64,000 nt of DNA from positions 120,303 through 184,302 of the forward strand of contig DAHXNF010000036.1 of NCBI GenBank assembly GCA_027366585.1. Reading direction: 5' to 3'. This DNA comes from Thermoplasmatales archaeon (GTDB lineage: Archaea > Thermoplasmatota > Thermoplasmata > Thermoplasmatales > Thermoplasmataceae). The translations under genes and the position numbers were made by a program. Every line of letters begins with the position of its first letter. Position 1 is the first letter of the stretch. This document shows, piece after piece, positions 1 to 64,000 of the stretch. The notes beneath the pieces are model-generated. The model worked only from the letters and a program-made list of their open reading frames with translations, was not told the origin of the DNA and searched no databases.

Positions 1-734
1 AATTCAAAGCCCTCGTGTATTATCTTGAACCCTTGATTCAGCTTCCCGAGCATGTAATCCTTGGGAATGCTTATGTCCTTGAAGCTGTATGCTGCCCACG
101 AAGAACCCTCTCTGCCCATTTCCTGCAGGTACGTAATATCGAAAGACCTGTCATATGGCATGTAGAAAAGAGAAACACCATCGGTTCCCTTTTTCGTGTC
201 TGTTTTGAGAACAGTAACGAAGCCCCCGCCGATTTCTGCTATGTCTCGAACCAGGCTTATGTAAGCCTTCTCTCCGCTGGCGATGTATCTGTTTTCCTTT
301 TCGATTGCGTATGACTTCATGGATCCAATATCAGATCCAAAATTTGGCTCCGTGGATGCTATCCCCACTATTCGTTCGCCCTTTACAACTTTAGGAAGAA
401 GTTCACTCTTCAGGCTCGCGGTACCGTACTTTGAAACAAGGTATGACCATGCATTGTCTACCAGGAAAAGAACAGGAATGGATGCAGTTGGATCAGCCCT
501 GGAAATCTCTTCAGCAACAATTGCAGTTGCAATCGGATCTGCTCCCATTCCGCCGTATTCTTCGGGAACGTTCATCCCCAGGAAGTTCATTTTCGCCATT
601 GCCTTCCATATTGAAGATGGCATTCTCCTCTCATTGATCATCTGCTTGACTTTAGGCGCAATTTCACGTTCGCAAAATTCCCTTGCCGTTTCTCTGAGAA
701 TTTCCTGTTCATCACTGAATGAATAATCCAGCAT
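1..734 (-). CDS. Acyl-CoA dehydrogenase family protein, N-terminal part (gene runs off the window start)
   Basis: Reverse-strand reading from ATG at 734: MLDYSFSDEQEILRETAREFCEREIAPKVKQMINERRMPSSIWKAMAKMNFLGMNVPEEYGGMGADPIATAIVAEEISRADPTAS...GIASTEPNFGSDIGSMKSYAIEKE, typical acyl-CoA dehydrogenase N-terminal/middle domains; open to the left edge. Confidence 0.9.
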   Translation of the reverse strand, partial: MLDYSFSDEQEILRETAREFCEREIAPKVKQMINERRMPSSIWKAMAKMNFLGMNVPEEYGGMGADPIATAIVAEEISRADPTASIPVLFLVDNAWSYLVSKYGTASLKSELLPKVVKGERIVGIASTEPNFGSDIGSMKSYAIEKENRYIASGEKAYISLVRDIAEIGGGFVTVLKTDTKKGTDGVSLFYMPYDRSFDITYLQEMGREGSSWAAYSFKDISIPKDYMLGKLNQGFKIIHEGFE

Positions 735-781
735 AACTCATCAGCACTGGATGCTAATATTATATAATATCTGAACGCCAG

Positions 782-1798
782 TTATATTGCAGAAAAATCG
801 ATCTTCGCTTTTGACGGATCCTTGCAGATAAGTGCTACCCTGCTCTCCCTTCTTTCTGCGGTGTACACATAGCCAAGATTCTCAGCAAGCTTCCTGGAAA
901 AGTTCACTATAGAGTCATGCGATGGCATATTGTCCTGGCTCAAGTTTGCTATAGATGCGCCAACATGAACATAACCCTTCGATTCTACGAAATCAGGATC
1001 AGCCCTCCTGTCCATTTCTGTGTACTCATCGAGGTAGGGGAAGTTTACATCCTTTACAAGGGTGTGCCTGATCACCTTCCTCGTATCGAGTGAAGGCAGG
1101 AGATCCAGTGTCCGGTTGAAATTTTCCCATGCGTTGCCAATGGCAGGGTTCAATACGCTGTTGAATATGGACTTGGTTGGGCCTGCAACTGTAACATAGA
1201 GCTGTGTCGGGAGCGGATCAAGTTTCTCGAGAACCATGGGGAGGGTGCCATTCGTGACGAGGAATGTGGAGATTCCTCTTTTCCTTGCAAGTGCAATGAA
1301 TTCCCCCAACCTGGAATAAAGAGTGGGTTCTCCTGTAAGAGAGATCGCAATGTGTTTCGGATCCTGCGATTCGTCCCACTTCTCCCTTGATACTTTGGGA
1401 TTTCCCTTGAATCCATTGAGGAGTTTCTTGTGTGCTTTTATGCTCTCCTCTAAAATGAACGCCGGGTCGTCCTCGTCAGATATGTGCATGCCGTCAAAAC
1501 CCTGGAAGCGCCAGCAGAATGAGCAATTCTCGGTACAGGAAGAGACGGCTGGAGTCATCTGAACACACTGGTGCGACTTTATTCCATAAAAAGTCCCCTT
1601 GTAGCAGCCCTCGCCACCTCTTAATTCGCTTTTTGTCCAGTGGCAAACTTTTACCGCTGAATGCTTGCCCACTAAGGAATAGTGCTGTTTCCTGTATATC
1701 TGCTCATACTGCGTTTCCACACTTCTGGAAGTTACTGCTTTATTTAAGCTTTGACAACATATTTCCAAAAAGCAATTATTCAATGCCAGAAGATGCAA
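782..1798 (-). CDS. taw1: tRNA 4-demethylwyosine synthase (radical SAM, TYW1/Taw1 family)
   Basis: 338 aa; radical SAM CTENCSFCWRF motif and TYW1-like AISLTGEPTLYSRLGEFIALARKRGISTFLVTNGTLP. Confidence 0.88.
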   Translation of the reverse strand: MHLLALNNCFLEICCQSLNKAVTSRSVETQYEQIYRKQHYSLVGKHSAVKVCHWTKSELRGGEGCYKGTFYGIKSHQCVQMTPAVSSCTENCSFCWRFQGFDGMHISDEDDPAFILEESIKAHKKLLNGFKGNPKVSREKWDESQDPKHIAISLTGEPTLYSRLGEFIALARKRGISTFLVTNGTLPMVLEKLDPLPTQLYVTVAGPTKSIFNSVLNPAIGNAWENFNRTLDLLPSLDTRKVIRHTLVKDVNFPYLDEYTEMDRRADPDFVESKGYVHVGASIANLSQDNMPSHDSIVNFSRKLAENLGYVYTAERRESRVALICKDPSKAKIDFSAI

Positions 1799-1880
1799 GT
1801 TTATGACGGTGTCACATGTTGAACCTGTTCAACCAAAAGTAGTTAAGTTTTGGTTTTCTGCATAATAAAGAGGATTAAGC

Positions 1881-3059
1881 ATGATGCAAACACAAAAACA
1901 GCAAATGATACGACTGGAGGTAAATTATCGCGGTATTTTCCAGAAAACATTGGCTTACCATATTTCTGGAGACATTGTGTACATAGCTCATAAAGAGGGG
2001 AAGACAGCCTTCTCCAACGGCAGATACAGCGATGATCCGCAGAGGAATGGTATACCGTGCGCCAACTTCGCCTATTTTTCCAAGGATCTGTCTGAAGAGG
2101 ACCTTGAAGCTGAAGCAAGCGCATCAATGGACATAAAAGAAGCTGAAGTTGTCATAGTAGTTGATGACACCATGGTAAAAGGTCTTGAACCATGGGGAGG
2201 CTATGGAATTCGACCGATAAATGAGAAGGTCGTGAAGAACGGAGTGATGCTTATAGTGAGCAACAGGAAACCTGCAGATCTCATAGCTCAGATGGAGAAA
2301 AAGAATTATGATTATAGGCTTGCTATAATGCCTGGAGAGGCAAGCTTTGCCGGCCTATGGTACTTCAAGGATGACATGACTGATGTAAGAGTACTCGGGG
2401 CAATAGCGAAGGTAGCACCGGAGATTGCCTCGATCGATACTGTGGCTGACTACGTTTCCACTAAGTACAAGAGCAAGGAAAAGGCGGCAGCTGCCAGGAA
2501 AGCATACGATGAGGTAAAAGTATCCACGGTGAAAGCTGGAGAGGGGATAGTCTGGCCTTACCCGAAGCCGGTTCTTCCCGGATGGAAGAGTTTTGATGAT
2601 GGAGTTTACGTGAAAGGAGTAAAGAGAGGTTTCCAGATGGGGCCCAGGGGCCAGAACAGGAACCCAGACTTCAAACGTGGAACCAGCAAGACACAGAGAC
2701 CCGTTGTCAGGTTCGATATATGTACAAAGTGTACTCTCTGCTGGTACGACTGCCCTGATGAAGTGTTTGATCCTACAACAGAAGGTCTTTATGACGTTAA
2801 TTACGAGTACTGTACGGGATGCGGCAGATGCGCAGAAGTGTGCCCGGTAGAGGATTGCATAGTTATGGTAGATGAACTCAAATTCGAGAACCAGGACTCT
2901 CCATATGTTCTGTACAAGAAAGACCCAGAGAAATATGTCAAATGGGCCGAGGAGAAGAAAGGTCATGAGAGATTGATGCCCAGTCCCGTAACTGGTAAGG
3001 GCAACACTGTGACAAAGGTAGAGGCTTCAAAGCCTTTCAAGAAGGGAGTGGTGAAGTAA
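1881..3059 (+). CDS. 2-oxoacid (pyruvate-type):ferredoxin oxidoreductase, fused gamma-delta subunit
   Basis: 392 aa; gamma-type N-terminus, then two 4Fe-4S motifs CTKCTLCWYDCP and CTGCGRCAEVCP in the same ORF; directly followed by alpha and beta genes. Confidence 0.85.
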   Translation: MMQTQKQQMIRLEVNYRGIFQKTLAYHISGDIVYIAHKEGKTAFSNGRYSDDPQRNGIPCANFAYFSKDLSEEDLEAEASASMDIKEAEVVIVVDDTMVKGLEPWGGYGIRPINEKVVKNGVMLIVSNRKPADLIAQMEKKNYDYRLAIMPGEASFAGLWYFKDDMTDVRVLGAIAKVAPEIASIDTVADYVSTKYKSKEKAAAARKAYDEVKVSTVKAGEGIVWPYPKPVLPGWKSFDDGVYVKGVKRGFQMGPRGQNRNPDFKRGTSKTQRPVVRFDICTKCTLCWYDCPDEVFDPTTEGLYDVNYEYCTGCGRCAEVCPVEDCIVMVDELKFENQDSPYVLYKKDPEKYVKWAEEKKGHERLMPSPVTGKGNTVTKVEASKPFKKGVVK

Positions 3060-3060
3060 A

Positions 3061-4269
3061 ATGGCTGTTAAAATGGAAACAAAATCTGTATTTGACCGCG
3101 AAGAACTTATGACTGGTACCGACGCGGTTGCTGAGGCGGTCAAGCTCGTTGACGTCGATGTTTTTGCCGCATACCCGATCAGGCCATATACAGGCGTGAT
3201 GGATAGGCTTGCAAAGTTCATAGCAAACGGAGAGCTCGATGCTGAGTACATCGTAGCTGACGGGGAGCACTCACAGTTCGAGATAGGAAAGCATGCATCA
3301 TCTGTTGGTGCAAGAGCATTTGTTGGTAGTAGCGGAACTGGATGGCTTTACGCCATGGAGTCAATCGGTGTTACTGCGACAGACAGACTTCCGCTGGTGG
3401 CACTTGTTGGAAACAGGGCTCTAGACGATCCGGGAGCTTTTGGTGTAGAGCATAATGATGCCCTGCTCGTAAGAGATCTTGGCTGGCTCATTGGATGGGC
3501 TTCAACAGCACAGGAAGCCTTGGACACTACGCTGATTGCATACAGGGTCGCAGAAGATCCTACTGTAAGGATGCCTGCCGCCGTTGCGATGGATGGTGGT
3601 TACCTGACGCATTCCCAGCACATGGTTCGAGTACCGACAAAGGAGGCAGTCCGGGATTTCCTCCCCGCATATGATCTGGGAAACAGGAGAATGCACCCTG
3701 ATAACCCTGTATCTATAGCTCCGCAGGTGAACGAGGACTGGGTCATGGAAATGAGAAGGCAGAACTACGAGGCTTCAAAGAGGTCAAGGAAGGTTCTATA
3801 TTCTGCATACGAGGAGTATAATGAAGTATTCCACTCAGAGTATGACAATCCCTTCATAGAGGAGACAAACGTTGAGGATGCAGACACAGTGCTGGTTGGA
3901 ATGGGAAGCGCATCAGTGGTTGCAAGATCTGTTGCCCGCGAAATGAGGAAAGAGGGAAAGAAGGTTGGATTCCTGAAGATCAGATGGTATCGTCCATACC
4001 CTACGGATGAGATAAGGAAAGCACTAAGCAATGCATCCAATGTAGGCATAATTGAGAGGAACTTTGCCATGGGAGCACCCGATGGAGGTGCCATAACCAT
4101 GCAGGACCTTCAGTCTGCGCTTTACGATGCCAAGAACCACCCGAGGGTTGTTGACTTCATAGCCGGGCTCGGTGGAAGAGAAATATCAAAAACAGAAGTA
4201 AGGAAAATGTACGAGATGACTGCCGACAAGAAATCTCCGAAAGTGTCTTGGATCGGCTTGAGGGAGTAA
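3061..4269 (+). CDS. 2-oxoacid:ferredoxin oxidoreductase alpha subunit
   Basis: 402 aa; TGTDAVAEAVKLVDVDVFAAYPIRPYTGVMDRLA...EYIVADGEHSQFEIGKHASSVGARAFVGSSGTGWLYAMES; operon position. Confidence 0.88.
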   Translation: MAVKMETKSVFDREELMTGTDAVAEAVKLVDVDVFAAYPIRPYTGVMDRLAKFIANGELDAEYIVADGEHSQFEIGKHASSVGARAFVGSSGTGWLYAMESIGVTATDRLPLVALVGNRALDDPGAFGVEHNDALLVRDLGWLIGWASTAQEALDTTLIAYRVAEDPTVRMPAAVAMDGGYLTHSQHMVRVPTKEAVRDFLPAYDLGNRRMHPDNPVSIAPQVNEDWVMEMRRQNYEASKRSRKVLYSAYEEYNEVFHSEYDNPFIEETNVEDADTVLVGMGSASVVARSVAREMRKEGKKVGFLKIRWYRPYPTDEIRKALSNASNVGIIERNFAMGAPDGGAITMQDLQSALYDAKNHPRVVDFIAGLGGREISKTEVRKMYEMTADKKSPKVSWIGLRE

Positions 4270-4284
4270 AGGGGGTAGAAAGAA

Positions 4285-5283
4285 ATGGTTGAAGAAACAG
4301 TTGAGGAATTTAAGAATGCAAATCTGTACAAAGGAGTACATGCAGTAGCTCTAGAAGAATTCTATACGTCTGGCCACAGGACGTGCCAGGGCTGCGAGAG
4401 CGCACTTGTCATGAGAGATTTCGTGAAGGCATCTGGACCAAGGACCGTTGTAACTGGTGCGACAGGATGCATGTACGTAGCCAATACATCATACATGACA
4501 ACTCCATGGATAGTCCCATGGATGCACACCCAGCTCGCAGCTGGTGGTGCGTCAGCAGTTGGAATGGCAGCTGGACTCAAGGCGCTGATGCGAAAGGGGA
4601 AGATACCTAAAGAGAAAATAAACGTGATTAACTTCTCCGGGGATCTGGGAGCTGGTGACGAAGGCCTCGGTGGCTTATCAGGAGCTATGCAGAGTCCATA
4701 CGACCTTCTCGTGATCGTTTACGACAATGAGTCAGCAGCAAACACTGACATACAGGCATCCGGCCTAACGACATGGGGTGCGCAGACGACATTCAGTCCT
4801 ACCGGATCAGTAAAGAGGATAATGCATGAAAGATGGAAGAAGAACCTTGCAGCGATGATGGCGATCGGTCACCCGAATGTCAAGTATGTTGCAACTTCCT
4901 GTGCAACTTTCCCGCCAACAGACTACATGAATAAGGTGAAGAAGGCATTGAGTATTGGTGGTCCCACGTTGATCCACACGATAGACCCGTGCCCGAAAGG
5001 CTGGGATTATCACCCGAGGTATTCACATGTTCTCGGCGAGCTTGCCATCAAGACAGGTATCTTTGCGGACTACGAGATCGTGAACGGTGAGGTCAGGTAC
5101 ACATATGATCTGAGGAACAAGAAGAGAACCCCGGTCAGAGAGTACCTTGAGAAGCAGGGCAGGTTCAGTCACTTCGAAGACGAGGACTACGACTACGTCC
5201 AGGCAAAAGTGGACGAGATGTGGGACGAGTGGGAATTGCCTGGAATACTGCCTATCAAGAGCGGCCTGAAAGTCAAGAAGTAA
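4285..5283 (+). CDS. 2-oxoacid:ferredoxin oxidoreductase beta subunit (TPP-binding)
   Basis: 332 aa; TGHRTCQGCESALVMRDFVKASGPRTVVTGATGCMYVAN and TPP motif SGDLGAGDEGLGGLSGAMQ...YDNESAANTDIQASG. Confidence 0.9.
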   Translation: MVEETVEEFKNANLYKGVHAVALEEFYTSGHRTCQGCESALVMRDFVKASGPRTVVTGATGCMYVANTSYMTTPWIVPWMHTQLAAGGASAVGMAAGLKALMRKGKIPKEKINVINFSGDLGAGDEGLGGLSGAMQSPYDLLVIVYDNESAANTDIQASGLTTWGAQTTFSPTGSVKRIMHERWKKNLAAMMAIGHPNVKYVATSCATFPPTDYMNKVKKALSIGGPTLIHTIDPCPKGWDYHPRYSHVLGELAIKTGIFADYEIVNGEVRYTYDLRNKKRTPVREYLEKQGRFSHFEDEDYDYVQAKVDEMWDEWELPGILPIKSGLKVKK

Positions 5284-5302
5284 TTTATCTACCTAGTATA
5301 AT

Positions 5303-5335
5303 GCTCGAGGCTGAAAGCCCGAGCGCCTAATTTTT
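5303..5335 (+). terminator. Candidate terminator hairpin plus T-run after the ferredoxin oxidoreductase operon
   Basis: GCTCGAGGCT-GAA-AGCCCGAGC inverted repeat about 20 bp past the beta-subunit stop, followed by TAATTTTT. Confidence 0.45.
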
Positions 5336-5781
5336 CCCTGAATTTTGAATTGTCAGATTTAAGTTGATGCCCTCACTTTATGGATAACCTATCAGATCAG
5401 ATTATACTGAAGTGGACAATACAATAGTGTTTTCCTATAAACACTGAGGCCAAATCCAGGCAGTGGTTGTGCTTTCTTCGTCGACTCAGACAGCTAGACT
5501 ATGGATATGCCAATTGCTATTCCGAAGAGATCCAGGATAAAATCATGAAGTGAGGAATATGTACGTATTCTCCGTATAGCTGTATGCTTCTGCAATATCC
5601 TGGGCAGGTGTAGAGGTATAGCAAGAGATCAGAAACATGCTTCACCTGTTTTTCAGGTGAGGAACACTCACCAGATCATATCACCAGAGATGTGCAAAAT
5701 ATGCATTTAGCGGAAAAACCTAACGCACAACAGAATGTCATTTCTCCATGGTGTTATGGTTGCTTATACCTTCACCTTCGA

Positions 5782-6417
5782 TCAACGCACATGAGAGGAT
5801 GACGGAATTTGGAAAACACTATCTCGTGTTATGAGAACTTTGAAAGTTTTTCTCTCTATTGATCTAAAATGATAGCTAAGCGTGCTCTTGGGAATCTGAA
5901 GCTTCTTGCTGAGTTCTGACATGCTGATTCTCCTTGGCCAGTCAAAATATCCATGGTCAATTGCGTTGAAGAGTATTTTGTTCTCGGTTTCGTTGAGTCT
6001 GTTCACAATGTTTAGAATGTTGAGTTGAAAGAATATTGAAGGATAGTCTGAGAAAAACTTCTTCTGGGATACATTCTGCATGGAAAGAACAGTTGTATTT
6101 TCGTCATTGATTGTTTCGGGCTTAATCGGATCTCTGTTGCTAATATAGAACCATTTCTCCACACCACCGTGCACTACCACAGGATGAATCCTGAAACCAA
6201 CGTTTCCAAGCTTGTTATAAAGGGATGTTGCGTCAGAAGTATAAAAAAGATTGGCCATTCCTCCTTGCTTTGATATGATAGTGAGGTTTTTTACCTGGGG
6301 TCTTGCGGCAAAGTATCTGAGCGCCTCCTCAAGTATTTTCTCACTTGGGGAGTAAAAAAAAGAAAACATCGTTTGTCGTGCACCGTCAAATGAAGTGTGC
6401 ATTATAAGTATGTACAA
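5782..6417 (-). CDS. HTH transcriptional regulator (bacterio-opsin activator-type C-terminal HTH)
   Basis: 211 aa; C-terminal YFDWPRRISMSELSKKLQIPKSTLSYHFRSIERKTFKVLI matches the HTH_10/Bat-type arrangement. Confidence 0.65.
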   Translation of the reverse strand: MYILIMHTSFDGARQTMFSFFYSPSEKILEEALRYFAARPQVKNLTIISKQGGMANLFYTSDATSLYNKLGNVGFRIHPVVVHGGVEKWFYISNRDPIKPETINDENTTVLSMQNVSQKKFFSDYPSIFFQLNILNIVNRLNETENKILFNAIDHGYFDWPRRISMSELSKKLQIPKSTLSYHFRSIERKTFKVLITRDSVFQIPSSSHVR

Positions 6418-6894
6418 ATCCTTGTACTTCTCACTTGTCTCAATGTGTGGACAGTCGCTTTGTTTTACTGTAATCTCTAAAATTATCGTCCCTTCTCATC
6501 CCCATTGATATAATAAATGTATCTCATGCAACATTTGTTAGTTCGCCTATGTTCCTATGCTTGCCCCTTTATAGATGTTTAAAACAAGCAAGAAAGCGTC
6601 ATGTTAGCCACTATTACTATAGCGTATTAAACTATCCCACTTCTGATGATACTGTGACCCAGGTTGATTCCTTAATCTAATTATTATGTTTTCAAACAAG
6701 CATATCTTTGAGCAAGCCGGTTTTGAACTCTAATCTTTATATTTTCCCAATCAGGGATGTGATGAAAAAATGAAACGCTAAAGCACTGCACAATAATGCG
6801 TATCGACAAAAATCTTTTCTAATTAGTTCAAAATCTACTGAAAAAGTAAACTAAAAAGATAAAAAAAAGGAATGGCTATTATGAAAGCCATTAA

Positions 6895-7158
6895 TTATTT
6901 TCGTGAATTCTCCAGTTTGGCAAAGCCTTCAGGTATGACCCTGTTTCCAATCACACCGCTCCACCAGGCTAGCAGAATACCTATCCAGACGATTGCAAGA
7001 CCTCCCGCCATAATCAACTGTGAAGTTCGCGTTATGGCGAGGATGCCGATTCCTGTGCCGATAACAATCAAGAGAAATCCGATCACATAAATTACTGTAT
7101 CAGAGACATCAACCATTCCTTTGTGGATTGTATAACCCTCCTCTAGCTGTTTTGGCAT
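6895..7158 (-). CDS. Small membrane protein (2-3 TM) next to an MFS transporter
   Basis: 87 aa; hydrophobic VIYVIGFLLIVIGTGIGILAI and LIMAGGLAIVWIGILLAWW; starts 2 nt after the upstream MFS gene ends. Confidence 0.6.
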   Translation of the reverse strand: MPKQLEEGYTIHKGMVDVSDTVIYVIGFLLIVIGTGIGILAITRTSQLIMAGGLAIVWIGILLAWWSGVIGNRVIPEGFAKLENSRK

Positions 7159-7160
7159 AT

Positions 7161-8708
7161 TTACTTACCTCCTCCGGATAATTCGCCGGACTCCGTCGCT
7201 ATGATCTCTTCTGGAAGACCCAGTTTCTCTCTTGCCTTACGGTAATCCTCAATCGTAGGCTTCTTCTCATAGAACCAGACGATTGCTCCAGCGGTCACAG
7301 CGAACAGTGTAGCAACAACAAACGCTATTGTCCAGGCAAGGTCAGTGTACGCTGGTGTAGGAGCAGTACCTAATACTGCTCCCCATCCCCCTGAGCTAAG
7401 AAAAACAAGCAGTACCGTTGCGCCTATTCCACCAAAGGCACCACCGAAGACCTTCAGCATATATGGAACAGACCAGTTCGTCGCCACGTAGTTCTCGCCA
7501 AAGTAGTCGGATATGATGAGCCAGTCAAACACAAAACATGATCCAGATACTGCGCCGGTAAGAACAGCGAGTATAGCCCAAATTACTGCCTGGTGAGCTA
7601 ATCCTGCTCCCAACACACCTAGGCCACCAATTCCCATAAGTAGGTAGAAAATAGTTACGGCTTTTCGTCTCCCAATGAATGTAGATATCCAGCCCTGTAC
7701 TGGTCTACCTATACCGTCTGTGAAAGCAAAACCAGCTGCTCCAACGGTAAAGGCGATTCCTCCAGTGAATCCCATTGCGGCGCCGAAAGGTGCGTAAAGA
7801 GAGACGTTGAATAGCGAAGCAGCAAGTGCAAGTGTAAACGAAACCATTTGCGCCTTTCCTTGTCTTGTTGCAAAGAACTCCTGCGTGGTGAATTGGTTAA
7901 CAGCAGGTGGGTTGGCGATAAGCTCTCTTGATCTAGATTTCCCTGCTGCAACTACTAGCGGATCGACACTTGCTGGCCACCAATACTTTGGAGCGTCACA
8001 AACCAGGAAAGATGCAATAAACAACCCAATAGCAATGATTATTCCAGTTATGTACAGGACCGTCTGAAAGTCACCCAGATAGAAGAGATGAGGGTCCGTA
8101 TAGACGATGATGAATGGAACAGCACCATATGCCCATGCCCCGTTTGCAAAACCAAGTCTCCAGCCTCTCTTGTCGGGAAACCATTTTGTAATTACTCCGC
8201 CGCCTGCGGCATATCCAAGGCCCGATGAAAGTCCACCAATCATTGCATACCCAACATATGAGATCCAGGGCGCAAAAGAATTAGCAAAGAAGATGTAGGC
8301 AATTATGAGCATTACCGAGCCAAGCCATAGCATTCTCCTTAGCGATAGAAGCCCCCTTTCTCTCATTCTTGAAAAGATATACGCGGCTACCGTTGCTTCG
8401 AACAAAACATACACAGTATAGTTGAAGAAACCTTCAGTGGTGGACCAGTTATAATGACTTATGACTGTCCCCGAAGCAGCACCCCAACCATATTCAAGAA
8501 CACTACCAAAGAAGAAACACATCCAGGCTCCAATAACCATAGTTCTCCTGCTGAGCCTGTATCCAATGATCTTCTTGGTAATATCCTCTGGGCTCTCTCC
8601 AATCCTATATCGTCTGCCGTTTTTATCGGTCATCACATGGTAGCTTCCATATGGTGACTTGACATTACCAGCTACATCCGCTACATTAGATCCCAATTTT
8701 ACAATCAC
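7161..8708 (-). CDS. MFS transporter, OFA (oxalate/formate antiporter-like) family
   Basis: 515 aa, about 12 TM; GGLSSGLGYAAGGGVITKWFPDKRGWRLGFANGAWAYG and GRPVQGWISTFIGRRKAV are OFA/MFS-like. Confidence 0.8.
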   Translation of the reverse strand: MIVKLGSNVADVAGNVKSPYGSYHVMTDKNGRRYRIGESPEDITKKIIGYRLSRRTMVIGAWMCFFFGSVLEYGWGAASGTVISHYNWSTTEGFFNYTVYVLFEATVAAYIFSRMRERGLLSLRRMLWLGSVMLIIAYIFFANSFAPWISYVGYAMIGGLSSGLGYAAGGGVITKWFPDKRGWRLGFANGAWAYGAVPFIIVYTDPHLFYLGDFQTVLYITGIIIAIGLFIASFLVCDAPKYWWPASVDPLVVAAGKSRSRELIANPPAVNQFTTQEFFATRQGKAQMVSFTLALAASLFNVSLYAPFGAAMGFTGGIAFTVGAAGFAFTDGIGRPVQGWISTFIGRRKAVTIFYLLMGIGGLGVLGAGLAHQAVIWAILAVLTGAVSGSCFVFDWLIISDYFGENYVATNWSVPYMLKVFGGAFGGIGATVLLVFLSSGGWGAVLGTAPTPAYTDLAWTIAFVVATLFAVTAGAIVWFYEKKPTIEDYRKAREKLGLPEEIIATESGELSGGGK

Positions 8709-8929
8709 TCCTGCGATTTAGTTAAACAACATTATTAGGTTGGATGTATATTTCAATTTATTGCACAGATTCAATTACTATTTATATACTGACAATTTCC
8801 AACAACCTATTAATTTTACTTTCAGCCTTCAAAGTTCAACGGAATTTAGATGTAGTTCTGTTTAAATTGTTCAAGAATAGCTAACTTTACATTCTATTTT
8901 CCATCTATTCCCCGTTTTTCACAGAACTT

Positions 8930-10031
8930 TTATGGCTCATGCCATAATTCCCTTCTTTTTCAGTCCCATCAGGCACAAGAGATTATGGCCAAGGCACATG
9001 AACATGCACTTGACCCGGATTCCCTGTACCGTGTTAATAGACGCACGGCCACCATGGAAGAGGAATTTGATAACAGAATACGACCTTTTACCCCTGAATC
9101 ATTTCATTGTTATTCCCCTGTTGCGTCGGATGCTTTCTATCGGCAGCCTGTGACATTCGATTGCACTGTCCATGGCTGCATCAACCCACCTTATTCAAAA
9201 AGAAGTAACCAATGTCCTTGTAGTTCACCATACCGGTAATTGAAAGATCGATCTGTGAATCATGAAAAGATGCAGTAGTCACGGCACAATTGGCAATAAT
9301 GTCATGCTTAAGGCCCTGTGTTGTGTGCAGCTTGAATCCGAAGTGCGGTTCTTGTTCTTCACCTCCCATGTTCCATCTTTCGATCGCCGGGTCTTTGCAT
9401 TATTCCTTTCTTCTGATCTCTTCTTCTTTTTCCGTTTCTTCTCGATCTTCCTTGCCGCTTCCAATTCTTTCATTGAAAATCCGGCTTACGTTTTTTCCTG
9501 TTCAGCTGGTTTCTTCGGGAATACAGAATCGATATGCATGTTTCTGTCGCCTTTCTTCCTCCTTCCAGTACCGGGATCGGATTCTAAGAACGTTGCATCT
9601 TGTATTGCTACTCTCTTCAATGTTATGCCCTTCTCATTGAACTGCTTCCATATATCTTCCCGTATCTTATTGTCCTTTCCCGGAGAAGACAATTTTTTCC
9701 TGAACATCCATATGGTCCTTGCATCCAGCACCGATTCCGGGAATTCAAGGAAGTTCATGAAATGGATGCGGTTTCACACCACCTACTCCACAGCCTCGTC
9801 AACCAACCTATATAGGGAATGCAGGAACATGATTCTTGGTCATGAACAGGGGATCGAAGTTAGGTCTTCCACCCCTTTCGTATCATTCCTGCAAAGATCA
9901 TTGAGCATTGGCCTGATACAATCCCAGCCGATTATTATCTTCATGCGAGAGAGCCTGTAGCTAAATCTATTCAGCTGATCATATTTTTCATGTAGACCGT
10001 AATTCATTATGTTCATGATGTTTGATCGCAA
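8930..10031 (-). pseudogene. Decayed IS5-like (DDE) transposase
   Basis: Minus-strand fragments in order but in different frames with internal stops: MNIMNYGLHEKYDQLNRF..., MNFLEFPESVLDARTIWMFRKKLSSPGKDNKI..., KRVAIQDATFLESDPGTGRRKKG, HFGFKLHTTQGLKHDIIANCAVTTASFHDSQIDLS, AAMDSAIECHRLPIESIRRNRGITMK*FRG*K. Confidence 0.75.
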
Positions 10032-10240
10032 TCACATGAATTAAGTTTCTGTTACAGATGCCGTAAATTGTGGGTTCATGAATAAAAAAACTGCAAAAAC
10101 ATGAATAGATCGACGTAAGAGTTCAGGAAGTTGACAATGAGTTATAAGGAGAAGACTTTCGCTAATTCTTTTAGCCATAAGATCTGAAAAGCAGATTGTG
10201 CTTTAGAGCTGTATTTCCTTCATAAAATATTGATGGACCT

Positions 10241-10447
10241 TTAAATAACACCTTGCTGTCTCTTGCCAAAGACCTTATAGACGCCGTAGAAGATGGTGAT
10301 CAAGCCAATCACCCGAAACGCGTATTCCAGATATAATAAGGATTGTGAAAGATTCCTCCCAGAAATGACAAAATAAGTTCCAAGAACTATTACAATTCCA
10401 CTTATGATGATTACCATCCCACCTCTAGGGTCTCCTTCACCGGTCAT
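10241..10447 (-). CDS. Small membrane protein
   Basis: 68 aa; two hydrophobic segments (MVIIISGIVIVLGTYFVI, YAFRVIGLITIFYGVYKVF). Confidence 0.4.
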   Translation of the reverse strand: MTGEGDPRGGMVIIISGIVIVLGTYFVISGRNLSQSLLYLEYAFRVIGLITIFYGVYKVFGKRQQGVI

Positions 10448-10519
10448 TCAACCCATATATCAATGCTTGCTTAAAATAGATGCACCTCTTACACGGCACT
10501 GAGGGAATATGCGCATTCC

Positions 10520-10809
10520 AGAAGCATAAGGTTCAGGAATGGCGTTGTTCTCAGGATCGTAAGCATGGAAATCGCCGGTGATCCGAGGTATTATATCACC
10601 GATACACTCGTTCTTCCCGACATGTTTGCCCTCTGGAGTTCCTGCCTGAATATGGATCTATAATATTCCCGCTCAGCGTCATTCCTGACAAGAACAAGAT
10701 GCCTGATAACCTTTGTTTTCTGCTTTCCATCCTCACTGAGCTTTTCAGCGAACTGTGAATACTCCTGCACCCCGTATTATTGCTTTTTCTTAGCAAATCT
10801 AAGGAACAT
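10520..10809 (-). pseudogene. Remnant of an IS1634/IS4-like transposase N-terminus
   Basis: Reverse reading MFLRFAKKKQ*YGVQEYSQFAEKLSEDGKQKTKVIRHLVLVRNDAEREYYRSIF...SVI*YLG; the N-terminal pattern resembles IS1634-type transposases; in-frame stops. Confidence 0.5.
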
Positions 10810-11089
10810 ATTTATATACCTCAATTATGTTTAATATAAGAAAGTGCCTAATTTACTGTTTCAGATTAAAGAATGATATTGAAACTCAAGCTTAAATATG
10901 GAAGGTGCTAAGTTAATATAAGTGCCTATCTTACTATGTTTTATGTCGATTAGACGGTATCTAGCTAATTTGAGATAAGGTCTTCCAAAAATGTACTTTA
11001 ACTGCTTTGAGGTTGATCGCACAATATAATTTAATATGGCCCCTTCTTTTTTAACGGCCAAACTTGCTATTTAGTTTCGGAGGTAATAT

Positions 11090-12394
11090 ATGACTGAAAG
11101 TAAAGCTGAAATGCAAAAAAGGATGGGAACAAAGGTTCCCTTATGGCTGATAGTATTTTCTATGATAATTGCAATGGTATTTGTGAGTCCCTATGAGTAT
11201 TCGTGGTCTCTGTTCACTGGCCCTCTCGCAACAGTGTTTGGAGTAACGTCAACTGGTTATCTGATTTCCACTACTTTTTCCATATATATTGTTGTGCAGG
11301 CACTGACTATGTTCTTCTCCGGTAGATTTCTGGACAAAAGAAGACACTTAACGCCTTACTTCGTTGTTATTGCAGGTGTACTTACAAGTGCTGGCTGGCT
11401 TTTAAGCTCACTTACATCAAAATCAACGGGGATTTACTATCTATACGTGATGTACGGAATCGGCAGCCTGGGCCCCGGGATAGTTTATGGGGTTGGAATA
11501 TCTACTGCTTTAAAATGGTTCCATGGTAAGACCAGGGGACTTGCAGTCGGGTTGATTGATCTTGGCTTTGGAGCTGGATCGTTTGGCGTCTCCCCGCTGG
11601 TGAAGTATATAATCACCGTTAACAACTACCATGCTGCATTCTTCTACGTGGGTCTACTGATGCTGGTAATAATTCCCTTTGGTTTCCTGGTCAGGTATCC
11701 GCCGGCAGATTTTGTTCCTTATGGCAAGACCGCTGCACAGGCTGAGGTTGTGAGGAAGAGGGTGAAAAAGAGCGGTCTGGAAGACAATCCGAGACAGATG
11801 GTATCGAGATGGCAGTTCTGGTCAATTTACTTAGGTTTCTTCTTCGTAGCTGGCGCCTATCTGGGAATAGTAGGGAAACTTCCTTCAATAGGTCTAACAG
11901 TAACGGGAGTTGCAGTAGCCGGGTTCCTGGCAGTCTATCTCTTCCCGCTGATGAATGGTATTGGAAGATTTGTTTCAGGTGTGGTTTCTGATTTTCTGGG
12001 AAGAAGGGAATCAATGCTGCTATTCTTTGGAATTGCTGGGATTGGTTTACTTGTGCTCTGGGATTTGAAAACGCTAGACGGATTCATCATTGCTATAATG
12101 GTGATTGCGTTCTGTTCCGGCCCGCTGTTCACTCTTTGGCCATCCATGGTTGGTGATTATTTCGGTGAGGTAAAATCCGGTGGAAACTACGGTCTAGTAT
12201 ACACTGCCAAAGCAGTGGCAGGTTTATTCGCAGGCTATGGGTTTGCAGTCTATTACACAGATTATGGAGTTCATAGCTCCCTTCTGTTAACCGGTGTAAT
12301 GATGATAATCGCCGCAATCATAGGGTTCTCAACTGTTGTTCCAAAAGTGAAGCAGGTCATGGCAGCGAAGAAGGCTGAAACACAGAGTAGTTAA
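11090..12394 (+). CDS. MFS transporter, OFA-like
   Basis: 434 aa; 12-TM pattern; YGIGSLGPGIVYGVGISTALKWFHGKTRGLAVGLIDLGFGAGSFGVSPL, GIGRFVSGVVSDFLGRRESML. Confidence 0.8.
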   Translation: MTESKAEMQKRMGTKVPLWLIVFSMIIAMVFVSPYEYSWSLFTGPLATVFGVTSTGYLISTTFSIYIVVQALTMFFSGRFLDKRRHLTPYFVVIAGVLTSAGWLLSSLTSKSTGIYYLYVMYGIGSLGPGIVYGVGISTALKWFHGKTRGLAVGLIDLGFGAGSFGVSPLVKYIITVNNYHAAFFYVGLLMLVIIPFGFLVRYPPADFVPYGKTAAQAEVVRKRVKKSGLEDNPRQMVSRWQFWSIYLGFFFVAGAYLGIVGKLPSIGLTVTGVAVAGFLAVYLFPLMNGIGRFVSGVVSDFLGRRESMLLFFGIAGIGLLVLWDLKTLDGFIIAIMVIAFCSGPLFTLWPSMVGDYFGEVKSGGNYGLVYTAKAVAGLFAGYGFAVYYTDYGVHSSLLLTGVMMIIAAIIGFSTVVPKVKQVMAAKKAETQSS

Positions 12395-12588
12395 GCCTTA
12401 AAAAATTAATTTTTTTATTAATTTATTCTTTTATCTATTTATTTTTCAATCCATTTTAGATTAGGATGTGAATCTTCATTCTATTTTTAGATATGATAAG
12501 ACAAGGATTAAGCTAGAAACACGAAAAACAAATTTAGAGCTGGGCATCCATTTACTTTAATGGATAACCCAGGTCGTGTAAAAATGCC

Positions 12589-14880
12589 TCACAGAGTGCA
12601 TGAACCGGATGTGCAGGCAGGATCATAGGTTGAATCAACCCTGAGCAGATTCTCCGGTGCCGAGATGATCAGTTCCTGTGTTGACTGCTTTGCATCGACT
12701 GGCTGTTTCTCCTTTGTTCCCATGTAAAGAACCTGCTGCGATTTCGATCCATCCCGGTATACTGTTATACCCTTGCAGTGCAGATCTCTTGCAAGACGAT
12801 AAGCCATTGCAATGTCATCCCTTGTTGCCGAGTTTGGCAGGTTTATTGTCTTGGAGACACCAGAATCACAGTAATTCTGGAATGCGGCCTGCATCAGCAC
12901 ATGCCACTTGAAGTCTATCTCCTGCGCTGTCAGGTAAAGTTTCTTTATATTTTCAGGGAGTGCCGTTTCCGCCAGGTTTCCGGTCTGGGCAATCTTCATC
13001 ATGAGCTTCTCTGAATACATCCCGATTTCCTTGAGGTTCTTCTCAAGATATGGATTTACTTCCAGAAGTTCCTGGCCGTCGAGCACATGGCGAACAAAAG
13101 CGAGTGCAAAAAGCGGCTCTATTGAAGAGGAACACCCCGCAATTATTGAGATCGTTCCTGTCGGAGCAATTGTCGTGGTTGTTGAGTTTCGCATCGGTTT
13201 GTTTATCGACTCCCAGTACGATCCTTTCCATCCAGGGAACATACCCCTTTCCCTGGCGAGCGTCTCGGATGCGGCATGAGACTCTTCCTGCAGGAAAGAC
13301 ATAATGTCCTCCGCCGTCTTTAGTGCCTGGGTACTGGCGTATGGGATCCCCATGGCAATCAGCGCATCTGCAAATCCCATTAGTCCAAGTCCGATCTTCC
13401 TGGTGGTCCTTGAAACCCTTTCTATTTCCTGAACAGGGAACAGGTTGGCGTCTATCACGTCATCCAGGAATCGAACAGATAACCATATGATCTCCTTCAA
13501 CCGATCATGATCTATCTTGCCATCCTTCACAAACCTAGCGAGGTTAATTGACCCAAGATTGCAAGATTCGTAAGGAAGCAGTGGCTGTTCCCCGCAAGGA
13601 TTTGTGGATTCTATGTTACCAAGGTTCTTAACTGTGTTGTGCGCGTTGATTTCATCCAGGAATATCAGTCCGGGATCGCCCGTTTTCCATGCCTGGTCTA
13701 TAATCATGTTCCAGAGATCCGATGCCTTTATCCTCCTCTCAACTGCACCAGTTCTCGGGTTCTTCAACTCCACATAATCATCCCTGTCCAGTCGATCGAA
13801 GAAATCATCGTCTATTCCGACTGATATGTTGAAGTTGCTGAGGACTGTGTTTGCAGAATCCTTTGAGGAAATGAAATCAACAATCTCAGGGTGATCGTAC
13901 CTGAGTATACCCATGTTTGCTCCTCTTCTCTTGCCACCCTGCTTGATGACGTTTGTCGTTGTATCGAAAATCGACATAAAGGAAAGTGCACCTGAAGCCA
14001 CTCCTTTTGTTGATCCAACCAGATCATCCCTTGGTCTGAGCTTGCTGAATGAAAACCCGGTGCCGCCACCAGATTTGTGTATCTTTGCCGTATCGGATAG
14101 CGTCCTGAAGATCCCGTCTATGGAATCTTCAACGGGAAGCACGAAGCATGCAGAGAGCTGCCCAAGATGTGTCCCGGCATTCATGAGAGTAGGAGAATTT
14201 GGAACAAAGTCGAGATCGTCCATAACCTTCTCAAATTTCTCAATGTACTTTGTGACATCAGCAGTGAAAGAACCGGCCTTTTCCAGGAACGATTCGAATG
14301 AGTCTTTCAGGTATCCCTCTTTCCTGAGGTTTTCAAATCCTCTCCTCAGGGTATTCACCTGCAAATCACCAAGCGCAAGTTTGGAACCGTTCTGGGGACT
14401 TCCTTTCATGTATTCATATATGTACTCAATGATTCCAACATTATAGGCCACTCTGTGGAAGAGTTCTCTCGGGGTTTCAATGACGTTTCCGACCTCATCC
14501 TTCAGGAGATATCTTGACTCCAGTACCTTTACTGCATTAAGTGATAGTTTGAGATCGTCTGTTACGCCCATGCGCATTTTTTCTTCCCTGAGTATCCTGC
14601 GGCGTTCCCTGTAAAGAATGTAAGTCTTGGCAACATCGGCAAAGCTTGTCCCGTCCCTGATGTAAGACATCAACTCGTTTTCAACAAGATCCTGTACCTC
14701 TTCAACTGAGGGTATTTGGTCGAAGGCATCAAGCCTCTTGATTACCAGATCAGTAACGGACTCTGCGTCTACCATCGTGCCTTTCTTGACGGACAGCATT
14801 GCTTTATAGACGGCCATCGTGATTTTTTCCTTGTTGAATGGGACTTGTGTTTTGTTCCTCTTTATTATATACTCCTGCAT
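12589..14880 (-). CDS. nrdJ: Adenosylcobalamin-dependent (class II) ribonucleotide reductase
   Basis: About 763 aa from ATG at 14880; N-terminal ATP-cone-like region; LSACFVLPVEDSIDGIF, STNPCGEQPLLPYESCNLGSINL, GAPTGTISIIAGCSSSIEPLFAL-type segment, C-terminal CTSGSCTL. Confidence 0.92.
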   Translation of the reverse strand: MQEYIIKRNKTQVPFNKEKITMAVYKAMLSVKKGTMVDAESVTDLVIKRLDAFDQIPSVEEVQDLVENELMSYIRDGTSFADVAKTYILYRERRRILREEKMRMGVTDDLKLSLNAVKVLESRYLLKDEVGNVIETPRELFHRVAYNVGIIEYIYEYMKGSPQNGSKLALGDLQVNTLRRGFENLRKEGYLKDSFESFLEKAGSFTADVTKYIEKFEKVMDDLDFVPNSPTLMNAGTHLGQLSACFVLPVEDSIDGIFRTLSDTAKIHKSGGGTGFSFSKLRPRDDLVGSTKGVASGALSFMSIFDTTTNVIKQGGKRRGANMGILRYDHPEIVDFISSKDSANTVLSNFNISVGIDDDFFDRLDRDDYVELKNPRTGAVERRIKASDLWNMIIDQAWKTGDPGLIFLDEINAHNTVKNLGNIESTNPCGEQPLLPYESCNLGSINLARFVKDGKIDHDRLKEIIWLSVRFLDDVIDANLFPVQEIERVSRTTRKIGLGLMGFADALIAMGIPYASTQALKTAEDIMSFLQEESHAASETLARERGMFPGWKGSYWESINKPMRNSTTTTIAPTGTISIIAGCSSSIEPLFALAFVRHVLDGQELLEVNPYLEKNLKEIGMYSEKLMMKIAQTGNLAETALPENIKKLYLTAQEIDFKWHVLMQAAFQNYCDSGVSKTINLPNSATRDDIAMAYRLARDLHCKGITVYRDGSKSQQVLYMGTKEKQPVDAKQSTQELIISAPENLLRVDSTYDPACTSGSCTL

Positions 14881-15193
14881 CTTACTCACCAATTGTCGGT
14901 ATCATATTGATCTTCTATCATCAATAAAGACTTTCTGTTACTAATTTTTGTGCAAATAGATGATCATAATAATGACCAATTGTTTAACCAGATATAGTCA
15001 CTATCAAAATCTGGCCTAAGATATTCATCCACTAGAATGAACAAAAAGATCATTGGAAAAACTTTTTTGCCCACACGGGTCAAACGAGATCTATGATTAT
15101 ACCTAAACAACTGAAATGGGAATATGATGCAACTTCTTCGCCCGAATAGAGCGGAAATGACAAAAGTTTAGATATATTATCTACTATCCAAAT

Positions 15194-16498
15194 GTGGTCA
15201 ACACCATCAGAAGTAATTCAGAGGGGTCAGATTCGAGAAACAATATCTATATAATTAGACGGAAAGTGCTGCTTTATTACGTGATAGTTGCGACAGTACT
15301 CGCAGCCATAGGGACAATCATGGGGCTAATCCAGATGTTCATCTTCTCAGGTTATGTCAATACATTTAACTTTGGATTCTTTGATCATCCTTTCCTCCAG
15401 GTATATGGTTTCCTGATAATATTTGTCAGTGGAGTGGCCGCGGTACTGATACCGACTTTCAGGGGCCGTACTCCAAGCACTGGTTACCTGGATTTTCTTT
15501 TTCTCCTAATTATGGTTCTTTTTCAGGTATTCGTAGTTGCGGCGACGCTAATCTCCAGCAGTGCAGATGTATTTATGTACGCGGCTTTTGCCTGCCTCAT
15601 TGCGTACAGCATAAGGTACATTTACTTAGTATGGCAGGGAACAGGTGGTGCCCGCAAGATTGATATTGGTGATTATTTCCTTGTACTTTCGGGCCTGGCA
15701 CTACTCCTTTCCTCAATCGTTTTCCTGCATAACTTCACCAGTTCATCGCAAATGTTTACTATTCCGATGATCTACATGCTTCTTCTTGGCTTCGTTAGCT
15801 CAGTGATTATTGGAGTGATGATCAAGACTTCGCCGTCATCCCCTTCAGTGATCAGACAGTTGCTTATCCGCGGATCGATGATATTCGCTTTTATGGCTGT
15901 TCTTGCAGATTTATTTATAGCTGTTTTTGCTCCTCCCGGTTACAACTATATCATAGGAATACTGTTCCTGGCTGAGGCTTCCCTCTTTTCGCTTGCGCAG
16001 CTTGTGCTTGCCGTTCGCTCTAAGGGACGCGAGGGTAAAATCAGGTTGGATTCTCTACTCTCAATGAGAATAATTAGTTTCAGCAGGTTGAGCGCTGCGA
16101 TTTCGTATTTCTGGCTGATAGTGGGAATTCTGCTTGGCATAGCATACAGTGTTGACGCAAATCTTTACTACTTCAAGATCGCCTCCATCCATTCCCTTGG
16201 GATCGGCTTCATTGGCTCAACTATTATGGGGTATGCCCCTCTCCTCCTGCCTGGCATAATCTCTGAAAAGGCTCCGAGGGTCAGCATTACACCGATTTCG
16301 CTCTATGTTCTAAACTTAGGAGCTGTTTTCATGGTGGCAGCCTTCGCCCTGGCAGCATATGGACGCCAGATTTCAGAGTTTTTCATAGCTGGCGGACTCT
16401 TTATCGTAATTGGCATAATCTGGTACATTGTCGATATCCATCTTTTCATATTCAATAAAAAAGAGGATGAAACGGTAAACTTCTCTGATAGTTGGTGA
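15194..16498 (+). CDS. Polytopic membrane protein, NnrS-like
   Basis: 434 aa, about 12 TM; FGFFDHPFLQVYGFLIIFVSGVAAVLIPTFRG and SIHSLGIGFIGSTIMGYAPLLLPGI recall the NnrS family. Confidence 0.55.
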   Translation: MVNTIRSNSEGSDSRNNIYIIRRKVLLYYVIVATVLAAIGTIMGLIQMFIFSGYVNTFNFGFFDHPFLQVYGFLIIFVSGVAAVLIPTFRGRTPSTGYLDFLFLLIMVLFQVFVVAATLISSSADVFMYAAFACLIAYSIRYIYLVWQGTGGARKIDIGDYFLVLSGLALLLSSIVFLHNFTSSSQMFTIPMIYMLLLGFVSSVIIGVMIKTSPSSPSVIRQLLIRGSMIFAFMAVLADLFIAVFAPPGYNYIIGILFLAEASLFSLAQLVLAVRSKGREGKIRLDSLLSMRIISFSRLSAAISYFWLIVGILLGIAYSVDANLYYFKIASIHSLGIGFIGSTIMGYAPLLLPGIISEKAPRVSITPISLYVLNLGAVFMVAAFALAAYGRQISEFFIAGGLFIVIGIIWYIVDIHLFIFNKKEDETVNFSDSW

Positions 16499-17136
16499 TC
16501 ATTGCCGGAAGGCCAGATATGTCCCAGCTGATTCTAAAAACCCAATATTGTGATTCCGTGGGGAAACTGAAAGAAGTGCTTAACCCGCAATTGTCTTTAC
16601 TAGAAATGCAGGTTTAAGACATCTGCTATGGCTGATATAGATCAAATATCATGCTAACCATATGCATGTAGCAGATCAAATAAAGCAAGGTTAAAAATTA
16701 AAGAAAAATAGGTTAGCTACAATACAATCTATGCCAGCGTCCATTTCATGAACACATGATTTTACAAGGTAAAATTGTGTGTATGCATTCGTGAAGAACG
16801 CCTGCATTGATTGGCGTATAACCACTTGAAATTAGGATCCTACCGATCCTAAAGGATGGGATCGTTATGCCAGCGATCAGGATGGACAACACTGATAAAG
16901 CTTAAAAAACTGATTTGCATCTCTAATTGTCCACTAATAGTATGTGTGATTCATGAACACATATGACGACGTGAGACGTAAATTGGTTCTGCTATGGGCT
17001 CCGGAAAGAGCTTACGGCGAGTCACCGTACTGTGAACTTCCGATCAGCAGCGAACCAAAAACTTCCCAGCGGGTCAGGGATTATGAGGGGTGATTAATCG
17101 CCGTTAACCTGGGGAAAATTTTCAAGAGGTAGATGC

Positions 17137-18231
17137 TTGGAATTCAGGGAGGGAAAAATACAGAACCCGGATCTAGCCGAGGTTGTTGATACAGTTAAGC
17201 GCTGCGTGAAGACCTACGAAATCGTAGTTACTCCCCTTGACCTTTATTTCTATTACTTTTCCGACGACAACCCGGACCTTGCAGAGTGTTTTGAATCCCT
17301 TAGAAAGGAGCTTATCCCAAAGGGCTACATACCATTCCTGTCGGAGGAGACTGAAAAGTTCATAGTTGTTCGGCACAGACCGGAGGAAAAGTACCGGAGC
17401 AACAAGATCAACCTCATCCTGTTCATTCTAACGCTTGCATCGACTATATTCGTGGGATCTGAGTTTTCTCTCAGCTTCATAAAACCTGGCCCTATGCAGG
17501 ATCTTGATGCAGTTGGATATGGTTTTGTTTTCTTTTCAGCCCCCCTGCTGCTCATTCTTGGAATTCATGAGATCGGGCATTATATTGTTGCCCGTAGATA
17601 CAGTGTGAAAGCATCATTTCCATTTTTTATACCTGTTCCCTTTTCTATCGGCACGTTCGGTGCATTCATATCGCTGAGGGATCCAATCCCTGACAAGAAG
17701 GCCATGGTAGAAATTGGCGCCGCAGGCCCTTTATTTGGCTTTGCTGTCGCATTGCCATTGCTGTTTGTTGCCAACTTCTTCCAGAACTCTTTCGTTCCGG
17801 TCTCAATGCCTGTATCTCCCCTTGTAGTCCAGTTCCCCCTGATTTACAGGCTGTTCGATATAATACCGAAAACCCTGATTCCTCCAGTCACTGCTCCTAT
17901 TTTCCCGATGGAGCTTGCTGTGTGGGTCGGAATGTTTGCTACTGCACTCAACTTAATACCGATAAGCCAGTTGGATGGCGGCCATGTGGCTAGAGGCATG
18001 CTTGGAAGAAGAGCGTACATTGTCAGCTACCTCTTCCTTGGTGTGATGCTCTATTTTGCTCTTCAATACACAGGCTGGATTATCATAATATTTCTTGCAG
18101 TGATCATGGGACTGTCGCATCCACCTCCACTTAACGATTATGCAAGACTCAGAGGGCGCGATTACCTTATAGGCGCATGCGTCCTTGCAATGTTTGTCCT
18201 AACATTCACGATCACGCCAATTATCTCCTGA
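17137..18231 (+). CDS. Site-2-type intramembrane metalloprotease (M50 family), TTG start
   Basis: 364 aa; zinc motif LGIHEIGHYIVARRYSV and second motif ISQLDGGHVARGMLG; multi-TM. Confidence 0.9.
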   Translation: MEFREGKIQNPDLAEVVDTVKRCVKTYEIVVTPLDLYFYYFSDDNPDLAECFESLRKELIPKGYIPFLSEETEKFIVVRHRPEEKYRSNKINLILFILTLASTIFVGSEFSLSFIKPGPMQDLDAVGYGFVFFSAPLLLILGIHEIGHYIVARRYSVKASFPFFIPVPFSIGTFGAFISLRDPIPDKKAMVEIGAAGPLFGFAVALPLLFVANFFQNSFVPVSMPVSPLVVQFPLIYRLFDIIPKTLIPPVTAPIFPMELAVWVGMFATALNLIPISQLDGGHVARGMLGRRAYIVSYLFLGVMLYFALQYTGWIIIIFLAVIMGLSHPPPLNDYARLRGRDYLIGACVLAMFVLTFTITPIIS

Positions 18232-18297
18232 CAATATGCAAGGCATCCTGCACTGCATTTTATATCCCGGTTGGCATGTCAAGTCGCTGAGTAAAAT

Positions 18298-19317
18298 ATG
18301 GTGGATCTGACATTCCAAAAGTTTGTAGATTTCCTCGATCGCAGAAGGGACGAGATATTATCGTCAATGATAATTGAAAAGGGCTCTGAAACATATGCCT
18401 TCTTTTCTAAAGTGTTCGGACGATACTACACAGAGACAAGTGGCGGGAGTGACTTCACAACTTCTGTTGCTGCGAGCGACAGCAGCGAATTCGTTCGGGA
18501 GCTTTATAATGGCAGAAAAATTATACTGGCAAGAGGATATTCAATCTTTGAGAACAGCACCTACAGCAGCTTCTTCTCGGAAGTGACATGGGTAGCAAGG
18601 GATGACCTAAGGACTCTTACAACCATGCTGATGGAAGACTGTGAACACAAGTCCTTGGTTAACCTTCTGGAATCTGAAGATCCGGGTATGATCCTGGTTG
18701 ATGGATCGCTTACAGGTCGACTTATGCATGGTGATAAGGAGATCAGGGGCGACCGTCTTGAAGGATTCCCGTCCAGGTATTACGACAACCTCCTGACACT
18801 CCTCAAAATGGTTGCAGAGAAGGGAACGGTAATTGCCTTTGTCAGTAAGAGTTCAGAGTCTAGATCCCTCGTATCAAGGATAATCAAAGATTCAGATCCC
18901 GTTCCAGAGGAATCTGGAGGGAGGGCTGAACATATTGTCGATCATGTCCTGATAAAGTCTCTTGCAAAAAAGCCAGGGTACTCTAAACCGGTGTTGTTTG
19001 GAAGTTCTGGATTCCCCCTTCCCGGATCCGTTTGGACCTTCCATATACTACCAAGCATTTCGGATCTACCTATGAAGATCGACTTCCTATCCCCGAGTTC
19101 TGAATTCGATCCAGGCATCCTGAGAATGATTGTTGACACCCTTTTCTGGGCATACAGCGGACAGAAAGTTTACAATATCTGGCTGTCTAAGGTTGATAAC
19201 ATGGTCAAGTTCCGAACCGAGGAAGTTGAAAAAATCTATATGCGGGAGTTTGAGAGGACGATCGGAATACCGATGTACGAGACAAGAGGAGAGAGACGTG
19301 CAAGAATCCGGATCTGA
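18298..19317 (+). CDS. nurA: NurA 5'-3' nuclease
   Basis: 339 aa; MILVDGSLTGRLMHG motif; immediately upstream of herA-mre11-rad50. Confidence 0.88.
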   Translation: MVDLTFQKFVDFLDRRRDEILSSMIIEKGSETYAFFSKVFGRYYTETSGGSDFTTSVAASDSSEFVRELYNGRKIILARGYSIFENSTYSSFFSEVTWVARDDLRTLTTMLMEDCEHKSLVNLLESEDPGMILVDGSLTGRLMHGDKEIRGDRLEGFPSRYYDNLLTLLKMVAEKGTVIAFVSKSSESRSLVSRIIKDSDPVPEESGGRAEHIVDHVLIKSLAKKPGYSKPVLFGSSGFPLPGSVWTFHILPSISDLPMKIDFLSPSSEFDPGILRMIVDTLFWAYSGQKVYNIWLSKVDNMVKFRTEEVEKIYMREFERTIGIPMYETRGERRARIRI

Positions 19318-20830
19318 AAAGATCATAGGGTATACTGTAGGAGAAAATACTTCAGACAGGTTCACATTTGTTGTATCAGACGTGTCTGAAGTGTCCAAGT
19401 GGGAGTATGTGTTCGCGGAGATAGGAAAAAGAAAGGTCATTGGAAGAATCGAGAGAGTGGTCTCCAGGAGTGATCTACTCAACCAGGACATGGATTTCTT
19501 ATCTGTGAGCAAGTATGTCGAGACTGAACTCGCTGATCATGTTTTCCTATGCCAGGCAAAAAGCCTGGGATCCGTGGAGGGCGATGCGCTTCTCCTATCA
19601 AGGAAGATCATTCCGCCTGGATCGCCTGTTATGCGCGCCTCGCAGAGACTGCTTGAGGATCACCTGAGCTACCCAGGGGAGAGGTCGCTGAACATAGGTC
19701 ATCTCGTTGACAGGAACGATGTTCGCGTAAGCGTTGACATAAATGGCCTGAAGAGGCATCTTGCAATACTCGCGCAGACTGGCGCCGGTAAGAGCAATGC
19801 AGCCGCTGTACTGATGGAGGAATTACTGAAGAAAGGTGCTTCAATAATAGTCCTGGACCCGCATGCGGATTACGCACTGATGCGGACCGGAAAAAATGGG
19901 GCGAGATATGCCGCTGACATCAGGATATTCAGGACACCACTGAGCAGTGGAAGATATAATGCCCAGACCAGCTCATTATCATCGCTTTTCACCCTGAGAT
20001 TCCAGGACCTCGAGGCGGACGAGATCTCCGATATAATGGGAATAAAGGAGGAGTGGTCTACGCTCAGGAGGATCGTTGATGATATATGCAGGAGCATGAA
20101 GCCGCCTCGTGACCTTGCGTCCTTCCTTTCAGCATACAGGGAGCTGAAGGGCGAGGATTCCTCAAAGATTTCAGGCAGGATCCGTATCCTTGGCAAGATA
20201 GGCAGCATATTCTCTGATAATACGACACCAATGGAAGAATACCTTGCGCCTGGGCAGCTTTCCATACTAGATCTTTCGGGCATGGACCAGGCCCTTGCGA
20301 ACTACTTTGCGCACCGGGTGCTGAATACAATTTACGAGGCAAAGGTCGAAGGTAGCGGAGGTTTTCCCGTTTTCGTGTTTGTTGAGGAGGCCCATAATTT
20401 TGTGCCTCCGGGATCCAGGGCGCTTATAGCCCAGATGCTGCGCAAGGTCGCGTCTGAGGGCAGGAAATTCGGCATGTTCCTTGTCGTGATATCTCAGAGG
20501 CCAGGCAAGCTTGACCAGGATGTTCTGAGCCAGTGCAACAGCTCGATAATCCTCAGGATAACGAATCCTCTGGACCAGAAGGCGATCATGGAGAGCAGCG
20601 AAAGCATGTCGGAATCTATGCTCCAGGATCTTCCATCACTGAATATAGGTGAAGCAGTGCTTACAGGGGAATTCGTGAAGATACCTGTGATCGCAACTAT
20701 CAGGAAGCGTGAGACTGCTGAAGGCGGAGGCGATGTGGATCTGCTTTCCCTTCTGGAGGAAGCTAGGAAATTGCGTGACAGGCGGCGCGATCCGGCGGAA
20801 TTCAGGAAAGCGCTCAAGGAGAATTGGTAG
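19298..20830 (+). CDS. herA: HerA DNA translocase/helicase
   Basis: GTG start at 19298 in the frame of the listed ORF; Walker A LAQTGAGKSNAAAVLMEELL, Walker B-like VFVFVEEAHNFVP, SEGRKFGMFLVVISQRPGKLDQDVLSQCNSSIILR. Confidence 0.92.
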   Translation: MQESGSEKIIGYTVGENTSDRFTFVVSDVSEVSKWEYVFAEIGKRKVIGRIERVVSRSDLLNQDMDFLSVSKYVETELADHVFLCQAKSLGSVEGDALLLSRKIIPPGSPVMRASQRLLEDHLSYPGERSLNIGHLVDRNDVRVSVDINGLKRHLAILAQTGAGKSNAAAVLMEELLKKGASIIVLDPHADYALMRTGKNGARYAADIRIFRTPLSSGRYNAQTSSLSSLFTLRFQDLEADEISDIMGIKEEWSTLRRIVDDICRSMKPPRDLASFLSAYRELKGEDSSKISGRIRILGKIGSIFSDNTTPMEEYLAPGQLSILDLSGMDQALANYFAHRVLNTIYEAKVEGSGGFPVFVFVEEAHNFVPPGSRALIAQMLRKVASEGRKFGMFLVVISQRPGKLDQDVLSQCNSSIILRITNPLDQKAIMESSESMSESMLQDLPSLNIGEAVLTGEFVKIPVIATIRKRETAEGGGDVDLLSLLEEARKLRDRRRDPAEFRKALKENW

Positions 20831-21981
20831 GTTTGCCCAGGTTCATGCATTTCTCAGATACTCACCTGGGAAACAGGGAATACATGATGGATGACAGGGA
20901 GAATGATTTCTATGAGTCATTCAATGAAGCTATCGACATCGCCGTTGAAGAAAGAGTTGACTTCATAATCCACAGCGGAGATCTTTTCGATACATGGGGA
21001 CCAAGCAACAGGGCCCTTTCAGAGCTGAAGGATTCTATGGTCAGACTTAGGGAAAAGAACATCCGGACATACATGGTTATGGGCGATCACGACCGGCCGA
21101 GGCGGATAGATTATCCTGCCGCATCGATATTTGATTTTCTGGGACTGGTGCTCCTTGGCGCTGAAGACGTTGAGCACAAGGTAATGGAGGATGATACCCT
21201 TATCGCGGGAATATCAAACATGAAGGGTTCCCGAAGAGAAAAGCTGCATGGATTGTACGCAAAGGCTGATCAGCTTGCAAAAGAACACAGGAACTCGATA
21301 CTCATCTCCCACCAGGGAGTATCCGGATACACCCATCCTGAGGATGTGCAGATCCAGGAGATTGATCTGCCCGGAAGCTTCGCGTACCTTGCTTTCGGAC
21401 ATGTTCATGTATCCGCCTACAGAGAGAAACCCAGACCGTTTGCATATGCCGGATCCACCGAGATAAACAGTTCATCGGAGATTGAGGCTTTTCTCAGGGA
21501 TGGGAAGGCAGTAAACATAATCGACCTTGAAAATGGCGAGGTCGCCATGTCCAGAAGGAAGCTTACAAGACCAAGGGTGCAGGTCAAGATCGTAACTACA
21601 CGTGACAACTTCACAGATGATGTTGAGCGTCTTCTCCTTAAGTATGAAAATGTAGTGCCAGGCAAAAAGCCGTTGATATTGTCTGAAATTCATGGAAGCT
21701 CGGATTTCTCTTACTTCAGGGAGAAAATCAAGGACTTCTCTGACAGGGCCATATTCCGAAGGCCGTTGCTGATCATGGAAAGCGCACCTTCTGTCAGGAT
21801 CAGTGAGCAGTTTGATCGGAGAAGCCTCTTCGTCGATTATTTCAGGGGTGACGCTAAGATGGCAGAATTGGCCCTTTCTGCCTACAGCATTACATCGAAT
21901 GAGCCAAAGGAACCTGCGAAGGAAGCCATTCTGCAACGAATACTTGAACGGAGGGGCGAAAGTGCTGATCAAGAGCCTTGA
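20824..21981 (+). CDS. mre11: DNA double-strand break repair nuclease Mre11
   Basis: 385 aa; MHFSDTHLGNREY, IIHSGDLFD, MGDHD, FGHVHVS phosphoesterase motifs. Confidence 0.93.
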   Translation: MVGLPRFMHFSDTHLGNREYMMDDRENDFYESFNEAIDIAVEERVDFIIHSGDLFDTWGPSNRALSELKDSMVRLREKNIRTYMVMGDHDRPRRIDYPAASIFDFLGLVLLGAEDVEHKVMEDDTLIAGISNMKGSRREKLHGLYAKADQLAKEHRNSILISHQGVSGYTHPEDVQIQEIDLPGSFAYLAFGHVHVSAYREKPRPFAYAGSTEINSSSEIEAFLRDGKAVNIIDLENGEVAMSRRKLTRPRVQVKIVTTRDNFTDDVERLLLKYENVVPGKKPLILSEIHGSSDFSYFREKIKDFSDRAIFRRPLLIMESAPSVRISEQFDRRSLFVDYFRGDAKMAELALSAYSITSNEPKEPAKEAILQRILERRGESADQEP

Positions 21982-24646
21982 GCTCAACAATTTTCTCTCA
22001 CACCGCGAAACTGTTATGTTTTTCGACCGTGGAGTGAATATGATAGTCGGCCCCAATGGTGCCGGCAAGACAAGCATACTTGACGGAATCAGGTTCGCAA
22101 TGTTCGGAAAGGATCGTGCAAGGCTCTCGAATCCCGTCTTGCATGGAGCCACAGCCTGTTCCGTAAAACTTTCGTTCCAGGTGGACGAGGACAGTTACGA
22201 AATTACAAGGTCTTTCGGTGCCAGGCAGAAGGACAGGGAAGCTCTGCTTACAAAAAACGGCATAGAGATCGCAAGCTCGCAGGATTCTGTGACCTCTTAC
22301 ATTGAGAAGGAAATCATTGAGATGGATCAGGACGTGTTCGAGAATTCAGTTTTTGTTGAGCAGGGAGAGATTGACGATCTTGTCAATGAACAGCCGAAGA
22401 AGAGAAAAGAGTTTTTCTCGAAGATGCTTGGAATAGAGAAGCTCAGCAATACAGCATCCCTGCTGGGTGAGATTTCAGCCGATGTCGGGAAAAAGATCGC
22501 CGAAGCACAGGGAAAACTTGAAAGGCTCTCTATCTTCAGGGAGGAGCTCCAGAAGGCACAGGGTGATAAGAAGCGATTCTCCTCTGAACTAGAAGCTGCA
22601 GCCGGGTCCATTAGCCAACTTGTACTTGAAGAGAAATCACTGAAGGAAGAGCTGGAAAGGAGGAAGGAGAATGATGCCATATTAAGGGGGAAGGTTTCCC
22701 TGCTGTCTTCCAAGAAAAAGGAACTCGAAAATCTCGTGAACGAAATAAACAGTAACCTGAAAAAGCTTGAAAAATATCAGGCTGCGAAAGAAGAGGCAAC
22801 GCAGATAGGGGAAAATCCACTTTACCGTTATCATGGAGATATCCTGGAAGCTGCGTCTGCAATTTCACGCTTGACTGATCTTAAGAAGAGGCAGGAAGAG
22901 CATGAATCCGCCAGGAGATCGCTGGACGAGCTTAGGAAGCAACTCTCCAACCTGCAGCCTGATCATGACCTTTATTCCAGATGCTCATCGGAGCATTCTG
23001 AAATTACAAAGAGCCTGAAAACTCTGGAAAAGAATGATGAGGCATGGAGAAAGGTTTCAGACAGGATTTCCGTGATCACTGAGGATATTGCATCGCTTGA
23101 TTCAAGGATCACCGCCCTTTCTCCGGAGTTGGAAAAACTCTTTGGATCGGGAACCATTGATTCTGCTGTCATAACTGCGAGGATCAACAAGCTCGAAAGC
23201 GAGATCGAGGAGCTGGGGAAAAGGATAACTATCAGAAAGAGCGATCTTGGTTCACGTAACGAGAGGAAGAGGGAATTGACCTCAAGGATAGATCAGCTTG
23301 AAGGAAAAAGCGTCTGTCCATTATGCGGTTCAACTCTTTCAGCCGAGCATATCAACCGGCTTCAATCCGAGATAGACGAATCAGTCCAGGCAACTCTGGC
23401 TGAGATAGGAACGATCGCTGGCGATATTGCCCGCTTGACAGCAGATCAAGAGAAAATGAAAGAGGTGCTTTCTCAGATGCGCTCAAGAGGCGTATCAGAC
23501 ATGCAACAGGCAATGGATGCAATCAGATCCAGGAGGGAAGCACTGGCTGCTTTGCAGAAGGATGAGGAATTGCTCAGGAATTTCCATGAGGAGTTTGCTG
23601 AAAAGAGGAGAAAAGCCTACGATCTCGAGAAGAGGATTGAAAGCCTTCAATCCATGGAATCAGGTTACTCCGGAATAAAAGCAAGACTTGAAGCTGCGGA
23701 GACCACATTTTCCGGCAAAGATGCCGAAGAAATAGGATCCAGGATGGATGCACTCAGGCAGGAAATAGACAGGGTCGAGACCATGATTGGTTTTCCGGTA
23801 GATTCGAGGAAAGTGGATGAATCGACTGCCCTGTATCGCAGATATTTGAGTCTTGAACCAGAATTTAAGGAGGCAGGGAAGCTCTCTCTCTCCCTTGAAG
23901 AAAAGAGAGCACGATCCGGGAATCTTGAAGGCGAAATAAGTGGTCTCCAGGCGGATCTTTCGGGCCTGGAAACCAGTGCTTCCTTGCTGAAGAAGCTTGA
24001 AAGTGACCTGGACGTGGTTACAGGTAAGCATGCGGAACTCAGCGGAATAGTCAGCTCAAGGCGTGAAAGCATTGCACGCCTTGACTCTGAAATCAGGGAC
24101 TTAAATTCGAGTATAGTTGATCTTGAGGCCACAGAAAAGTCTGTACATGCCATGAAGAACTCAATAGAAACGATAAACAGGTTGAGGGCTGCTTTCGGAG
24201 TTGATGGCATACAGAAGTACCTGAGACAGAAAGCATCAGAATTTATCACCAATGGTACAAGGCAGATTCTTTCTTCGTTTTCTCTCGATTTCGATGATGT
24301 TCTTGTGAATGAGGATTTTGATGTTTCCATCCAGAAAAACGGGCTACTTGAATTAGAATCACTGTCCGGAGGTGAAAGGATTGCACTCTCAATCGCACTG
24401 AGGATCTCGATTTCCAGGTTCCTTGACAGGGAGCAACGCATGAATTGCTTCCTGATGGATGAGCCGACCACTTTCCTTGATGAGGAGAGAAGAGCTAACC
24501 TGAGAAACATACTACATTACGCACTTGGGGAGGAGAGTTATATGCCGCAGCTCATACTAATCACGCACCATTCAGAGCTGATATCCGCTGGAGACGTAAT
24601 ATTCGAAGTCTCGAAAGAATCTGGTGTCTCAAGGGTCAGCGCATGA
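21962..24646 (+). CDS. rad50: Rad50 ATPase
   Basis: GTG start at 21962 (VLIKSLELNNFLSHRETV); Walker A GPNGAGKTS, coiled coils, zinc hook VCPLCGSTL, signature LESLSGGERIALSIALR, MDEPTTFLDEERR. Confidence 0.95.
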   Translation: MLIKSLELNNFLSHRETVMFFDRGVNMIVGPNGAGKTSILDGIRFAMFGKDRARLSNPVLHGATACSVKLSFQVDEDSYEITRSFGARQKDREALLTKNGIEIASSQDSVTSYIEKEIIEMDQDVFENSVFVEQGEIDDLVNEQPKKRKEFFSKMLGIEKLSNTASLLGEISADVGKKIAEAQGKLERLSIFREELQKAQGDKKRFSSELEAAAGSISQLVLEEKSLKEELERRKENDAILRGKVSLLSSKKKELENLVNEINSNLKKLEKYQAAKEEATQIGENPLYRYHGDILEAASAISRLTDLKKRQEEHESARRSLDELRKQLSNLQPDHDLYSRCSSEHSEITKSLKTLEKNDEAWRKVSDRISVITEDIASLDSRITALSPELEKLFGSGTIDSAVITARINKLESEIEELGKRITIRKSDLGSRNERKRELTSRIDQLEGKSVCPLCGSTLSAEHINRLQSEIDESVQATLAEIGTIAGDIARLTADQEKMKEVLSQMRSRGVSDMQQAMDAIRSRREALAALQKDEELLRNFHEEFAEKRRKAYDLEKRIESLQSMESGYSGIKARLEAAETTFSGKDAEEIGSRMDALRQEIDRVETMIGFPVDSRKVDESTALYRRYLSLEPEFKEAGKLSLSLEEKRARSGNLEGEISGLQADLSGLETSASLLKKLESDLDVVTGKHAELSGIVSSRRESIARLDSEIRDLNSSIVDLEATEKSVHAMKNSIETINRLRAAFGVDGIQKYLRQKASEFITNGTRQILSSFSLDFDDVLVNEDFDVSIQKNGLLELESLSGGERIALSIALRISISRFLDREQRMNCFLMDEPTTFLDEERRANLRNILHYALGEESYMPQLILITHHSELISAGDVIFEVSKESGVSRVSA

Positions 24647-24696
24647 TTCCCGATACATTTTAAAACACCTAAGCATAGGAGTGCGCCGACTTAAAC

Positions 24697-25371
24697 ATGC
24701 AGGGTCAATTCGAGAAGATAAGCGTAGTCATTCCGACAATAAACGAGGAGAAGACAATAGGTGACATCATCCTCAAGCTAAAGTCACTGGGATCAGTTGA
24801 GGTTATTGTCGTAGATACCAAATCTTCTGACAGGACAAAGGATATCGCTGAGAAGAGCGGTGCAATCGTGATAGACCAACCAAGCCGTGGATACGGCCTT
24901 GCTTACAAGACGGGTCTCAGCAGGGCACAGGGAGACGTGCTTGTGTGTCTCGACGGTGACGGGACTTACCCTGTTGACATGGTAAAGCCGCTAATCGAGA
25001 TACTTGATTACTCAAAAGTTGATTTCATCTCCTGCGACAGGATGACGCTCAGAAACAACGTGAACTATACCACACTACATTACGTTGGGAACAGCGTCCT
25101 TAACCTGTTTATCAGGGTACTGTTCAACTTTCCGCTTAAAGACTCACAGAGTGGCATGTGGGTCTTCCGTAAGAGCGTTTATGAGAAAATGGGTAATTTA
25201 AGCAATGGCATGTCATTTTCACAGGAAATCAAGATAGAGGCGATCAGGAATGGCACTCTGATTGAAATACCCGTGAGGTATGGCGTCCGCGTAACTAAAC
25301 CAAAGCTCAGGACATGGAGAGATGGCTTCTCCAACCTGTTTCACCTGATGGCCAAGCGGATAAAGGAATGA
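24697..25371 (+). CDS. Glycosyltransferase family 2 (dolichyl-phosphate mannosyltransferase-like)
   Basis: 224 aa; ISVVIPTINEEKTIGDIILKLK, VCLDGDGTYPVDMV, DSQSGMWVFRK. Confidence 0.88.
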   Translation: MQGQFEKISVVIPTINEEKTIGDIILKLKSLGSVEVIVVDTKSSDRTKDIAEKSGAIVIDQPSRGYGLAYKTGLSRAQGDVLVCLDGDGTYPVDMVKPLIEILDYSKVDFISCDRMTLRNNVNYTTLHYVGNSVLNLFIRVLFNFPLKDSQSGMWVFRKSVYEKMGNLSNGMSFSQEIKIEAIRNGTLIEIPVRYGVRVTKPKLRTWRDGFSNLFHLMAKRIKE

Positions 25372-25430
25372 ATTCATAGTTGTCTGACATAATAGCAATG
25401 TTTATATTTTAATAACGGCTAATTGATCAA

Positions 25431-25811
25431 ATGCAAGTTCATCTAGGACGCAAGAAGCAGTTAAAAAATGAGCCCCGCAGACCTGGGGAACCAAGACGCT
25501 TTATAGATCTCAATGACCTCAATTTCAGTTCAGATACACCGGAAATAAGGACGACTGTGAAGGTTGCGGAAGTTTACAGGTATGAAGATGTCTTCCTCCT
25601 GAGGGAGTTCATAAGCGAGGGAAATTTCGTCATCGTAGACTGCAGCAAGATTTACAAGGAAGAGAGCCTTTTCAGGAACGTTGTCGAGGAGCTCAGGAGA
25701 CTCGGCAAGGAAACCGGAGGAGACATTGCAAGACTTGGGGACTCTCTTATCATTGTGACACCAAAAGGTGTAGGGATCGACAAGCAGAAGGTTCGCGGCA
25801 GCCTGATCTGA
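25431..25811 (+). CDS. sepF: SepF-like cell division protein
   Basis: 126 aa; VKVAEVYRYEDVFLLREFISEGNFVIVDCSKI...GGDIARLGDSLIIVTPKGVGI typical of archaeal SepF (DUF552). Confidence 0.8.
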   Translation: MQVHLGRKKQLKNEPRRPGEPRRFIDLNDLNFSSDTPEIRTTVKVAEVYRYEDVFLLREFISEGNFVIVDCSKIYKEESLFRNVVEELRRLGKETGGDIARLGDSLIIVTPKGVGIDKQKVRGSLI

Positions 25812-27137
25812 TCATTCTGGAGCAGTGACTTTTGTATTCCTGTTCAAGTTTGAAGGAGTCTTCTTTAGAATGAGTGATGTCCCGGCGACTACGAGGATGG
25901 CTGCGACCAGGAAATCCACGGAAAAACCAACATATTGCGATATTACACCCGACGCCAGACCTCCGGCAATCTGGCCAGCGCCGTTTAGGGAATTGTAGTA
26001 ACCGATCGTCTTTCCCCTGCTTGGCTTTGGGCTTTTCAATGATACTGATGCAGTTTCTGCGATCCCTATGAAACTCCACAGGGAGCCAAGGACTCCATAC
26101 ACCATCAGCGCCGTAAAAATCCATAATGATGATTGTGACATTATGAATGAAATCGCGCCAAATACTGAGAATATTGAAATCCTGGAGATTAGGGCAATGG
26201 TCAGCGACCTCCTGATTCCAACCCGGTTGTTTACTCTCCCGGTGTACTGATAAGTCAGAGCGCCGAGTCCTGAGTTCAGGATATACATAATATAAATTTC
26301 GACCTCATTTGCACCCAGCCGCTGGATAGCAAAGACCGGATAAGGGATAAAGAAAAGCTGGAATGCGAACATAAGCAGGAATGTACAGAATAGGTAAAAC
26401 TTAAGATCCCTGCTCAGGGGATTATTTCCCCCTTTGAAACCGACAAAGTGAATTATGGTCGAAGGGAAGAATCTGATCCTTTCCATGATCCGAACGGAAT
26501 GGATGTTGTTCAGGTGTCTTCTGGACAAGGTCCTCTTTGGTTCCGGTATTGCGAGGTAAATGACTATGGCTGAGAGCAGGTAGATGAATGCGGATATCAG
26601 GTAAACTTCCACTAAGATATGTGAGCTGTAGCCGGCAAACAGAGCAATGAAGACAGTTCCGAAGGCCAGTCCAATAACTGTGCCCATGGAAGCTACGAAG
26701 TTGAATCTTCCCATTACTCCTGACCACTTATCCTCAGTTGAATTCTCGATGAGAATCATTGTACTGACTGGGACAGAAGCCATTGAAATTATCTGGAATG
26801 CCACCAGAACAAGGATGTAACTCATTAGAGCGTGAACATACATAATTGGCAGGAGAGTCAGGAACCCTCCCAGGAATCCAACGATTATGAATACTTTCCT
26901 CTTACGATACTTGTCAGATAGTTGGCCCCAGACAATAAGCGCCGGAACAGATGCTGCAGAAGCTATTGCAGAAGTTATTCCAACATCAAAAACATTGAGA
27001 CCAAGAAAAATGGTAACAAAAAGCGGGATCATTGGGGTGGTCAAGCCTCCAGCTGCGTTTGATGATAGGTAACCTAGGTACCAGGTGTTCTTTGAATAGC
27101 TTTCTTCCGGCGGATCCGACCCCGCGCTTACGACCAT
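25812..27137 (-). CDS. MFS transporter
   Basis: 441 aa, 12 TM pattern; VWGQLSDKYRKRKVFIIVGFLGG motif. Confidence 0.85.
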   Translation of the reverse strand: MVVSAGSDPPEESYSKNTWYLGYLSSNAAGGLTTPMIPLFVTIFLGLNVFDVGITSAIASAASVPALIVWGQLSDKYRKRKVFIIVGFLGGFLTLLPIMYVHALMSYILVLVAFQIISMASVPVSTMILIENSTEDKWSGVMGRFNFVASMGTVIGLAFGTVFIALFAGYSSHILVEVYLISAFIYLLSAIVIYLAIPEPKRTLSRRHLNNIHSVRIMERIRFFPSTIIHFVGFKGGNNPLSRDLKFYLFCTFLLMFAFQLFFIPYPVFAIQRLGANEVEIYIMYILNSGLGALTYQYTGRVNNRVGIRRSLTIALISRISIFSVFGAISFIMSQSSLWIFTALMVYGVLGSLWSFIGIAETASVSLKSPKPSRGKTIGYYNSLNGAGQIAGGLASGVISQYVGFSVDFLVAAILVVAGTSLILKKTPSNLNRNTKVTAPE

Positions 27138-27395
27138 TATTGGAGCTTCTCCTTTCTGTAGTTATCTTGACTCGATTTACTGCATTCCCGCGACATAATT
27201 AGTTATTATGCTTAAAAAACCAGAAGATGGACCACTCACTGTTCTAAGTTGCAGAAGGGTATCCTATGATAGCATACTTGATCAAGCAACAGAGCAATGG
27301 AAAAACTCACTTTATTAAGAGATAGGCAAGGAACACTTGGTATATGAAAAATAGAATTCGATTGAAAAAGAGTGGATTCCTGCTGAAATTATAAA

Positions 27396-27587
27396 TTAAA
27401 ACATTGTTTTCTTGATTGCGCCCTGAACCTTTTTCTTAAGATCTTCGTTTATTTCATCAATTTTGTGCGCTGTTTTCGCATGTTCAGCAATCTTCGGCAT
27501 TAGCTCTTCAGGGCTGGTTCCCTTGACGCTGAATCCACAATTCATCCCGATATCGGCACACTTAAACTTGTACGGCATTATTATCAT
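27396..27587 (-). CDS. Small DUF1059-type protein
   Basis: 63 aa; YKFKCADIGMNCGFSVKGTSPEELMPKIAEHAKTAHKIDEINEDLKKKV. Confidence 0.75.
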   Translation of the reverse strand: MIIMPYKFKCADIGMNCGFSVKGTSPEELMPKIAEHAKTAHKIDEINEDLKKKVQGAIKKTMF

Positions 27588-27690
27588 TAAGATATTACAT
27601 GTTTAATATATATACTTAACTAACTTTCCCCGCTGTTGCCTTTATGGTTAAATTAGAATGCAAGCTACCCAGCCACATTGCAAAATGAGG

Positions 27691-28671
27691 TCAGCACTTC
27701 AGTATTGGTATACGAAGTGTTTTTTCGCTTGGCTCTTGGCCCGATATTATATTTTTGATCCGTGCCTTAGAAATTTTCAGTGCCTCTATTGATTGATCCG
27801 AAAGAATCCATTTTCTTCCAAGTGACTGGGCAACAACGCCTGTTGTGCCGGATCCACAGAAGAAATCTGCGACCAGGTCTCCCTTTCTTGTCGATGTAGA
27901 GATGATCTTTTCCATTAGTTTCTGGGGTTTCTGTGATGGGTATCCAACGCGCTCCTTCGCCTGCGAGTTTATGTATGGTATTTCCCAGACATCCGTTGCA
28001 TTTACAAGATTGTATACCCCAACCCCGTCTTCAAAGAACTCTGATTTTCCTGCTCCGTAATTCACGAGGCCTGCCTTACGGTAACGGCACTTGGTGTACG
28101 CTTTTTCCTTCCATGGATCGATCCGGAATTTTGCAGACTTAGAGTAAACGAGAATTGTATCGTGTTTCCTCGAGAACCTATTTATAGATACCCCTCCGGT
28201 CCTATATCTCCAGATTATTTCGTTTACAAAGCGATCGTAGCTGAAGATCGAGTCCATAGCAACCTTTGCATAATGCACAGCGTGCCAGTCCAGATGCAGG
28301 TAAATCAGGCCTCTGGGTTTTAAGAGTCGACGCATTTGAGTCAATCTTGGCTTGAGCCATGAAACGTAACTATCGATTCCACCGGACCATGTATCCTGGA
28401 ATCTGAATTCAGATCCCTGAATTCTAGAAACTGCCTTCCTCTCTTTTCCAGTGAAAAACGGTGGATCGACGTAAATAAGGTCGATGATGGAGCCGGGAAG
28501 TCTCTTCATTAGGCAAAGATTATCGCAAAGATACAGGGTGTTAGCATGAAACTGGCATTCCTTTTCTGCAGTCCCTTTTGGCTGTTCATAAAAATTCATT
28601 CCTCCATCGGGTGTGCTTTCCTTCTCAATACCCATTTCGTTTTGGTTTTCCGGAAAATTTCGATTTCTCAT
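27691..28671 (-). CDS. DNA methyltransferase (N6-adenine/N4-cytosine, beta-type motif order)
   Basis: 326 aa; catalytic LIYVDPPFFTGKE precedes SAM motif VADFFCGSGTTGVVAQSLGRKWILSD. Confidence 0.85.
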   Translation of the reverse strand: MRNRNFPENQNEMGIEKESTPDGGMNFYEQPKGTAEKECQFHANTLYLCDNLCLMKRLPGSIIDLIYVDPPFFTGKERKAVSRIQGSEFRFQDTWSGGIDSYVSWLKPRLTQMRRLLKPRGLIYLHLDWHAVHYAKVAMDSIFSYDRFVNEIIWRYRTGGVSINRFSRKHDTILVYSKSAKFRIDPWKEKAYTKCRYRKAGLVNYGAGKSEFFEDGVGVYNLVNATDVWEIPYINSQAKERVGYPSQKPQKLMEKIISTSTRKGDLVADFFCGSGTTGVVAQSLGRKWILSDQSIEALKISKARIKNIISGQEPSEKTLRIPILKC

Positions 28672-28712
28672 ATCACCTATGCCTGACTTCTGGTCTTTTC
28701 AGAATGGTGTAA

Positions 28713-29339
28713 CTAAAAGGGTGGAACTTTCAATGCTTTCATGAGAAGTCCCATTCCCTCTAATCGCTTCGCCTCGAGATTTGAGTGAAGTTCCTTTATT
28801 TTAGATCTTTCCTCTTCAGAGTATATTGGGTCCGATATTCCGTCAACGTTTATTGCTACATTCAGAAGAGCGCCTTCAGCAGCCGCAAACCCGAAGATGA
28901 GGCCACATCCGGCATCGGTGACAGCATTTTTGTTTCCAAGCCTGATCAGCTCAATTGACAGATCCATAACTTCAAGCGCATTTTCTGCTATATTCAATGG
29001 AGGTTGAATCGCTTTCTTGAGGGCAGCTTGAAGGGCTCGAGATCTCTCGAGTTTTTCTTCCTCTGTTCCCTTTGGCATCTTCCATGTTGCCGAAATTGCA
29101 TTGAAAGCAGTTTCGTCTTCATCCATGAGTCTTTCGAGATCTTGCCTTATTTTGACAGCTTTTTCTCCTATTTCCATGACTCTGGATTCATTCGCCTCGT
29201 ATCCCTTCTTTCCGATTGTTAATGCGGAAACCATTGATGCCAGGGCATCTCCCACAATCGCTACCAGTGCGCTGGCAGCTCCTCCGCCGGGCACTGGGTC
29301 CTTTGCTGCAAGTCTTTCAATAAAATTTTCAAGATTCAT
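28713..29339 (-). CDS. Formiminotetrahydrofolate cyclodeaminase-type protein (FtcD C-terminal domain family)
   Basis: 208 aa; FIERLAAKDPVPGGGAASALVAIVGDALASMVSALTIGKKGYE. Confidence 0.85.
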   Translation of the reverse strand: MNLENFIERLAAKDPVPGGGAASALVAIVGDALASMVSALTIGKKGYEANESRVMEIGEKAVKIRQDLERLMDEDETAFNAISATWKMPKGTEEEKLERSRALQAALKKAIQPPLNIAENALEVMDLSIELIRLGNKNAVTDAGCGLIFGFAAAEGALLNVAINVDGISDPIYSEEERSKIKELHSNLEAKRLEGMGLLMKALKVPPF

Positions 29340-29345
29340 ACTAGA

Positions 29346-30242
29346 TCACTCCATCATCCTTACTTCAAGAATCTGATCTGTCTTGAAGGAATTAAGTTGT
29401 AGGTAATATCTTGATGCTTCCACTATAGCTTCCATCGGTACAAGGCCAACTACCTCTGAATCCGAAATTGTTATTCCGTATCTTTGCGCCTCCAGCTTTA
29501 CTAACTCAAATGCCCTATATATGGGAGTTTTAGAGAAGTTAGTAAGATTCATTGAGATCTGGACCATGTTCTTTTCCTTGATGAAGAAAGCAAGGGATTT
29601 TACGAAGGTGAGCCCGCCGTCCTTAGCTCTCAATCCCTTGGCGATCCTCTTTCCTATATCCAAGTTTGTCGTATTTAGATTGACATTATATGCAACGAGT
29701 GGCTCCCTTGAACCTATGATGGATGCGCCGGCAGTTCCCATCAGAGAGGGCCCGAAGTCGGGTTTCCATTTCGGATCTCCAATGCTTTTTGACAGCTCCT
29801 CGTATTGAAAGTTCTTGTTTCTTATGTCTTCAAGATTTCTCCTGACATCAAGCAGTGCCGAGTTACCGTACATGTAAACTGGTATGTTAAGTTCTTCACC
29901 GATCTTCTGTCCAAGTTTTCTAGAGATTTCGATGCATTCCTTCATTGTAACATCGGAGATGGGGATGAACGGTATAACATCTGAAGCGCCGAATCTTGGA
30001 TGTTCACCATGATGCTTCGTCATATCTATCAGTCTGGCAGCGGTCCTGATTCCCTCGAATGCTGCTATTCCCACCTTGTCTGGTTCTGCTATGAATGTTA
30101 CCACTGATCTGTTATGATCGGGGTCCATTTCCCGGTCAAGAACCTTGACTCCCTTTACTGATTGTATAGAAGCCACGATATTATCCACGATATCCCTGTT
30201 TCGACCTTCGCTGAAGTTTGGTACGCATTCAACAAGCTGCAT
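29346..30242 (-). CDS. Glutamate formimidoyltransferase (FtcD N-terminal domain family)
   Basis: 298 aa; MQLVECVPNFSEGRNRDIVDNIVASI...DPDHNRSVVTFIAEPDKV...HHGEHPRFGASDVIPFIPIS. Confidence 0.92.
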   Translation of the reverse strand: MQLVECVPNFSEGRNRDIVDNIVASIQSVKGVKVLDREMDPDHNRSVVTFIAEPDKVGIAAFEGIRTAARLIDMTKHHGEHPRFGASDVIPFIPISDVTMKECIEISRKLGQKIGEELNIPVYMYGNSALLDVRRNLEDIRNKNFQYEELSKSIGDPKWKPDFGPSLMGTAGASIIGSREPLVAYNVNLNTTNLDIGKRIAKGLRAKDGGLTFVKSLAFFIKEKNMVQISMNLTNFSKTPIYRAFELVKLEAQRYGITISDSEVVGLVPMEAIVEASRYYLQLNSFKTDQILEVRMME

Positions 30243-30589
30243 GGATGTATATCTTCTCTCCTTAGAAAAATGCAGCGCATGATCTGGACGAATTAGCTCG
30301 TGAACTAAATTCCAATTTCCAGATGAAATAGCATAGGGCTGAAAACATGAAAAAATTCAGCACTCCTTCATTTTTACAGGCATCTTAATTCATGATTTTA
30401 AATGATGTAGATACCGGCACAACTACAATAATACATTCGCTCTCCCAGAATAGAAAAATCTACTAATATCGAACGGATTAACCATTATATTTGCAACATG
30501 TACCGATGGCTATTGTGCGAACGCGATGCATACCTTTAGTTGTGGCTGCCTCCCTTCGCACTGCTTGTTGTAAAACGATGAGGTAAAAA

Positions 30590-31594
30590 ATGATCAACCC
30601 GGCAGAATCAGGACTGAACTTGCAGCAAAGACTCACAAGATCTTCTCTCTTTAACGAACTAGGAGACAGGTGGATTAGCAGGAGAAGAATAGTGGCTGGT
30701 AGCAGCACAAACCTGATGGAGCTGGGGGAAATCAAGTACCAGGACATTTACAATTACTTTGCAAGAATGAGCAGCATTCGCTGGACTTCTGATGAATTCG
30801 ATCTGGCGAAGGATCAGAAGGACTATTCACAGATATCTGAAGTTGAGAAGAAGACAGTTGAAAGAGTGCTTGCTTCTTTGGTTTTTCTAGAGAGTGAGTT
30901 ACTAAACAACTATTATATTATATTGCCATATTTTACGGCACCTGAGTGCTACCTTGTTGGGTCTGCTATAATAGGGCAAACTGCCAACCATACAAATGCT
31001 CTATCGGGCATAGTAAGGAGCGTTGTGGCACAGCAGGAGAGAGACCCGCTGTACAACTCCTGGAGAACCATTGAACATTTGAGATTAAGGAATAAGTCGA
31101 TTAATACCAGATTTGTTGAATTTACAAATAAGCCCCTTTTACTGAATTTCCTGGACGATCTGTTGGTAAGCGTATTTATACAGCTTGTAATAGTTCCATC
31201 TGAACTCAGCCTCATCTACTCATCTACAAGAAAGGGGAGGATGCTGGGTACTTTCGAAATATTAAGACGAATACAGCGTGATCTCGATCTTCATTCGCAA
31301 ACTATTGTTTCTATTTACAGAAAGCTACTTGAGGAGAATTCCACCATTGCCTCCACGGAGTTGAAGGATCACATCCTTAAGATGATTCGTGATCTCACAA
31401 ACCTCGAAACGGATTTCACCCAGTTTCTCTCAGAAGGAATGATCCCGGGACTCAACAATCTGATGATAGCAAAATTCTCGCAAGCCCAGGCAAACAAGGT
31501 GTTGAAGATTCTCTCGATGGAGCCACTGTTCCCAGGTGTAGGCGGCAATCCTATTCCATGGTTTGAGAGTTATTCAGAAATAAGGACTCGCTGA
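30590..31594 (+). CDS. R2-fold paralog of ribonucleotide reductase small subunit, predicted not to form a normal dimetal/Tyr radical site
   Basis: 334 aa; aligns without gaps over long stretches to the beta subunit at 34035-35093 (FTAPE, IQRDxxxH, PWFES); glutamate ligands and radical Tyr substituted; ends right after NPIPWFESYSEIRTR. Confidence 0.8.
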   Translation: MINPAESGLNLQQRLTRSSLFNELGDRWISRRRIVAGSSTNLMELGEIKYQDIYNYFARMSSIRWTSDEFDLAKDQKDYSQISEVEKKTVERVLASLVFLESELLNNYYIILPYFTAPECYLVGSAIIGQTANHTNALSGIVRSVVAQQERDPLYNSWRTIEHLRLRNKSINTRFVEFTNKPLLLNFLDDLLVSVFIQLVIVPSELSLIYSSTRKGRMLGTFEILRRIQRDLDLHSQTIVSIYRKLLEENSTIASTELKDHILKMIRDLTNLETDFTQFLSEGMIPGLNNLMIAKFSQAQANKVLKILSMEPLFPGVGGNPIPWFESYSEIRTR

Positions 31595-31783
31595 ATTAGC
31601 CTAATTTTCAATTTGTGTATCCAGACATGGTAATGATATATAATCATGATTGGTCACATATCAGGTAAAAAAAAACAACTTATATCTTAGAACATTGAAA
31701 AAGTTACAAACATTTGCAGTATCTCATGAACCAAATGTTCCTAAATATATGCGATTGGAGGGTGAAATTGATTGGAATTTATA

Positions 31784-34033
31784 ATGAAACCGACCAAGGT
31801 TATAAACCGCGAAGGGAAGGAAGTACCTATTGATGTTACAAAGATCAGGTCAGTGATAGAGAAGGCCTGCCAGGGCCTAAGGGTTGATCCAATGGAGCTA
31901 GAACTCGACTCACAGATCCATTTCACCGATCGGATTTCGACAAAGACAATCCAGGAGACTCTGATCAAGGTTGCAAACGAGAAAGTAAAGATGTCAGAGC
32001 CTGACTGGACATTCGTCGCTGCAAGGCTCCTATTGCATCATCTCTACAAGGAGTCATCCAGGAAGCGTGGCGAACCCTACGGCAATTTCTGGAGCCTGGT
32101 ATCCCATTTAGTTTCCGACGGGAGATATGACTCCCGAGTCCTAAGCGAATATTCAAGGGAAGATTTTGAGATGTTTGAGAAGGCACTAAGACCCGAACGG
32201 GACCTGCTACTGGGTTATCCAGGGTTGAAGCATCTGGTTGATCGTTATGCGATCCGCACTAAGGACGAAATTTGGTTCGAGCTTCCGCAGGATGTGTTCA
32301 TGGGCGTCGCAATATACCTCGCCCTGGCGGAGGAGAAGACTAAGAGAGTATACTGGGCGCTAAAGTTCTACGAGGTATTATCCAATCTTTACATTACGAT
32401 GGCGACTCCCACACTGGCTCAGGCACGCAGGCCTAAGGGGCAGCTCAGCTCATGCTTCATTGACAGCCCCGATGATTCAATCAATGGAATATTTGATGGA
32501 TTAACTGCCTTCGCGCAGATCTCCCAGAATGGCGGTGGAATGGGTGTCTACTTAGGCCACATTCGCGGTCTTGGAAGCTCAATCAGGGACTATGCCGGCG
32601 TCGGAAGTGGCGTTATCCCCTGGGTAAGGTTGTACAATGATACAGCAGTTTCTGTGAACCAGCTTGGCCAGAGAGCCGGCGCCGCAAGTATATGGCTGGA
32701 TATCTGGCACACAGATATAGTGGATTTCCTTGATCTAAAGACAAACAATGGAGATGAAAGGAGGAAAGCGCATGACATATTTCCAGGTGTGTGCGTTCCT
32801 GATCTCTTCTATAAGAGACTGGAAAAGGGTGAGAGTTGGTACCTCTTTGACCCACATGAGGTGCGAATCAGGAAAGGGTGGAGACTAGAGGAATCATGGG
32901 GAGAAGAGTTCGAGAGTAGATATATGGAATGCGTCTCCGACCCATCGGTTCCCAGAAAGGAGATCAGTTCTCTTGAACTGATGGGACTGATACTCAAGAG
33001 CCTGTACGAAACTGGCGGACCATTTTTCTTCAACCGGGATACTGTAAACAGGCTCAACCCAAACAAGCACGCAGGAGTCATCTATTCCTCGAACCTCTGC
33101 ACGGAGATAACACAGAACCAGTCTTCCACTGTCAGGACAAATGAGAACGTTTCCGATGACATGATAACCCTTCAGTACAGGACAGGAGACATGGTGGTTT
33201 GCAACCTGTCATCCATCAATCTTGGTAGGACAAACACACCTGAACTCCTTTCGGAGGTAATCCCGGTGCAGGTAAGAATGCTTGATAATGTGATAACCCT
33301 GAATAACCTGCCGGTCCCTCAGGCTACCATGACAAACATGAAGTACAGGGCAATTGGCGTGGGAGTGTCAGGATATCATCAGCTGCTTGTGCAGAACGGC
33401 ATAGACTGGGAATCTGAGGAGCATGTCGCGTTCGCAGACTCCCTGTTCGAGCACATAAACTACGTGGCTGTCAACGCCAGCTGTGATCTTGCCGCGGAGA
33501 GAGGATCATACCCTCTGTTCAAGGGCAGCGACTGGGAATCTGGAGAGTATTTCAGCCTACGTGGATATAAGGATCAAAAATGGTTAGATCTGGCAGCAAA
33601 GGTAAAGGAGAAGGGCATAAGAAACGGGTACCTTATCGCAATAGCACCGACGGGTAGCACCAGCGTCATAGCCGGATCTACTGCAAGCGTAGACCCGATA
33701 TTCAAGCCTGTATTCATTGAAGAGAAGAAGAGCTTCGTCATCAAGAGGGTCGCCCCGGAACTGACCGCCGAAAATGCTCGACTATACAAGGAGGCGCATT
33801 CAATCGACCAGTCATGGAGCATTAAGGCAGCCGCGGCCAGGCAGCGGCACATAGACCAGTCCCAGTCCCTCAACCTCTATGCTACACAGGATCTCGATGA
33901 AGAGAAGTTTCTTAGCCTATACTATGATGCTTGGAAGCTTGGAGTCAAGACACTGTACTATTTCAGGAATTACACAAAGGACGAGGATGAAGTGAAACAG
34001 GATGCAGAGGCATGCGAGTCATGCCAGGCATGA
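31784..34033 (+). CDS. nrdA: Class I ribonucleotide reductase alpha (large) subunit
   Basis: About 749 aa; ATP cone at N-terminus; LSSCFIDSPDDSINGIF, SSNLCTEITQ, VVCNLSSINLG, IAIAPTGSTSVIAGSTASVDPIF, KTLYYFRNYT, C-terminal CESC. Confidence 0.92.
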   Translation: MKPTKVINREGKEVPIDVTKIRSVIEKACQGLRVDPMELELDSQIHFTDRISTKTIQETLIKVANEKVKMSEPDWTFVAARLLLHHLYKESSRKRGEPYGNFWSLVSHLVSDGRYDSRVLSEYSREDFEMFEKALRPERDLLLGYPGLKHLVDRYAIRTKDEIWFELPQDVFMGVAIYLALAEEKTKRVYWALKFYEVLSNLYITMATPTLAQARRPKGQLSSCFIDSPDDSINGIFDGLTAFAQISQNGGGMGVYLGHIRGLGSSIRDYAGVGSGVIPWVRLYNDTAVSVNQLGQRAGAASIWLDIWHTDIVDFLDLKTNNGDERRKAHDIFPGVCVPDLFYKRLEKGESWYLFDPHEVRIRKGWRLEESWGEEFESRYMECVSDPSVPRKEISSLELMGLILKSLYETGGPFFFNRDTVNRLNPNKHAGVIYSSNLCTEITQNQSSTVRTNENVSDDMITLQYRTGDMVVCNLSSINLGRTNTPELLSEVIPVQVRMLDNVITLNNLPVPQATMTNMKYRAIGVGVSGYHQLLVQNGIDWESEEHVAFADSLFEHINYVAVNASCDLAAERGSYPLFKGSDWESGEYFSLRGYKDQKWLDLAAKVKEKGIRNGYLIAIAPTGSTSVIAGSTASVDPIFKPVFIEEKKSFVIKRVAPELTAENARLYKEAHSIDQSWSIKAAAARQRHIDQSQSLNLYATQDLDEEKFLSLYYDAWKLGVKTLYYFRNYTKDEDEVKQDAEACESCQA

Positions 34034-34034
34034 G

Positions 34035-35093
34035 ATGAAGAATATGCAGAAGAAATTATTGTTTAACCCTGATGGAACAAGGGATTTAAAGTTCCAGAGG
34101 CTAATTGGCGGTAAGTCTACCAACCTGATCGAATTTGCAAACGTGAAGTACGACTGGGCAGAACAACTATACAGGAAGATGCGCCAGTTCTTCTGGATAC
34201 CTGATGAGGTTCCGCTCGGAGACGACAAGAGGCAGTATCCAAAGCTCACGGAAGCCGAGCAGACTGCGTACAAGAAGACACTGGCATTCCTGATCTTCCT
34301 GGATAGTATACAAGTGGATAACCTTGGCGCCCTCGCACTATATATTACAGCGCCTGAAGTTGTAGCCTGCCTCAAGACCCAGGCATTCTTTGAAACGATA
34401 CACGCTCAGAGCTATGATTACCTCCTAACGTCGGTGGTTGATTCGCTGACCAGGGATGAGGTTTATACTATGTGGAAGGATGATGCCAACCTGCTCACGA
34501 GAAACAAGTTCATAACAGACCAGTACCAGGAGTTCATTGAAAATCCAACCGAGCGTGCTTTTCTCAGATCTTGCATGGCCGATTACCTGCTGGAGGGCGT
34601 ATACTTCTACAGTGGGTTTGCCTTCTTCTATGCCCTTGGAAGACAGGACAAAATGGGAGGTACTGTGAGCCTGATCCGCCTGATCCAGAGGGATGAAAAC
34701 ACACACCTTGCCCTTTTTACCCATATACTTAGGACGTTGGCCGACGAAAACCAGGAGTGGTTTACCAGCGGTATACGGAATGAGCTGACTTCGATGCTCA
34801 AGACCGCCGTCGAGCATGAAATATCATGGGGAAAATATGTCACAAGGAACCAGATCCTTGGTCTTTCCGACACAATCATAGAAAACTACATAAAGTATCT
34901 TGGAAATATGCGTGCGGAATCGATCGGACTTGAACCACCGTATGAGAAAATCAAGCATCCAATGCCCTGGGTTGACAGTTTTGCAGCCATGAACTCCACC
35001 AAGACAGATTTCTTTGAAAGAAGAGTAACAAACTACCAGAAGTTCAGCGGATCAATGAATTTCGATAAGTTGAAGCCTCCGGGCTCCACCTGA
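34035..35093 (+). CDS. nrdB: Class I ribonucleotide reductase beta (small, R2) subunit, canonical
   Basis: Start ATG at 34035; FFETIHAQSYDY (E, H, radical Y), ADYLLEGVYFY (E), LIQRDENTHLALF (E, H), LGDDKRQY (D), C-terminal FFERRVTNYQKFSGSMNF. Confidence 0.92.
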   Translation: MKNMQKKLLFNPDGTRDLKFQRLIGGKSTNLIEFANVKYDWAEQLYRKMRQFFWIPDEVPLGDDKRQYPKLTEAEQTAYKKTLAFLIFLDSIQVDNLGALALYITAPEVVACLKTQAFFETIHAQSYDYLLTSVVDSLTRDEVYTMWKDDANLLTRNKFITDQYQEFIENPTERAFLRSCMADYLLEGVYFYSGFAFFYALGRQDKMGGTVSLIRLIQRDENTHLALFTHILRTLADENQEWFTSGIRNELTSMLKTAVEHEISWGKYVTRNQILGLSDTIIENYIKYLGNMRAESIGLEPPYEKIKHPMPWVDSFAAMNSTKTDFFERRVTNYQKFSGSMNFDKLKPPGST

Positions 35094-35101
35094 TTTTATA
35101 C

Positions 35102-35893
35102 TCAGGAGAATTCGTCTTTAACCCCAAGTATTTTTGACTTCAGTGTTTTTAACGAAAATAGGAGGATAATCGCTCCAAGGAACGATATCAGGAAAAGAAG
35201 GATAGCGCCAATCTTGACGGGCCCATAATTGAACCTTGCTCCCAGTTTGTAAACAGTGAGGCAAGCCATTATATAACCGACTATTCCAATAAGACCGCCA
35301 AGAATTACTAGGGATAGCCCCTCGATCAGCATTACGTAATGTCCAGAAAGATATGCAAGACTGAACTGCGTTGCAGAATATGAATTGAGAAATCCAATAG
35401 AAACAATAGCTCCGGGGATCAGCAGAACCAGTCCTACGAAAAGAACGTACGTGGCTGTAACTCCGGTCCTGTATTCTGAGTCTATTATCCTCATCATTGA
35501 AAAACCATGATTCATTATAATGAAGCTAACTATCGATATCACAATCATTCCTATGAGCGTATATTCCAGCATGGGCATCTGGCTGGCAAGCTTCGGGCCG
35601 TCAATCGTGACTGTCGATGGATTGTAATAAGGCTGAAAAGTATTGAAGAGCAGGTTGACCTGGAACGGTGAAGCTACAATATAGAGAATCTCTTCTACGA
35701 TAATGAGCGGCATTGCGAATCTCAGGAAGTCCATGCCTCTGGTGAAAATGCCCCTCCTGTCTATCCTGATCCTGGATTCTGCAGTCACTGATCGGGGCAG
35801 AATGGCAGCGCATATCACACAATTTTCGAGGACGTCCTCGTTAATTGCACCGCATCTCTTGCATTCTCTGACCATTAGATGCGTAGAATGCAT
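35102..35893 (-). CDS. Zinc-ribbon membrane protein of unknown function
   Basis: 263 aa; N-terminal CKRCGAINEDVLENCVICAAILP, then several TM segments. Confidence 0.7.
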   Translation of the reverse strand: MHSTHLMVRECKRCGAINEDVLENCVICAAILPRSVTAESRIRIDRRGIFTRGMDFLRFAMPLIIVEEILYIVASPFQVNLLFNTFQPYYNPSTVTIDGPKLASQMPMLEYTLIGMIVISIVSFIIMNHGFSMMRIIDSEYRTGVTATYVLFVGLVLLIPGAIVSIGFLNSYSATQFSLAYLSGHYVMLIEGLSLVILGGLIGIVGYIMACLTVYKLGARFNYGPVKIGAILLFLISFLGAIILLFSLKTLKSKILGVKDEFS

Positions 35894-36061
35894 AAATGAT
35901 ATATATAATTATCATGATGAAAAAGGAATTAACGGATTTCCATTGACTTGGGGCAGTACTCACACGTCAAAGAAAAATAAATATGGAATATGTTATTTTC
36001 CTTTCCCGAGCAAAAAGAAAGCTCACAAAATTAAATATGATTTTAAAATTACCGTGGAAGA

Positions 36062-36146
36062 GCAGGGGTTGTCGAGATTGGTCAAAGGCGCCAGATTGAG
36101 GGTCTGGTTCCGTAGGGATACGTGGGTTCAAATCCCATCCCCTGCA
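36062..36146 (+). tRNA. tRNA-Leu (anticodon GAG)
   Basis: Acceptor GCAGGGG/CCCCTGC, anticodon arm CCAGA-TTGAGGG-TCTGG, long variable arm, T-arm GTGGGTTCAAATCCCAT. Confidence 0.95.
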
Positions 36147-36335
36147 TTCCACTGACTATCCTGGATCGGGTTCCATGTATTTCGATCTCGACCATCGACA
36201 TGAAGCATCTCTTTGCGCATACTTCTAATAGGAATACTTAATTATGACTATACATCAATATACGATGCACGAACACGTAAGGTGTTTATCATGGTGCACT
36301 GATAACAGGAAGAGCGCGGAGCTTAAAGGATAGTA

Positions 36336-36797
36336 ATGCAAACCGGTAAGGGCGATATTGCCTTTGTTAGAAAATTCCAGGATTCAGATCTTGATGAGGT
36401 CGTGAACCTCGCCAATTCATCGCTTACTGAATACTATGGGATCGACCTGATTTACGACCTTGCCAGACAGTGGCCTGATGGCTTCCTCGTCTACCAGTTC
36501 GGAAACCGCGTAGCTGGGTTCCTTGCGGGCTCGAAGTATTCGACAAACGAGGCCAGGATCCTGCTCCTCGCTGTTAACAGATCCTATAGGCGGATGGGCA
36601 TTGGTTCCACCCTGGTGGAAGATTTCACCAGGATATGCTCGCATCTTGGAATGATGAGCATGCGTCTTGAGGTCCGAGTTGATAACATTGAGGCAATAGA
36701 CTTCTACAAGAACCTCAAATTTGTGATCATATCAACAATGAAGAGTTATTACAGTGACTCTTCTGATGCTCACATTATGTGGCGCCTTATTTCGTAA
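36336..36797 (+). CDS. GNAT N-acetyltransferase (RimI-like)
   Basis: 153 aa; ILLLAVNRSYRRMGIGSTLVEDFTRIC...RLEVRVDNIEAIDFYKNLKF. Confidence 0.85.
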   Translation: MQTGKGDIAFVRKFQDSDLDEVVNLANSSLTEYYGIDLIYDLARQWPDGFLVYQFGNRVAGFLAGSKYSTNEARILLLAVNRSYRRMGIGSTLVEDFTRICSHLGMMSMRLEVRVDNIEAIDFYKNLKFVIISTMKSYYSDSSDAHIMWRLIS

Positions 36798-37075
36798 TAA
36801 GACCCTGGAACCAGAGGAACTCATTACAAAATTTATTAGCGGTACTCATTTTCATTGTGAGCGGTAAACGATTGCAGTAAGGAGATTCGGAGAGTATTAT
36901 TGGAATGTTATAACAATCGTAAACGTTTAGCTGTGTTCGGCGGGTTCTATTATCCTGCTGCTACCTTTAACAATTCTCACCAGGTAAAGGTAACATTTTC
37001 TTAATCATATCTTTGCTCCTTTGCATTAATACGCCCGTAAATATATTCGAACATCCCCCGGTTGAGCAAACCCAA

Positions 37076-37642
37076 TGAAGGAAACGCCAACAATAACAAT
37101 TGATCTGCCATCAAGAGTCTTTGCGTTGGGCAATGACACAACCAAAGTTCGCTTCAACAATTTGGAATAGTTAAGAGGAAGCAGTTGCAAACATGGCAAA
37201 AACCGGAAAACCTACGATATACAGGTGGTAGCCGTCTAAAGGCTACCTTGTCGTAGAAGTTTTGAAAGAGGGCGCAAGGCATCACCCGCCCCTACCCAAT
37301 ACAGGCTCTCTTGAGGAAGACCCTGTTGCTTTATTCAGGAACCGGTCTGAGGGATTAAATGGGAAAATATCAACAGCGTTTAATGAGTTAATCAAAGACG
37401 CACCAGATGACAAAAAACTCCTTCAGGAAATTCAGAAGTTCATAGAAAGCTGAAAAGAAGGCATTCTTACAGTTTTGCAACGCGGTTCAGAAAGGAATGA
37501 AATAGCAGCAGATGTTGACAACGGCATACTTGCGGATCTGATATACGGGTCTAAGTTGTATTGATTCCTGCTAAACCCTAAGCCCGTTGATGGTGAATTT
37601 GTAAGACATGTTATTGGAATCATTCATCACTTGAGACATTAA
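37076..37642 (+). pseudogene. TetR/AcrR-family regulator pseudogene with in-frame stops
   Basis: One frame reads EEAVANMAKTGKPTIYRW*PSKGYLVVEVLKEGARHHPPLPNTGSLEEDPVALFRNRSEGLN...IES*KEGILTVLQRGSERNEIAADVDNGILADLIYGSKLY*FLLNPKPVDGEFVRHVIGIIHHLRH; TetR HTH plus TetR C-terminal pattern with TAA 37172, TAG 37229, TGA 37451, TGA 37562. Confidence 0.75.
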
Positions 37643-37887
37643 TTTCCCATGGATGCGGGGTGGAAGAAAGTCCTTGAACCAGGTCAGGGAATTCCTAGAT
37701 AATATTGGCACGCAAATTGAAAGAGGATGAAGACCATTTCGGCAATGGAAAGGAAACTAAGGGGACCTCTCGAAATGGCAATTATATTTGATTATAAGGG
37801 AAAAGTGTGATGGAAGCACAACCGTTTTAGAAGAAGCTTAATGGAAGAAAAGGCAGGATTCCTCTATATCCAAAGAAGCCGCGATGA

Positions 37888-38976
37888 CTAATTCCTGGAA
37901 ATAAGCGTTACGACGTCTTCATCCTCGAGTTCATAATCAAGGCCAGCCCTGATTTCACTTTGCTTCCGTTTGCTGTTTAGTATTATTGCATACCTGAATG
38001 ATGAAAGCATCTCCCTGCTTATCCTGCGGCATACATCCCTTACCTTCACACCTGTTCTTAGAATCAACGGTCGTTCGTAATCTATTTCCCCGGACTTTTC
38101 CCTCAGGTATATCCTCACAAGGCTCAGCCCCCTGAATATAAGATCCTTGAGGTCTTCGATTCCTTCGCCGGTGCTTGCTGACACAAAGATCGACTCAATG
38201 TTAATCGGCAGTAGTGAAGCTACCTCGTCCCTGTCATGCGGAAGATCATTTTTGTTTACTGCAACCACAGCGGGCACATGCATCGTGTTCCCTCTGAGGA
38301 AGTCAATGATGTCGTCCACGTCTACGTTTTCCCGGATGTAGAGGTCGCAATTTGTGATCTTGAATTCTTTCAGTATTTCCTTTATTTCTACTTCCCTGAT
38401 CTTTATGTTCTTGGGTGAATAGATCCTTATTCCACCGCTTCCGGTTTTCTTCATTGCTATGTTCTTCCTCTTCCTGCCGACAACGATCCCTGCCTTTCTT
38501 AGTTCAAGTATAATTGTATCGAGACCCTTGTTCTTTACATCAGTTATAAGAAGGATAAGATCTGCCGCACGTACTGCACTCAGAACCTCCCTGCCACGAC
38601 CAGATCCAGTTGCTGCGTTTTCGATGATGCCTGGAAGGTCAAGTATCTGCAGGATTGCTCCATTATACTTCATTGTGCCCGGGATGACCTTTAAAGTTGT
38701 GAATGCGTAACTACCGATTTCACTTTCTGAATTCGTGAGTCTGTTAAGAAGGCTGCTCTTTCCAACATTTGGAAAACCAACGAGCGCGACGGTGGCATCG
38801 CCGCTCTTCTGTATTGCAAAACCTCTCCCGCCTCCCTTCTTATGGGTCTCCGCTTCCAGTATGAGCTGTGACATCTTTGCCTTGAGTATGCCGATATGGT
38901 GCTCTGTTGCCTTGTTATACTGGGTCTTCTTAATCTCGCTCTCGATTTCCTTAATCCTTTCCTCAATTGTCGGCAC
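37888..38976 (-). CDS. DRG/Obg-family GTP-binding protein (with TGS domain)
   Basis: 362 aa; GFPNVGKSSLLNRLTNSESEIGSYAFTTLKVIPGTMKYNGAILQILDLPGI, NKNDLP, C-terminal TGS-like region. Confidence 0.93.
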   Translation of the reverse strand: MPTIEERIKEIESEIKKTQYNKATEHHIGILKAKMSQLILEAETHKKGGGRGFAIQKSGDATVALVGFPNVGKSSLLNRLTNSESEIGSYAFTTLKVIPGTMKYNGAILQILDLPGIIENAATGSGRGREVLSAVRAADLILLITDVKNKGLDTIILELRKAGIVVGRKRKNIAMKKTGSGGIRIYSPKNIKIREVEIKEILKEFKITNCDLYIRENVDVDDIIDFLRGNTMHVPAVVAVNKNDLPHDRDEVASLLPINIESIFVSASTGEGIEDLKDLIFRGLSLVRIYLREKSGEIDYERPLILRTGVKVRDVCRRISREMLSSFRYAIILNSKRKQSEIRAGLDYELEDEDVVTLISRN

Positions 38977-38978
38977 AA

Positions 38979-39551
38979 CTATCTCCTTATCTTCAACTCA
39001 TATGCATGGATTGTTTCAGTTTCGAAATGCTCACTCCCCAGAAGAGTGAAATGGAAATCGCTGAACTCATTCACAAGGGAATTTATATTAGTGAGATCGG
39101 AAAGGATCATATATATACTGCCCCCTTCGGCGAGGTGGCCGGAAGTGCTTGCAAGGAACCTCCTCGTAACCGCGAATCCATCTATGCCTCCATCCCATGC
39201 TACTGAACCTTCTGTTCCATCTACAACAGGGAGATATGGCGGGTTGAACAGTATGGTGTCATATTTCCCTTTTACAGCCTGGTACAGGTCCGAATGAAAA
39301 AGCTTCACCTTTACATTGTTCAGGGAACAATTATATCTTGCACACTCCAGGGAATTATCAGATATATCGACTGCATCTACCTGGAGACCCATTCGGGAAA
39401 AATATATCGCAATCAGTCCCGAGCCGGTGCCTATCTCAAGAACCTTTCCCCTGCATTTCGCTTTTCTTAAAAGAAGGAAAGTATCCTCTGCCGGCTCATA
39501 TACCGGATACTCTACGATATATGAAATTCCCCGGTAGTTCTTCAGAGGCAT
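38979..39551 (-). CDS. HemK2-like class I SAM methyltransferase
   Basis: 190 aa; YEPAEDTFLLLRKAKCRGKVLEIGTGSGLIAIYFSRMGLQVDAVDIS, NPPYLP motif. Confidence 0.85.
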   Translation of the reverse strand: MPLKNYRGISYIVEYPVYEPAEDTFLLLRKAKCRGKVLEIGTGSGLIAIYFSRMGLQVDAVDISDNSLECARYNCSLNNVKVKLFHSDLYQAVKGKYDTILFNPPYLPVVDGTEGSVAWDGGIDGFAVTRRFLASTSGHLAEGGSIYMILSDLTNINSLVNEFSDFHFTLLGSEHFETETIHAYELKIRR

Positions 39552-39971
39552 GCGAGGTTAATGTCCAGCACATTCTTAAATGATAATGCGCCTGCGTGAT
39601 TGTCTGAGAAACCTGTTACTCGAGAATTAGGCGCTGAAATACATCAATAATAGGTATTTGTTTAGCCTCACATCTATTTCTCCCATCTGGATATAATGAG
39701 GAACTACTGTGATGGCGTACGGGAAAGTTTTTCATGTTGTCGCACTGTTGCAGAATGCTGGTCTCTTAACACTCGAATCCAGATCTTTACATCGATGGGC
39801 TGGAAAATATTTTTAACTGGAGATTTTGCACATATATTGATCTGCGTTTACACAGTAATACACCATCCTGAGGAATATGACCTATACATATTGAATTGTG
39901 CATGGCACTTGACTAAAGACAGACTGTAATTAGGCCGTCAACGCTTAAATATATAATATACATATTAAGAT

Positions 39972-40175
39972 GTGCGACTCAACCTTATCTGGAAGATGGC
40001 ACTCTTTATTGTGCTTTTAGTCATAGAAATTATTGCAATCGTTGTTTTATCTTCTGATGAAAATTACGTATCAACTTTTCATAGCGCAATAATTAGCTTC
40101 CTTTTTTTCATTATTGCACTGTGCGATGTAGTGTTACTCTGGAACCTCTTTGATTACAAAGAGAAGCCACAATAG
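39972..40175 (+). CDS. Small two-TM protein (GTG start)
   Basis: 67 aa, two strongly hydrophobic segments. Confidence 0.4.
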   Translation: MRLNLIWKMALFIVLLVIEIIAIVVLSSDENYVSTFHSAIISFLFFIIALCDVVLLWNLFDYKEKPQ

Positions 40176-40380
40176 GAGCACTTTCAAAAACAGGTATGCA
40201 ATACACTATGCGTTAGTTTACCTTAATTACGAGACTCAATAAAACTTCATGATTGAGTATATTTCAATATCAATCTAAAATTGCCGCGTTCATTACGGGG
40301 CAACATTAAATAATGAATATGTATGCAGCGCAGATCAGTCATATATAATATGATTCAATTGATGTGGAGCTGATTAAAGA

Positions 40381-42681
40381 TTGACTTTGAAGATCATAGT
40401 GGCAGAAAAAGCAGATGCTGGAAGACGCATTGCATACTTCCTTTCCGACGGCAAGCAGAAGGCAAAAAAAGGCAAAGGGCTTAATTATATAGAATTCAAG
40501 AAGGGCGACGACGATTATGCTCTGGTCTCTCTCAGTGGGCATGTTGTAGAGCTGGATTTTCCAAAGGAGATGAATGACTGGAGCAGCGTTGACCTGAATG
40601 ATCTCATATTCGCCAAGATTGACAAGAACCTGAAGAACCGGACTGTCGGCAATACGCTGCTGGATTTTGGTGGCAAGGATAGCGAGTTCATAATAGCAAC
40701 CGACTATGACCGTGAAGGAGAGTTGATTGGCACCGAGGCGCTGGAACTTGCAGGTATCGCAAGAAATTCTCCAAGCAACAGGGTAAGAAGGGCAAAGTTC
40801 AGCACGCTGACTAGGGAGGAGATCGAGACTGCATTTGATAACCTGATCGGTGTGGATTATGACCTGGCAGATTCGGCGGGCGCAAGGGAAGAAGTGGATC
40901 TTATATGGGGAGCAGTCCTGACAAGGTTTTTCTCTGTATCGACGAAGAGGCTTGGCAAGGACTTTCTCTCCGTGGGCAGAGTACAGACGCCAACACTCGC
41001 TCTAATAGTCGACAGAGAGAACGAAATCACAAACTTCAAGCAGGAAACCTTCTGGAAGATAGTCATAACGTTCTCCAAGGGAGGACATTTCCAGGGTGTT
41101 TATGAAAAGGGCCAGCTATTCGACAAGGATGAAGCAGACAGTGTGTTTGCTGCAGTTAACGGGCAGAGCGGTGAAACCAAGTCATTCGAAAAGAGCGTCC
41201 AGCGCATATCAAAACCTCCGCCATTCAACACTACAGAATTCCTGAGGGAAGCGAGTAGGATTGGGATAAATCCTGCAAGGGCAATGGCTATAGCCGAAAG
41301 CCTCTATGTGAAAGGTTACATAAGCTACCCCAGGACTGACAACACGGTTTATCAGAGAAGCATCAGCCTGACCGGGGTCCTGAAGAAGCTGCAGAAAGGT
41401 GAATTCAGGGAAGAGGTGGAAAAAGTCCTGGCACAGGATTCAATACGGCCATCAAGAGGCAGGATGGAGGCTACAGATCACCCGCCAATTTATCCGGTGG
41501 CAGTGCCTAAAGCCGCTGACCTGAAGGGTGATTTCCACAAGGTTTATGAGCTCGTAGTCAGGCGGTTCCTGGCCACACTTTACAGGGATGGGGCACGTGA
41601 AGTAAGGAAAGCTTCAATCCTTGTATCCGGACACAGCTTCAACTCGGAGGGTTCGAAGATCATAGACGAAGGCTGGCTCTCTCTGTATCCATACCGGAAA
41701 GTGTCGGAATCGTATCATCCGGACCTGATGGAAGGTGAGAAAGTGAAGGCAGTGAAATGGGAGATGGTGGAGGATCACACAAAGCCACCTCCAAGGTATG
41801 ATGCGGCCAGCCTGCTGAAGCTGATGGAGACGTTGCGGCTTGGAACGAAAAGCACAAGGCATGACATCATACAGAAGCTCCAGGACAGGGGATTCATTCA
41901 GGGAAACCCTGTTCGTCCCACGCACCTGGGCATCGGATTCATTCAGGCTATAAAGCTCATTAATTCGCCGATATCGAAACCTGAGATGACGGCCAGGCTG
42001 GAGGAAGACATGGACCGCATCACCAGGAAAGAGGTTTCCAAGCAGGAAGTGGTGAACGAATCGAGAGATATGCTTACGAATGTCCTGAACGATTTCATTT
42101 CCAACAGGCAGAGAATTGTCGAAGTAATTAACAGTTCAGCAAAGAAGGGGGATACCGTTGGAACATGCCCTGAACATGGGACAGACCTCATCATCCTGAA
42201 AAACCGTGATTCAGCTAAGATCAAGTGCACAACAGACGGATGCAGGATTGATTTCTATGTTCCTGCAAACGCGCTAATCAAACTTGAGGAGAAGAAATGC
42301 CCTGAGTGCTCGCTTCCCCTGATCAGGATAATCAGGAAGGGGCAGGCTCCTGAGACCAAGTGCATAAATCCGGCATGTAAATTCAACACGAAGAATGCAA
42401 CCCTTGGTACATGTCCTGTTGATGGGGGTGACCTGGTCATAAGACAATCCAGGAGCGGAAAAAGGTTCCTTGCATGCTCTAATTATCCAAAGTGTACACA
42501 GACTTACTCCCTGCCTCAGATGGGATTTATTTCCTCTACTGGAGAGAAATGCCAGTTCTGTGGCGCTCCCTTGCTGGTTTCGGCCAGGAAGGGATACAGG
42601 TGGAAGTTCTGCCCGAAGATAGACTGTGATTACAACAAGAGGAAGAATGAGCCAAGAAAAGAAGAGAAGGTTAAGTCCTGA
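40381..42681 (+). CDS. topA: DNA topoisomerase I (type IA, archaeal), TTG start
   Basis: 766 aa; TOPRIM ATDYDREGELIG, active-site GYISYPRTDNTVY, four C-terminal zinc-ribbon repeats. Confidence 0.95.
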   Translation: MTLKIIVAEKADAGRRIAYFLSDGKQKAKKGKGLNYIEFKKGDDDYALVSLSGHVVELDFPKEMNDWSSVDLNDLIFAKIDKNLKNRTVGNTLLDFGGKDSEFIIATDYDREGELIGTEALELAGIARNSPSNRVRRAKFSTLTREEIETAFDNLIGVDYDLADSAGAREEVDLIWGAVLTRFFSVSTKRLGKDFLSVGRVQTPTLALIVDRENEITNFKQETFWKIVITFSKGGHFQGVYEKGQLFDKDEADSVFAAVNGQSGETKSFEKSVQRISKPPPFNTTEFLREASRIGINPARAMAIAESLYVKGYISYPRTDNTVYQRSISLTGVLKKLQKGEFREEVEKVLAQDSIRPSRGRMEATDHPPIYPVAVPKAADLKGDFHKVYELVVRRFLATLYRDGAREVRKASILVSGHSFNSEGSKIIDEGWLSLYPYRKVSESYHPDLMEGEKVKAVKWEMVEDHTKPPPRYDAASLLKLMETLRLGTKSTRHDIIQKLQDRGFIQGNPVRPTHLGIGFIQAIKLINSPISKPEMTARLEEDMDRITRKEVSKQEVVNESRDMLTNVLNDFISNRQRIVEVINSSAKKGDTVGTCPEHGTDLIILKNRDSAKIKCTTDGCRIDFYVPANALIKLEEKKCPECSLPLIRIIRKGQAPETKCINPACKFNTKNATLGTCPVDGGDLVIRQSRSGKRFLACSNYPKCTQTYSLPQMGFISSTGEKCQFCGAPLLVSARKGYRWKFCPKIDCDYNKRKNEPRKEEKVKS

Positions 42682-43582
42682 AGCCTGGACGATAGTACTC
42701 TTTGTCATATCTTCGGTACTGGCCGTACTGTTCACTGAAGGTTTGACTTCATCTGGTTATCAGGGAAGTTCGAGCACGACGGAGAGTTTTTCTTATTTTA
42801 TCGTTTACATAGTTGCGACGATCGTCATTACGCTCCTGATCCTGTTTCTTGCCAGCAGGAAAAAGGGCCGGTTTATAAGATACATTTTCCTCTTTGTCAT
42901 GGTTTATGTTGTCTTTTTCGTTGCCTTGGTCGCGTCCAACTATGCATATGCCTATCTGGAATACTATTTTCTCTATATCATTTACGTGCCTTTTCCGCAG
43001 CTTGCAAACATGTTCACTGCGGACTTTTATCTCCTGTGGCTCCTTCCTACTGCTGTAATCGGCTATGAACTCTTCACGAAGCCGAACTGGTTGGTCATAA
43101 ACATAACAGGACTGATCATGGCAATCGGGATAGCATCTATCTGGAGCCTGTTCCTTGGAGTCTGGTTTGCTCTTGCCCTTCTCGTGATACTTGCAGTCTA
43201 CGACTACATCTCGGTGTTCAAGACAAAGCACATGATTACCCTTGCGAAGGTAGCCCTTGATGAAAGCATACCCATGCTTTTCGTGGTGCCAGAATCATCC
43301 AATTTTGATATGTCCTCGATATCGATCGAGAACAGGGGAGACAATAAGGCGGTACTGCTTGGGTTTGGCGACATAGCAATACCCACAGTTATGGTAGTGT
43401 CTTCCACAGTATACGGAATCAGCAGGTCAATTTCCTTCTTCCTGCTGCCCCTGATTGGTGGTGTTATCGGTATGATTTACCTAATGTTCTTCATGAAGAG
43501 GAGGCCTGCTCCCGGTTTGCCAGCCATAAACACCGGGGTCATTGCAGGTTTTGCGATTGCACTTCTGCTCACCCTGATTTGA
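42647..43582 (+). CDS. Presenilin/signal-peptide-peptidase-like intramembrane aspartyl protease (PSH, A22 family)
   Basis: Start ATG 42647; catalytic VYDYISV and LGFGDIAIP (GxGD), PALP-like APGLPAI near the C-terminus; about 9 TM. Confidence 0.85.
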   Translation: MSQEKKRRLSPEAWTIVLFVISSVLAVLFTEGLTSSGYQGSSSTTESFSYFIVYIVATIVITLLILFLASRKKGRFIRYIFLFVMVYVVFFVALVASNYAYAYLEYYFLYIIYVPFPQLANMFTADFYLLWLLPTAVIGYELFTKPNWLVINITGLIMAIGIASIWSLFLGVWFALALLVILAVYDYISVFKTKHMITLAKVALDESIPMLFVVPESSNFDMSSISIENRGDNKAVLLGFGDIAIPTVMVVSSTVYGISRSISFFLLPLIGGVIGMIYLMFFMKRRPAPGLPAINTGVIAGFAIALLLTLI

Positions 43583-43586
43583 TCTT

Positions 43587-45092
43587 TCAGTGCAGGAATA
43601 CTCTTTTTCCCGTGAAATATAGCGGGATAGAATACTCTTCACATTTCTTGATTACCTCTTCGTCCCTGATTGATCCTCCTGGCTGGATTATTGCTGCTAT
43701 GCCAAGTCTCCTTGCTTCCTCAACGCTGTCAGAAAAAGGGAAATATGCATCTGAAGCAAGCACGGATCCTTCTGCTTTTTTCCCTGCAAGTTCGCCGGCT
43801 ATCTTTAAAGCGCGCACCCTCGAAGTTTGGCCGGAACCCGTTCCCGTCACCATGCGTGATTTTGCCAGGACTATTGCGTTGCTCCTCGAATGAGCCACGA
43901 CCTTCCAGGCAAAAATAAGATCTTCCATTGCATCAGGTGATGCACGGGCGGTTGTCTTCAGTTCAGGCTGGATGGGCATTGGCCTGAGAGGTGTCTGTGT
44001 CAGTATCCCACCGGAGACCGATCTAATGCGCATACTTGAGTCAGGCGTGAAATTCGCCCTGAGGATCCTGAGGTTTTTCCTTTTTCTCAGTATTTCAAAA
44101 GCTTCCTTGGAATAGGATGGGGCAACAACTACCTCAGCGAAATTCTTTGCTATCAGGCTTGCAGTATCATGGTCAATTTCCATGTTTGATGCCATTACGA
44201 AGCCATATGCAGATTCAGGATCAGCCGCGAATGCGTTCCCGTAAGCTTCTGAAAGCTTGCCGGATGAGGCAACTCCGCAGGGAGTCAGGTGCTTTACAAT
44301 AATCACTGTAGGATCTTCAAACTCAATTGCGGTTTCGTATGCGGCATTGGAGTCGAGTATGTTGTTGTAGGAAAGTTCCTTCCCGGACATCTGAAACGCA
44401 TTCGGAATGCCTAGTCCGTCTGTACCGTGGTACATGAATGCTTCCTGATCGGGATTCTCACCGTATCTCAGCCTTATTCCGTTCTGGAATGAGAGAAAGA
44501 GGTTTTCCATTCTTTTTTCAGGAAGGAGTTTCTGCGTGAGCGAGTTGTATATCTCCATGTCATACTGAGCTGCCACAGCGAAAGCTTTCACGGCAAGTTC
44601 CTCCCTCGTCTTAAGAGGAACTGACCCATTCTGCTCTATTATCTGTGAGACCCAGTTGTACTCCTCAGGAGCAGTAATCACAGTTACATGGGCATAATTC
44701 TTGGCTGCAGCCCGGATCAGCGAGATGCCACCAATGTCTATATTCTCAATCATTGCACCGAGGTCTCCTGTTCTGGACGCATCCTGGAATGGATAGAGGT
44801 TTGATATTACCATGTCAAAAAGAGGGAATTTTAGCGCTTTCATCTCATCGTTGCTTTTCGCGTCACGTTTCGATAAGATCCCTGCAAAGATCGATGGTAC
44901 GAGTGTCTTTACCCTGCCCCCGAGCAGTTCATCAAAGCCGGAAAGAGAGGAAGTACTTACTGCATCAATGCCGGAAGAGTTAAGGAATTCAGCTGTTTTT
45001 CCCGTAGCATATACAATGTCACCCTTGCGTGTGATCTTTACGAGAAATGTGTCAAGTCCTTTTTTCTCAAAAACGCTAGCCAGAATGTTCAT
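43587..45092 (-). CDS. purH: Bifunctional AICAR transformylase/IMP cyclohydrolase
   Basis: About 501 aa; FDMVISNLYPF, IENIDIGGISLIRAAAKN, LRYGENPDQEA, VKHLTPCGVAS, SNAIVLAK, ASDAYFPFSDSVEEA. Confidence 0.93.
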   Translation of the reverse strand: MNILASVFEKKGLDTFLVKITRKGDIVYATGKTAEFLNSSGIDAVSTSSLSGFDELLGGRVKTLVPSIFAGILSKRDAKSNDEMKALKFPLFDMVISNLYPFQDASRTGDLGAMIENIDIGGISLIRAAAKNYAHVTVITAPEEYNWVSQIIEQNGSVPLKTREELAVKAFAVAAQYDMEIYNSLTQKLLPEKRMENLFLSFQNGIRLRYGENPDQEAFMYHGTDGLGIPNAFQMSGKELSYNNILDSNAAYETAIEFEDPTVIIVKHLTPCGVASSGKLSEAYGNAFAADPESAYGFVMASNMEIDHDTASLIAKNFAEVVVAPSYSKEAFEILRKRKNLRILRANFTPDSSMRIRSVSGGILTQTPLRPMPIQPELKTTARASPDAMEDLIFAWKVVAHSRSNAIVLAKSRMVTGTGSGQTSRVRALKIAGELAGKKAEGSVLASDAYFPFSDSVEEARRLGIAAIIQPGGSIRDEEVIKKCEEYSIPLYFTGKRVFLH

Positions 45093-45297
45093 GCCCGACA
45101 ATACAGCGCAGATAAATCACTTTTTCTTTATAGCATCCAAAGTCCTTTATGAAGGAAATTAAATCCGGGGCGGATCTTCGTGGAGTTATAAGTGAAATGG
45201 CCCATGGAGAGCCGGGATAATGCTTAACCCGGTGCAATTTTCAGTTAAAATAATACAAACCTGTCATGTATTCCTTTTTTCATCAAGTACCGGATGT

Positions 45298-46104
45298 ATG
45301 GTCATGATAATTGCGGTCGTCGGAAAAGGTGGTGTTGGAAAGACCTCTGTGGCAAGTGCAATTGCACTTGAGCTTTCCAGGATTGGAAAAACATTGATTG
45401 TCTCCACCGACTTTATGCCATCACTCGAGTTTATTTTCACTGGCGCTGACCCGCTAAGTGTTATGGAACTTTCCGAGGAGGGCGTATCAAAGGAGTGGGA
45501 GAAGGTATACGGCAAACAGGTGATGGAAATTGCGGGAGAATTCATGGAGGCTGATGATGAGATAATTCACCACATATCAAGTGCACCTGGTGTACCAGAG
45601 GAATTCATGATATCGAGCATTATCGAACAAGAGAAGTCAGGAGCATTCGACTTCATAGTGTGGGATACGCCTGCTTCTTCGTCAACTATGCATCTGCTTG
45701 CGCTTGAGAGGGATTTCTACAATCACCTGAACAGGGATGTCAAGTTCTACTTGAAGCTCAAGAAGAAGTTCCGCATCTCAAAGACTATAGAAATATTAGA
45801 CGCCTGGAAGCAGTTGGCAGAAGACACATGGGCGGGCCTGGAGAGAGTTAATTTTATCCTTGTTTCGACGATGGATGAATTGGCCTTGAGGCAGTCCGAT
45901 ACGATAAAAAGCGATCTTGGAGAGATGGGATTCCGAGTCGCATTCAAGATCTGCAACCGTGTTAAGCGTGGGCAACCGGTCTCCGGGGTATGCTCCGTAC
46001 TCATAGAGGAAGAGACAGGAAGTGCACGGGAGATTGTTGAGGCAATAAGGCCGCAGGTAAGTTCGGCATTGGGACTGCTGAGCGTTATCCCAAAAGAGGA
46101 ATGA
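45298..46104 (+). CDS. ArsA/Get3-like P-loop ATPase, single domain
   Basis: Start ATG 45298 (MVMIIAVVGKGGVGKTSVASAIALELSRIGKTLIVSTDFMPS); DFIVWDTPASSSTMHLL. Confidence 0.75.
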   Translation: MVMIIAVVGKGGVGKTSVASAIALELSRIGKTLIVSTDFMPSLEFIFTGADPLSVMELSEEGVSKEWEKVYGKQVMEIAGEFMEADDEIIHHISSAPGVPEEFMISSIIEQEKSGAFDFIVWDTPASSSTMHLLALERDFYNHLNRDVKFYLKLKKKFRISKTIEILDAWKQLAEDTWAGLERVNFILVSTMDELALRQSDTIKSDLGEMGFRVAFKICNRVKRGQPVSGVCSVLIEEETGSAREIVEAIRPQVSSALGLLSVIPKEE

Positions 46105-46195
46105 ACATATCACTCTCATATGGAATTATTGATGTACTAATGTGTGTTGCTCATTTGCGCATCAGGATTAAAATACTCAGATTGCTTATATAATC

Positions 46196-46483
46196 ATGTC
46201 ATCTAAATACAATTTTTTTGTATTCCTGCTTTCTGGCATAGTTCTGGTTTTTGCAGGAATGTTTTTTAGCACGTTAATTGTTAGACGAGTGGGAGCAAAT
46301 TCCGGACAAACTGTATTCTATTGGTCATTTAGCACCGTTTATCCAGTAGTAAATCCCCATGCTTTATTAACAATAACATACGAAGTGCTACTGCCTTGGC
46401 TTTTGACAGCATCAGTACTAATTATTGCCGGCATTTTCCTAGTATATGAAGCTGGAAAAGCGAGGAGTGGAACTGCAAAATAA
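46196..46483 (+). CDS. Small membrane protein
   Basis: 95 aa with two TM segments. Confidence 0.5.
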   Translation: MSSKYNFFVFLLSGIVLVFAGMFFSTLIVRRVGANSGQTVFYWSFSTVYPVVNPHALLTITYEVLLPWLLTASVLIIAGIFLVYEAGKARSGTAK

Positions 46484-46613
46484 TAGGAGGTTCTGGTATA
46501 ATCCAGAGTGGGAGTTGCCCCGAGAAATTGGTAGGGATAATTATTGGACACAATTGATGAGTGAAGTAATTTATGAAGAACCTTAAAATAGAATTTTTAT
46601 TTACCGGTTAAGT

Positions 46614-46991
46614 ATGAAATTCTCCTTCAGAGAGATACAATCTTACATTTACATTATCATGGCTGCGGTATCCATAGTTGTTTTTGTAATAGTTTTCAAT
46701 AATCTTTTAGTGGGCAATCAGGCAATAATCAAGTCAGGTCTATCGTTTGCTTCAACGGGGGACTGGATGTACTGGATATTTGTTGTTAGCCTTATTGGCC
46801 TCATTCTTTTCATTTACCTATACCTGAGGTTTCTAATTGATGCCAAGAAATTCACCGAGATAATCTCCGGAAGCAGCAAGCAGAGCTTTATCAAGAACCT
46901 CAAGGATCTGGAACGCATCGCTTATAAGCTTGGGCCAGCGTTTGAAAAGAAGCTCCAGGATGCAAAGTCCCACTGGAATTACAAGGGATGA
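46614..46991 (+). CDS. Small membrane protein, possibly DUF3198-like
   Basis: 125 aa; two TM segments then a charged helical tail (KFTEIISGSSKQSFIKNLKDLERIAYKLGPAFEKKL). Confidence 0.55.
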   Translation: MKFSFREIQSYIYIIMAAVSIVVFVIVFNNLLVGNQAIIKSGLSFASTGDWMYWIFVVSLIGLILFIYLYLRFLIDAKKFTEIISGSSKQSFIKNLKDLERIAYKLGPAFEKKLQDAKSHWNYKG

Positions 46992-46995
46992 AATT

Positions 46996-47838
46996 TTATT
47001 TTATCATGTCCCTGACGAACTGCGGCAGATTCAGGGCCCCGTGCAATATTTCAGAATTGAAGTATTTTCCGCTTCGTTCATTGCTCTGGAATCTAAGATC
47101 AGAATCAGAACCCATCGTGAAGGACCAGAAACCGCTTGGGTATGTTGGAATAAAGCAGCAATAGGTGTAAACGTTCCTGAATGCCTTTTTCATGCCGCTG
47201 TTTGCAAGTTTGATAGCCTTTGGCTGGTAAAGAGGGGAACCGGACTGAGTGACTGCCACCCCACCGGGCTTGAGCGCACCATGGATGGATTTGTAGAACT
47301 CTTCCGAGAATAGGCCCTCGGCCGGACCTTCAGGATCTGTGCTGTCGACCAAGACAAAGTCGAATTTATTGCTTATGTTTCTGACATATTTTATTCCATC
47401 ATCGATTATCAGGTTGCACCTGCTGTCCTTGAATGCCGACGACAGGTCCGGAAAGAACTTCTTTGAAACTTCAACCACCTGGGAGTCTATTTCGACGTTT
47501 GTTACATTCCTGAATCCGAGGGACAGGAGGCCTGATGCAGTTCCTCCATCGCCGCCACCTATTACCAGGGCGGATTCCGGCTTAATGCCAAATGCATAAA
47601 ATGGCATCATTGTGATCATCTCGTGGTAGATGTGCTCATCGTATTCTGTGAGTTGCACTGTTCCATCTATGGTAAGGAGCTTGCCAAAATCATATGTCTC
47701 AAAGAGATCAATTCTCTGGAAATCTGTGCGGACGGAAAGAAGCTGGTCCTTCACCCTGAAAGAGAGTTGAAGGTTATCCGAGTACCTTTCTGAGAACCAG
47801 TTTTCTATTAACTTCACTGGCGCTGATCGAAATGGCAT
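46996..47838 (-). CDS. speE: Spermidine synthase-family aminopropyltransferase
   Basis: 280 aa; [61 protein letters not shown]. Confidence 0.92.
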
Positions 47839-48181
47839 ATTTAAGTATTTATTTGAGCCAGACCAAAATTACAGTGTGCATTGCTGGAATCATTCCAGAC
47901 AGCAAAAACTTTGCATCGTGCGACAAATACCTTTAATTTTTCGGACGCCGTGAATATTCCAGCAAAGTCACTATTATTTGCTAAGAATAATATTGCAGAT
48001 TCACTCAGGATATTTTGATGCTGATGTTTGACCAATGCAACATTACCACAGCATTCATGTCACTTTATTTATATGAAATTTTTTTTATGCAAATAATTAG
48101 ATTTAGTTTAATGACGCATTATGGCATATGGATTAAAAACCAAATCAAAATATTTTAATACTAATTTGTACATGCACTTAT

Positions 48182-48189
48182 AGGAGGTG
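48182..48189 (+). promoter_or_regulatory. Strong Shine-Dalgarno upstream of the HTa/HU-like gene
   Basis: AGGAGGTG 4 nt before the ATG at 48194. Confidence 0.6.
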
Positions 48190-48193
48190 CCAA

Positions 48194-48463
48194 ATGGTAG
48201 GAATCAGCGAACTCTCTAAGACGGTATCGAAGAAGACTTCGACAACGCAGAAGCAGGCCAGGAACGTCATCAAGACATTTTTGGACAACGTTGTTTCGGA
48301 AGCAAACAGGGGATCCAAGATCAACCTTGCAGGCTTTGGTATATTCGAGCGCAAGACCCAGCAAGCAAGGAAGGCAAGAAACCCGCAGACCAGAAAAATA
48401 ATTGACGTGCCGTCAAAGAAGAAATTCGTATTTAGAGCATCAAGCAAGGTCAAGTACAAGTAA
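48194..48463 (+). CDS. HU/HTa-like DNA-binding protein
   Basis: 89 aa; MVGISELSKTVSKKTSTTQKQARNVIKTFLDNV...INLAGFGIFERKTQQARKARNPQTRKIIDVPSKKKFVFRASSKVKYK, clear HU fold signature. Confidence 0.95.
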   Translation: MVGISELSKTVSKKTSTTQKQARNVIKTFLDNVVSEANRGSKINLAGFGIFERKTQQARKARNPQTRKIIDVPSKKKFVFRASSKVKYK

Positions 48464-48609
48464 TTTTCTTGATACTGGCCTATAAATTTTAATGTGAATT
48501 TTTTTAAAACTTAACATAATTATTTTCAACACATCCTTTTGCTTACTTTGAGAATCTGTGCGTATGATCTTTATATTATACCGGCGGCTGAGCAATTATT
48601 TCAATAAGA

Positions 48610-49446
48610 CTATTTCGATCCTGCAGGCTCAGCGAAGCGTCTGGGCTTTGCTGTTTCCTCTTTTATCAAATGCTGATTGATCAATGTTGAAGCAGTCTGT
48701 GCATCTGTAATATCAAGGTCGGCAAGCGTACTGTCAAATAGCCTAAATGTCCTGCTCTTCTTGATCCTCTTCACTTTCTGAGCTTTTCCCTCAAGATCAT
48801 GCTCCTCCTCCTTTACGACCCGTATGTTCTGGGGATCTAGAAGTGGATCTGTCTTTTGGATCTTTTTAGTGATCCGGTTGATGTGCTTTCTTCTTATCAG
48901 GACAACTGAAGCGAACCCATGCTTCCTGAAGTATTTCGAACGCTGATCCAGGTGCAAAGCCGATATCTCCTGATAAGGAATTATGTAAACCCGAAGGCCG
49001 TTTCGCCAGACATTCAGGATAACCCTCCGATCCGTTATGAAATATTTCGTCTTCTTGAATCTAGAGTCAATCTGCCGTTTACCAAAATATAGCCCTACCA
49101 CTGTAGCAACTGCATAGGGCAGGGTTTGGAAGAGTGTAGAGTAAAAATTTGAAAATGCAGACGTTTCCTCCAAGGAGATGACAAATGGAGTCAGAAGAGT
49201 GGACAGCATCGAAATATAAGCGATATGGATGTAGTATTTTCTGAGCCCAACTGACGGAGCCATTTCTGCAAGAAGCTTTTCACCCTGTTCAAATTGTTGC
49301 ACCTGGACCGGAGTTTCCTTTAAAGGATTGATCACCTTCACCTTTTTTACGGGCTTTGCTCCAGTCAGCATTGAGCCACATGAAGAACAGGAGATGGCAC
49401 CAGCATCATTTACAGCACCACATTCAGGGCAGATAACTTTCTTCAT
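48610..49446 (-). CDS. Zinc-ribbon membrane protein with a PH-like domain
   Basis: 278 aa; CPECGAVNDAGAISCSSCGSML, two TM segments, then KYFITDRRVILNVWRNGLRVYIIPYQEISAL bPH2-like pattern. Confidence 0.7.
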   Translation of the reverse strand: MKKVICPECGAVNDAGAISCSSCGSMLTGAKPVKKVKVINPLKETPVQVQQFEQGEKLLAEMAPSVGLRKYYIHIAYISMLSTLLTPFVISLEETSAFSNFYSTLFQTLPYAVATVVGLYFGKRQIDSRFKKTKYFITDRRVILNVWRNGLRVYIIPYQEISALHLDQRSKYFRKHGFASVVLIRRKHINRITKKIQKTDPLLDPQNIRVVKEEEHDLEGKAQKVKRIKKSRTFRLFDSTLADLDITDAQTASTLINQHLIKEETAKPRRFAEPAGSK

Positions 49447-49825
49447 TTATGTTCCTATTTCTTTTTTATATTAACCTTTTTGCACGTTCATGATGACCTT
49501 TCATGATGGCAGAATCTTATAATTGGCTGCTTTGAAATGTTTACCCTAGGAAGACCTCAAAATGCTTATGAAGTATTGTAAAAAAAAGGATCGGGTCTAT
49601 CGCCTCTCTCCTGGTTCTATTTTACGCGTTTGTCCTCCATGATTTAAGATGTATTAATTCTAGAAAGAAGCTTGCAAAGGGATATTGTTTTCCCTTTGTT
49701 TATACACGCATTGCATCCAGACACGTTTAGTAGAAGGACCCAGATTTGTCTCCTATTGAATTGTCTGAATGAGAAAAATGTTTGAAAAGTAAAATATCCG
49801 CAGTGGTGATATCTATCAGGTTTCT

Positions 49826-51157
49826 ATGTTGGATTATGACAGTTCCATGCTTGATTATCTCGGCATTAAGGGCTATGAGGAGCTTTTTTCAGATATACCG
49901 GCAAAGGTCAGGAAGAAGAGCCTTGACTTCGAGCCGCACTGCTCAGAGTACAAGCTGATACGGGACGCCACAATGTTGTCTGAATCCAACAGGTTTGACG
50001 GCTTTTCCAATTTCCTTGGCTGCGGCGTCTATGATCGAATTATACCATCCTCGGTGGATTCAATTGTTTCAAGATCAGAATTCCTCACGTCGTATACGCC
50101 CTACCAGGCCGAGATATCTCAGGGAATGCTGCAGTCGCTTTTTGAGTACCAGAGTCTGATCTCTGATCTCCTAGGCATGGATGCTGCGAATTCATCAATG
50201 TATGATGGCCCCACTGCTTTGGGAGAAGCCGCCAGGATGGCCGTAAGGGTTAACGATGGGAAAACTATCCTGATTCCAGACAACATTTACAGAAACAAGC
50301 GAAGCATACTGACAAATTATTGCTCTGGCCTGAACGTGGTGTTCCGGGAATACTCGTTTGACATGAAAACCGGCATGCTGGACCTGAATGATCTCGAAAG
50401 CAAGATGGGAAGTGATGTCGCCGCTGTCATCGTGGAAAATCCCAATTCCTACGGAATAATTGACGAGAAAGTTTCGAAGGTGAAACAGGCAATTGGTGAC
50501 TCCCTGCTGATAAGCTATGTGGATCCGATCAGCCTCGGCGTCCTGAAAACACCTGCAAGCTACGGATCTGATATTGCAGTTGCCGAGGGACAGCAGCTGG
50601 GTATCCACCAGAACTATGGAGGACCGTATCTTGGTGTCTTTACTTTCAGAAAGGAGCTTGCCCGCAAGTCCCCTGGCAGGATTATAGGCGAGACCACAGA
50701 TGCAAGCGGGAGAAGGGGTTACGTGATGACTCTTCAGACGCGAGAGCAGCATATCAGGAGGGAAAAAGCAACCAGCAACATATGCACAAATCAGGCGTTG
50801 ATGGGCATTGCTGCGCTGGCATATCTCGCTACTGTTGGACCATCGGGATTGAGGAAAGTTGCGCTTGCCACCATGCATCAGTCTGCCAGGCTGAAGCATA
50901 TGCTGTCGGGCAATAGGAAGATCAACCCGAGCCCATTCAGCGGTACCAGCTTCTCTGATGTTCCAGTGCTCCTTGACAGTGATGAGGAGAGTCTCGAGAG
51001 CCTGCTTAAGGCAGGGAAAATATTTGGTGGAATCAAACTGGATAGAATTATTGAAAACAGGTATGACTTACTTAAGAAGGCTTTCTTCTTCTCAGTTACA
51101 GAGAAGACGGAAGATTCCGACCTGGCGAAACTCGTGAATGCACTGGAAGTGATCTGA
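49826..51157 (+). CDS. gcvPA: Glycine dehydrogenase (decarboxylating) subunit 1
   Basis: 443 aa; FLGCGVYDRIIPSSVDSIVSRSEFLTSYTPYQAEISQGMLQSLFEYQSLISDLLGMDAANSSMYDG. Confidence 0.95.
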   Translation: MLDYDSSMLDYLGIKGYEELFSDIPAKVRKKSLDFEPHCSEYKLIRDATMLSESNRFDGFSNFLGCGVYDRIIPSSVDSIVSRSEFLTSYTPYQAEISQGMLQSLFEYQSLISDLLGMDAANSSMYDGPTALGEAARMAVRVNDGKTILIPDNIYRNKRSILTNYCSGLNVVFREYSFDMKTGMLDLNDLESKMGSDVAAVIVENPNSYGIIDEKVSKVKQAIGDSLLISYVDPISLGVLKTPASYGSDIAVAEGQQLGIHQNYGGPYLGVFTFRKELARKSPGRIIGETTDASGRRGYVMTLQTREQHIRREKATSNICTNQALMGIAALAYLATVGPSGLRKVALATMHQSARLKHMLSGNRKINPSPFSGTSFSDVPVLLDSDEESLESLLKAGKIFGGIKLDRIIENRYDLLKKAFFFSVTEKTEDSDLAKLVNALEVI

Positions 51158-52581
51158 TGACGTTCAGGCAGGCAAGGTACGATGAGCCGTTCATAAAAGA
51201 TCTTCAGAGCAGAACTACATTTGAGATGCTCTCTGAAGATTATGACGATTCGATAGTCCCGGCAACAATGCGAAACGCATCTCCAAATGTGCCCGAGATT
51301 CCTGAATATGATGTCGTCAGGCATTTTACAAGATTATCGCAGATGAACTATTCCGTCGATACCGGCTTCTACCCGCTTGGTTCATGCACTATGAAGTTTA
51401 ATCCAAAGTATGCGGACAAGATTGCTTCAATGCCACTGTTTTCTGAAATTCATCCACTCAGGCCCGAGTGGTCTGTTCAGGGCACGCTTCAGGTGATGTT
51501 TGAGCTTCAGGAGTACCTGAAAGAGATTTCAGATATGGATGAAGTGACCCTGCAGCCTCTCGCAGGAGCGCAGGGCGAGCTGACTGGAGTGCTTGTGATC
51601 AGGAAGTACTTTGAACTCAGGGGCGAGCTCTCGAAGAGAAGAGAGATAGTAGTCCCGGACTCTGCCCATGGAACTAATCCTGCCTCGGCGGCCATGGGAG
51701 GCTTTGAGGTTGTGGAGATACCTTCTAATGACGAGGGTCTTGTTGACCTCGATGCTCTGAGATATGCAGTAACTGACAGAACAGCCGCATTGATGATTAC
51801 GAATCCAAATACGCTCGGCATCTTCGATCATAACATATTGGAGATTGCAGAAATAGTCCATTCCAAGGGTGCGCTTCTTTACTATGACGGCGCCAACCTG
51901 AACGCAATCCTTGGAATTACTTCTCCGGGGTTGATGGGGTTCGACGTAGTACACTTCAATCTTCACAAGACGTTTGCGACTCCGCATGGCGGTGGAGGTC
52001 CCGGAGCTGCGCCAGTTGCAGTCAGGCGGAATCTTGCAGATCTTATACCTGGTCCAATTGTACGGAAGGGCGAATCCGGGTATTACCTGGATAACCGGAA
52101 CAGCAAGCTCGGAAAGATAGCCTCGTTCTACGGCTCATTCGGCGTATTACTGCGCGCATGGTCTTACATAAAGAGGAACGGTTCAGATGACCTGAAAATG
52201 AACTCCTACAGGGCAGTTCTTAACGCGAACTACCTGGCAAAAAAGATATCGTCTGATGTGAGGATATCCCATCCGGGACTGAAGAAACATGAGGTGGTCG
52301 CATCTTCTGAGGAAAGCGGGAGACGTGCCCTTGACATTGCCAAGTTTATCATTGATGCCGGAATGCATGCACCGACGGTCTATTTTCCGCTCATAGTCAA
52401 GGAAGCATTGATGATTGAACCCACCGAGACCGTTACAAAGAAGGACATGGATGATTTCGCAAACCTGATTCACGAAGCAGTATCATTGTCTCCTGAAGAG
52501 TTGCGGGCGCTTCCGGTGAACACGGCATCCGGGAGACTTGATGATGTAAAGGCTGCCAAGGAGCTAATCCTGAAGCGCTGA
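51157..52581 (+). CDS. gcvPB: Glycine dehydrogenase (decarboxylating) subunit 2
   Basis: 474 aa; GFYPLGSCTMKFNPKYADKIA, PLAGAQGELTGVLVIRKY, FNLHKTFATPHGGGGPGAAPV. Confidence 0.95.
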   Translation: MTFRQARYDEPFIKDLQSRTTFEMLSEDYDDSIVPATMRNASPNVPEIPEYDVVRHFTRLSQMNYSVDTGFYPLGSCTMKFNPKYADKIASMPLFSEIHPLRPEWSVQGTLQVMFELQEYLKEISDMDEVTLQPLAGAQGELTGVLVIRKYFELRGELSKRREIVVPDSAHGTNPASAAMGGFEVVEIPSNDEGLVDLDALRYAVTDRTAALMITNPNTLGIFDHNILEIAEIVHSKGALLYYDGANLNAILGITSPGLMGFDVVHFNLHKTFATPHGGGGPGAAPVAVRRNLADLIPGPIVRKGESGYYLDNRNSKLGKIASFYGSFGVLLRAWSYIKRNGSDDLKMNSYRAVLNANYLAKKISSDVRISHPGLKKHEVVASSEESGRRALDIAKFIIDAGMHAPTVYFPLIVKEALMIEPTETVTKKDMDDFANLIHEAVSLSPEELRALPVNTASGRLDDVKAAKELILKR

Positions 52582-52600
52582 AAAGTAAAATGATCCGGGC

Positions 52601-53425
52601 TCAGACTGCCTTGTACCTCTTGAGTGCCACTTCATAGATTTCCCCTTCAGAACCGAGGAGGTTAAGAAACTCGTCTGTCTCTGCCTGATCGATATTCTTT
52701 CCTTTCATGTGCGCCACTATGTCCTCGTACTTGCAGCCCTTCTGGGGGTCTGCATGGCTCTTTATGAAGGAATATACCTCGTCCTTAAGGGATGCATCAG
52801 CTCCCTGCGCCTCTGAGACGATTGATGCGCTCTTAATGGCTTCCAGCATGCCCTGCAGGTTGTATGATTTGTAGTGCTCAAGGTGCCTCATAGCGCATTC
52901 TGCCTCCTCTTCCGAATAGCCCATTGCTAGAATCTTTGCCTTGTCCGGTGAATCAAGCTTCGACATCTCGCCAATTGCAAGTATCTTCCGCGTTGCAATT
53001 CTCTGGCACCTGCCTGTCCAGTATTTCATCATTACGGCGTCCGAAAGCATTACTTTCTCAGGATTGATATTGATGTATATAGTGCCATCATCGGTCTTGA
53101 ATGTGTTCACCCTTCCCATGATAGTCACAATGGAGTTCAACTCGATGGAATCGGCAATTTCCTTAGTTTCCGGCTGGTATTCGCTATTGAATACTGTGAC
53201 ATAGAAGGGACCGATGTTGTCCGCAACAGTGAGCTTGGTATACGTTTCTTCTGTGCTCTTTGCAGTTACTACGCCGCAGATCAGGATCCTCTTCACTCTT
53301 GTGCCTAGCGGTGTTACAACAAATGGCTTTCCCCGCTCACCTTCAGGCATCTCTTCAATGAAAGTTGTATCCTTCAGTTCCCTGGAGGAGATCCATTTTG
53401 AACTTTCCCTTTTCTTCGGCATCAT
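52601..53425 (-). CDS. OB-fold RPA-associated protein
   Basis: 274 aa; VKRILICGVVTAKSTEETYTKLTVADNIGPFYVTVFN...NSIVTIMGRVNTFKTDDGTIYININPEKV; overlaps the RPA-like gene start. Confidence 0.75.
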   Translation of the reverse strand: MMPKKRESSKWISSRELKDTTFIEEMPEGERGKPFVVTPLGTRVKRILICGVVTAKSTEETYTKLTVADNIGPFYVTVFNSEYQPETKEIADSIELNSIVTIMGRVNTFKTDDGTIYININPEKVMLSDAVMMKYWTGRCQRIATRKILAIGEMSKLDSPDKAKILAMGYSEEEAECAMRHLEHYKSYNLQGMLEAIKSASIVSEAQGADASLKDEVYSFIKSHADPQKGCKYEDIVAHMKGKNIDQAETDEFLNLLGSEGEIYEVALKRYKAV

Positions 53426-54507
53426 TGCAGATCAACCTCGTAGGATTCCATGACTTTCTTGAGCAATGCATCGTCCATTCTTCTTATCATTCGGGCCCTG
53501 AATGATGGCCCATTTGTTCCGAGGACGGCGTCCCCATCCAGCAGCAGAGGGATCGACATAAGCTTCTCTGTAAGTTGCCTCGTAACTTCTGCCTTTGAGG
53601 TTTTTGGCTTTTCGATGTTCAGATCCTCATCCTTCAGGCCGAGGAGTTCCATTAGGGCAGCCCTACCTGCATTGCACTGCATATCTCCAGTTCCATCTTC
53701 AATCGTGAAGTATGCATAGAGATCGAGGATAATCTTTGCCTCAGGGTGGTCCGGGCAGCGGATGTCATCAACAGTCTTCCTGCACTCGCTGCACCTGCTT
53801 ATCAGTCCGCCTTTCTCACCCAGGAAAACAACGACTCCTGAAATCGACACGGAGTCAACAGGCGTTTGCAATTCGTTGAGATCGTATGCCCTTATTTCAG
53901 GCAGGTGGAAACCGTTCACCTCGACGATCTGGGTCTTGTCCCCTGCGGTGAGCCTGTATCTGCCTTTGTACTCGGAAAGTTTTGCCCCGTCTATCTTATA
54001 GTACCTTCCGGGTGCGAGCTTCCTGTCGAAAAGCGAGAGCCTTATGGATCCCGTATCATCTTCGAGGGTACAGTGGGTGACCGTCTTTTCAAGTCCATCC
54101 TTCTCGTATGTCTTGTCTATCGGATCCTTGATCAGCCCCGAAACAGAGACAAAAACGTCCCTCAGGTTCAGGTTCTTTATCTTGTAGTCCCTGTATACCC
54201 GCTTCACGTCAAGCTTGTCATCCGGCCTCAGAACGACGTCGGTCCTGGAATCAATGTACAGGCGGAGAGAATCGTTGTATGTCTTGACAGAGAAGTTCTT
54301 GAGTTCAACCACGTCTCCGGCCCTGATTGTTGCAGGTATAGACCAAGCGGTGAATGGAAGTGTGCCGCTCGCGTCGCCGAGCATGCCAAAGTGATAGACA
54401 CCTTCTCCTTTCTCTGTCTTTGTCTCCTTTTCCCTCAGTGAAAGTATCTTTACCACGACTGTTTCGTTCTTTGTCTGTTCATTAAGTTTGTCTACCGATG
54501 TTGTCAT
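53422..54507 (-). CDS. Replication protein A-like single-stranded DNA-binding protein
   Basis: 361 aa; repeated OB-fold-like segments (GMLGDASGTLPFTAWSIPATIRAGDVVELKNFSVK; CTLEDDTGSIRLSLFDRKLAPG) and CSECRKTVDDIRCPDH zinc finger. Confidence 0.85.
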   Translation of the reverse strand: MTTSVDKLNEQTKNETVVVKILSLREKETKTEKGEGVYHFGMLGDASGTLPFTAWSIPATIRAGDVVELKNFSVKTYNDSLRLYIDSRTDVVLRPDDKLDVKRVYRDYKIKNLNLRDVFVSVSGLIKDPIDKTYEKDGLEKTVTHCTLEDDTGSIRLSLFDRKLAPGRYYKIDGAKLSEYKGRYRLTAGDKTQIVEVNGFHLPEIRAYDLNELQTPVDSVSISGVVVFLGEKGGLISRCSECRKTVDDIRCPDHPEAKIILDLYAYFTIEDGTGDMQCNAGRAALMELLGLKDEDLNIEKPKTSKAEVTRQLTEKLMSIPLLLDGDAVLGTNGPSFRARMIRRMDDALLKKVMESYEVDLQ

Positions 54508-54515
54508 TCCAATCC

Positions 54516-55124
54516 TTATCCGTAAAGCCGCTCGTTTGCTCCAAGGTCCCCGTGAATGAGTTCTGAAACGATCTTTCTTGCTTCGTCGTCCTTGAATCCT
54601 ACCCCATGCACGAGGTAATCGATTATCTCCTTCTCACTCTTTCCCTGGGACTGGAGTTCCTTGACCAGCATAGTCATCCTCTCTACAATCTGCTGGTTGA
54701 ATTCTTCCTCAAGATGAAGAACCCTGACCATAAGGTACAGGGATGAGAGCAGGAGTGATAAGCCTTTGTCCAACTCATCCTTCGTAATGGTTGGAAGGTC
54801 CAGATCAGCGCGGGCAACAACGTTTTCCCCGAGTCCTTCAAGCATGAACTTAACCTTTGTGATTTGCGAATTAAGCAGTAACAGGGCACGATATGTCCCG
54901 AGGCGGTCCCTGCTATCCATTGTTGCTGTCTCTACGTTCGTGTCAAGCTTGATTTCCAGCGTCTCCTTTTCAAGGAACTTCAGCTGGATAGTGAAGGGGA
55001 GCTTTTCATTTTCCAGGTAAAAATTACCATCAGATTTTGTGATCTTCCATTTAAGGTCTACCAGCCTGCCTGTGGATTCTTCTCCATGTTCCAGCCACTG
55101 CAAGACCTGTGATTCTTCTACCAT
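54516..55124 (-). CDS. Conserved protein with YbjN-like pattern, upstream of the RPA gene
   Basis: 202 aa; FTIQLKFLEKETLEIKLDTN...RALLLLNSQITKVKFMLEGLGENVVARADLDLPTITKDELDKGLSLLLSSLYLMVRVLH; same strand, 8 nt from RPA gene. Confidence 0.5.
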   Translation of the reverse strand: MVEESQVLQWLEHGEESTGRLVDLKWKITKSDGNFYLENEKLPFTIQLKFLEKETLEIKLDTNVETATMDSRDRLGTYRALLLLNSQITKVKFMLEGLGENVVARADLDLPTITKDELDKGLSLLLSSLYLMVRVLHLEEEFNQQIVERMTMLVKELQSQGKSEKEIIDYLVHGVGFKDDEARKIVSELIHGDLGANERLYG

Positions 55125-55196
55125 ACGATTTGCTAAAGCACCTTTGATATTATATTATTTTCTGAACTGCAGGATTCAAAATACTTAATCCCAATA

Positions 55197-56381
55197 ATGA
55201 CTTCAGTGGCAGTGCCGGGAAAGACGCTCCCAATATCCGTGCTGATGGTGTCCAGGCTAGTTTACTCCATGAACTGGTATAACCTTTCACCAGCGCTGCC
55301 GGAAATTGCATCCAGTTACGGAATCTCTGTGAATTCCGCAGGGCTAGTGTTTGCGTTCTTCCTTCTTGGAGCAGGCCTCTTCCAGGTCCCTGCAGGAATC
55401 GTTGCGGCCAGGATTGGATCAAGAACCAATTGCATTATTGGTTTATCTTTTATGGCCGCAACTGGGGTTGCGTCGATATTCACCCGATCATTCTATGAAC
55501 TGCTAGTAATGAGGTTCCTCAGCGGAACTGGCGCAGCATTCTATTTTTCTTCTGCGGTAGCTGTCCTTAATGAGATTTATCCGGAAAAACTTGGATTGAT
55601 GATGGGATACTACAATGCAGCATTTGACATCGGCGGAGGGATCGGCATATTCGGGTTCACACCTATCACTGCCGATCTGGGCCTGAGTGGAAACGAGATC
55701 ATCCAGGCCATCCTGACTGTAATCTCCGCAATATCGCTCCTGTTCTTCATACCAAAGAGTGAGCACATTGGCAACTTTGAACCGGGAGTTCTGAGGAAAC
55801 GCATACGGAATCCAAGGATCTGGACCCTGGCTATTGCGTTTTCCGGCTTCTGGTCTACAACCTATGTGTTTTCTGAGTACATGAAAACGTATGCTTCCTA
55901 TACTGGATTACCACTATTCTATTCAGGTGCCATAGGCAGCAGTGTACTGTTCTTCGGCATTCTGGGATCATTCTTCTCTGGGAAAATCAGGCAGGAGAAT
56001 TTCATAAGATCTGCAGTCTGGATGGTTGTGATACTGTCGGCATCCGTAATTTGGATTCCATTTTTTGGGCTTGCTGGCATGTGGGTTTCGGCGTTAATCG
56101 TTGGAATGCTTACCGTATCGGTCTCTTCGCTGGAATATTCCACTGTCGTGTTCATCGAAAATGACAGAAGATATGTCGCACTGAACTCAGGGTTGTTCAA
56201 TTCCATCCAGATCCTGCTTGGCTTCAGTGTTGTTCTGTCCTTCACGTATATACTGGAATATGGCTTCCTTGCTGCGTGGATAGTGATCGGATTGATCCCA
56301 TGTGCAACAATACCTCTAGTCCTTCTTTACCTCAGGTCCATGCGGACTCAAAAAATTGAAGGAAATTCAATGCAGGAATAG
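55197..56381 (+). CDS. MFS transporter
   Basis: 394 aa; 12 TM pattern, VFAFFLLGAGLFQVPAGIVAARIGSRTNCIIGLS. Confidence 0.85.
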   Translation: MTSVAVPGKTLPISVLMVSRLVYSMNWYNLSPALPEIASSYGISVNSAGLVFAFFLLGAGLFQVPAGIVAARIGSRTNCIIGLSFMAATGVASIFTRSFYELLVMRFLSGTGAAFYFSSAVAVLNEIYPEKLGLMMGYYNAAFDIGGGIGIFGFTPITADLGLSGNEIIQAILTVISAISLLFFIPKSEHIGNFEPGVLRKRIRNPRIWTLAIAFSGFWSTTYVFSEYMKTYASYTGLPLFYSGAIGSSVLFFGILGSFFSGKIRQENFIRSAVWMVVILSASVIWIPFFGLAGMWVSALIVGMLTVSVSSLEYSTVVFIENDRRYVALNSGLFNSIQILLGFSVVLSFTYILEYGFLAAWIVIGLIPCATIPLVLLYLRSMRTQKIEGNSMQE

Positions 56382-56383
56382 GA

Positions 56384-57610
56384 TCAGCTTAGCTCCAGCT
56401 CATTGCCGTTGTAGGGAAGGATCACTTCGTAATTGGCAAGGTCCTCGAGCAGCTTCTCCCTCATTTCACCATGACACAGGATTACGCGCTTCGGATTAAC
56501 TGCGTCAATGAATTTGACAAGATCGTCATGCCCTGCATGTGCGGAAAGATCGAAAAACTCGACTCTCATCTTTGGCCTTACTGAGGATCCATCGATGTTC
56601 AGCGTCCCGTTTTCAAGCAGGCTCCTGCCGTTGGTTCCCTCAACCTGGTATCCTGTGATGAAAATTGCAGACTTTTCGTCCTCAAGCAATCCCCTGATGT
56701 GACTCAGCACAGGGCCGCCGTCAAGCATTCCTGAAGTGGTAATTATTATATCGGCATTCTTTGCCTGCAGGCGCTCCCTCTGGTTCCTGATCGGAACGGT
56801 CTTCTTTACGGCTTTCTTGAATTCGTTCCCCGACCGGAAGAAGCCTGGTGTGTGCAGGTATATACTTGTTATCGAGTTGCCCATCCCGTCTACGTATATG
56901 TTGTATCCAAGATCCGAAAGTATCATGATAAGTTCCTGAGTTCTTCCTACCGCAAATGTCGGAAGGATGACCTTACCGCCTGTGCTCACTACCTCCCTGA
57001 TCCTGGATCTAAGGCGGTCAATGACCTTCTGCCTGTCCTCGTGATTCTTGCCTGCATAAGTGCTCTCAATGATCAGGTTTTCCGCCTTTACCGGGACTGC
57101 GCCTGTAAGCAGATTTGTGTCCCTTGTATATAGATCTCCCGTCACGAGGATTTCAGAACCGTTTGTGAACTTCCACATTGTCGAACCTGGAATATGACCG
57201 GCATTGAATGCCTGGAAATCAAGATCCTTTATCGAGTCCGCATCGCCGTAGTTGACGGGGACAAATTTTGAGTAAAGCTGCGACACGTCGTCATGGTTGA
57301 ACATCTTTGTATACCCTTCAAGATTTGCTATCTTGATGGTATCCTCCAGCATCGGTCGTATACTGTTCGCCGTCATCAGCGTTGCATAAAAGCTTGAATC
57401 ATACTTGTTGAAATAGACAGGGAGTGACCCTGCATGATCCAGGTGTGAATGAGTAAGGAATACGCCATCCACTTTCTCCGGTGGGAGTGGGTACTCAGGG
57501 GGTTTTTCTGGGATAAGGCCATAATCTACCATCACCGATGATCCCCCAAAATCCATCTTTATTGCCAGCCTGCCTACTTCTTCTGCTCCTCCTAAAAATT
57601 TTAACTTCAT
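56384..57610 (-). CDS. Metallo-beta-lactamase/beta-CASP ribonuclease (archaeal CPSF-like)
   Basis: 408 aa; THSHLDHAGSLP, NAGHIPGSTMW, VTGDLYTRD, LPTFAVGRTQELIMIL, SAHAGHDDL, VILCHGE. Confidence 0.92.
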   Translation of the reverse strand: MKLKFLGGAEEVGRLAIKMDFGGSSVMVDYGLIPEKPPEYPLPPEKVDGVFLTHSHLDHAGSLPVYFNKYDSSFYATLMTANSIRPMLEDTIKIANLEGYTKMFNHDDVSQLYSKFVPVNYGDADSIKDLDFQAFNAGHIPGSTMWKFTNGSEILVTGDLYTRDTNLLTGAVPVKAENLIIESTYAGKNHEDRQKVIDRLRSRIREVVSTGGKVILPTFAVGRTQELIMILSDLGYNIYVDGMGNSITSIYLHTPGFFRSGNEFKKAVKKTVPIRNQRERLQAKNADIIITTSGMLDGGPVLSHIRGLLEDEKSAIFITGYQVEGTNGRSLLENGTLNIDGSSVRPKMRVEFFDLSAHAGHDDLVKFIDAVNPKRVILCHGEMREKLLEDLANYEVILPYNGNELELS

Positions 57611-57622
57611 TTGTAAAACCTA

Positions 57623-58396
57623 CTATATCTTAGCATCGTCTAGTCTTCTCGCACAATCACATTTTCTTGTTCCAGAAATATATTTAAGAGATTGCTTTAT
57701 GATATTAAGAGATTTGTCTTCGTTCTCCTTGAGTATTCTCAGCACCTCTTTCGTGTCTACAGGATCCTCTGCCCAGACATCGTAGTCGGTTATTGTTGCA
57801 AGCGAGGTGTAGCACATCGCCAGTTCGTTGGCGAGGTTTATTTCCGGCACAACAGTCATCCCTATTATGTCCGCAAATTGGCGAAACATCTTGGACTCAG
57901 CCCTTGTCGAAAATCTTGGACCCTCAATGCACGCATATGTGCCTCCAATATGTGTATCGTAACCGAGCTTTCCTGACTGATTTCCGATTGCTTTGTTCAT
58001 CTCAGGGCAGAATGGATCAGCAGACGACACATGATATACATCCGGGCCGTCGTAGAAAGTGAGTTCACGTCGCTTCGTAAAGTCAATGAACTGGTCGGGA
58101 ATGAACATCATCCCCGGGGCATATTCCTGCTTCAATGATCCCACGGCATTTGCCGATATTATCCTTTCAACTCCCTGTTTATGCAGAGCCCATATATTTG
58201 CACGATAGTTGACCTTGTGCGGCGGTATTGTGTGCTTCTTTCCATGCCTTGGAAGAAAAGCTACCTCAACTCCCCCTATTTCCCCAAGATCCAGGGAGGA
58301 TGAAGGACTTCCATATGGTGTTTCTACACTGATCGACTTGGGATTCTCAAGAAGCGAGTATAATCCGCTCCCTCCAATAATGCCTATCTTTGCCAT
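57623..58396 (-). CDS. mtnP: S-methyl-5'-thioadenosine phosphorylase family protein
   Basis: 257 aa; [58 protein letters not shown]. Confidence 0.92.
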
Positions 58397-58440
58397 CTAT
58401 ATCTCCATTCCAGTTTTCTGGCTTATCTCCAATTATTATT

Positions 58441-59289
58441 TTAATCCTGAGATTTCCGTGAAGAGGTTGATGCCTCATCTCTATCAGTAATCGGAAATAG
58501 CCTGTCCTTATGTTTCCGCAGGACCCTGTCAACTCCTGACCCGTACTGGGCAGCTTTCTTTTCCTTGATACATATCTCACGAGGTACTCCAATCAACAGT
58601 GCCGCTGATCTCAGCATGAACTTGTTTATTCCCTCAATGATGTGCTTGTCTATACCTAGCGATGAGTATTCAAAGATGCCATCCTCCAGGTAGGGTGCAA
58701 TGATCCTCTTGTGAAGACTTTCAGCTATCTTCTTTTCTCTTGGAATCGTTGTATAAAGGAGCTTCCTGATGTTCGAGTCGTTCGTGCCCGATGATCCGGA
58801 GAGAAACCTGTGATACCCGTAAAAAATCTCGTCCGCTCCCTGGCCCGTTACAAGTGTGTCTTCCCTGATGCCGGAAAGCGTGAGATAAAGTACCGTCTCA
58901 AAGCCAAGGTCTCTCATCGTTATCCCTGGATCTATAACAATTATCTTCTCAGCAGCCTCCAGAACCTGATACTCACTAACTTCAACAACGGAGAGATCCC
59001 GGTGTAGCCGGGCTGCAGAGTCCATTGCGGATTGTATGTCCTTGGATCCAGGGATCCCGACAACGTAAGCATGCGCCGACGAGTGCGACAGGTACAAGAG
59101 GATGGAACTGTCAAGACCGCCTGAAAAAGAGATTGCCGCTCCTCCCGGTATCTTTAGCGTTACTTGCTTCAGCAGGAGTGAGAGCCGGGAAACAAGTTCT
59201 TCCACCTCTGGATTGCCGGATTCATCGCTTTTCAATATGCATACCCAATCACTATGTGCTAAAAAATAGTTCAGGATACCATAAATCAC
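58441..59289 (-). CDS. Asparagine-synthase-like PP-loop protein without glutaminase domain
   Basis: 282 aa; ISFSGGLDSSILLYL PP-loop, VTGQGADEIFYGYHRFL; no N-terminal GATase-type region. Confidence 0.8.
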   Translation of the reverse strand: MIYGILNYFLAHSDWVCILKSDESGNPEVEELVSRLSLLLKQVTLKIPGGAAISFSGGLDSSILLYLSHSSAHAYVVGIPGSKDIQSAMDSAARLHRDLSVVEVSEYQVLEAAEKIIVIDPGITMRDLGFETVLYLTLSGIREDTLVTGQGADEIFYGYHRFLSGSSGTNDSNIRKLLYTTIPREKKIAESLHKRIIAPYLEDGIFEYSSLGIDKHIIEGINKFMLRSAALLIGVPREICIKEKKAAQYGSGVDRVLRKHKDRLFPITDRDEASTSSRKSQD

Positions 59290-59367
59290 GGAAGTAGCTC
59301 ATGCGATGAATTGATCTATGATTAAGGCTTACGAAGTAGCAAACAATTATCTAAGCGTAATTTCTTA

Positions 59368-61161
59368 TTGGGCATGGATTATGTTCCAGACACTTCTGTC
59401 ATAGTTGATGGCAGGTTCACGGCTTTTCTTGCAAAGCATCACGGTTCTCATGTAATCTTAGCCGAGGCTCTTGTAGCGGAAATAGAGCACCAGGCCAATG
59501 AACGCAGATCTATCGGCTTTGCAGCAATTCACCAGCTGAAGGCTCTTCGCGATCTGCATGACCAGGAAAAGATATTCCTTGATTTCTATGGTAAGAGACC
59601 TGCCGAATGGCAGATTGAGCGGGCAAAGAGTGGCGAGATAGACGAGATGATCAGGCAGTGTGCGGCCGAAAATAACGCCACCCTTGTTACCGGAGATGTT
59701 GTACAGAAGGAGATCGCAGAGATCAAGGGGATCAGCGTAAAGTATATCGAACCTGCTGAAACCAGGGTAAGGAACATAGAGGAGTTCTTCACGGAACTTA
59801 CAACATCTGTGCATCTAAAGCCGGACGCGGAAGCAGTGGTAAAAGTTGGTGCACCCGGCGCAGTGAAGCTTCAGACACTTGCGAATTCAGTTACAAGGCA
59901 GGAGCTGGAGAACATTGCAAGCAACCTTGTGACGAGGGGGAAGTTTGAGGACGAGTCCTTTGTGGAACTCGATATGCACGGTGCAACGGTGATTCAACTG
60001 AAGAACATGAGGATAGTGATCACCAGGCCTCCATTCTCCGACGATCTGGAGATAACTGCTGTCAGGCCTATTGTGAAGCTGTCTATTGAAGATTACCGGA
60101 TAGATGAAAAACTGTTGCAGAGAATACAGAGTGGAGTGCATGGAATATTAGTTGCCGGGGCTCCGGGCGCAGGAAAAAGTACCTTTGTCCAGGCGCTGGC
60201 AGAGTTCATCGCGGGAAAAGGCAAAATCGTCAAGACAATGGAGAAGCCGCGGGATCTTGAACTCATTAAGGAAATAACGCAGTATTCCAGCCTTGAAGGA
60301 TCTATGGAGAAGACCGGGGACATCCTTCTCCTGGTCAGGGCAGACTACACGGTCTTCGACGAGATGCGCATAACATCTGATTTCCTTGTTTATGCAGATC
60401 TCAGACTTGCTGGAGTTGGGATGATAGGCGTTGTTCACGCTACAAGACCCGTGGATGCTATGCAGCGATTTATTGGCAGGGTTGAGCTAGGGTTAATACC
60501 TCAAATCATTGATACGATACTGTTCATATCAGCGGGAAAGATTGACACTGTCCTCACGACGGATTATGTGGTCAAGGTACCGGCTGGCATGAACCAGGAA
60601 GATCTTGCACGACCTGTCATAATTGTCAAGGATTTCTATGAACAGAAACCATTGTATGAGGTCTATTCCTTTGGCGAGCAGGTAGTTGTTGTTCCTGTGG
60701 ATGAGGAAGGGGATGAAGAAGCTGCAAGATTCAATACAGAGAGAATCAGGGATGAGATATCTTCCTTCCTGGGCATACGCAATGTTGATGTTTCTATGAC
60801 CGGAAAGAAACGGGCACTGGTCAAGGTCAGCGAGGATAATATCCCCAGGCTGATTGGCAGAAAAGGTTCCACAATCAGTGAGATCGAGAAGAAGCTCAAC
60901 ATACACCTCGAAGTTGAACCTGCATCTTCGTCAATTCCTGCTAGGAACAAGGCGGAAATAGAGATCAAGAACCGTGTTATACACATATTCGTGGACTCAC
61001 CAAACAGGAATGTCAAGCTGTATGTTGATGGAATCCTCATACTCCAGGCAAAGAGTTCTTCCAAGGGCGTCATAAGGATAAAGATGATCAGCGACACGGG
61101 ACAGGAACTGTATCGTGCAATAAAGGGCGGAAAGGTAGTCGAGTACATGCTCTCCGAGTAG
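59368..61161 (+). CDS. PIN domain - ATPase - KH domain protein
   Basis: 597 aa; YVPDTSVIVDGRF PIN start, VAGAPGAGKSTFVQALAEF Walker A, C-terminal KH VSEDNIPRLIGRKGSTISEIEKKLNIHLEV. Confidence 0.9.
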   Translation: MGMDYVPDTSVIVDGRFTAFLAKHHGSHVILAEALVAEIEHQANERRSIGFAAIHQLKALRDLHDQEKIFLDFYGKRPAEWQIERAKSGEIDEMIRQCAAENNATLVTGDVVQKEIAEIKGISVKYIEPAETRVRNIEEFFTELTTSVHLKPDAEAVVKVGAPGAVKLQTLANSVTRQELENIASNLVTRGKFEDESFVELDMHGATVIQLKNMRIVITRPPFSDDLEITAVRPIVKLSIEDYRIDEKLLQRIQSGVHGILVAGAPGAGKSTFVQALAEFIAGKGKIVKTMEKPRDLELIKEITQYSSLEGSMEKTGDILLLVRADYTVFDEMRITSDFLVYADLRLAGVGMIGVVHATRPVDAMQRFIGRVELGLIPQIIDTILFISAGKIDTVLTTDYVVKVPAGMNQEDLARPVIIVKDFYEQKPLYEVYSFGEQVVVVPVDEEGDEEAARFNTERIRDEISSFLGIRNVDVSMTGKKRALVKVSEDNIPRLIGRKGSTISEIEKKLNIHLEVEPASSSIPARNKAEIEIKNRVIHIFVDSPNRNVKLYVDGILILQAKSSSKGVIRIKMISDTGQELYRAIKGGKVVEYMLSE

Positions 61162-61283
61162 AATCACAATTTTTGCCATCAGCACATTTTATGATTTATT
61201 ATATCTGATGTCGGAGGACTCGTTCTTACAGATCATGCAAGGATTTTGATCAGTTCATATAACCGGGTTCATTATCTTATAAT

Positions 61284-61808
61284 ATGGATAAGGACAGCAA
61301 GCTGGAAGAAATGATTAAGGCATCGAGAAAGGTCTCTGATCGCGGAAGCATAGTAATATACAATTTAACATCAGGAGTGGATTTTTCCGATCCTGACAAG
61401 GTAGCCAGGACACTTGCGGACGTATTCTTCGAGGAGGACGCTTCCAAGTGGTTCCAGCTTGATGAGGATCATGTGACATTCAATCCCGAATACAAGGTGA
61501 GGATACTGCTGGCTGAGGAGCATGGGAAGTTGATGCAGAAGGCAGTGGACGATTTCCTTCTCGACCTGAAGGAAGACGATCTGGATAGAGTCTACAGCAG
61601 ATACATCACGGATGTTTCTGAGAACATGCAGAAGCTGCAGTCCGCAATGGCAAAGCACTCATTTTTCACTGCGCTGAATAAGCGCTTTGACAGGAAAGTC
61701 GACAAGGTCGATGTGGAAGACGATCTCTTTACAGACCTGCTCGAAGCCATAGAGATACGTACACCAAGCAACCAGGATCTGATAGACTGGAAGAAACTGC
61801 CCATATGA
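61284..61808 (+). CDS. Hypothetical protein
   Basis: 174 aa ORF, no recognisable motif; genomic context between PIN-ATPase and Ncs6-like genes. Confidence 0.65.
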   Translation: MDKDSKLEEMIKASRKVSDRGSIVIYNLTSGVDFSDPDKVARTLADVFFEEDASKWFQLDEDHVTFNPEYKVRILLAEEHGKLMQKAVDDFLLDLKEDDLDRVYSRYITDVSENMQKLQSAMAKHSFFTALNKRFDRKVDKVDVEDDLFTDLLEAIEIRTPSNQDLIDWKKLPI

Positions 61809-61856
61809 GCTGATCGACCGACCTGCCTTAAATATCAATTTAGAATCCTAAAGCCA

Positions 61857-62789
61857 ATGATTTGCAGCCACTGTGAAGAAAAGGCGATCTATTCCGCACG
61901 TTACAACGGAATGAACCTGTGCAGATATCATCTTGAGGGGAGCATAGAGAAGAGAGTAAAGCAGGAAATCAGGTCGCAGGTCTCTTTCAGTGGGCCTAAG
62001 ACAAGGATTGCGGTCGCATTGTCTGGAGGCAAGGACAGCTCGGTCCTGCTCTACCTTTTGCATAAGATACTTGGAGAACGGAGGAATCTCGAATTGACTG
62101 CTGTGACGGTCGACGAAGGGATCAAAGGATACAGGGATACTGAATTGATAGGTGCAAGGAAGATTTGCTCGGACCTTGGGGTTGATCACAGGATCATTTC
62201 CTTCAAGGAACGATTTGGAAGGGATATGGACGAAATTTCCATCCTTGATCCGGGGACCATTCCATGCTCGCATTGCGGCCCGATGAGGAGACAGGTTCTC
62301 AATGTACTGGCCAGCGAAGCGGAAGCTGATTATATAGCACTTGGTATGAACCTTGACGATTACGCCCAGTCAGTATTCATGAACGTCATTAAGGGGGATG
62401 TTCCAAGGATGGCCAGGTTATCGCCTCATGATGAGCCAAATGAACTTCTTATTCGCAGGATTCTTCCCCTTAAGAGGATCCCGGAAAAGGAGGTCATGAT
62501 ATATGCTCTTGTAAATGGCATCAAAGCCGAGAGAATCTGGTGTCCGTATTACGGCAGGGCTGAAAGGAATGAAGCGAGGGATATAATAACCGGGCTTGAG
62601 GAAAAACATCCTGGAACCGCGTTCTCCATAGCAAATTTTGGAGATGCGGTAAAGCAATCTCTGAAGCATCACCCCGGGAACAAGCTGACAAGATGCAGGA
62701 TCTGCGGTAACCCGACAGAGTCTGATATCTGCTCAGTATGCAGGAATCTCGACAGGCTGGATGCACTAAGCGATCTTCACGCTGCGTAG
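61857..62789 (+). CDS. TtuA/Ncs6-family tRNA thiolation enzyme
   Basis: 310 aa; N-terminal CSHCEEKAIY zinc finger, PP-loop VALSGGKDSSVLLYLL, PCSHCGPMRRQVLN, C-terminal CRICGNPTESDICSVC. Confidence 0.88.
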   Translation: MICSHCEEKAIYSARYNGMNLCRYHLEGSIEKRVKQEIRSQVSFSGPKTRIAVALSGGKDSSVLLYLLHKILGERRNLELTAVTVDEGIKGYRDTELIGARKICSDLGVDHRIISFKERFGRDMDEISILDPGTIPCSHCGPMRRQVLNVLASEAEADYIALGMNLDDYAQSVFMNVIKGDVPRMARLSPHDEPNELLIRRILPLKRIPEKEVMIYALVNGIKAERIWCPYYGRAERNEARDIITGLEEKHPGTAFSIANFGDAVKQSLKHHPGNKLTRCRICGNPTESDICSVCRNLDRLDALSDLHAA

Positions 62790-62830
62790 CTGCATGGAGA
62801 GCTTTAATAGGGCTGGGAAAATAAGTTCAT

Positions 62831-63598
62831 ATGGACGAGTGGAGACAGACCGCACTTAGGTTCCTGGAGCAGTGGATCAGCCAGGATTTTGTAGATGCCG
62901 TTATACTTACTGGAAGCATGGTTACAAAATATCATGATTCCCATTCTGACATCGATATACATATTGTATTGACCGAGGGCACAGGCTGGCGTGAAAGGGG
63001 CAACCTAATCATGGATGGCCACGTTATCGAATACTTTGTAAATCCTGCAAGAATGATAAGGAAATACATGGAGGAGGACTACAGGCAGAACAAAAGAACG
63101 GATGCAAGGATGTTCTCGATGGGAGAATCGGTTTTTGATCGCAATGACGTAATTTCAGCACTGAAGAAGGAAGCATCCCAAATGATGAAAAAACCTTTTC
63201 CGATGCGGGAAAAAGCATGGATAGAATCAGCCAAGTATCAGATCTGGGACCTCCAAGACAACCTTGCGTCGTTGTACGATTCTGAGGATCTTGGCTTCGA
63301 TGCATATTACTACACCTTTCTTTCAAAGACGTATGAAAGTTACTGCGTGTGGAGTGGAGAAGAGATAATTCCTCTTAACAAGATAACCAGGTATGTCTCA
63401 AATCCAGATTACAGAAGAGCATACTTCTTTGATGCACCGAAAGACATACAATTCTACGCAAAGCTCCTTGAATGCCTTAAAGCAGCTGATCGAAAAGTAA
63501 AATTCAACCAGGCAACGCTTCTTTCCAGCTACGTGCTGAACAAGATGGGGGGATTCGAAATTGATGGCTGGCGTCTCAGATCCGATATTCCACTTTAA
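62831..63598 (+). CDS. Nucleotidyltransferase-domain protein
   Basis: 255 aa; AVILTGSMVTKYHDSHSDIDIHIV. Confidence 0.75.
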   Translation: MDEWRQTALRFLEQWISQDFVDAVILTGSMVTKYHDSHSDIDIHIVLTEGTGWRERGNLIMDGHVIEYFVNPARMIRKYMEEDYRQNKRTDARMFSMGESVFDRNDVISALKKEASQMMKKPFPMREKAWIESAKYQIWDLQDNLASLYDSEDLGFDAYYYTFLSKTYESYCVWSGEEIIPLNKITRYVSNPDYRRAYFFDAPKDIQFYAKLLECLKAADRKVKFNQATLLSSYVLNKMGGFEIDGWRLRSDIPL

Positions 63599-63664
63599 TT
63601 GTCAGATAACAAACTGGCCTGCAAAATGTTTATTACAATTTCACCGATTCAAGCTCTCCTCATT

Positions 63665-63739
63665 GGGGTTGTAGCTTAGCTTGGTTTGAGCACCCGGCTG
63701 ATAACCGGGAGGTCACCGGTTCGAATCCGGTCAACCCCA
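63665..63739 (+). tRNA. tRNA-Ile (anticodon GAT)
   Basis: Acceptor GGGGTTG/CAACCCC, anticodon arm CCCGG-CTGATAA-CCGGG, T-arm ACCGGTTCGAATCCGGT. Confidence 0.96.
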
Positions 63740-63827
63740 TGTAGACAGCGTCAGCTTCCTGAAGGATGGTTTCTTTTACATAACTTTTCGACAGAGTGTC
63801 AGAATAAGTGCTAACTGCCTTATTCTT

Positions 63828-64000
63828 TTAATGCGAGGGGACTTCATCAACGAGGATTAAAGCGAATCCATCATGACCCTTGCCACCTACTGTTTGTATA
63901 GCAGTTGCCGTGACATTGTTTGTTCTCCTGAGGAGAGATAACATTGCTTTGACTCCTTCTGAGTTAGCATCGCTCCTTTCCTGATCAACTATTGCTCCCT
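63828..64000 (-). CDS. C-terminal fragment of a protein running off the window end, possibly an O-methyltransferase
   Basis: Reverse reading GAIVDQERSDANSEGVKAMLSLLRRTNNVTATAIQTVGGKGHDGFALILVDEVPSH*; open to the right edge. Confidence 0.4.
   Translation of the reverse strand, partial: GAIVDQERSDANSEGVKAMLSLLRRTNNVTATAIQTVGGKGHDGFALILVDEVPSH

Follow-up and report, generated by a model that had tools for sequence, protein, structure and literature searches.

An R2-fold paralog without a complete metal site or C-terminal tail, encoded beside a class I ribonucleotide reductase in one family of archaea: a candidate inert partner subunit

Genes and features of the locus

The window analyzed here, a 64,000-nucleotide stretch from a Thermoplasmatales archaeon (assembly GCA_027366585.1, contig DAHXNF010000036.1), comes from a genome of 62 contigs that is 85% complete and to which GenBank MAGs under the names Thermoplasmata archaeon or Candidatus Thermoplasmatota archaeon are closely related; affiliation with the Thermoplasmata suggests that the host is acidophilic. 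On the forward strand of the window, in the order β′, nrdA, nrdB, lie the genes for a paralog of the R2 subunit (β′) and for the α and β subunits of a class I ribonucleotide reductase (RNR):

12589-14892, minus strand: NrdJ, class II B12-dependent RNR
29346..30242, minus strand: ftcD-type formiminotransferase, a divergent neighbor that serves as context marker
30590..31594, plus strand: β′, R2-fold paralog of 334 amino acids without metal site or C-terminal tail (open reading frame, Pfam, phmmer, alignment and predicted fold)
31772..34033, plus strand: nrdA, class I RNR α with one ATP-cone and a C-terminal CEACESC (start TTG 31772 or ATG 31784)
34035..35093, plus strand: nrdB, canonical β with six ligands, radical Tyr Y127, W48 and Tyr356 equivalents, and C-terminal tail

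An earlier note on this DNA described the β′ gene (30590-31594) as having a full-length, stop-free core and lying next to a complete class I RNR, and both statements hold: the frame of 334 amino acids is intact, and a full nrdA, whose product scores 580.8 bits on TIGR02506 (cut-off 341) as a class I α, is found together with a canonical β just downstream. Divergently upstream of β′ are genes of the ftcD and cyclodeaminase types, the former being kept beside β′ in most genera. TATA-like stretches can be recognized by eye in the gap between β′ and nrdA (31595-31771), as can a Shine-Dalgarno-like GGAGGGTG; an additional, separate promoter for nrdA is therefore possible. In several relatives (G014, G018, G019, G035 and G103), nrdJ is located directly 3′ of nrdB in the class I operon; as both classes are encoded, these archaea possess oxygen-dependent and oxygen-independent RNRs, sometimes side by side.

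β′ matches PF00268 over its full length (161.8 bits vs. a cut-off of 33.6; E = 3e-47), and a phmmer comparison with R2 proteins in the PDB identifies 7ail as the best match (E = 1.4e-40). The AlphaFold2 model, with a mean pLDDT of 84.8, is a confident R2 fold, for which Foldseek also returns 7ail as best match (probability 1.00, TM 0.84), the top matches all being R2 proteins. β′ is 27% identical to the neighboring β, with which it can be aligned across the whole core, and on the NrdB equivalog model NF007184 (cut-off 310) it falls below the cut-off (212 bits), whereas β lies above it (445 bits). The nearest relatives of both proteins are NrdBs of the Aquifex / Clostridium botulinum / Alicyclobacillus type (NF007184; 7ail, 6zjk), and in sequence β′ is closest to these rather than to NrdF; unlike β′, however, these NrdBs have full ligands, Tyr and tail. 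An R2lox identity was considered and excluded, as R2lox models are absent among the β′ profile matches at E ≤ 0.001, and intact Mn/Fe ligands are missing.

Metal site, radical site and C-terminal tail

In place of the D/E-E-H-E-E-H ligand set of a functional R2, the β′ of the window contains E/T/H/Q/L/H:

30890..30892, plus strand: E101, which truly occupies the first-ligand position (E. coli D84); a Glu in 17 of 18 β′ sequences, Asp in all β
30980..30982, plus strand: T131, replacing a ligand Glu (E. coli E115)
30989..30991, plus strand: H134 (E. coli H118), invariant in 18 of 18 β′ sequences
31001..31003, plus strand: L138, replacing the radical Tyr (E. coli Y122); the Leu is confined to the window's genus, other β′ having Tyr
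31181..31183, plus strand: Q198, replacing a ligand Glu (E. coli E204)
31280..31285, plus strand: D231 (E. coli D237, invariant) and L232, which stands for the bridging Glu (E. coli E238)
31292..31294, plus strand: H235 (E. coli H241); conserved as His in the window's genus and in part of the others, elsewhere Q or N

Most of these assignments had been made in the earlier note. Its four losses (E115 to T131, E204 to Q198, E238 to L232, Y122 to L138) are reproduced by the alignment, as are the two retained His (H118 as H134, H241 as H235). Every ligand position lies in the same predicted helix of the two proteins, the helices concerned being αB (residues 84-114 of β′, 73-101 of β), αC (118-145 and 107-135), αE (184-213 and 173-203) and αF (219-249 and 208-238), and on structural alignment the lost positions remain without a Glu or Tyr. 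The Asp said to be kept as a ligand, D75 (codon 30812), was wrongly assigned: it aligns with D64 of β, a conserved non-ligand Asp equivalent to H_2 / ScY2_118, whereas the first-ligand position (E. coli D84) is H_5 / ScY2_145 (PMC3824934). The residue at that position is E101, in the motif FLES, which aligns with FLDS of β. Of the statement that three carboxylates are gone while the Asp and two His remain, the losses and both His therefore stand, and the remaining carboxylate is a Glu; since three of the four ligand carboxylates are still gone, this alters the wording rather than the main conclusion.

The full six-ligand set occurs in none of the 18 β′ sequences, and the full site is present in all 20 β sequences, although the tail of one of them, from G011 and of poor quality, could not be aligned. 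A Glu at E115 is kept in four of the 18 β′ sequences and one at E204 only in G007, position 101 is Thr in the β′ of G109, and the W48 equivalent (W65 in the window) is F, Y or S in most other β′ proteins. The T/Q/L pattern with Leu in place of the radical Tyr, whose conservation had been proposed as a check, is thus characteristic of one genus and is not family-wide. What is constant throughout the family is the loss of a working diiron/Tyr site, with I, L or V at the E238 position in 18 of 18 sequences, and the loss of the tail. Neither the missing tail nor the retention of Tyr in related genera, which differ at other ligands, had been recognized previously.

β′ ends at PIPWFESYSEIRTR, with the last residue of the core, and both the Tyr356 equivalent and the α-binding peptide correspond to a gap in 18 of 18 β′ sequences. 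In the Aquifex R2, residues 328-350 are disordered (PMC8772380); as residue 328 of that protein aligns with residue 332 of β′, which stops at residue 334, the end of β′ coincides with the loss of order in solved R2s, leaving a folded core without the flexible tail. Such a protein would be unable to build a diiron or dimanganese center and, in the window's genus, would be unable to hold a Tyr radical. Lacking the flexible tail that bears the Tyr356 equivalent and the α-binding peptide, it cannot send a radical to α.

Distribution, origin and selection

A profile built from 13 β′ sequences separates β′ (438-556 bits) cleanly from β (204-252 bits) and identifies 18 β′ copies in 17 genomes, belonging to five genera of one family, so that the search for orthologs suggested earlier has a clear outcome. 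A β was also detected in 15 of these 17 genomes, the other two being 76-77% complete. β′ was undetected in genera g2 (four genomes) and g7 (one genome), both of which have α and β, indicating that β can work without β′. Across 400 genomes of the class, no β′ was found outside the family; the search there yielded one contig only (L088; G076:C56), in a genome of another family, whose β is identical to that of G001 and is followed by the same DUF973 gene, which reflects either misbinning or recent transfer. At the level of the phylum, only distant R2s were retrieved, mostly from one other family.

The order β′-α-β on one strand was observed in G001, G014, G018, G019, G025, G035, G103 and G109, and contig ends cut the β′ loci of G034, G102 and G108. 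Wherever the contig extends, α and then β follow β′ on the same strand, an arrangement kept even between genera with β′ proteins that are just 33-48% identical. The only exception is G007, whose β′ (L082:2249-3244), the most divergent of all, adjoins cutA and a DNA methylase; besides its Glu at E204, this protein has His at E115 and Asn at H241, and α, β and NrdJ were not found in the 76% complete genome. The α subunits themselves vary: the window's genus and G025 have a single ATP-cone, while the NrdA of most other genera (L072-L081) contains two tandem ATP-cones in open frames of 880-908 aa, and an apparent small ATP-cone gene between β′ and α in relatives proved to be the first, N-terminal cone of this longer α. 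Cone number does not track β′ presence, two-cone αs occurring both with and without β′.

In phylogenetic trees, which were built without eukaryotic sequences, β′ forms one clade (100/100) apart from the β clade (100/100; 20 β rows), and groups near R2s of the Bacillota/Aquifex type. A single clade across five genera points to one origin and long retention. The β of g2 nests inside the β of β′-bearing genera (99/99), and g2 has therefore most likely lost β′. In a tree with more outgroups, the one-clade test for the point where β′ joins gave p = 0.117, and branches were long; duplication inside these archaea, rather than acquisition of an already divergent gene, is likely but not proven. An R2 encoded on a plasmid of Alicyclobacillus dauci is 55% identical to the β of the window and 32% identical to β′, and this resemblance of β to a Bacillota plasmid R2 points to a bacterial, namely Bacillota, source of the archaeal class I RNR. 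The plasmid gene belongs to an nrdA-nrdB pair (L129:2673-6035) with a canonical β; as it is the best plasmid match, a plasmid-borne β′ was discounted. A viral origin and an identity as a defense-system protein were also set aside: IMG/VR scans with β′ and β gave no β′-like locus, phage R2s match β′ at only about 27%, and β′ has no PADLOC match.

Estimates of dN/dS (NG86) are 0.024-0.062 for usable β′ pairs (0.02-0.07 overall), pairs with the window β′ itself being saturated at synonymous sites, vs. 0.005-0.018 for β. β′ is thus under clear purifying selection, weaker than that acting on β, and evolves several times faster. Values far below 1 had been named in the earlier note as a further check, and together with orthologs in 17 genomes they bear out its view that this is not a decaying gene.

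Constraint is also distributed differently in the two proteins. The cofactor shell of β is its most conserved part (mean entropy 0.04, vs. 0.74 for the C-terminal part), whereas in β′ the order is reversed (1.63 vs. 1.07; Mann-Whitney p = 0.0005), and an N-terminal strip (residues 18-41; mean entropy 1.01) is as constrained as the C-terminal part, which includes the following feature:

31403..31570, plus strand: β′ residues 272-327, constrained C-terminal helices that end where the flexible tail of an R2 would begin

Among 13 β′ sequences, 32 columns are invariant, and the near-invariants specific to β′ are K88, S96, E205, T274, D275, E282, M284, P286, F296, Q298, G316 and F325; those from T274 onward, with the addition of K306, are the β′-specific invariants listed for residues 272-327. 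The moved constraint and the new invariants of the C-terminal helices fit selection for folding and binding rather than for radical chemistry.

Proposed role and alternatives

On balance, we lean toward the view that β′ is a catalytically dead, dedicated partner of the neighboring RNR, with a putative β-β′ heterodimer as the leading form. This partner reading is supported by what β′ has lost and by the fold that it retains, by its descent from one origin, by purifying selection and the shift in constraint, and by its linkage to the operon, and the occurrence of β′ only where a class I RNR occurs (15 of 17 genomes with a detected β) is counted in its favor; against it are the lack of β′ in g2 and g7, the faster evolution of β′, the G007 locus without α or β, and the missing α-binding tail. 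The proposal that the paralog is a scaffold, heterodimer partner or regulator was already part of the earlier note; it gains from the orthologs, the low dN/dS and the failure of any Glu or Tyr to reappear, and loses its Asp assignment and a family-wide T/Q/L and Leu pattern.

The R2-R2 interface would be the obvious surface for reuse, giving a β-β′ dimer that would dock on α via the tail of β. Because β supplies the sole tail in such a dimer, it would both make and deliver the radical. β′ may stabilize β, help to assemble its cofactor, or set the stoichiometry or allosteric state of the complex, a helper role of the kind proposed for yeast Rnr4 with Rnr2. More tentatively, β′ could be a non-redox RNR subunit in which a new conserved face controls the assembly or allostery of the β-α complex; this face would possibly consist of the N-terminal strip and the C-terminal helices, making β′ a subunit type undescribed for archaea or bacteria.

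Yeast Rnr2/Rnr4 and Plasmodium PfR2/PfR4 form α2ββ′ complexes (PMC3824934). Like β′, Saccharomyces cerevisiae Rnr4 (Y4) has an R2 fold with incomplete diiron-site residues and coexists with a canonical β (PMC3824934), a likeness that consists in one canonical β plus an R2 paralog without a complete metal site. The two pairs probably work on one principle, an active small subunit combined with an inert one; in contrast to Rnr4, which is eukaryotic and of a separate lineage, the archaeal β′ has no C-terminal tail, and its gene shares an operon with those of α and β. Apicomplexan R2_e2 / PfR4 resembles β′ in being a lineage-restricted, fast-evolving R2 clade beside one orthodox R2, in which some members have lost the radical Tyr and the Tyr356 equivalent is missing (PMC3824934). 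R2_e2 nevertheless keeps the iron ligands and the C-terminal α-binding motif, whereas archaeal β′ has lost three of four carboxylates and the whole tail; lacking the α-binding tail kept by its apicomplexan counterpart, β′ does not simply repeat the apicomplexan arrangement. A β-β′ heterodimer would most likely be convergent with yeast Rnr4 and Plasmodium R4, inert R2 partners being known, apart from this candidate, solely from yeast and from malaria-type parasites. No prokaryotic inert full-length R2 paralog was found in the open-access literature searched, a provisional result given that scope; the nearest prokaryotic case is a 125-aa truncated nrdB in Liberibacter, for which heterodimers have only been speculated (PMC5154197).

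If β′ pairs with β, the complex would represent a heterodimeric R2 in a prokaryote that arose independently of those in yeast and Apicomplexa, and would show that evolution can fix, at the genetic level, a dimer with a single radical-bearing R2 chain, which bears on half-site behavior in class I enzymes. The system is small, comes from probably acidophilic archaea, is contained in one operon and differs between genera, with β′ naturally lost in places, and is therefore well suited to testing whether an inert R2 serves stability, iron loading or allostery.

Among the alternatives, the one that survives best, although we consider it unlikely, is that β′ regulates or chaperones the same RNR without a stable β-β′ dimer, for example as an iron-loading or folding helper for β, or as a binder of the ATP-cone-bearing α that tunes its oligomeric state. 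Operon linkage and purifying selection fit this role equally well, the β′-specific invariants of the C-terminal helices suggest a surface unlike that of β, and loss of the tail takes away the standard contact with α. However, reuse of the R2-R2 interface is the simplest explanation for an R2 core that has been retained whole, and regulation through α is at odds with an ATP-cone number that does not follow β′.

Less probable again is that the R2 fold has taken on a task outside RNR (a new ligand, a single-metal site or a scaffold) and remains in the operon for historical reasons. All β′ sequences share H134 and D231, and nearly all share E101; these buried polar residues could accommodate a single metal ion or a small ligand. 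In addition, the β′ of G007 is located away from α and β, and the conserved patches of β′ differ from those of β. Yet β′ is restricted to a family bearing class I RNR and almost always lies beside α and β, the β′ of G109 has Thr at position 101, and the H118-D237 pair is already part of a structural hydrogen-bond network in ordinary R2s.

Class Ie R2 proteins (R2e; QSK and VPK variants) are metal-free, carry Tyr as DOPA and Lys at the third position, and need NrdI (PMC11846895). The same three ligand glutamates are replaced in these proteins and in β′, with Asp/Glu and both His remaining, and relatives such as G025 and G014 also keep the Tyr, so that β′ might be a metal-free radical generator with a modified Tyr, at least in Tyr-keeping genera. 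We give this reading very little credence, and for the window protein it is refuted by the Leu at the Tyr position. Class Ie R2 is a working β, whereas β′ of the window has no Tyr, Lys, NrdI or tail and is accompanied by a complete β; its triplet is TQL, not QSK or VPK, and across the 18 β′ sequences the third Glu position is I, L or V and never Lys, the W48 equivalent is mostly F, Y or S, and the Tyr356 equivalent and tail are absent throughout. Sequence affinity to the 7ail/6zjk/Alicyclobacillus type of NrdB, and not to NrdF, also speaks against it. NrdI (PF07972) was found in none of 61 genomes of the family and was detected in three controls; the absence of NrdI and of a class Ie signature argues that β′ is not a metal-free radical generator.

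A decaying duplicate not yet broken, to which the freely varying cofactor shell, a dN/dS about four times that of β and the probable loss of β′ in g2 might point, is equally implausible and is refuted by 18 stop-free frames in five genera, low dN/dS, 32 invariant columns in 13 sequences and reordered constraint.

Some related loci show further rearrangements. G035 has a second β′-α pair (L078; G035:C31), whose β′ shares 97% identity with the β′ of G108, a genome of another genus, and which represents either a misbinned contig or a recent transfer. In G109, a TnpB-like ORF of 424 aa with a zinc-finger motif recognized by eye (L080:5413-6684) lies between β′ and α, and in G034 an insertion of ~0.9 kb, perhaps a mobile element or an intein, interrupts an nrdJ match (L084:3505-4443).
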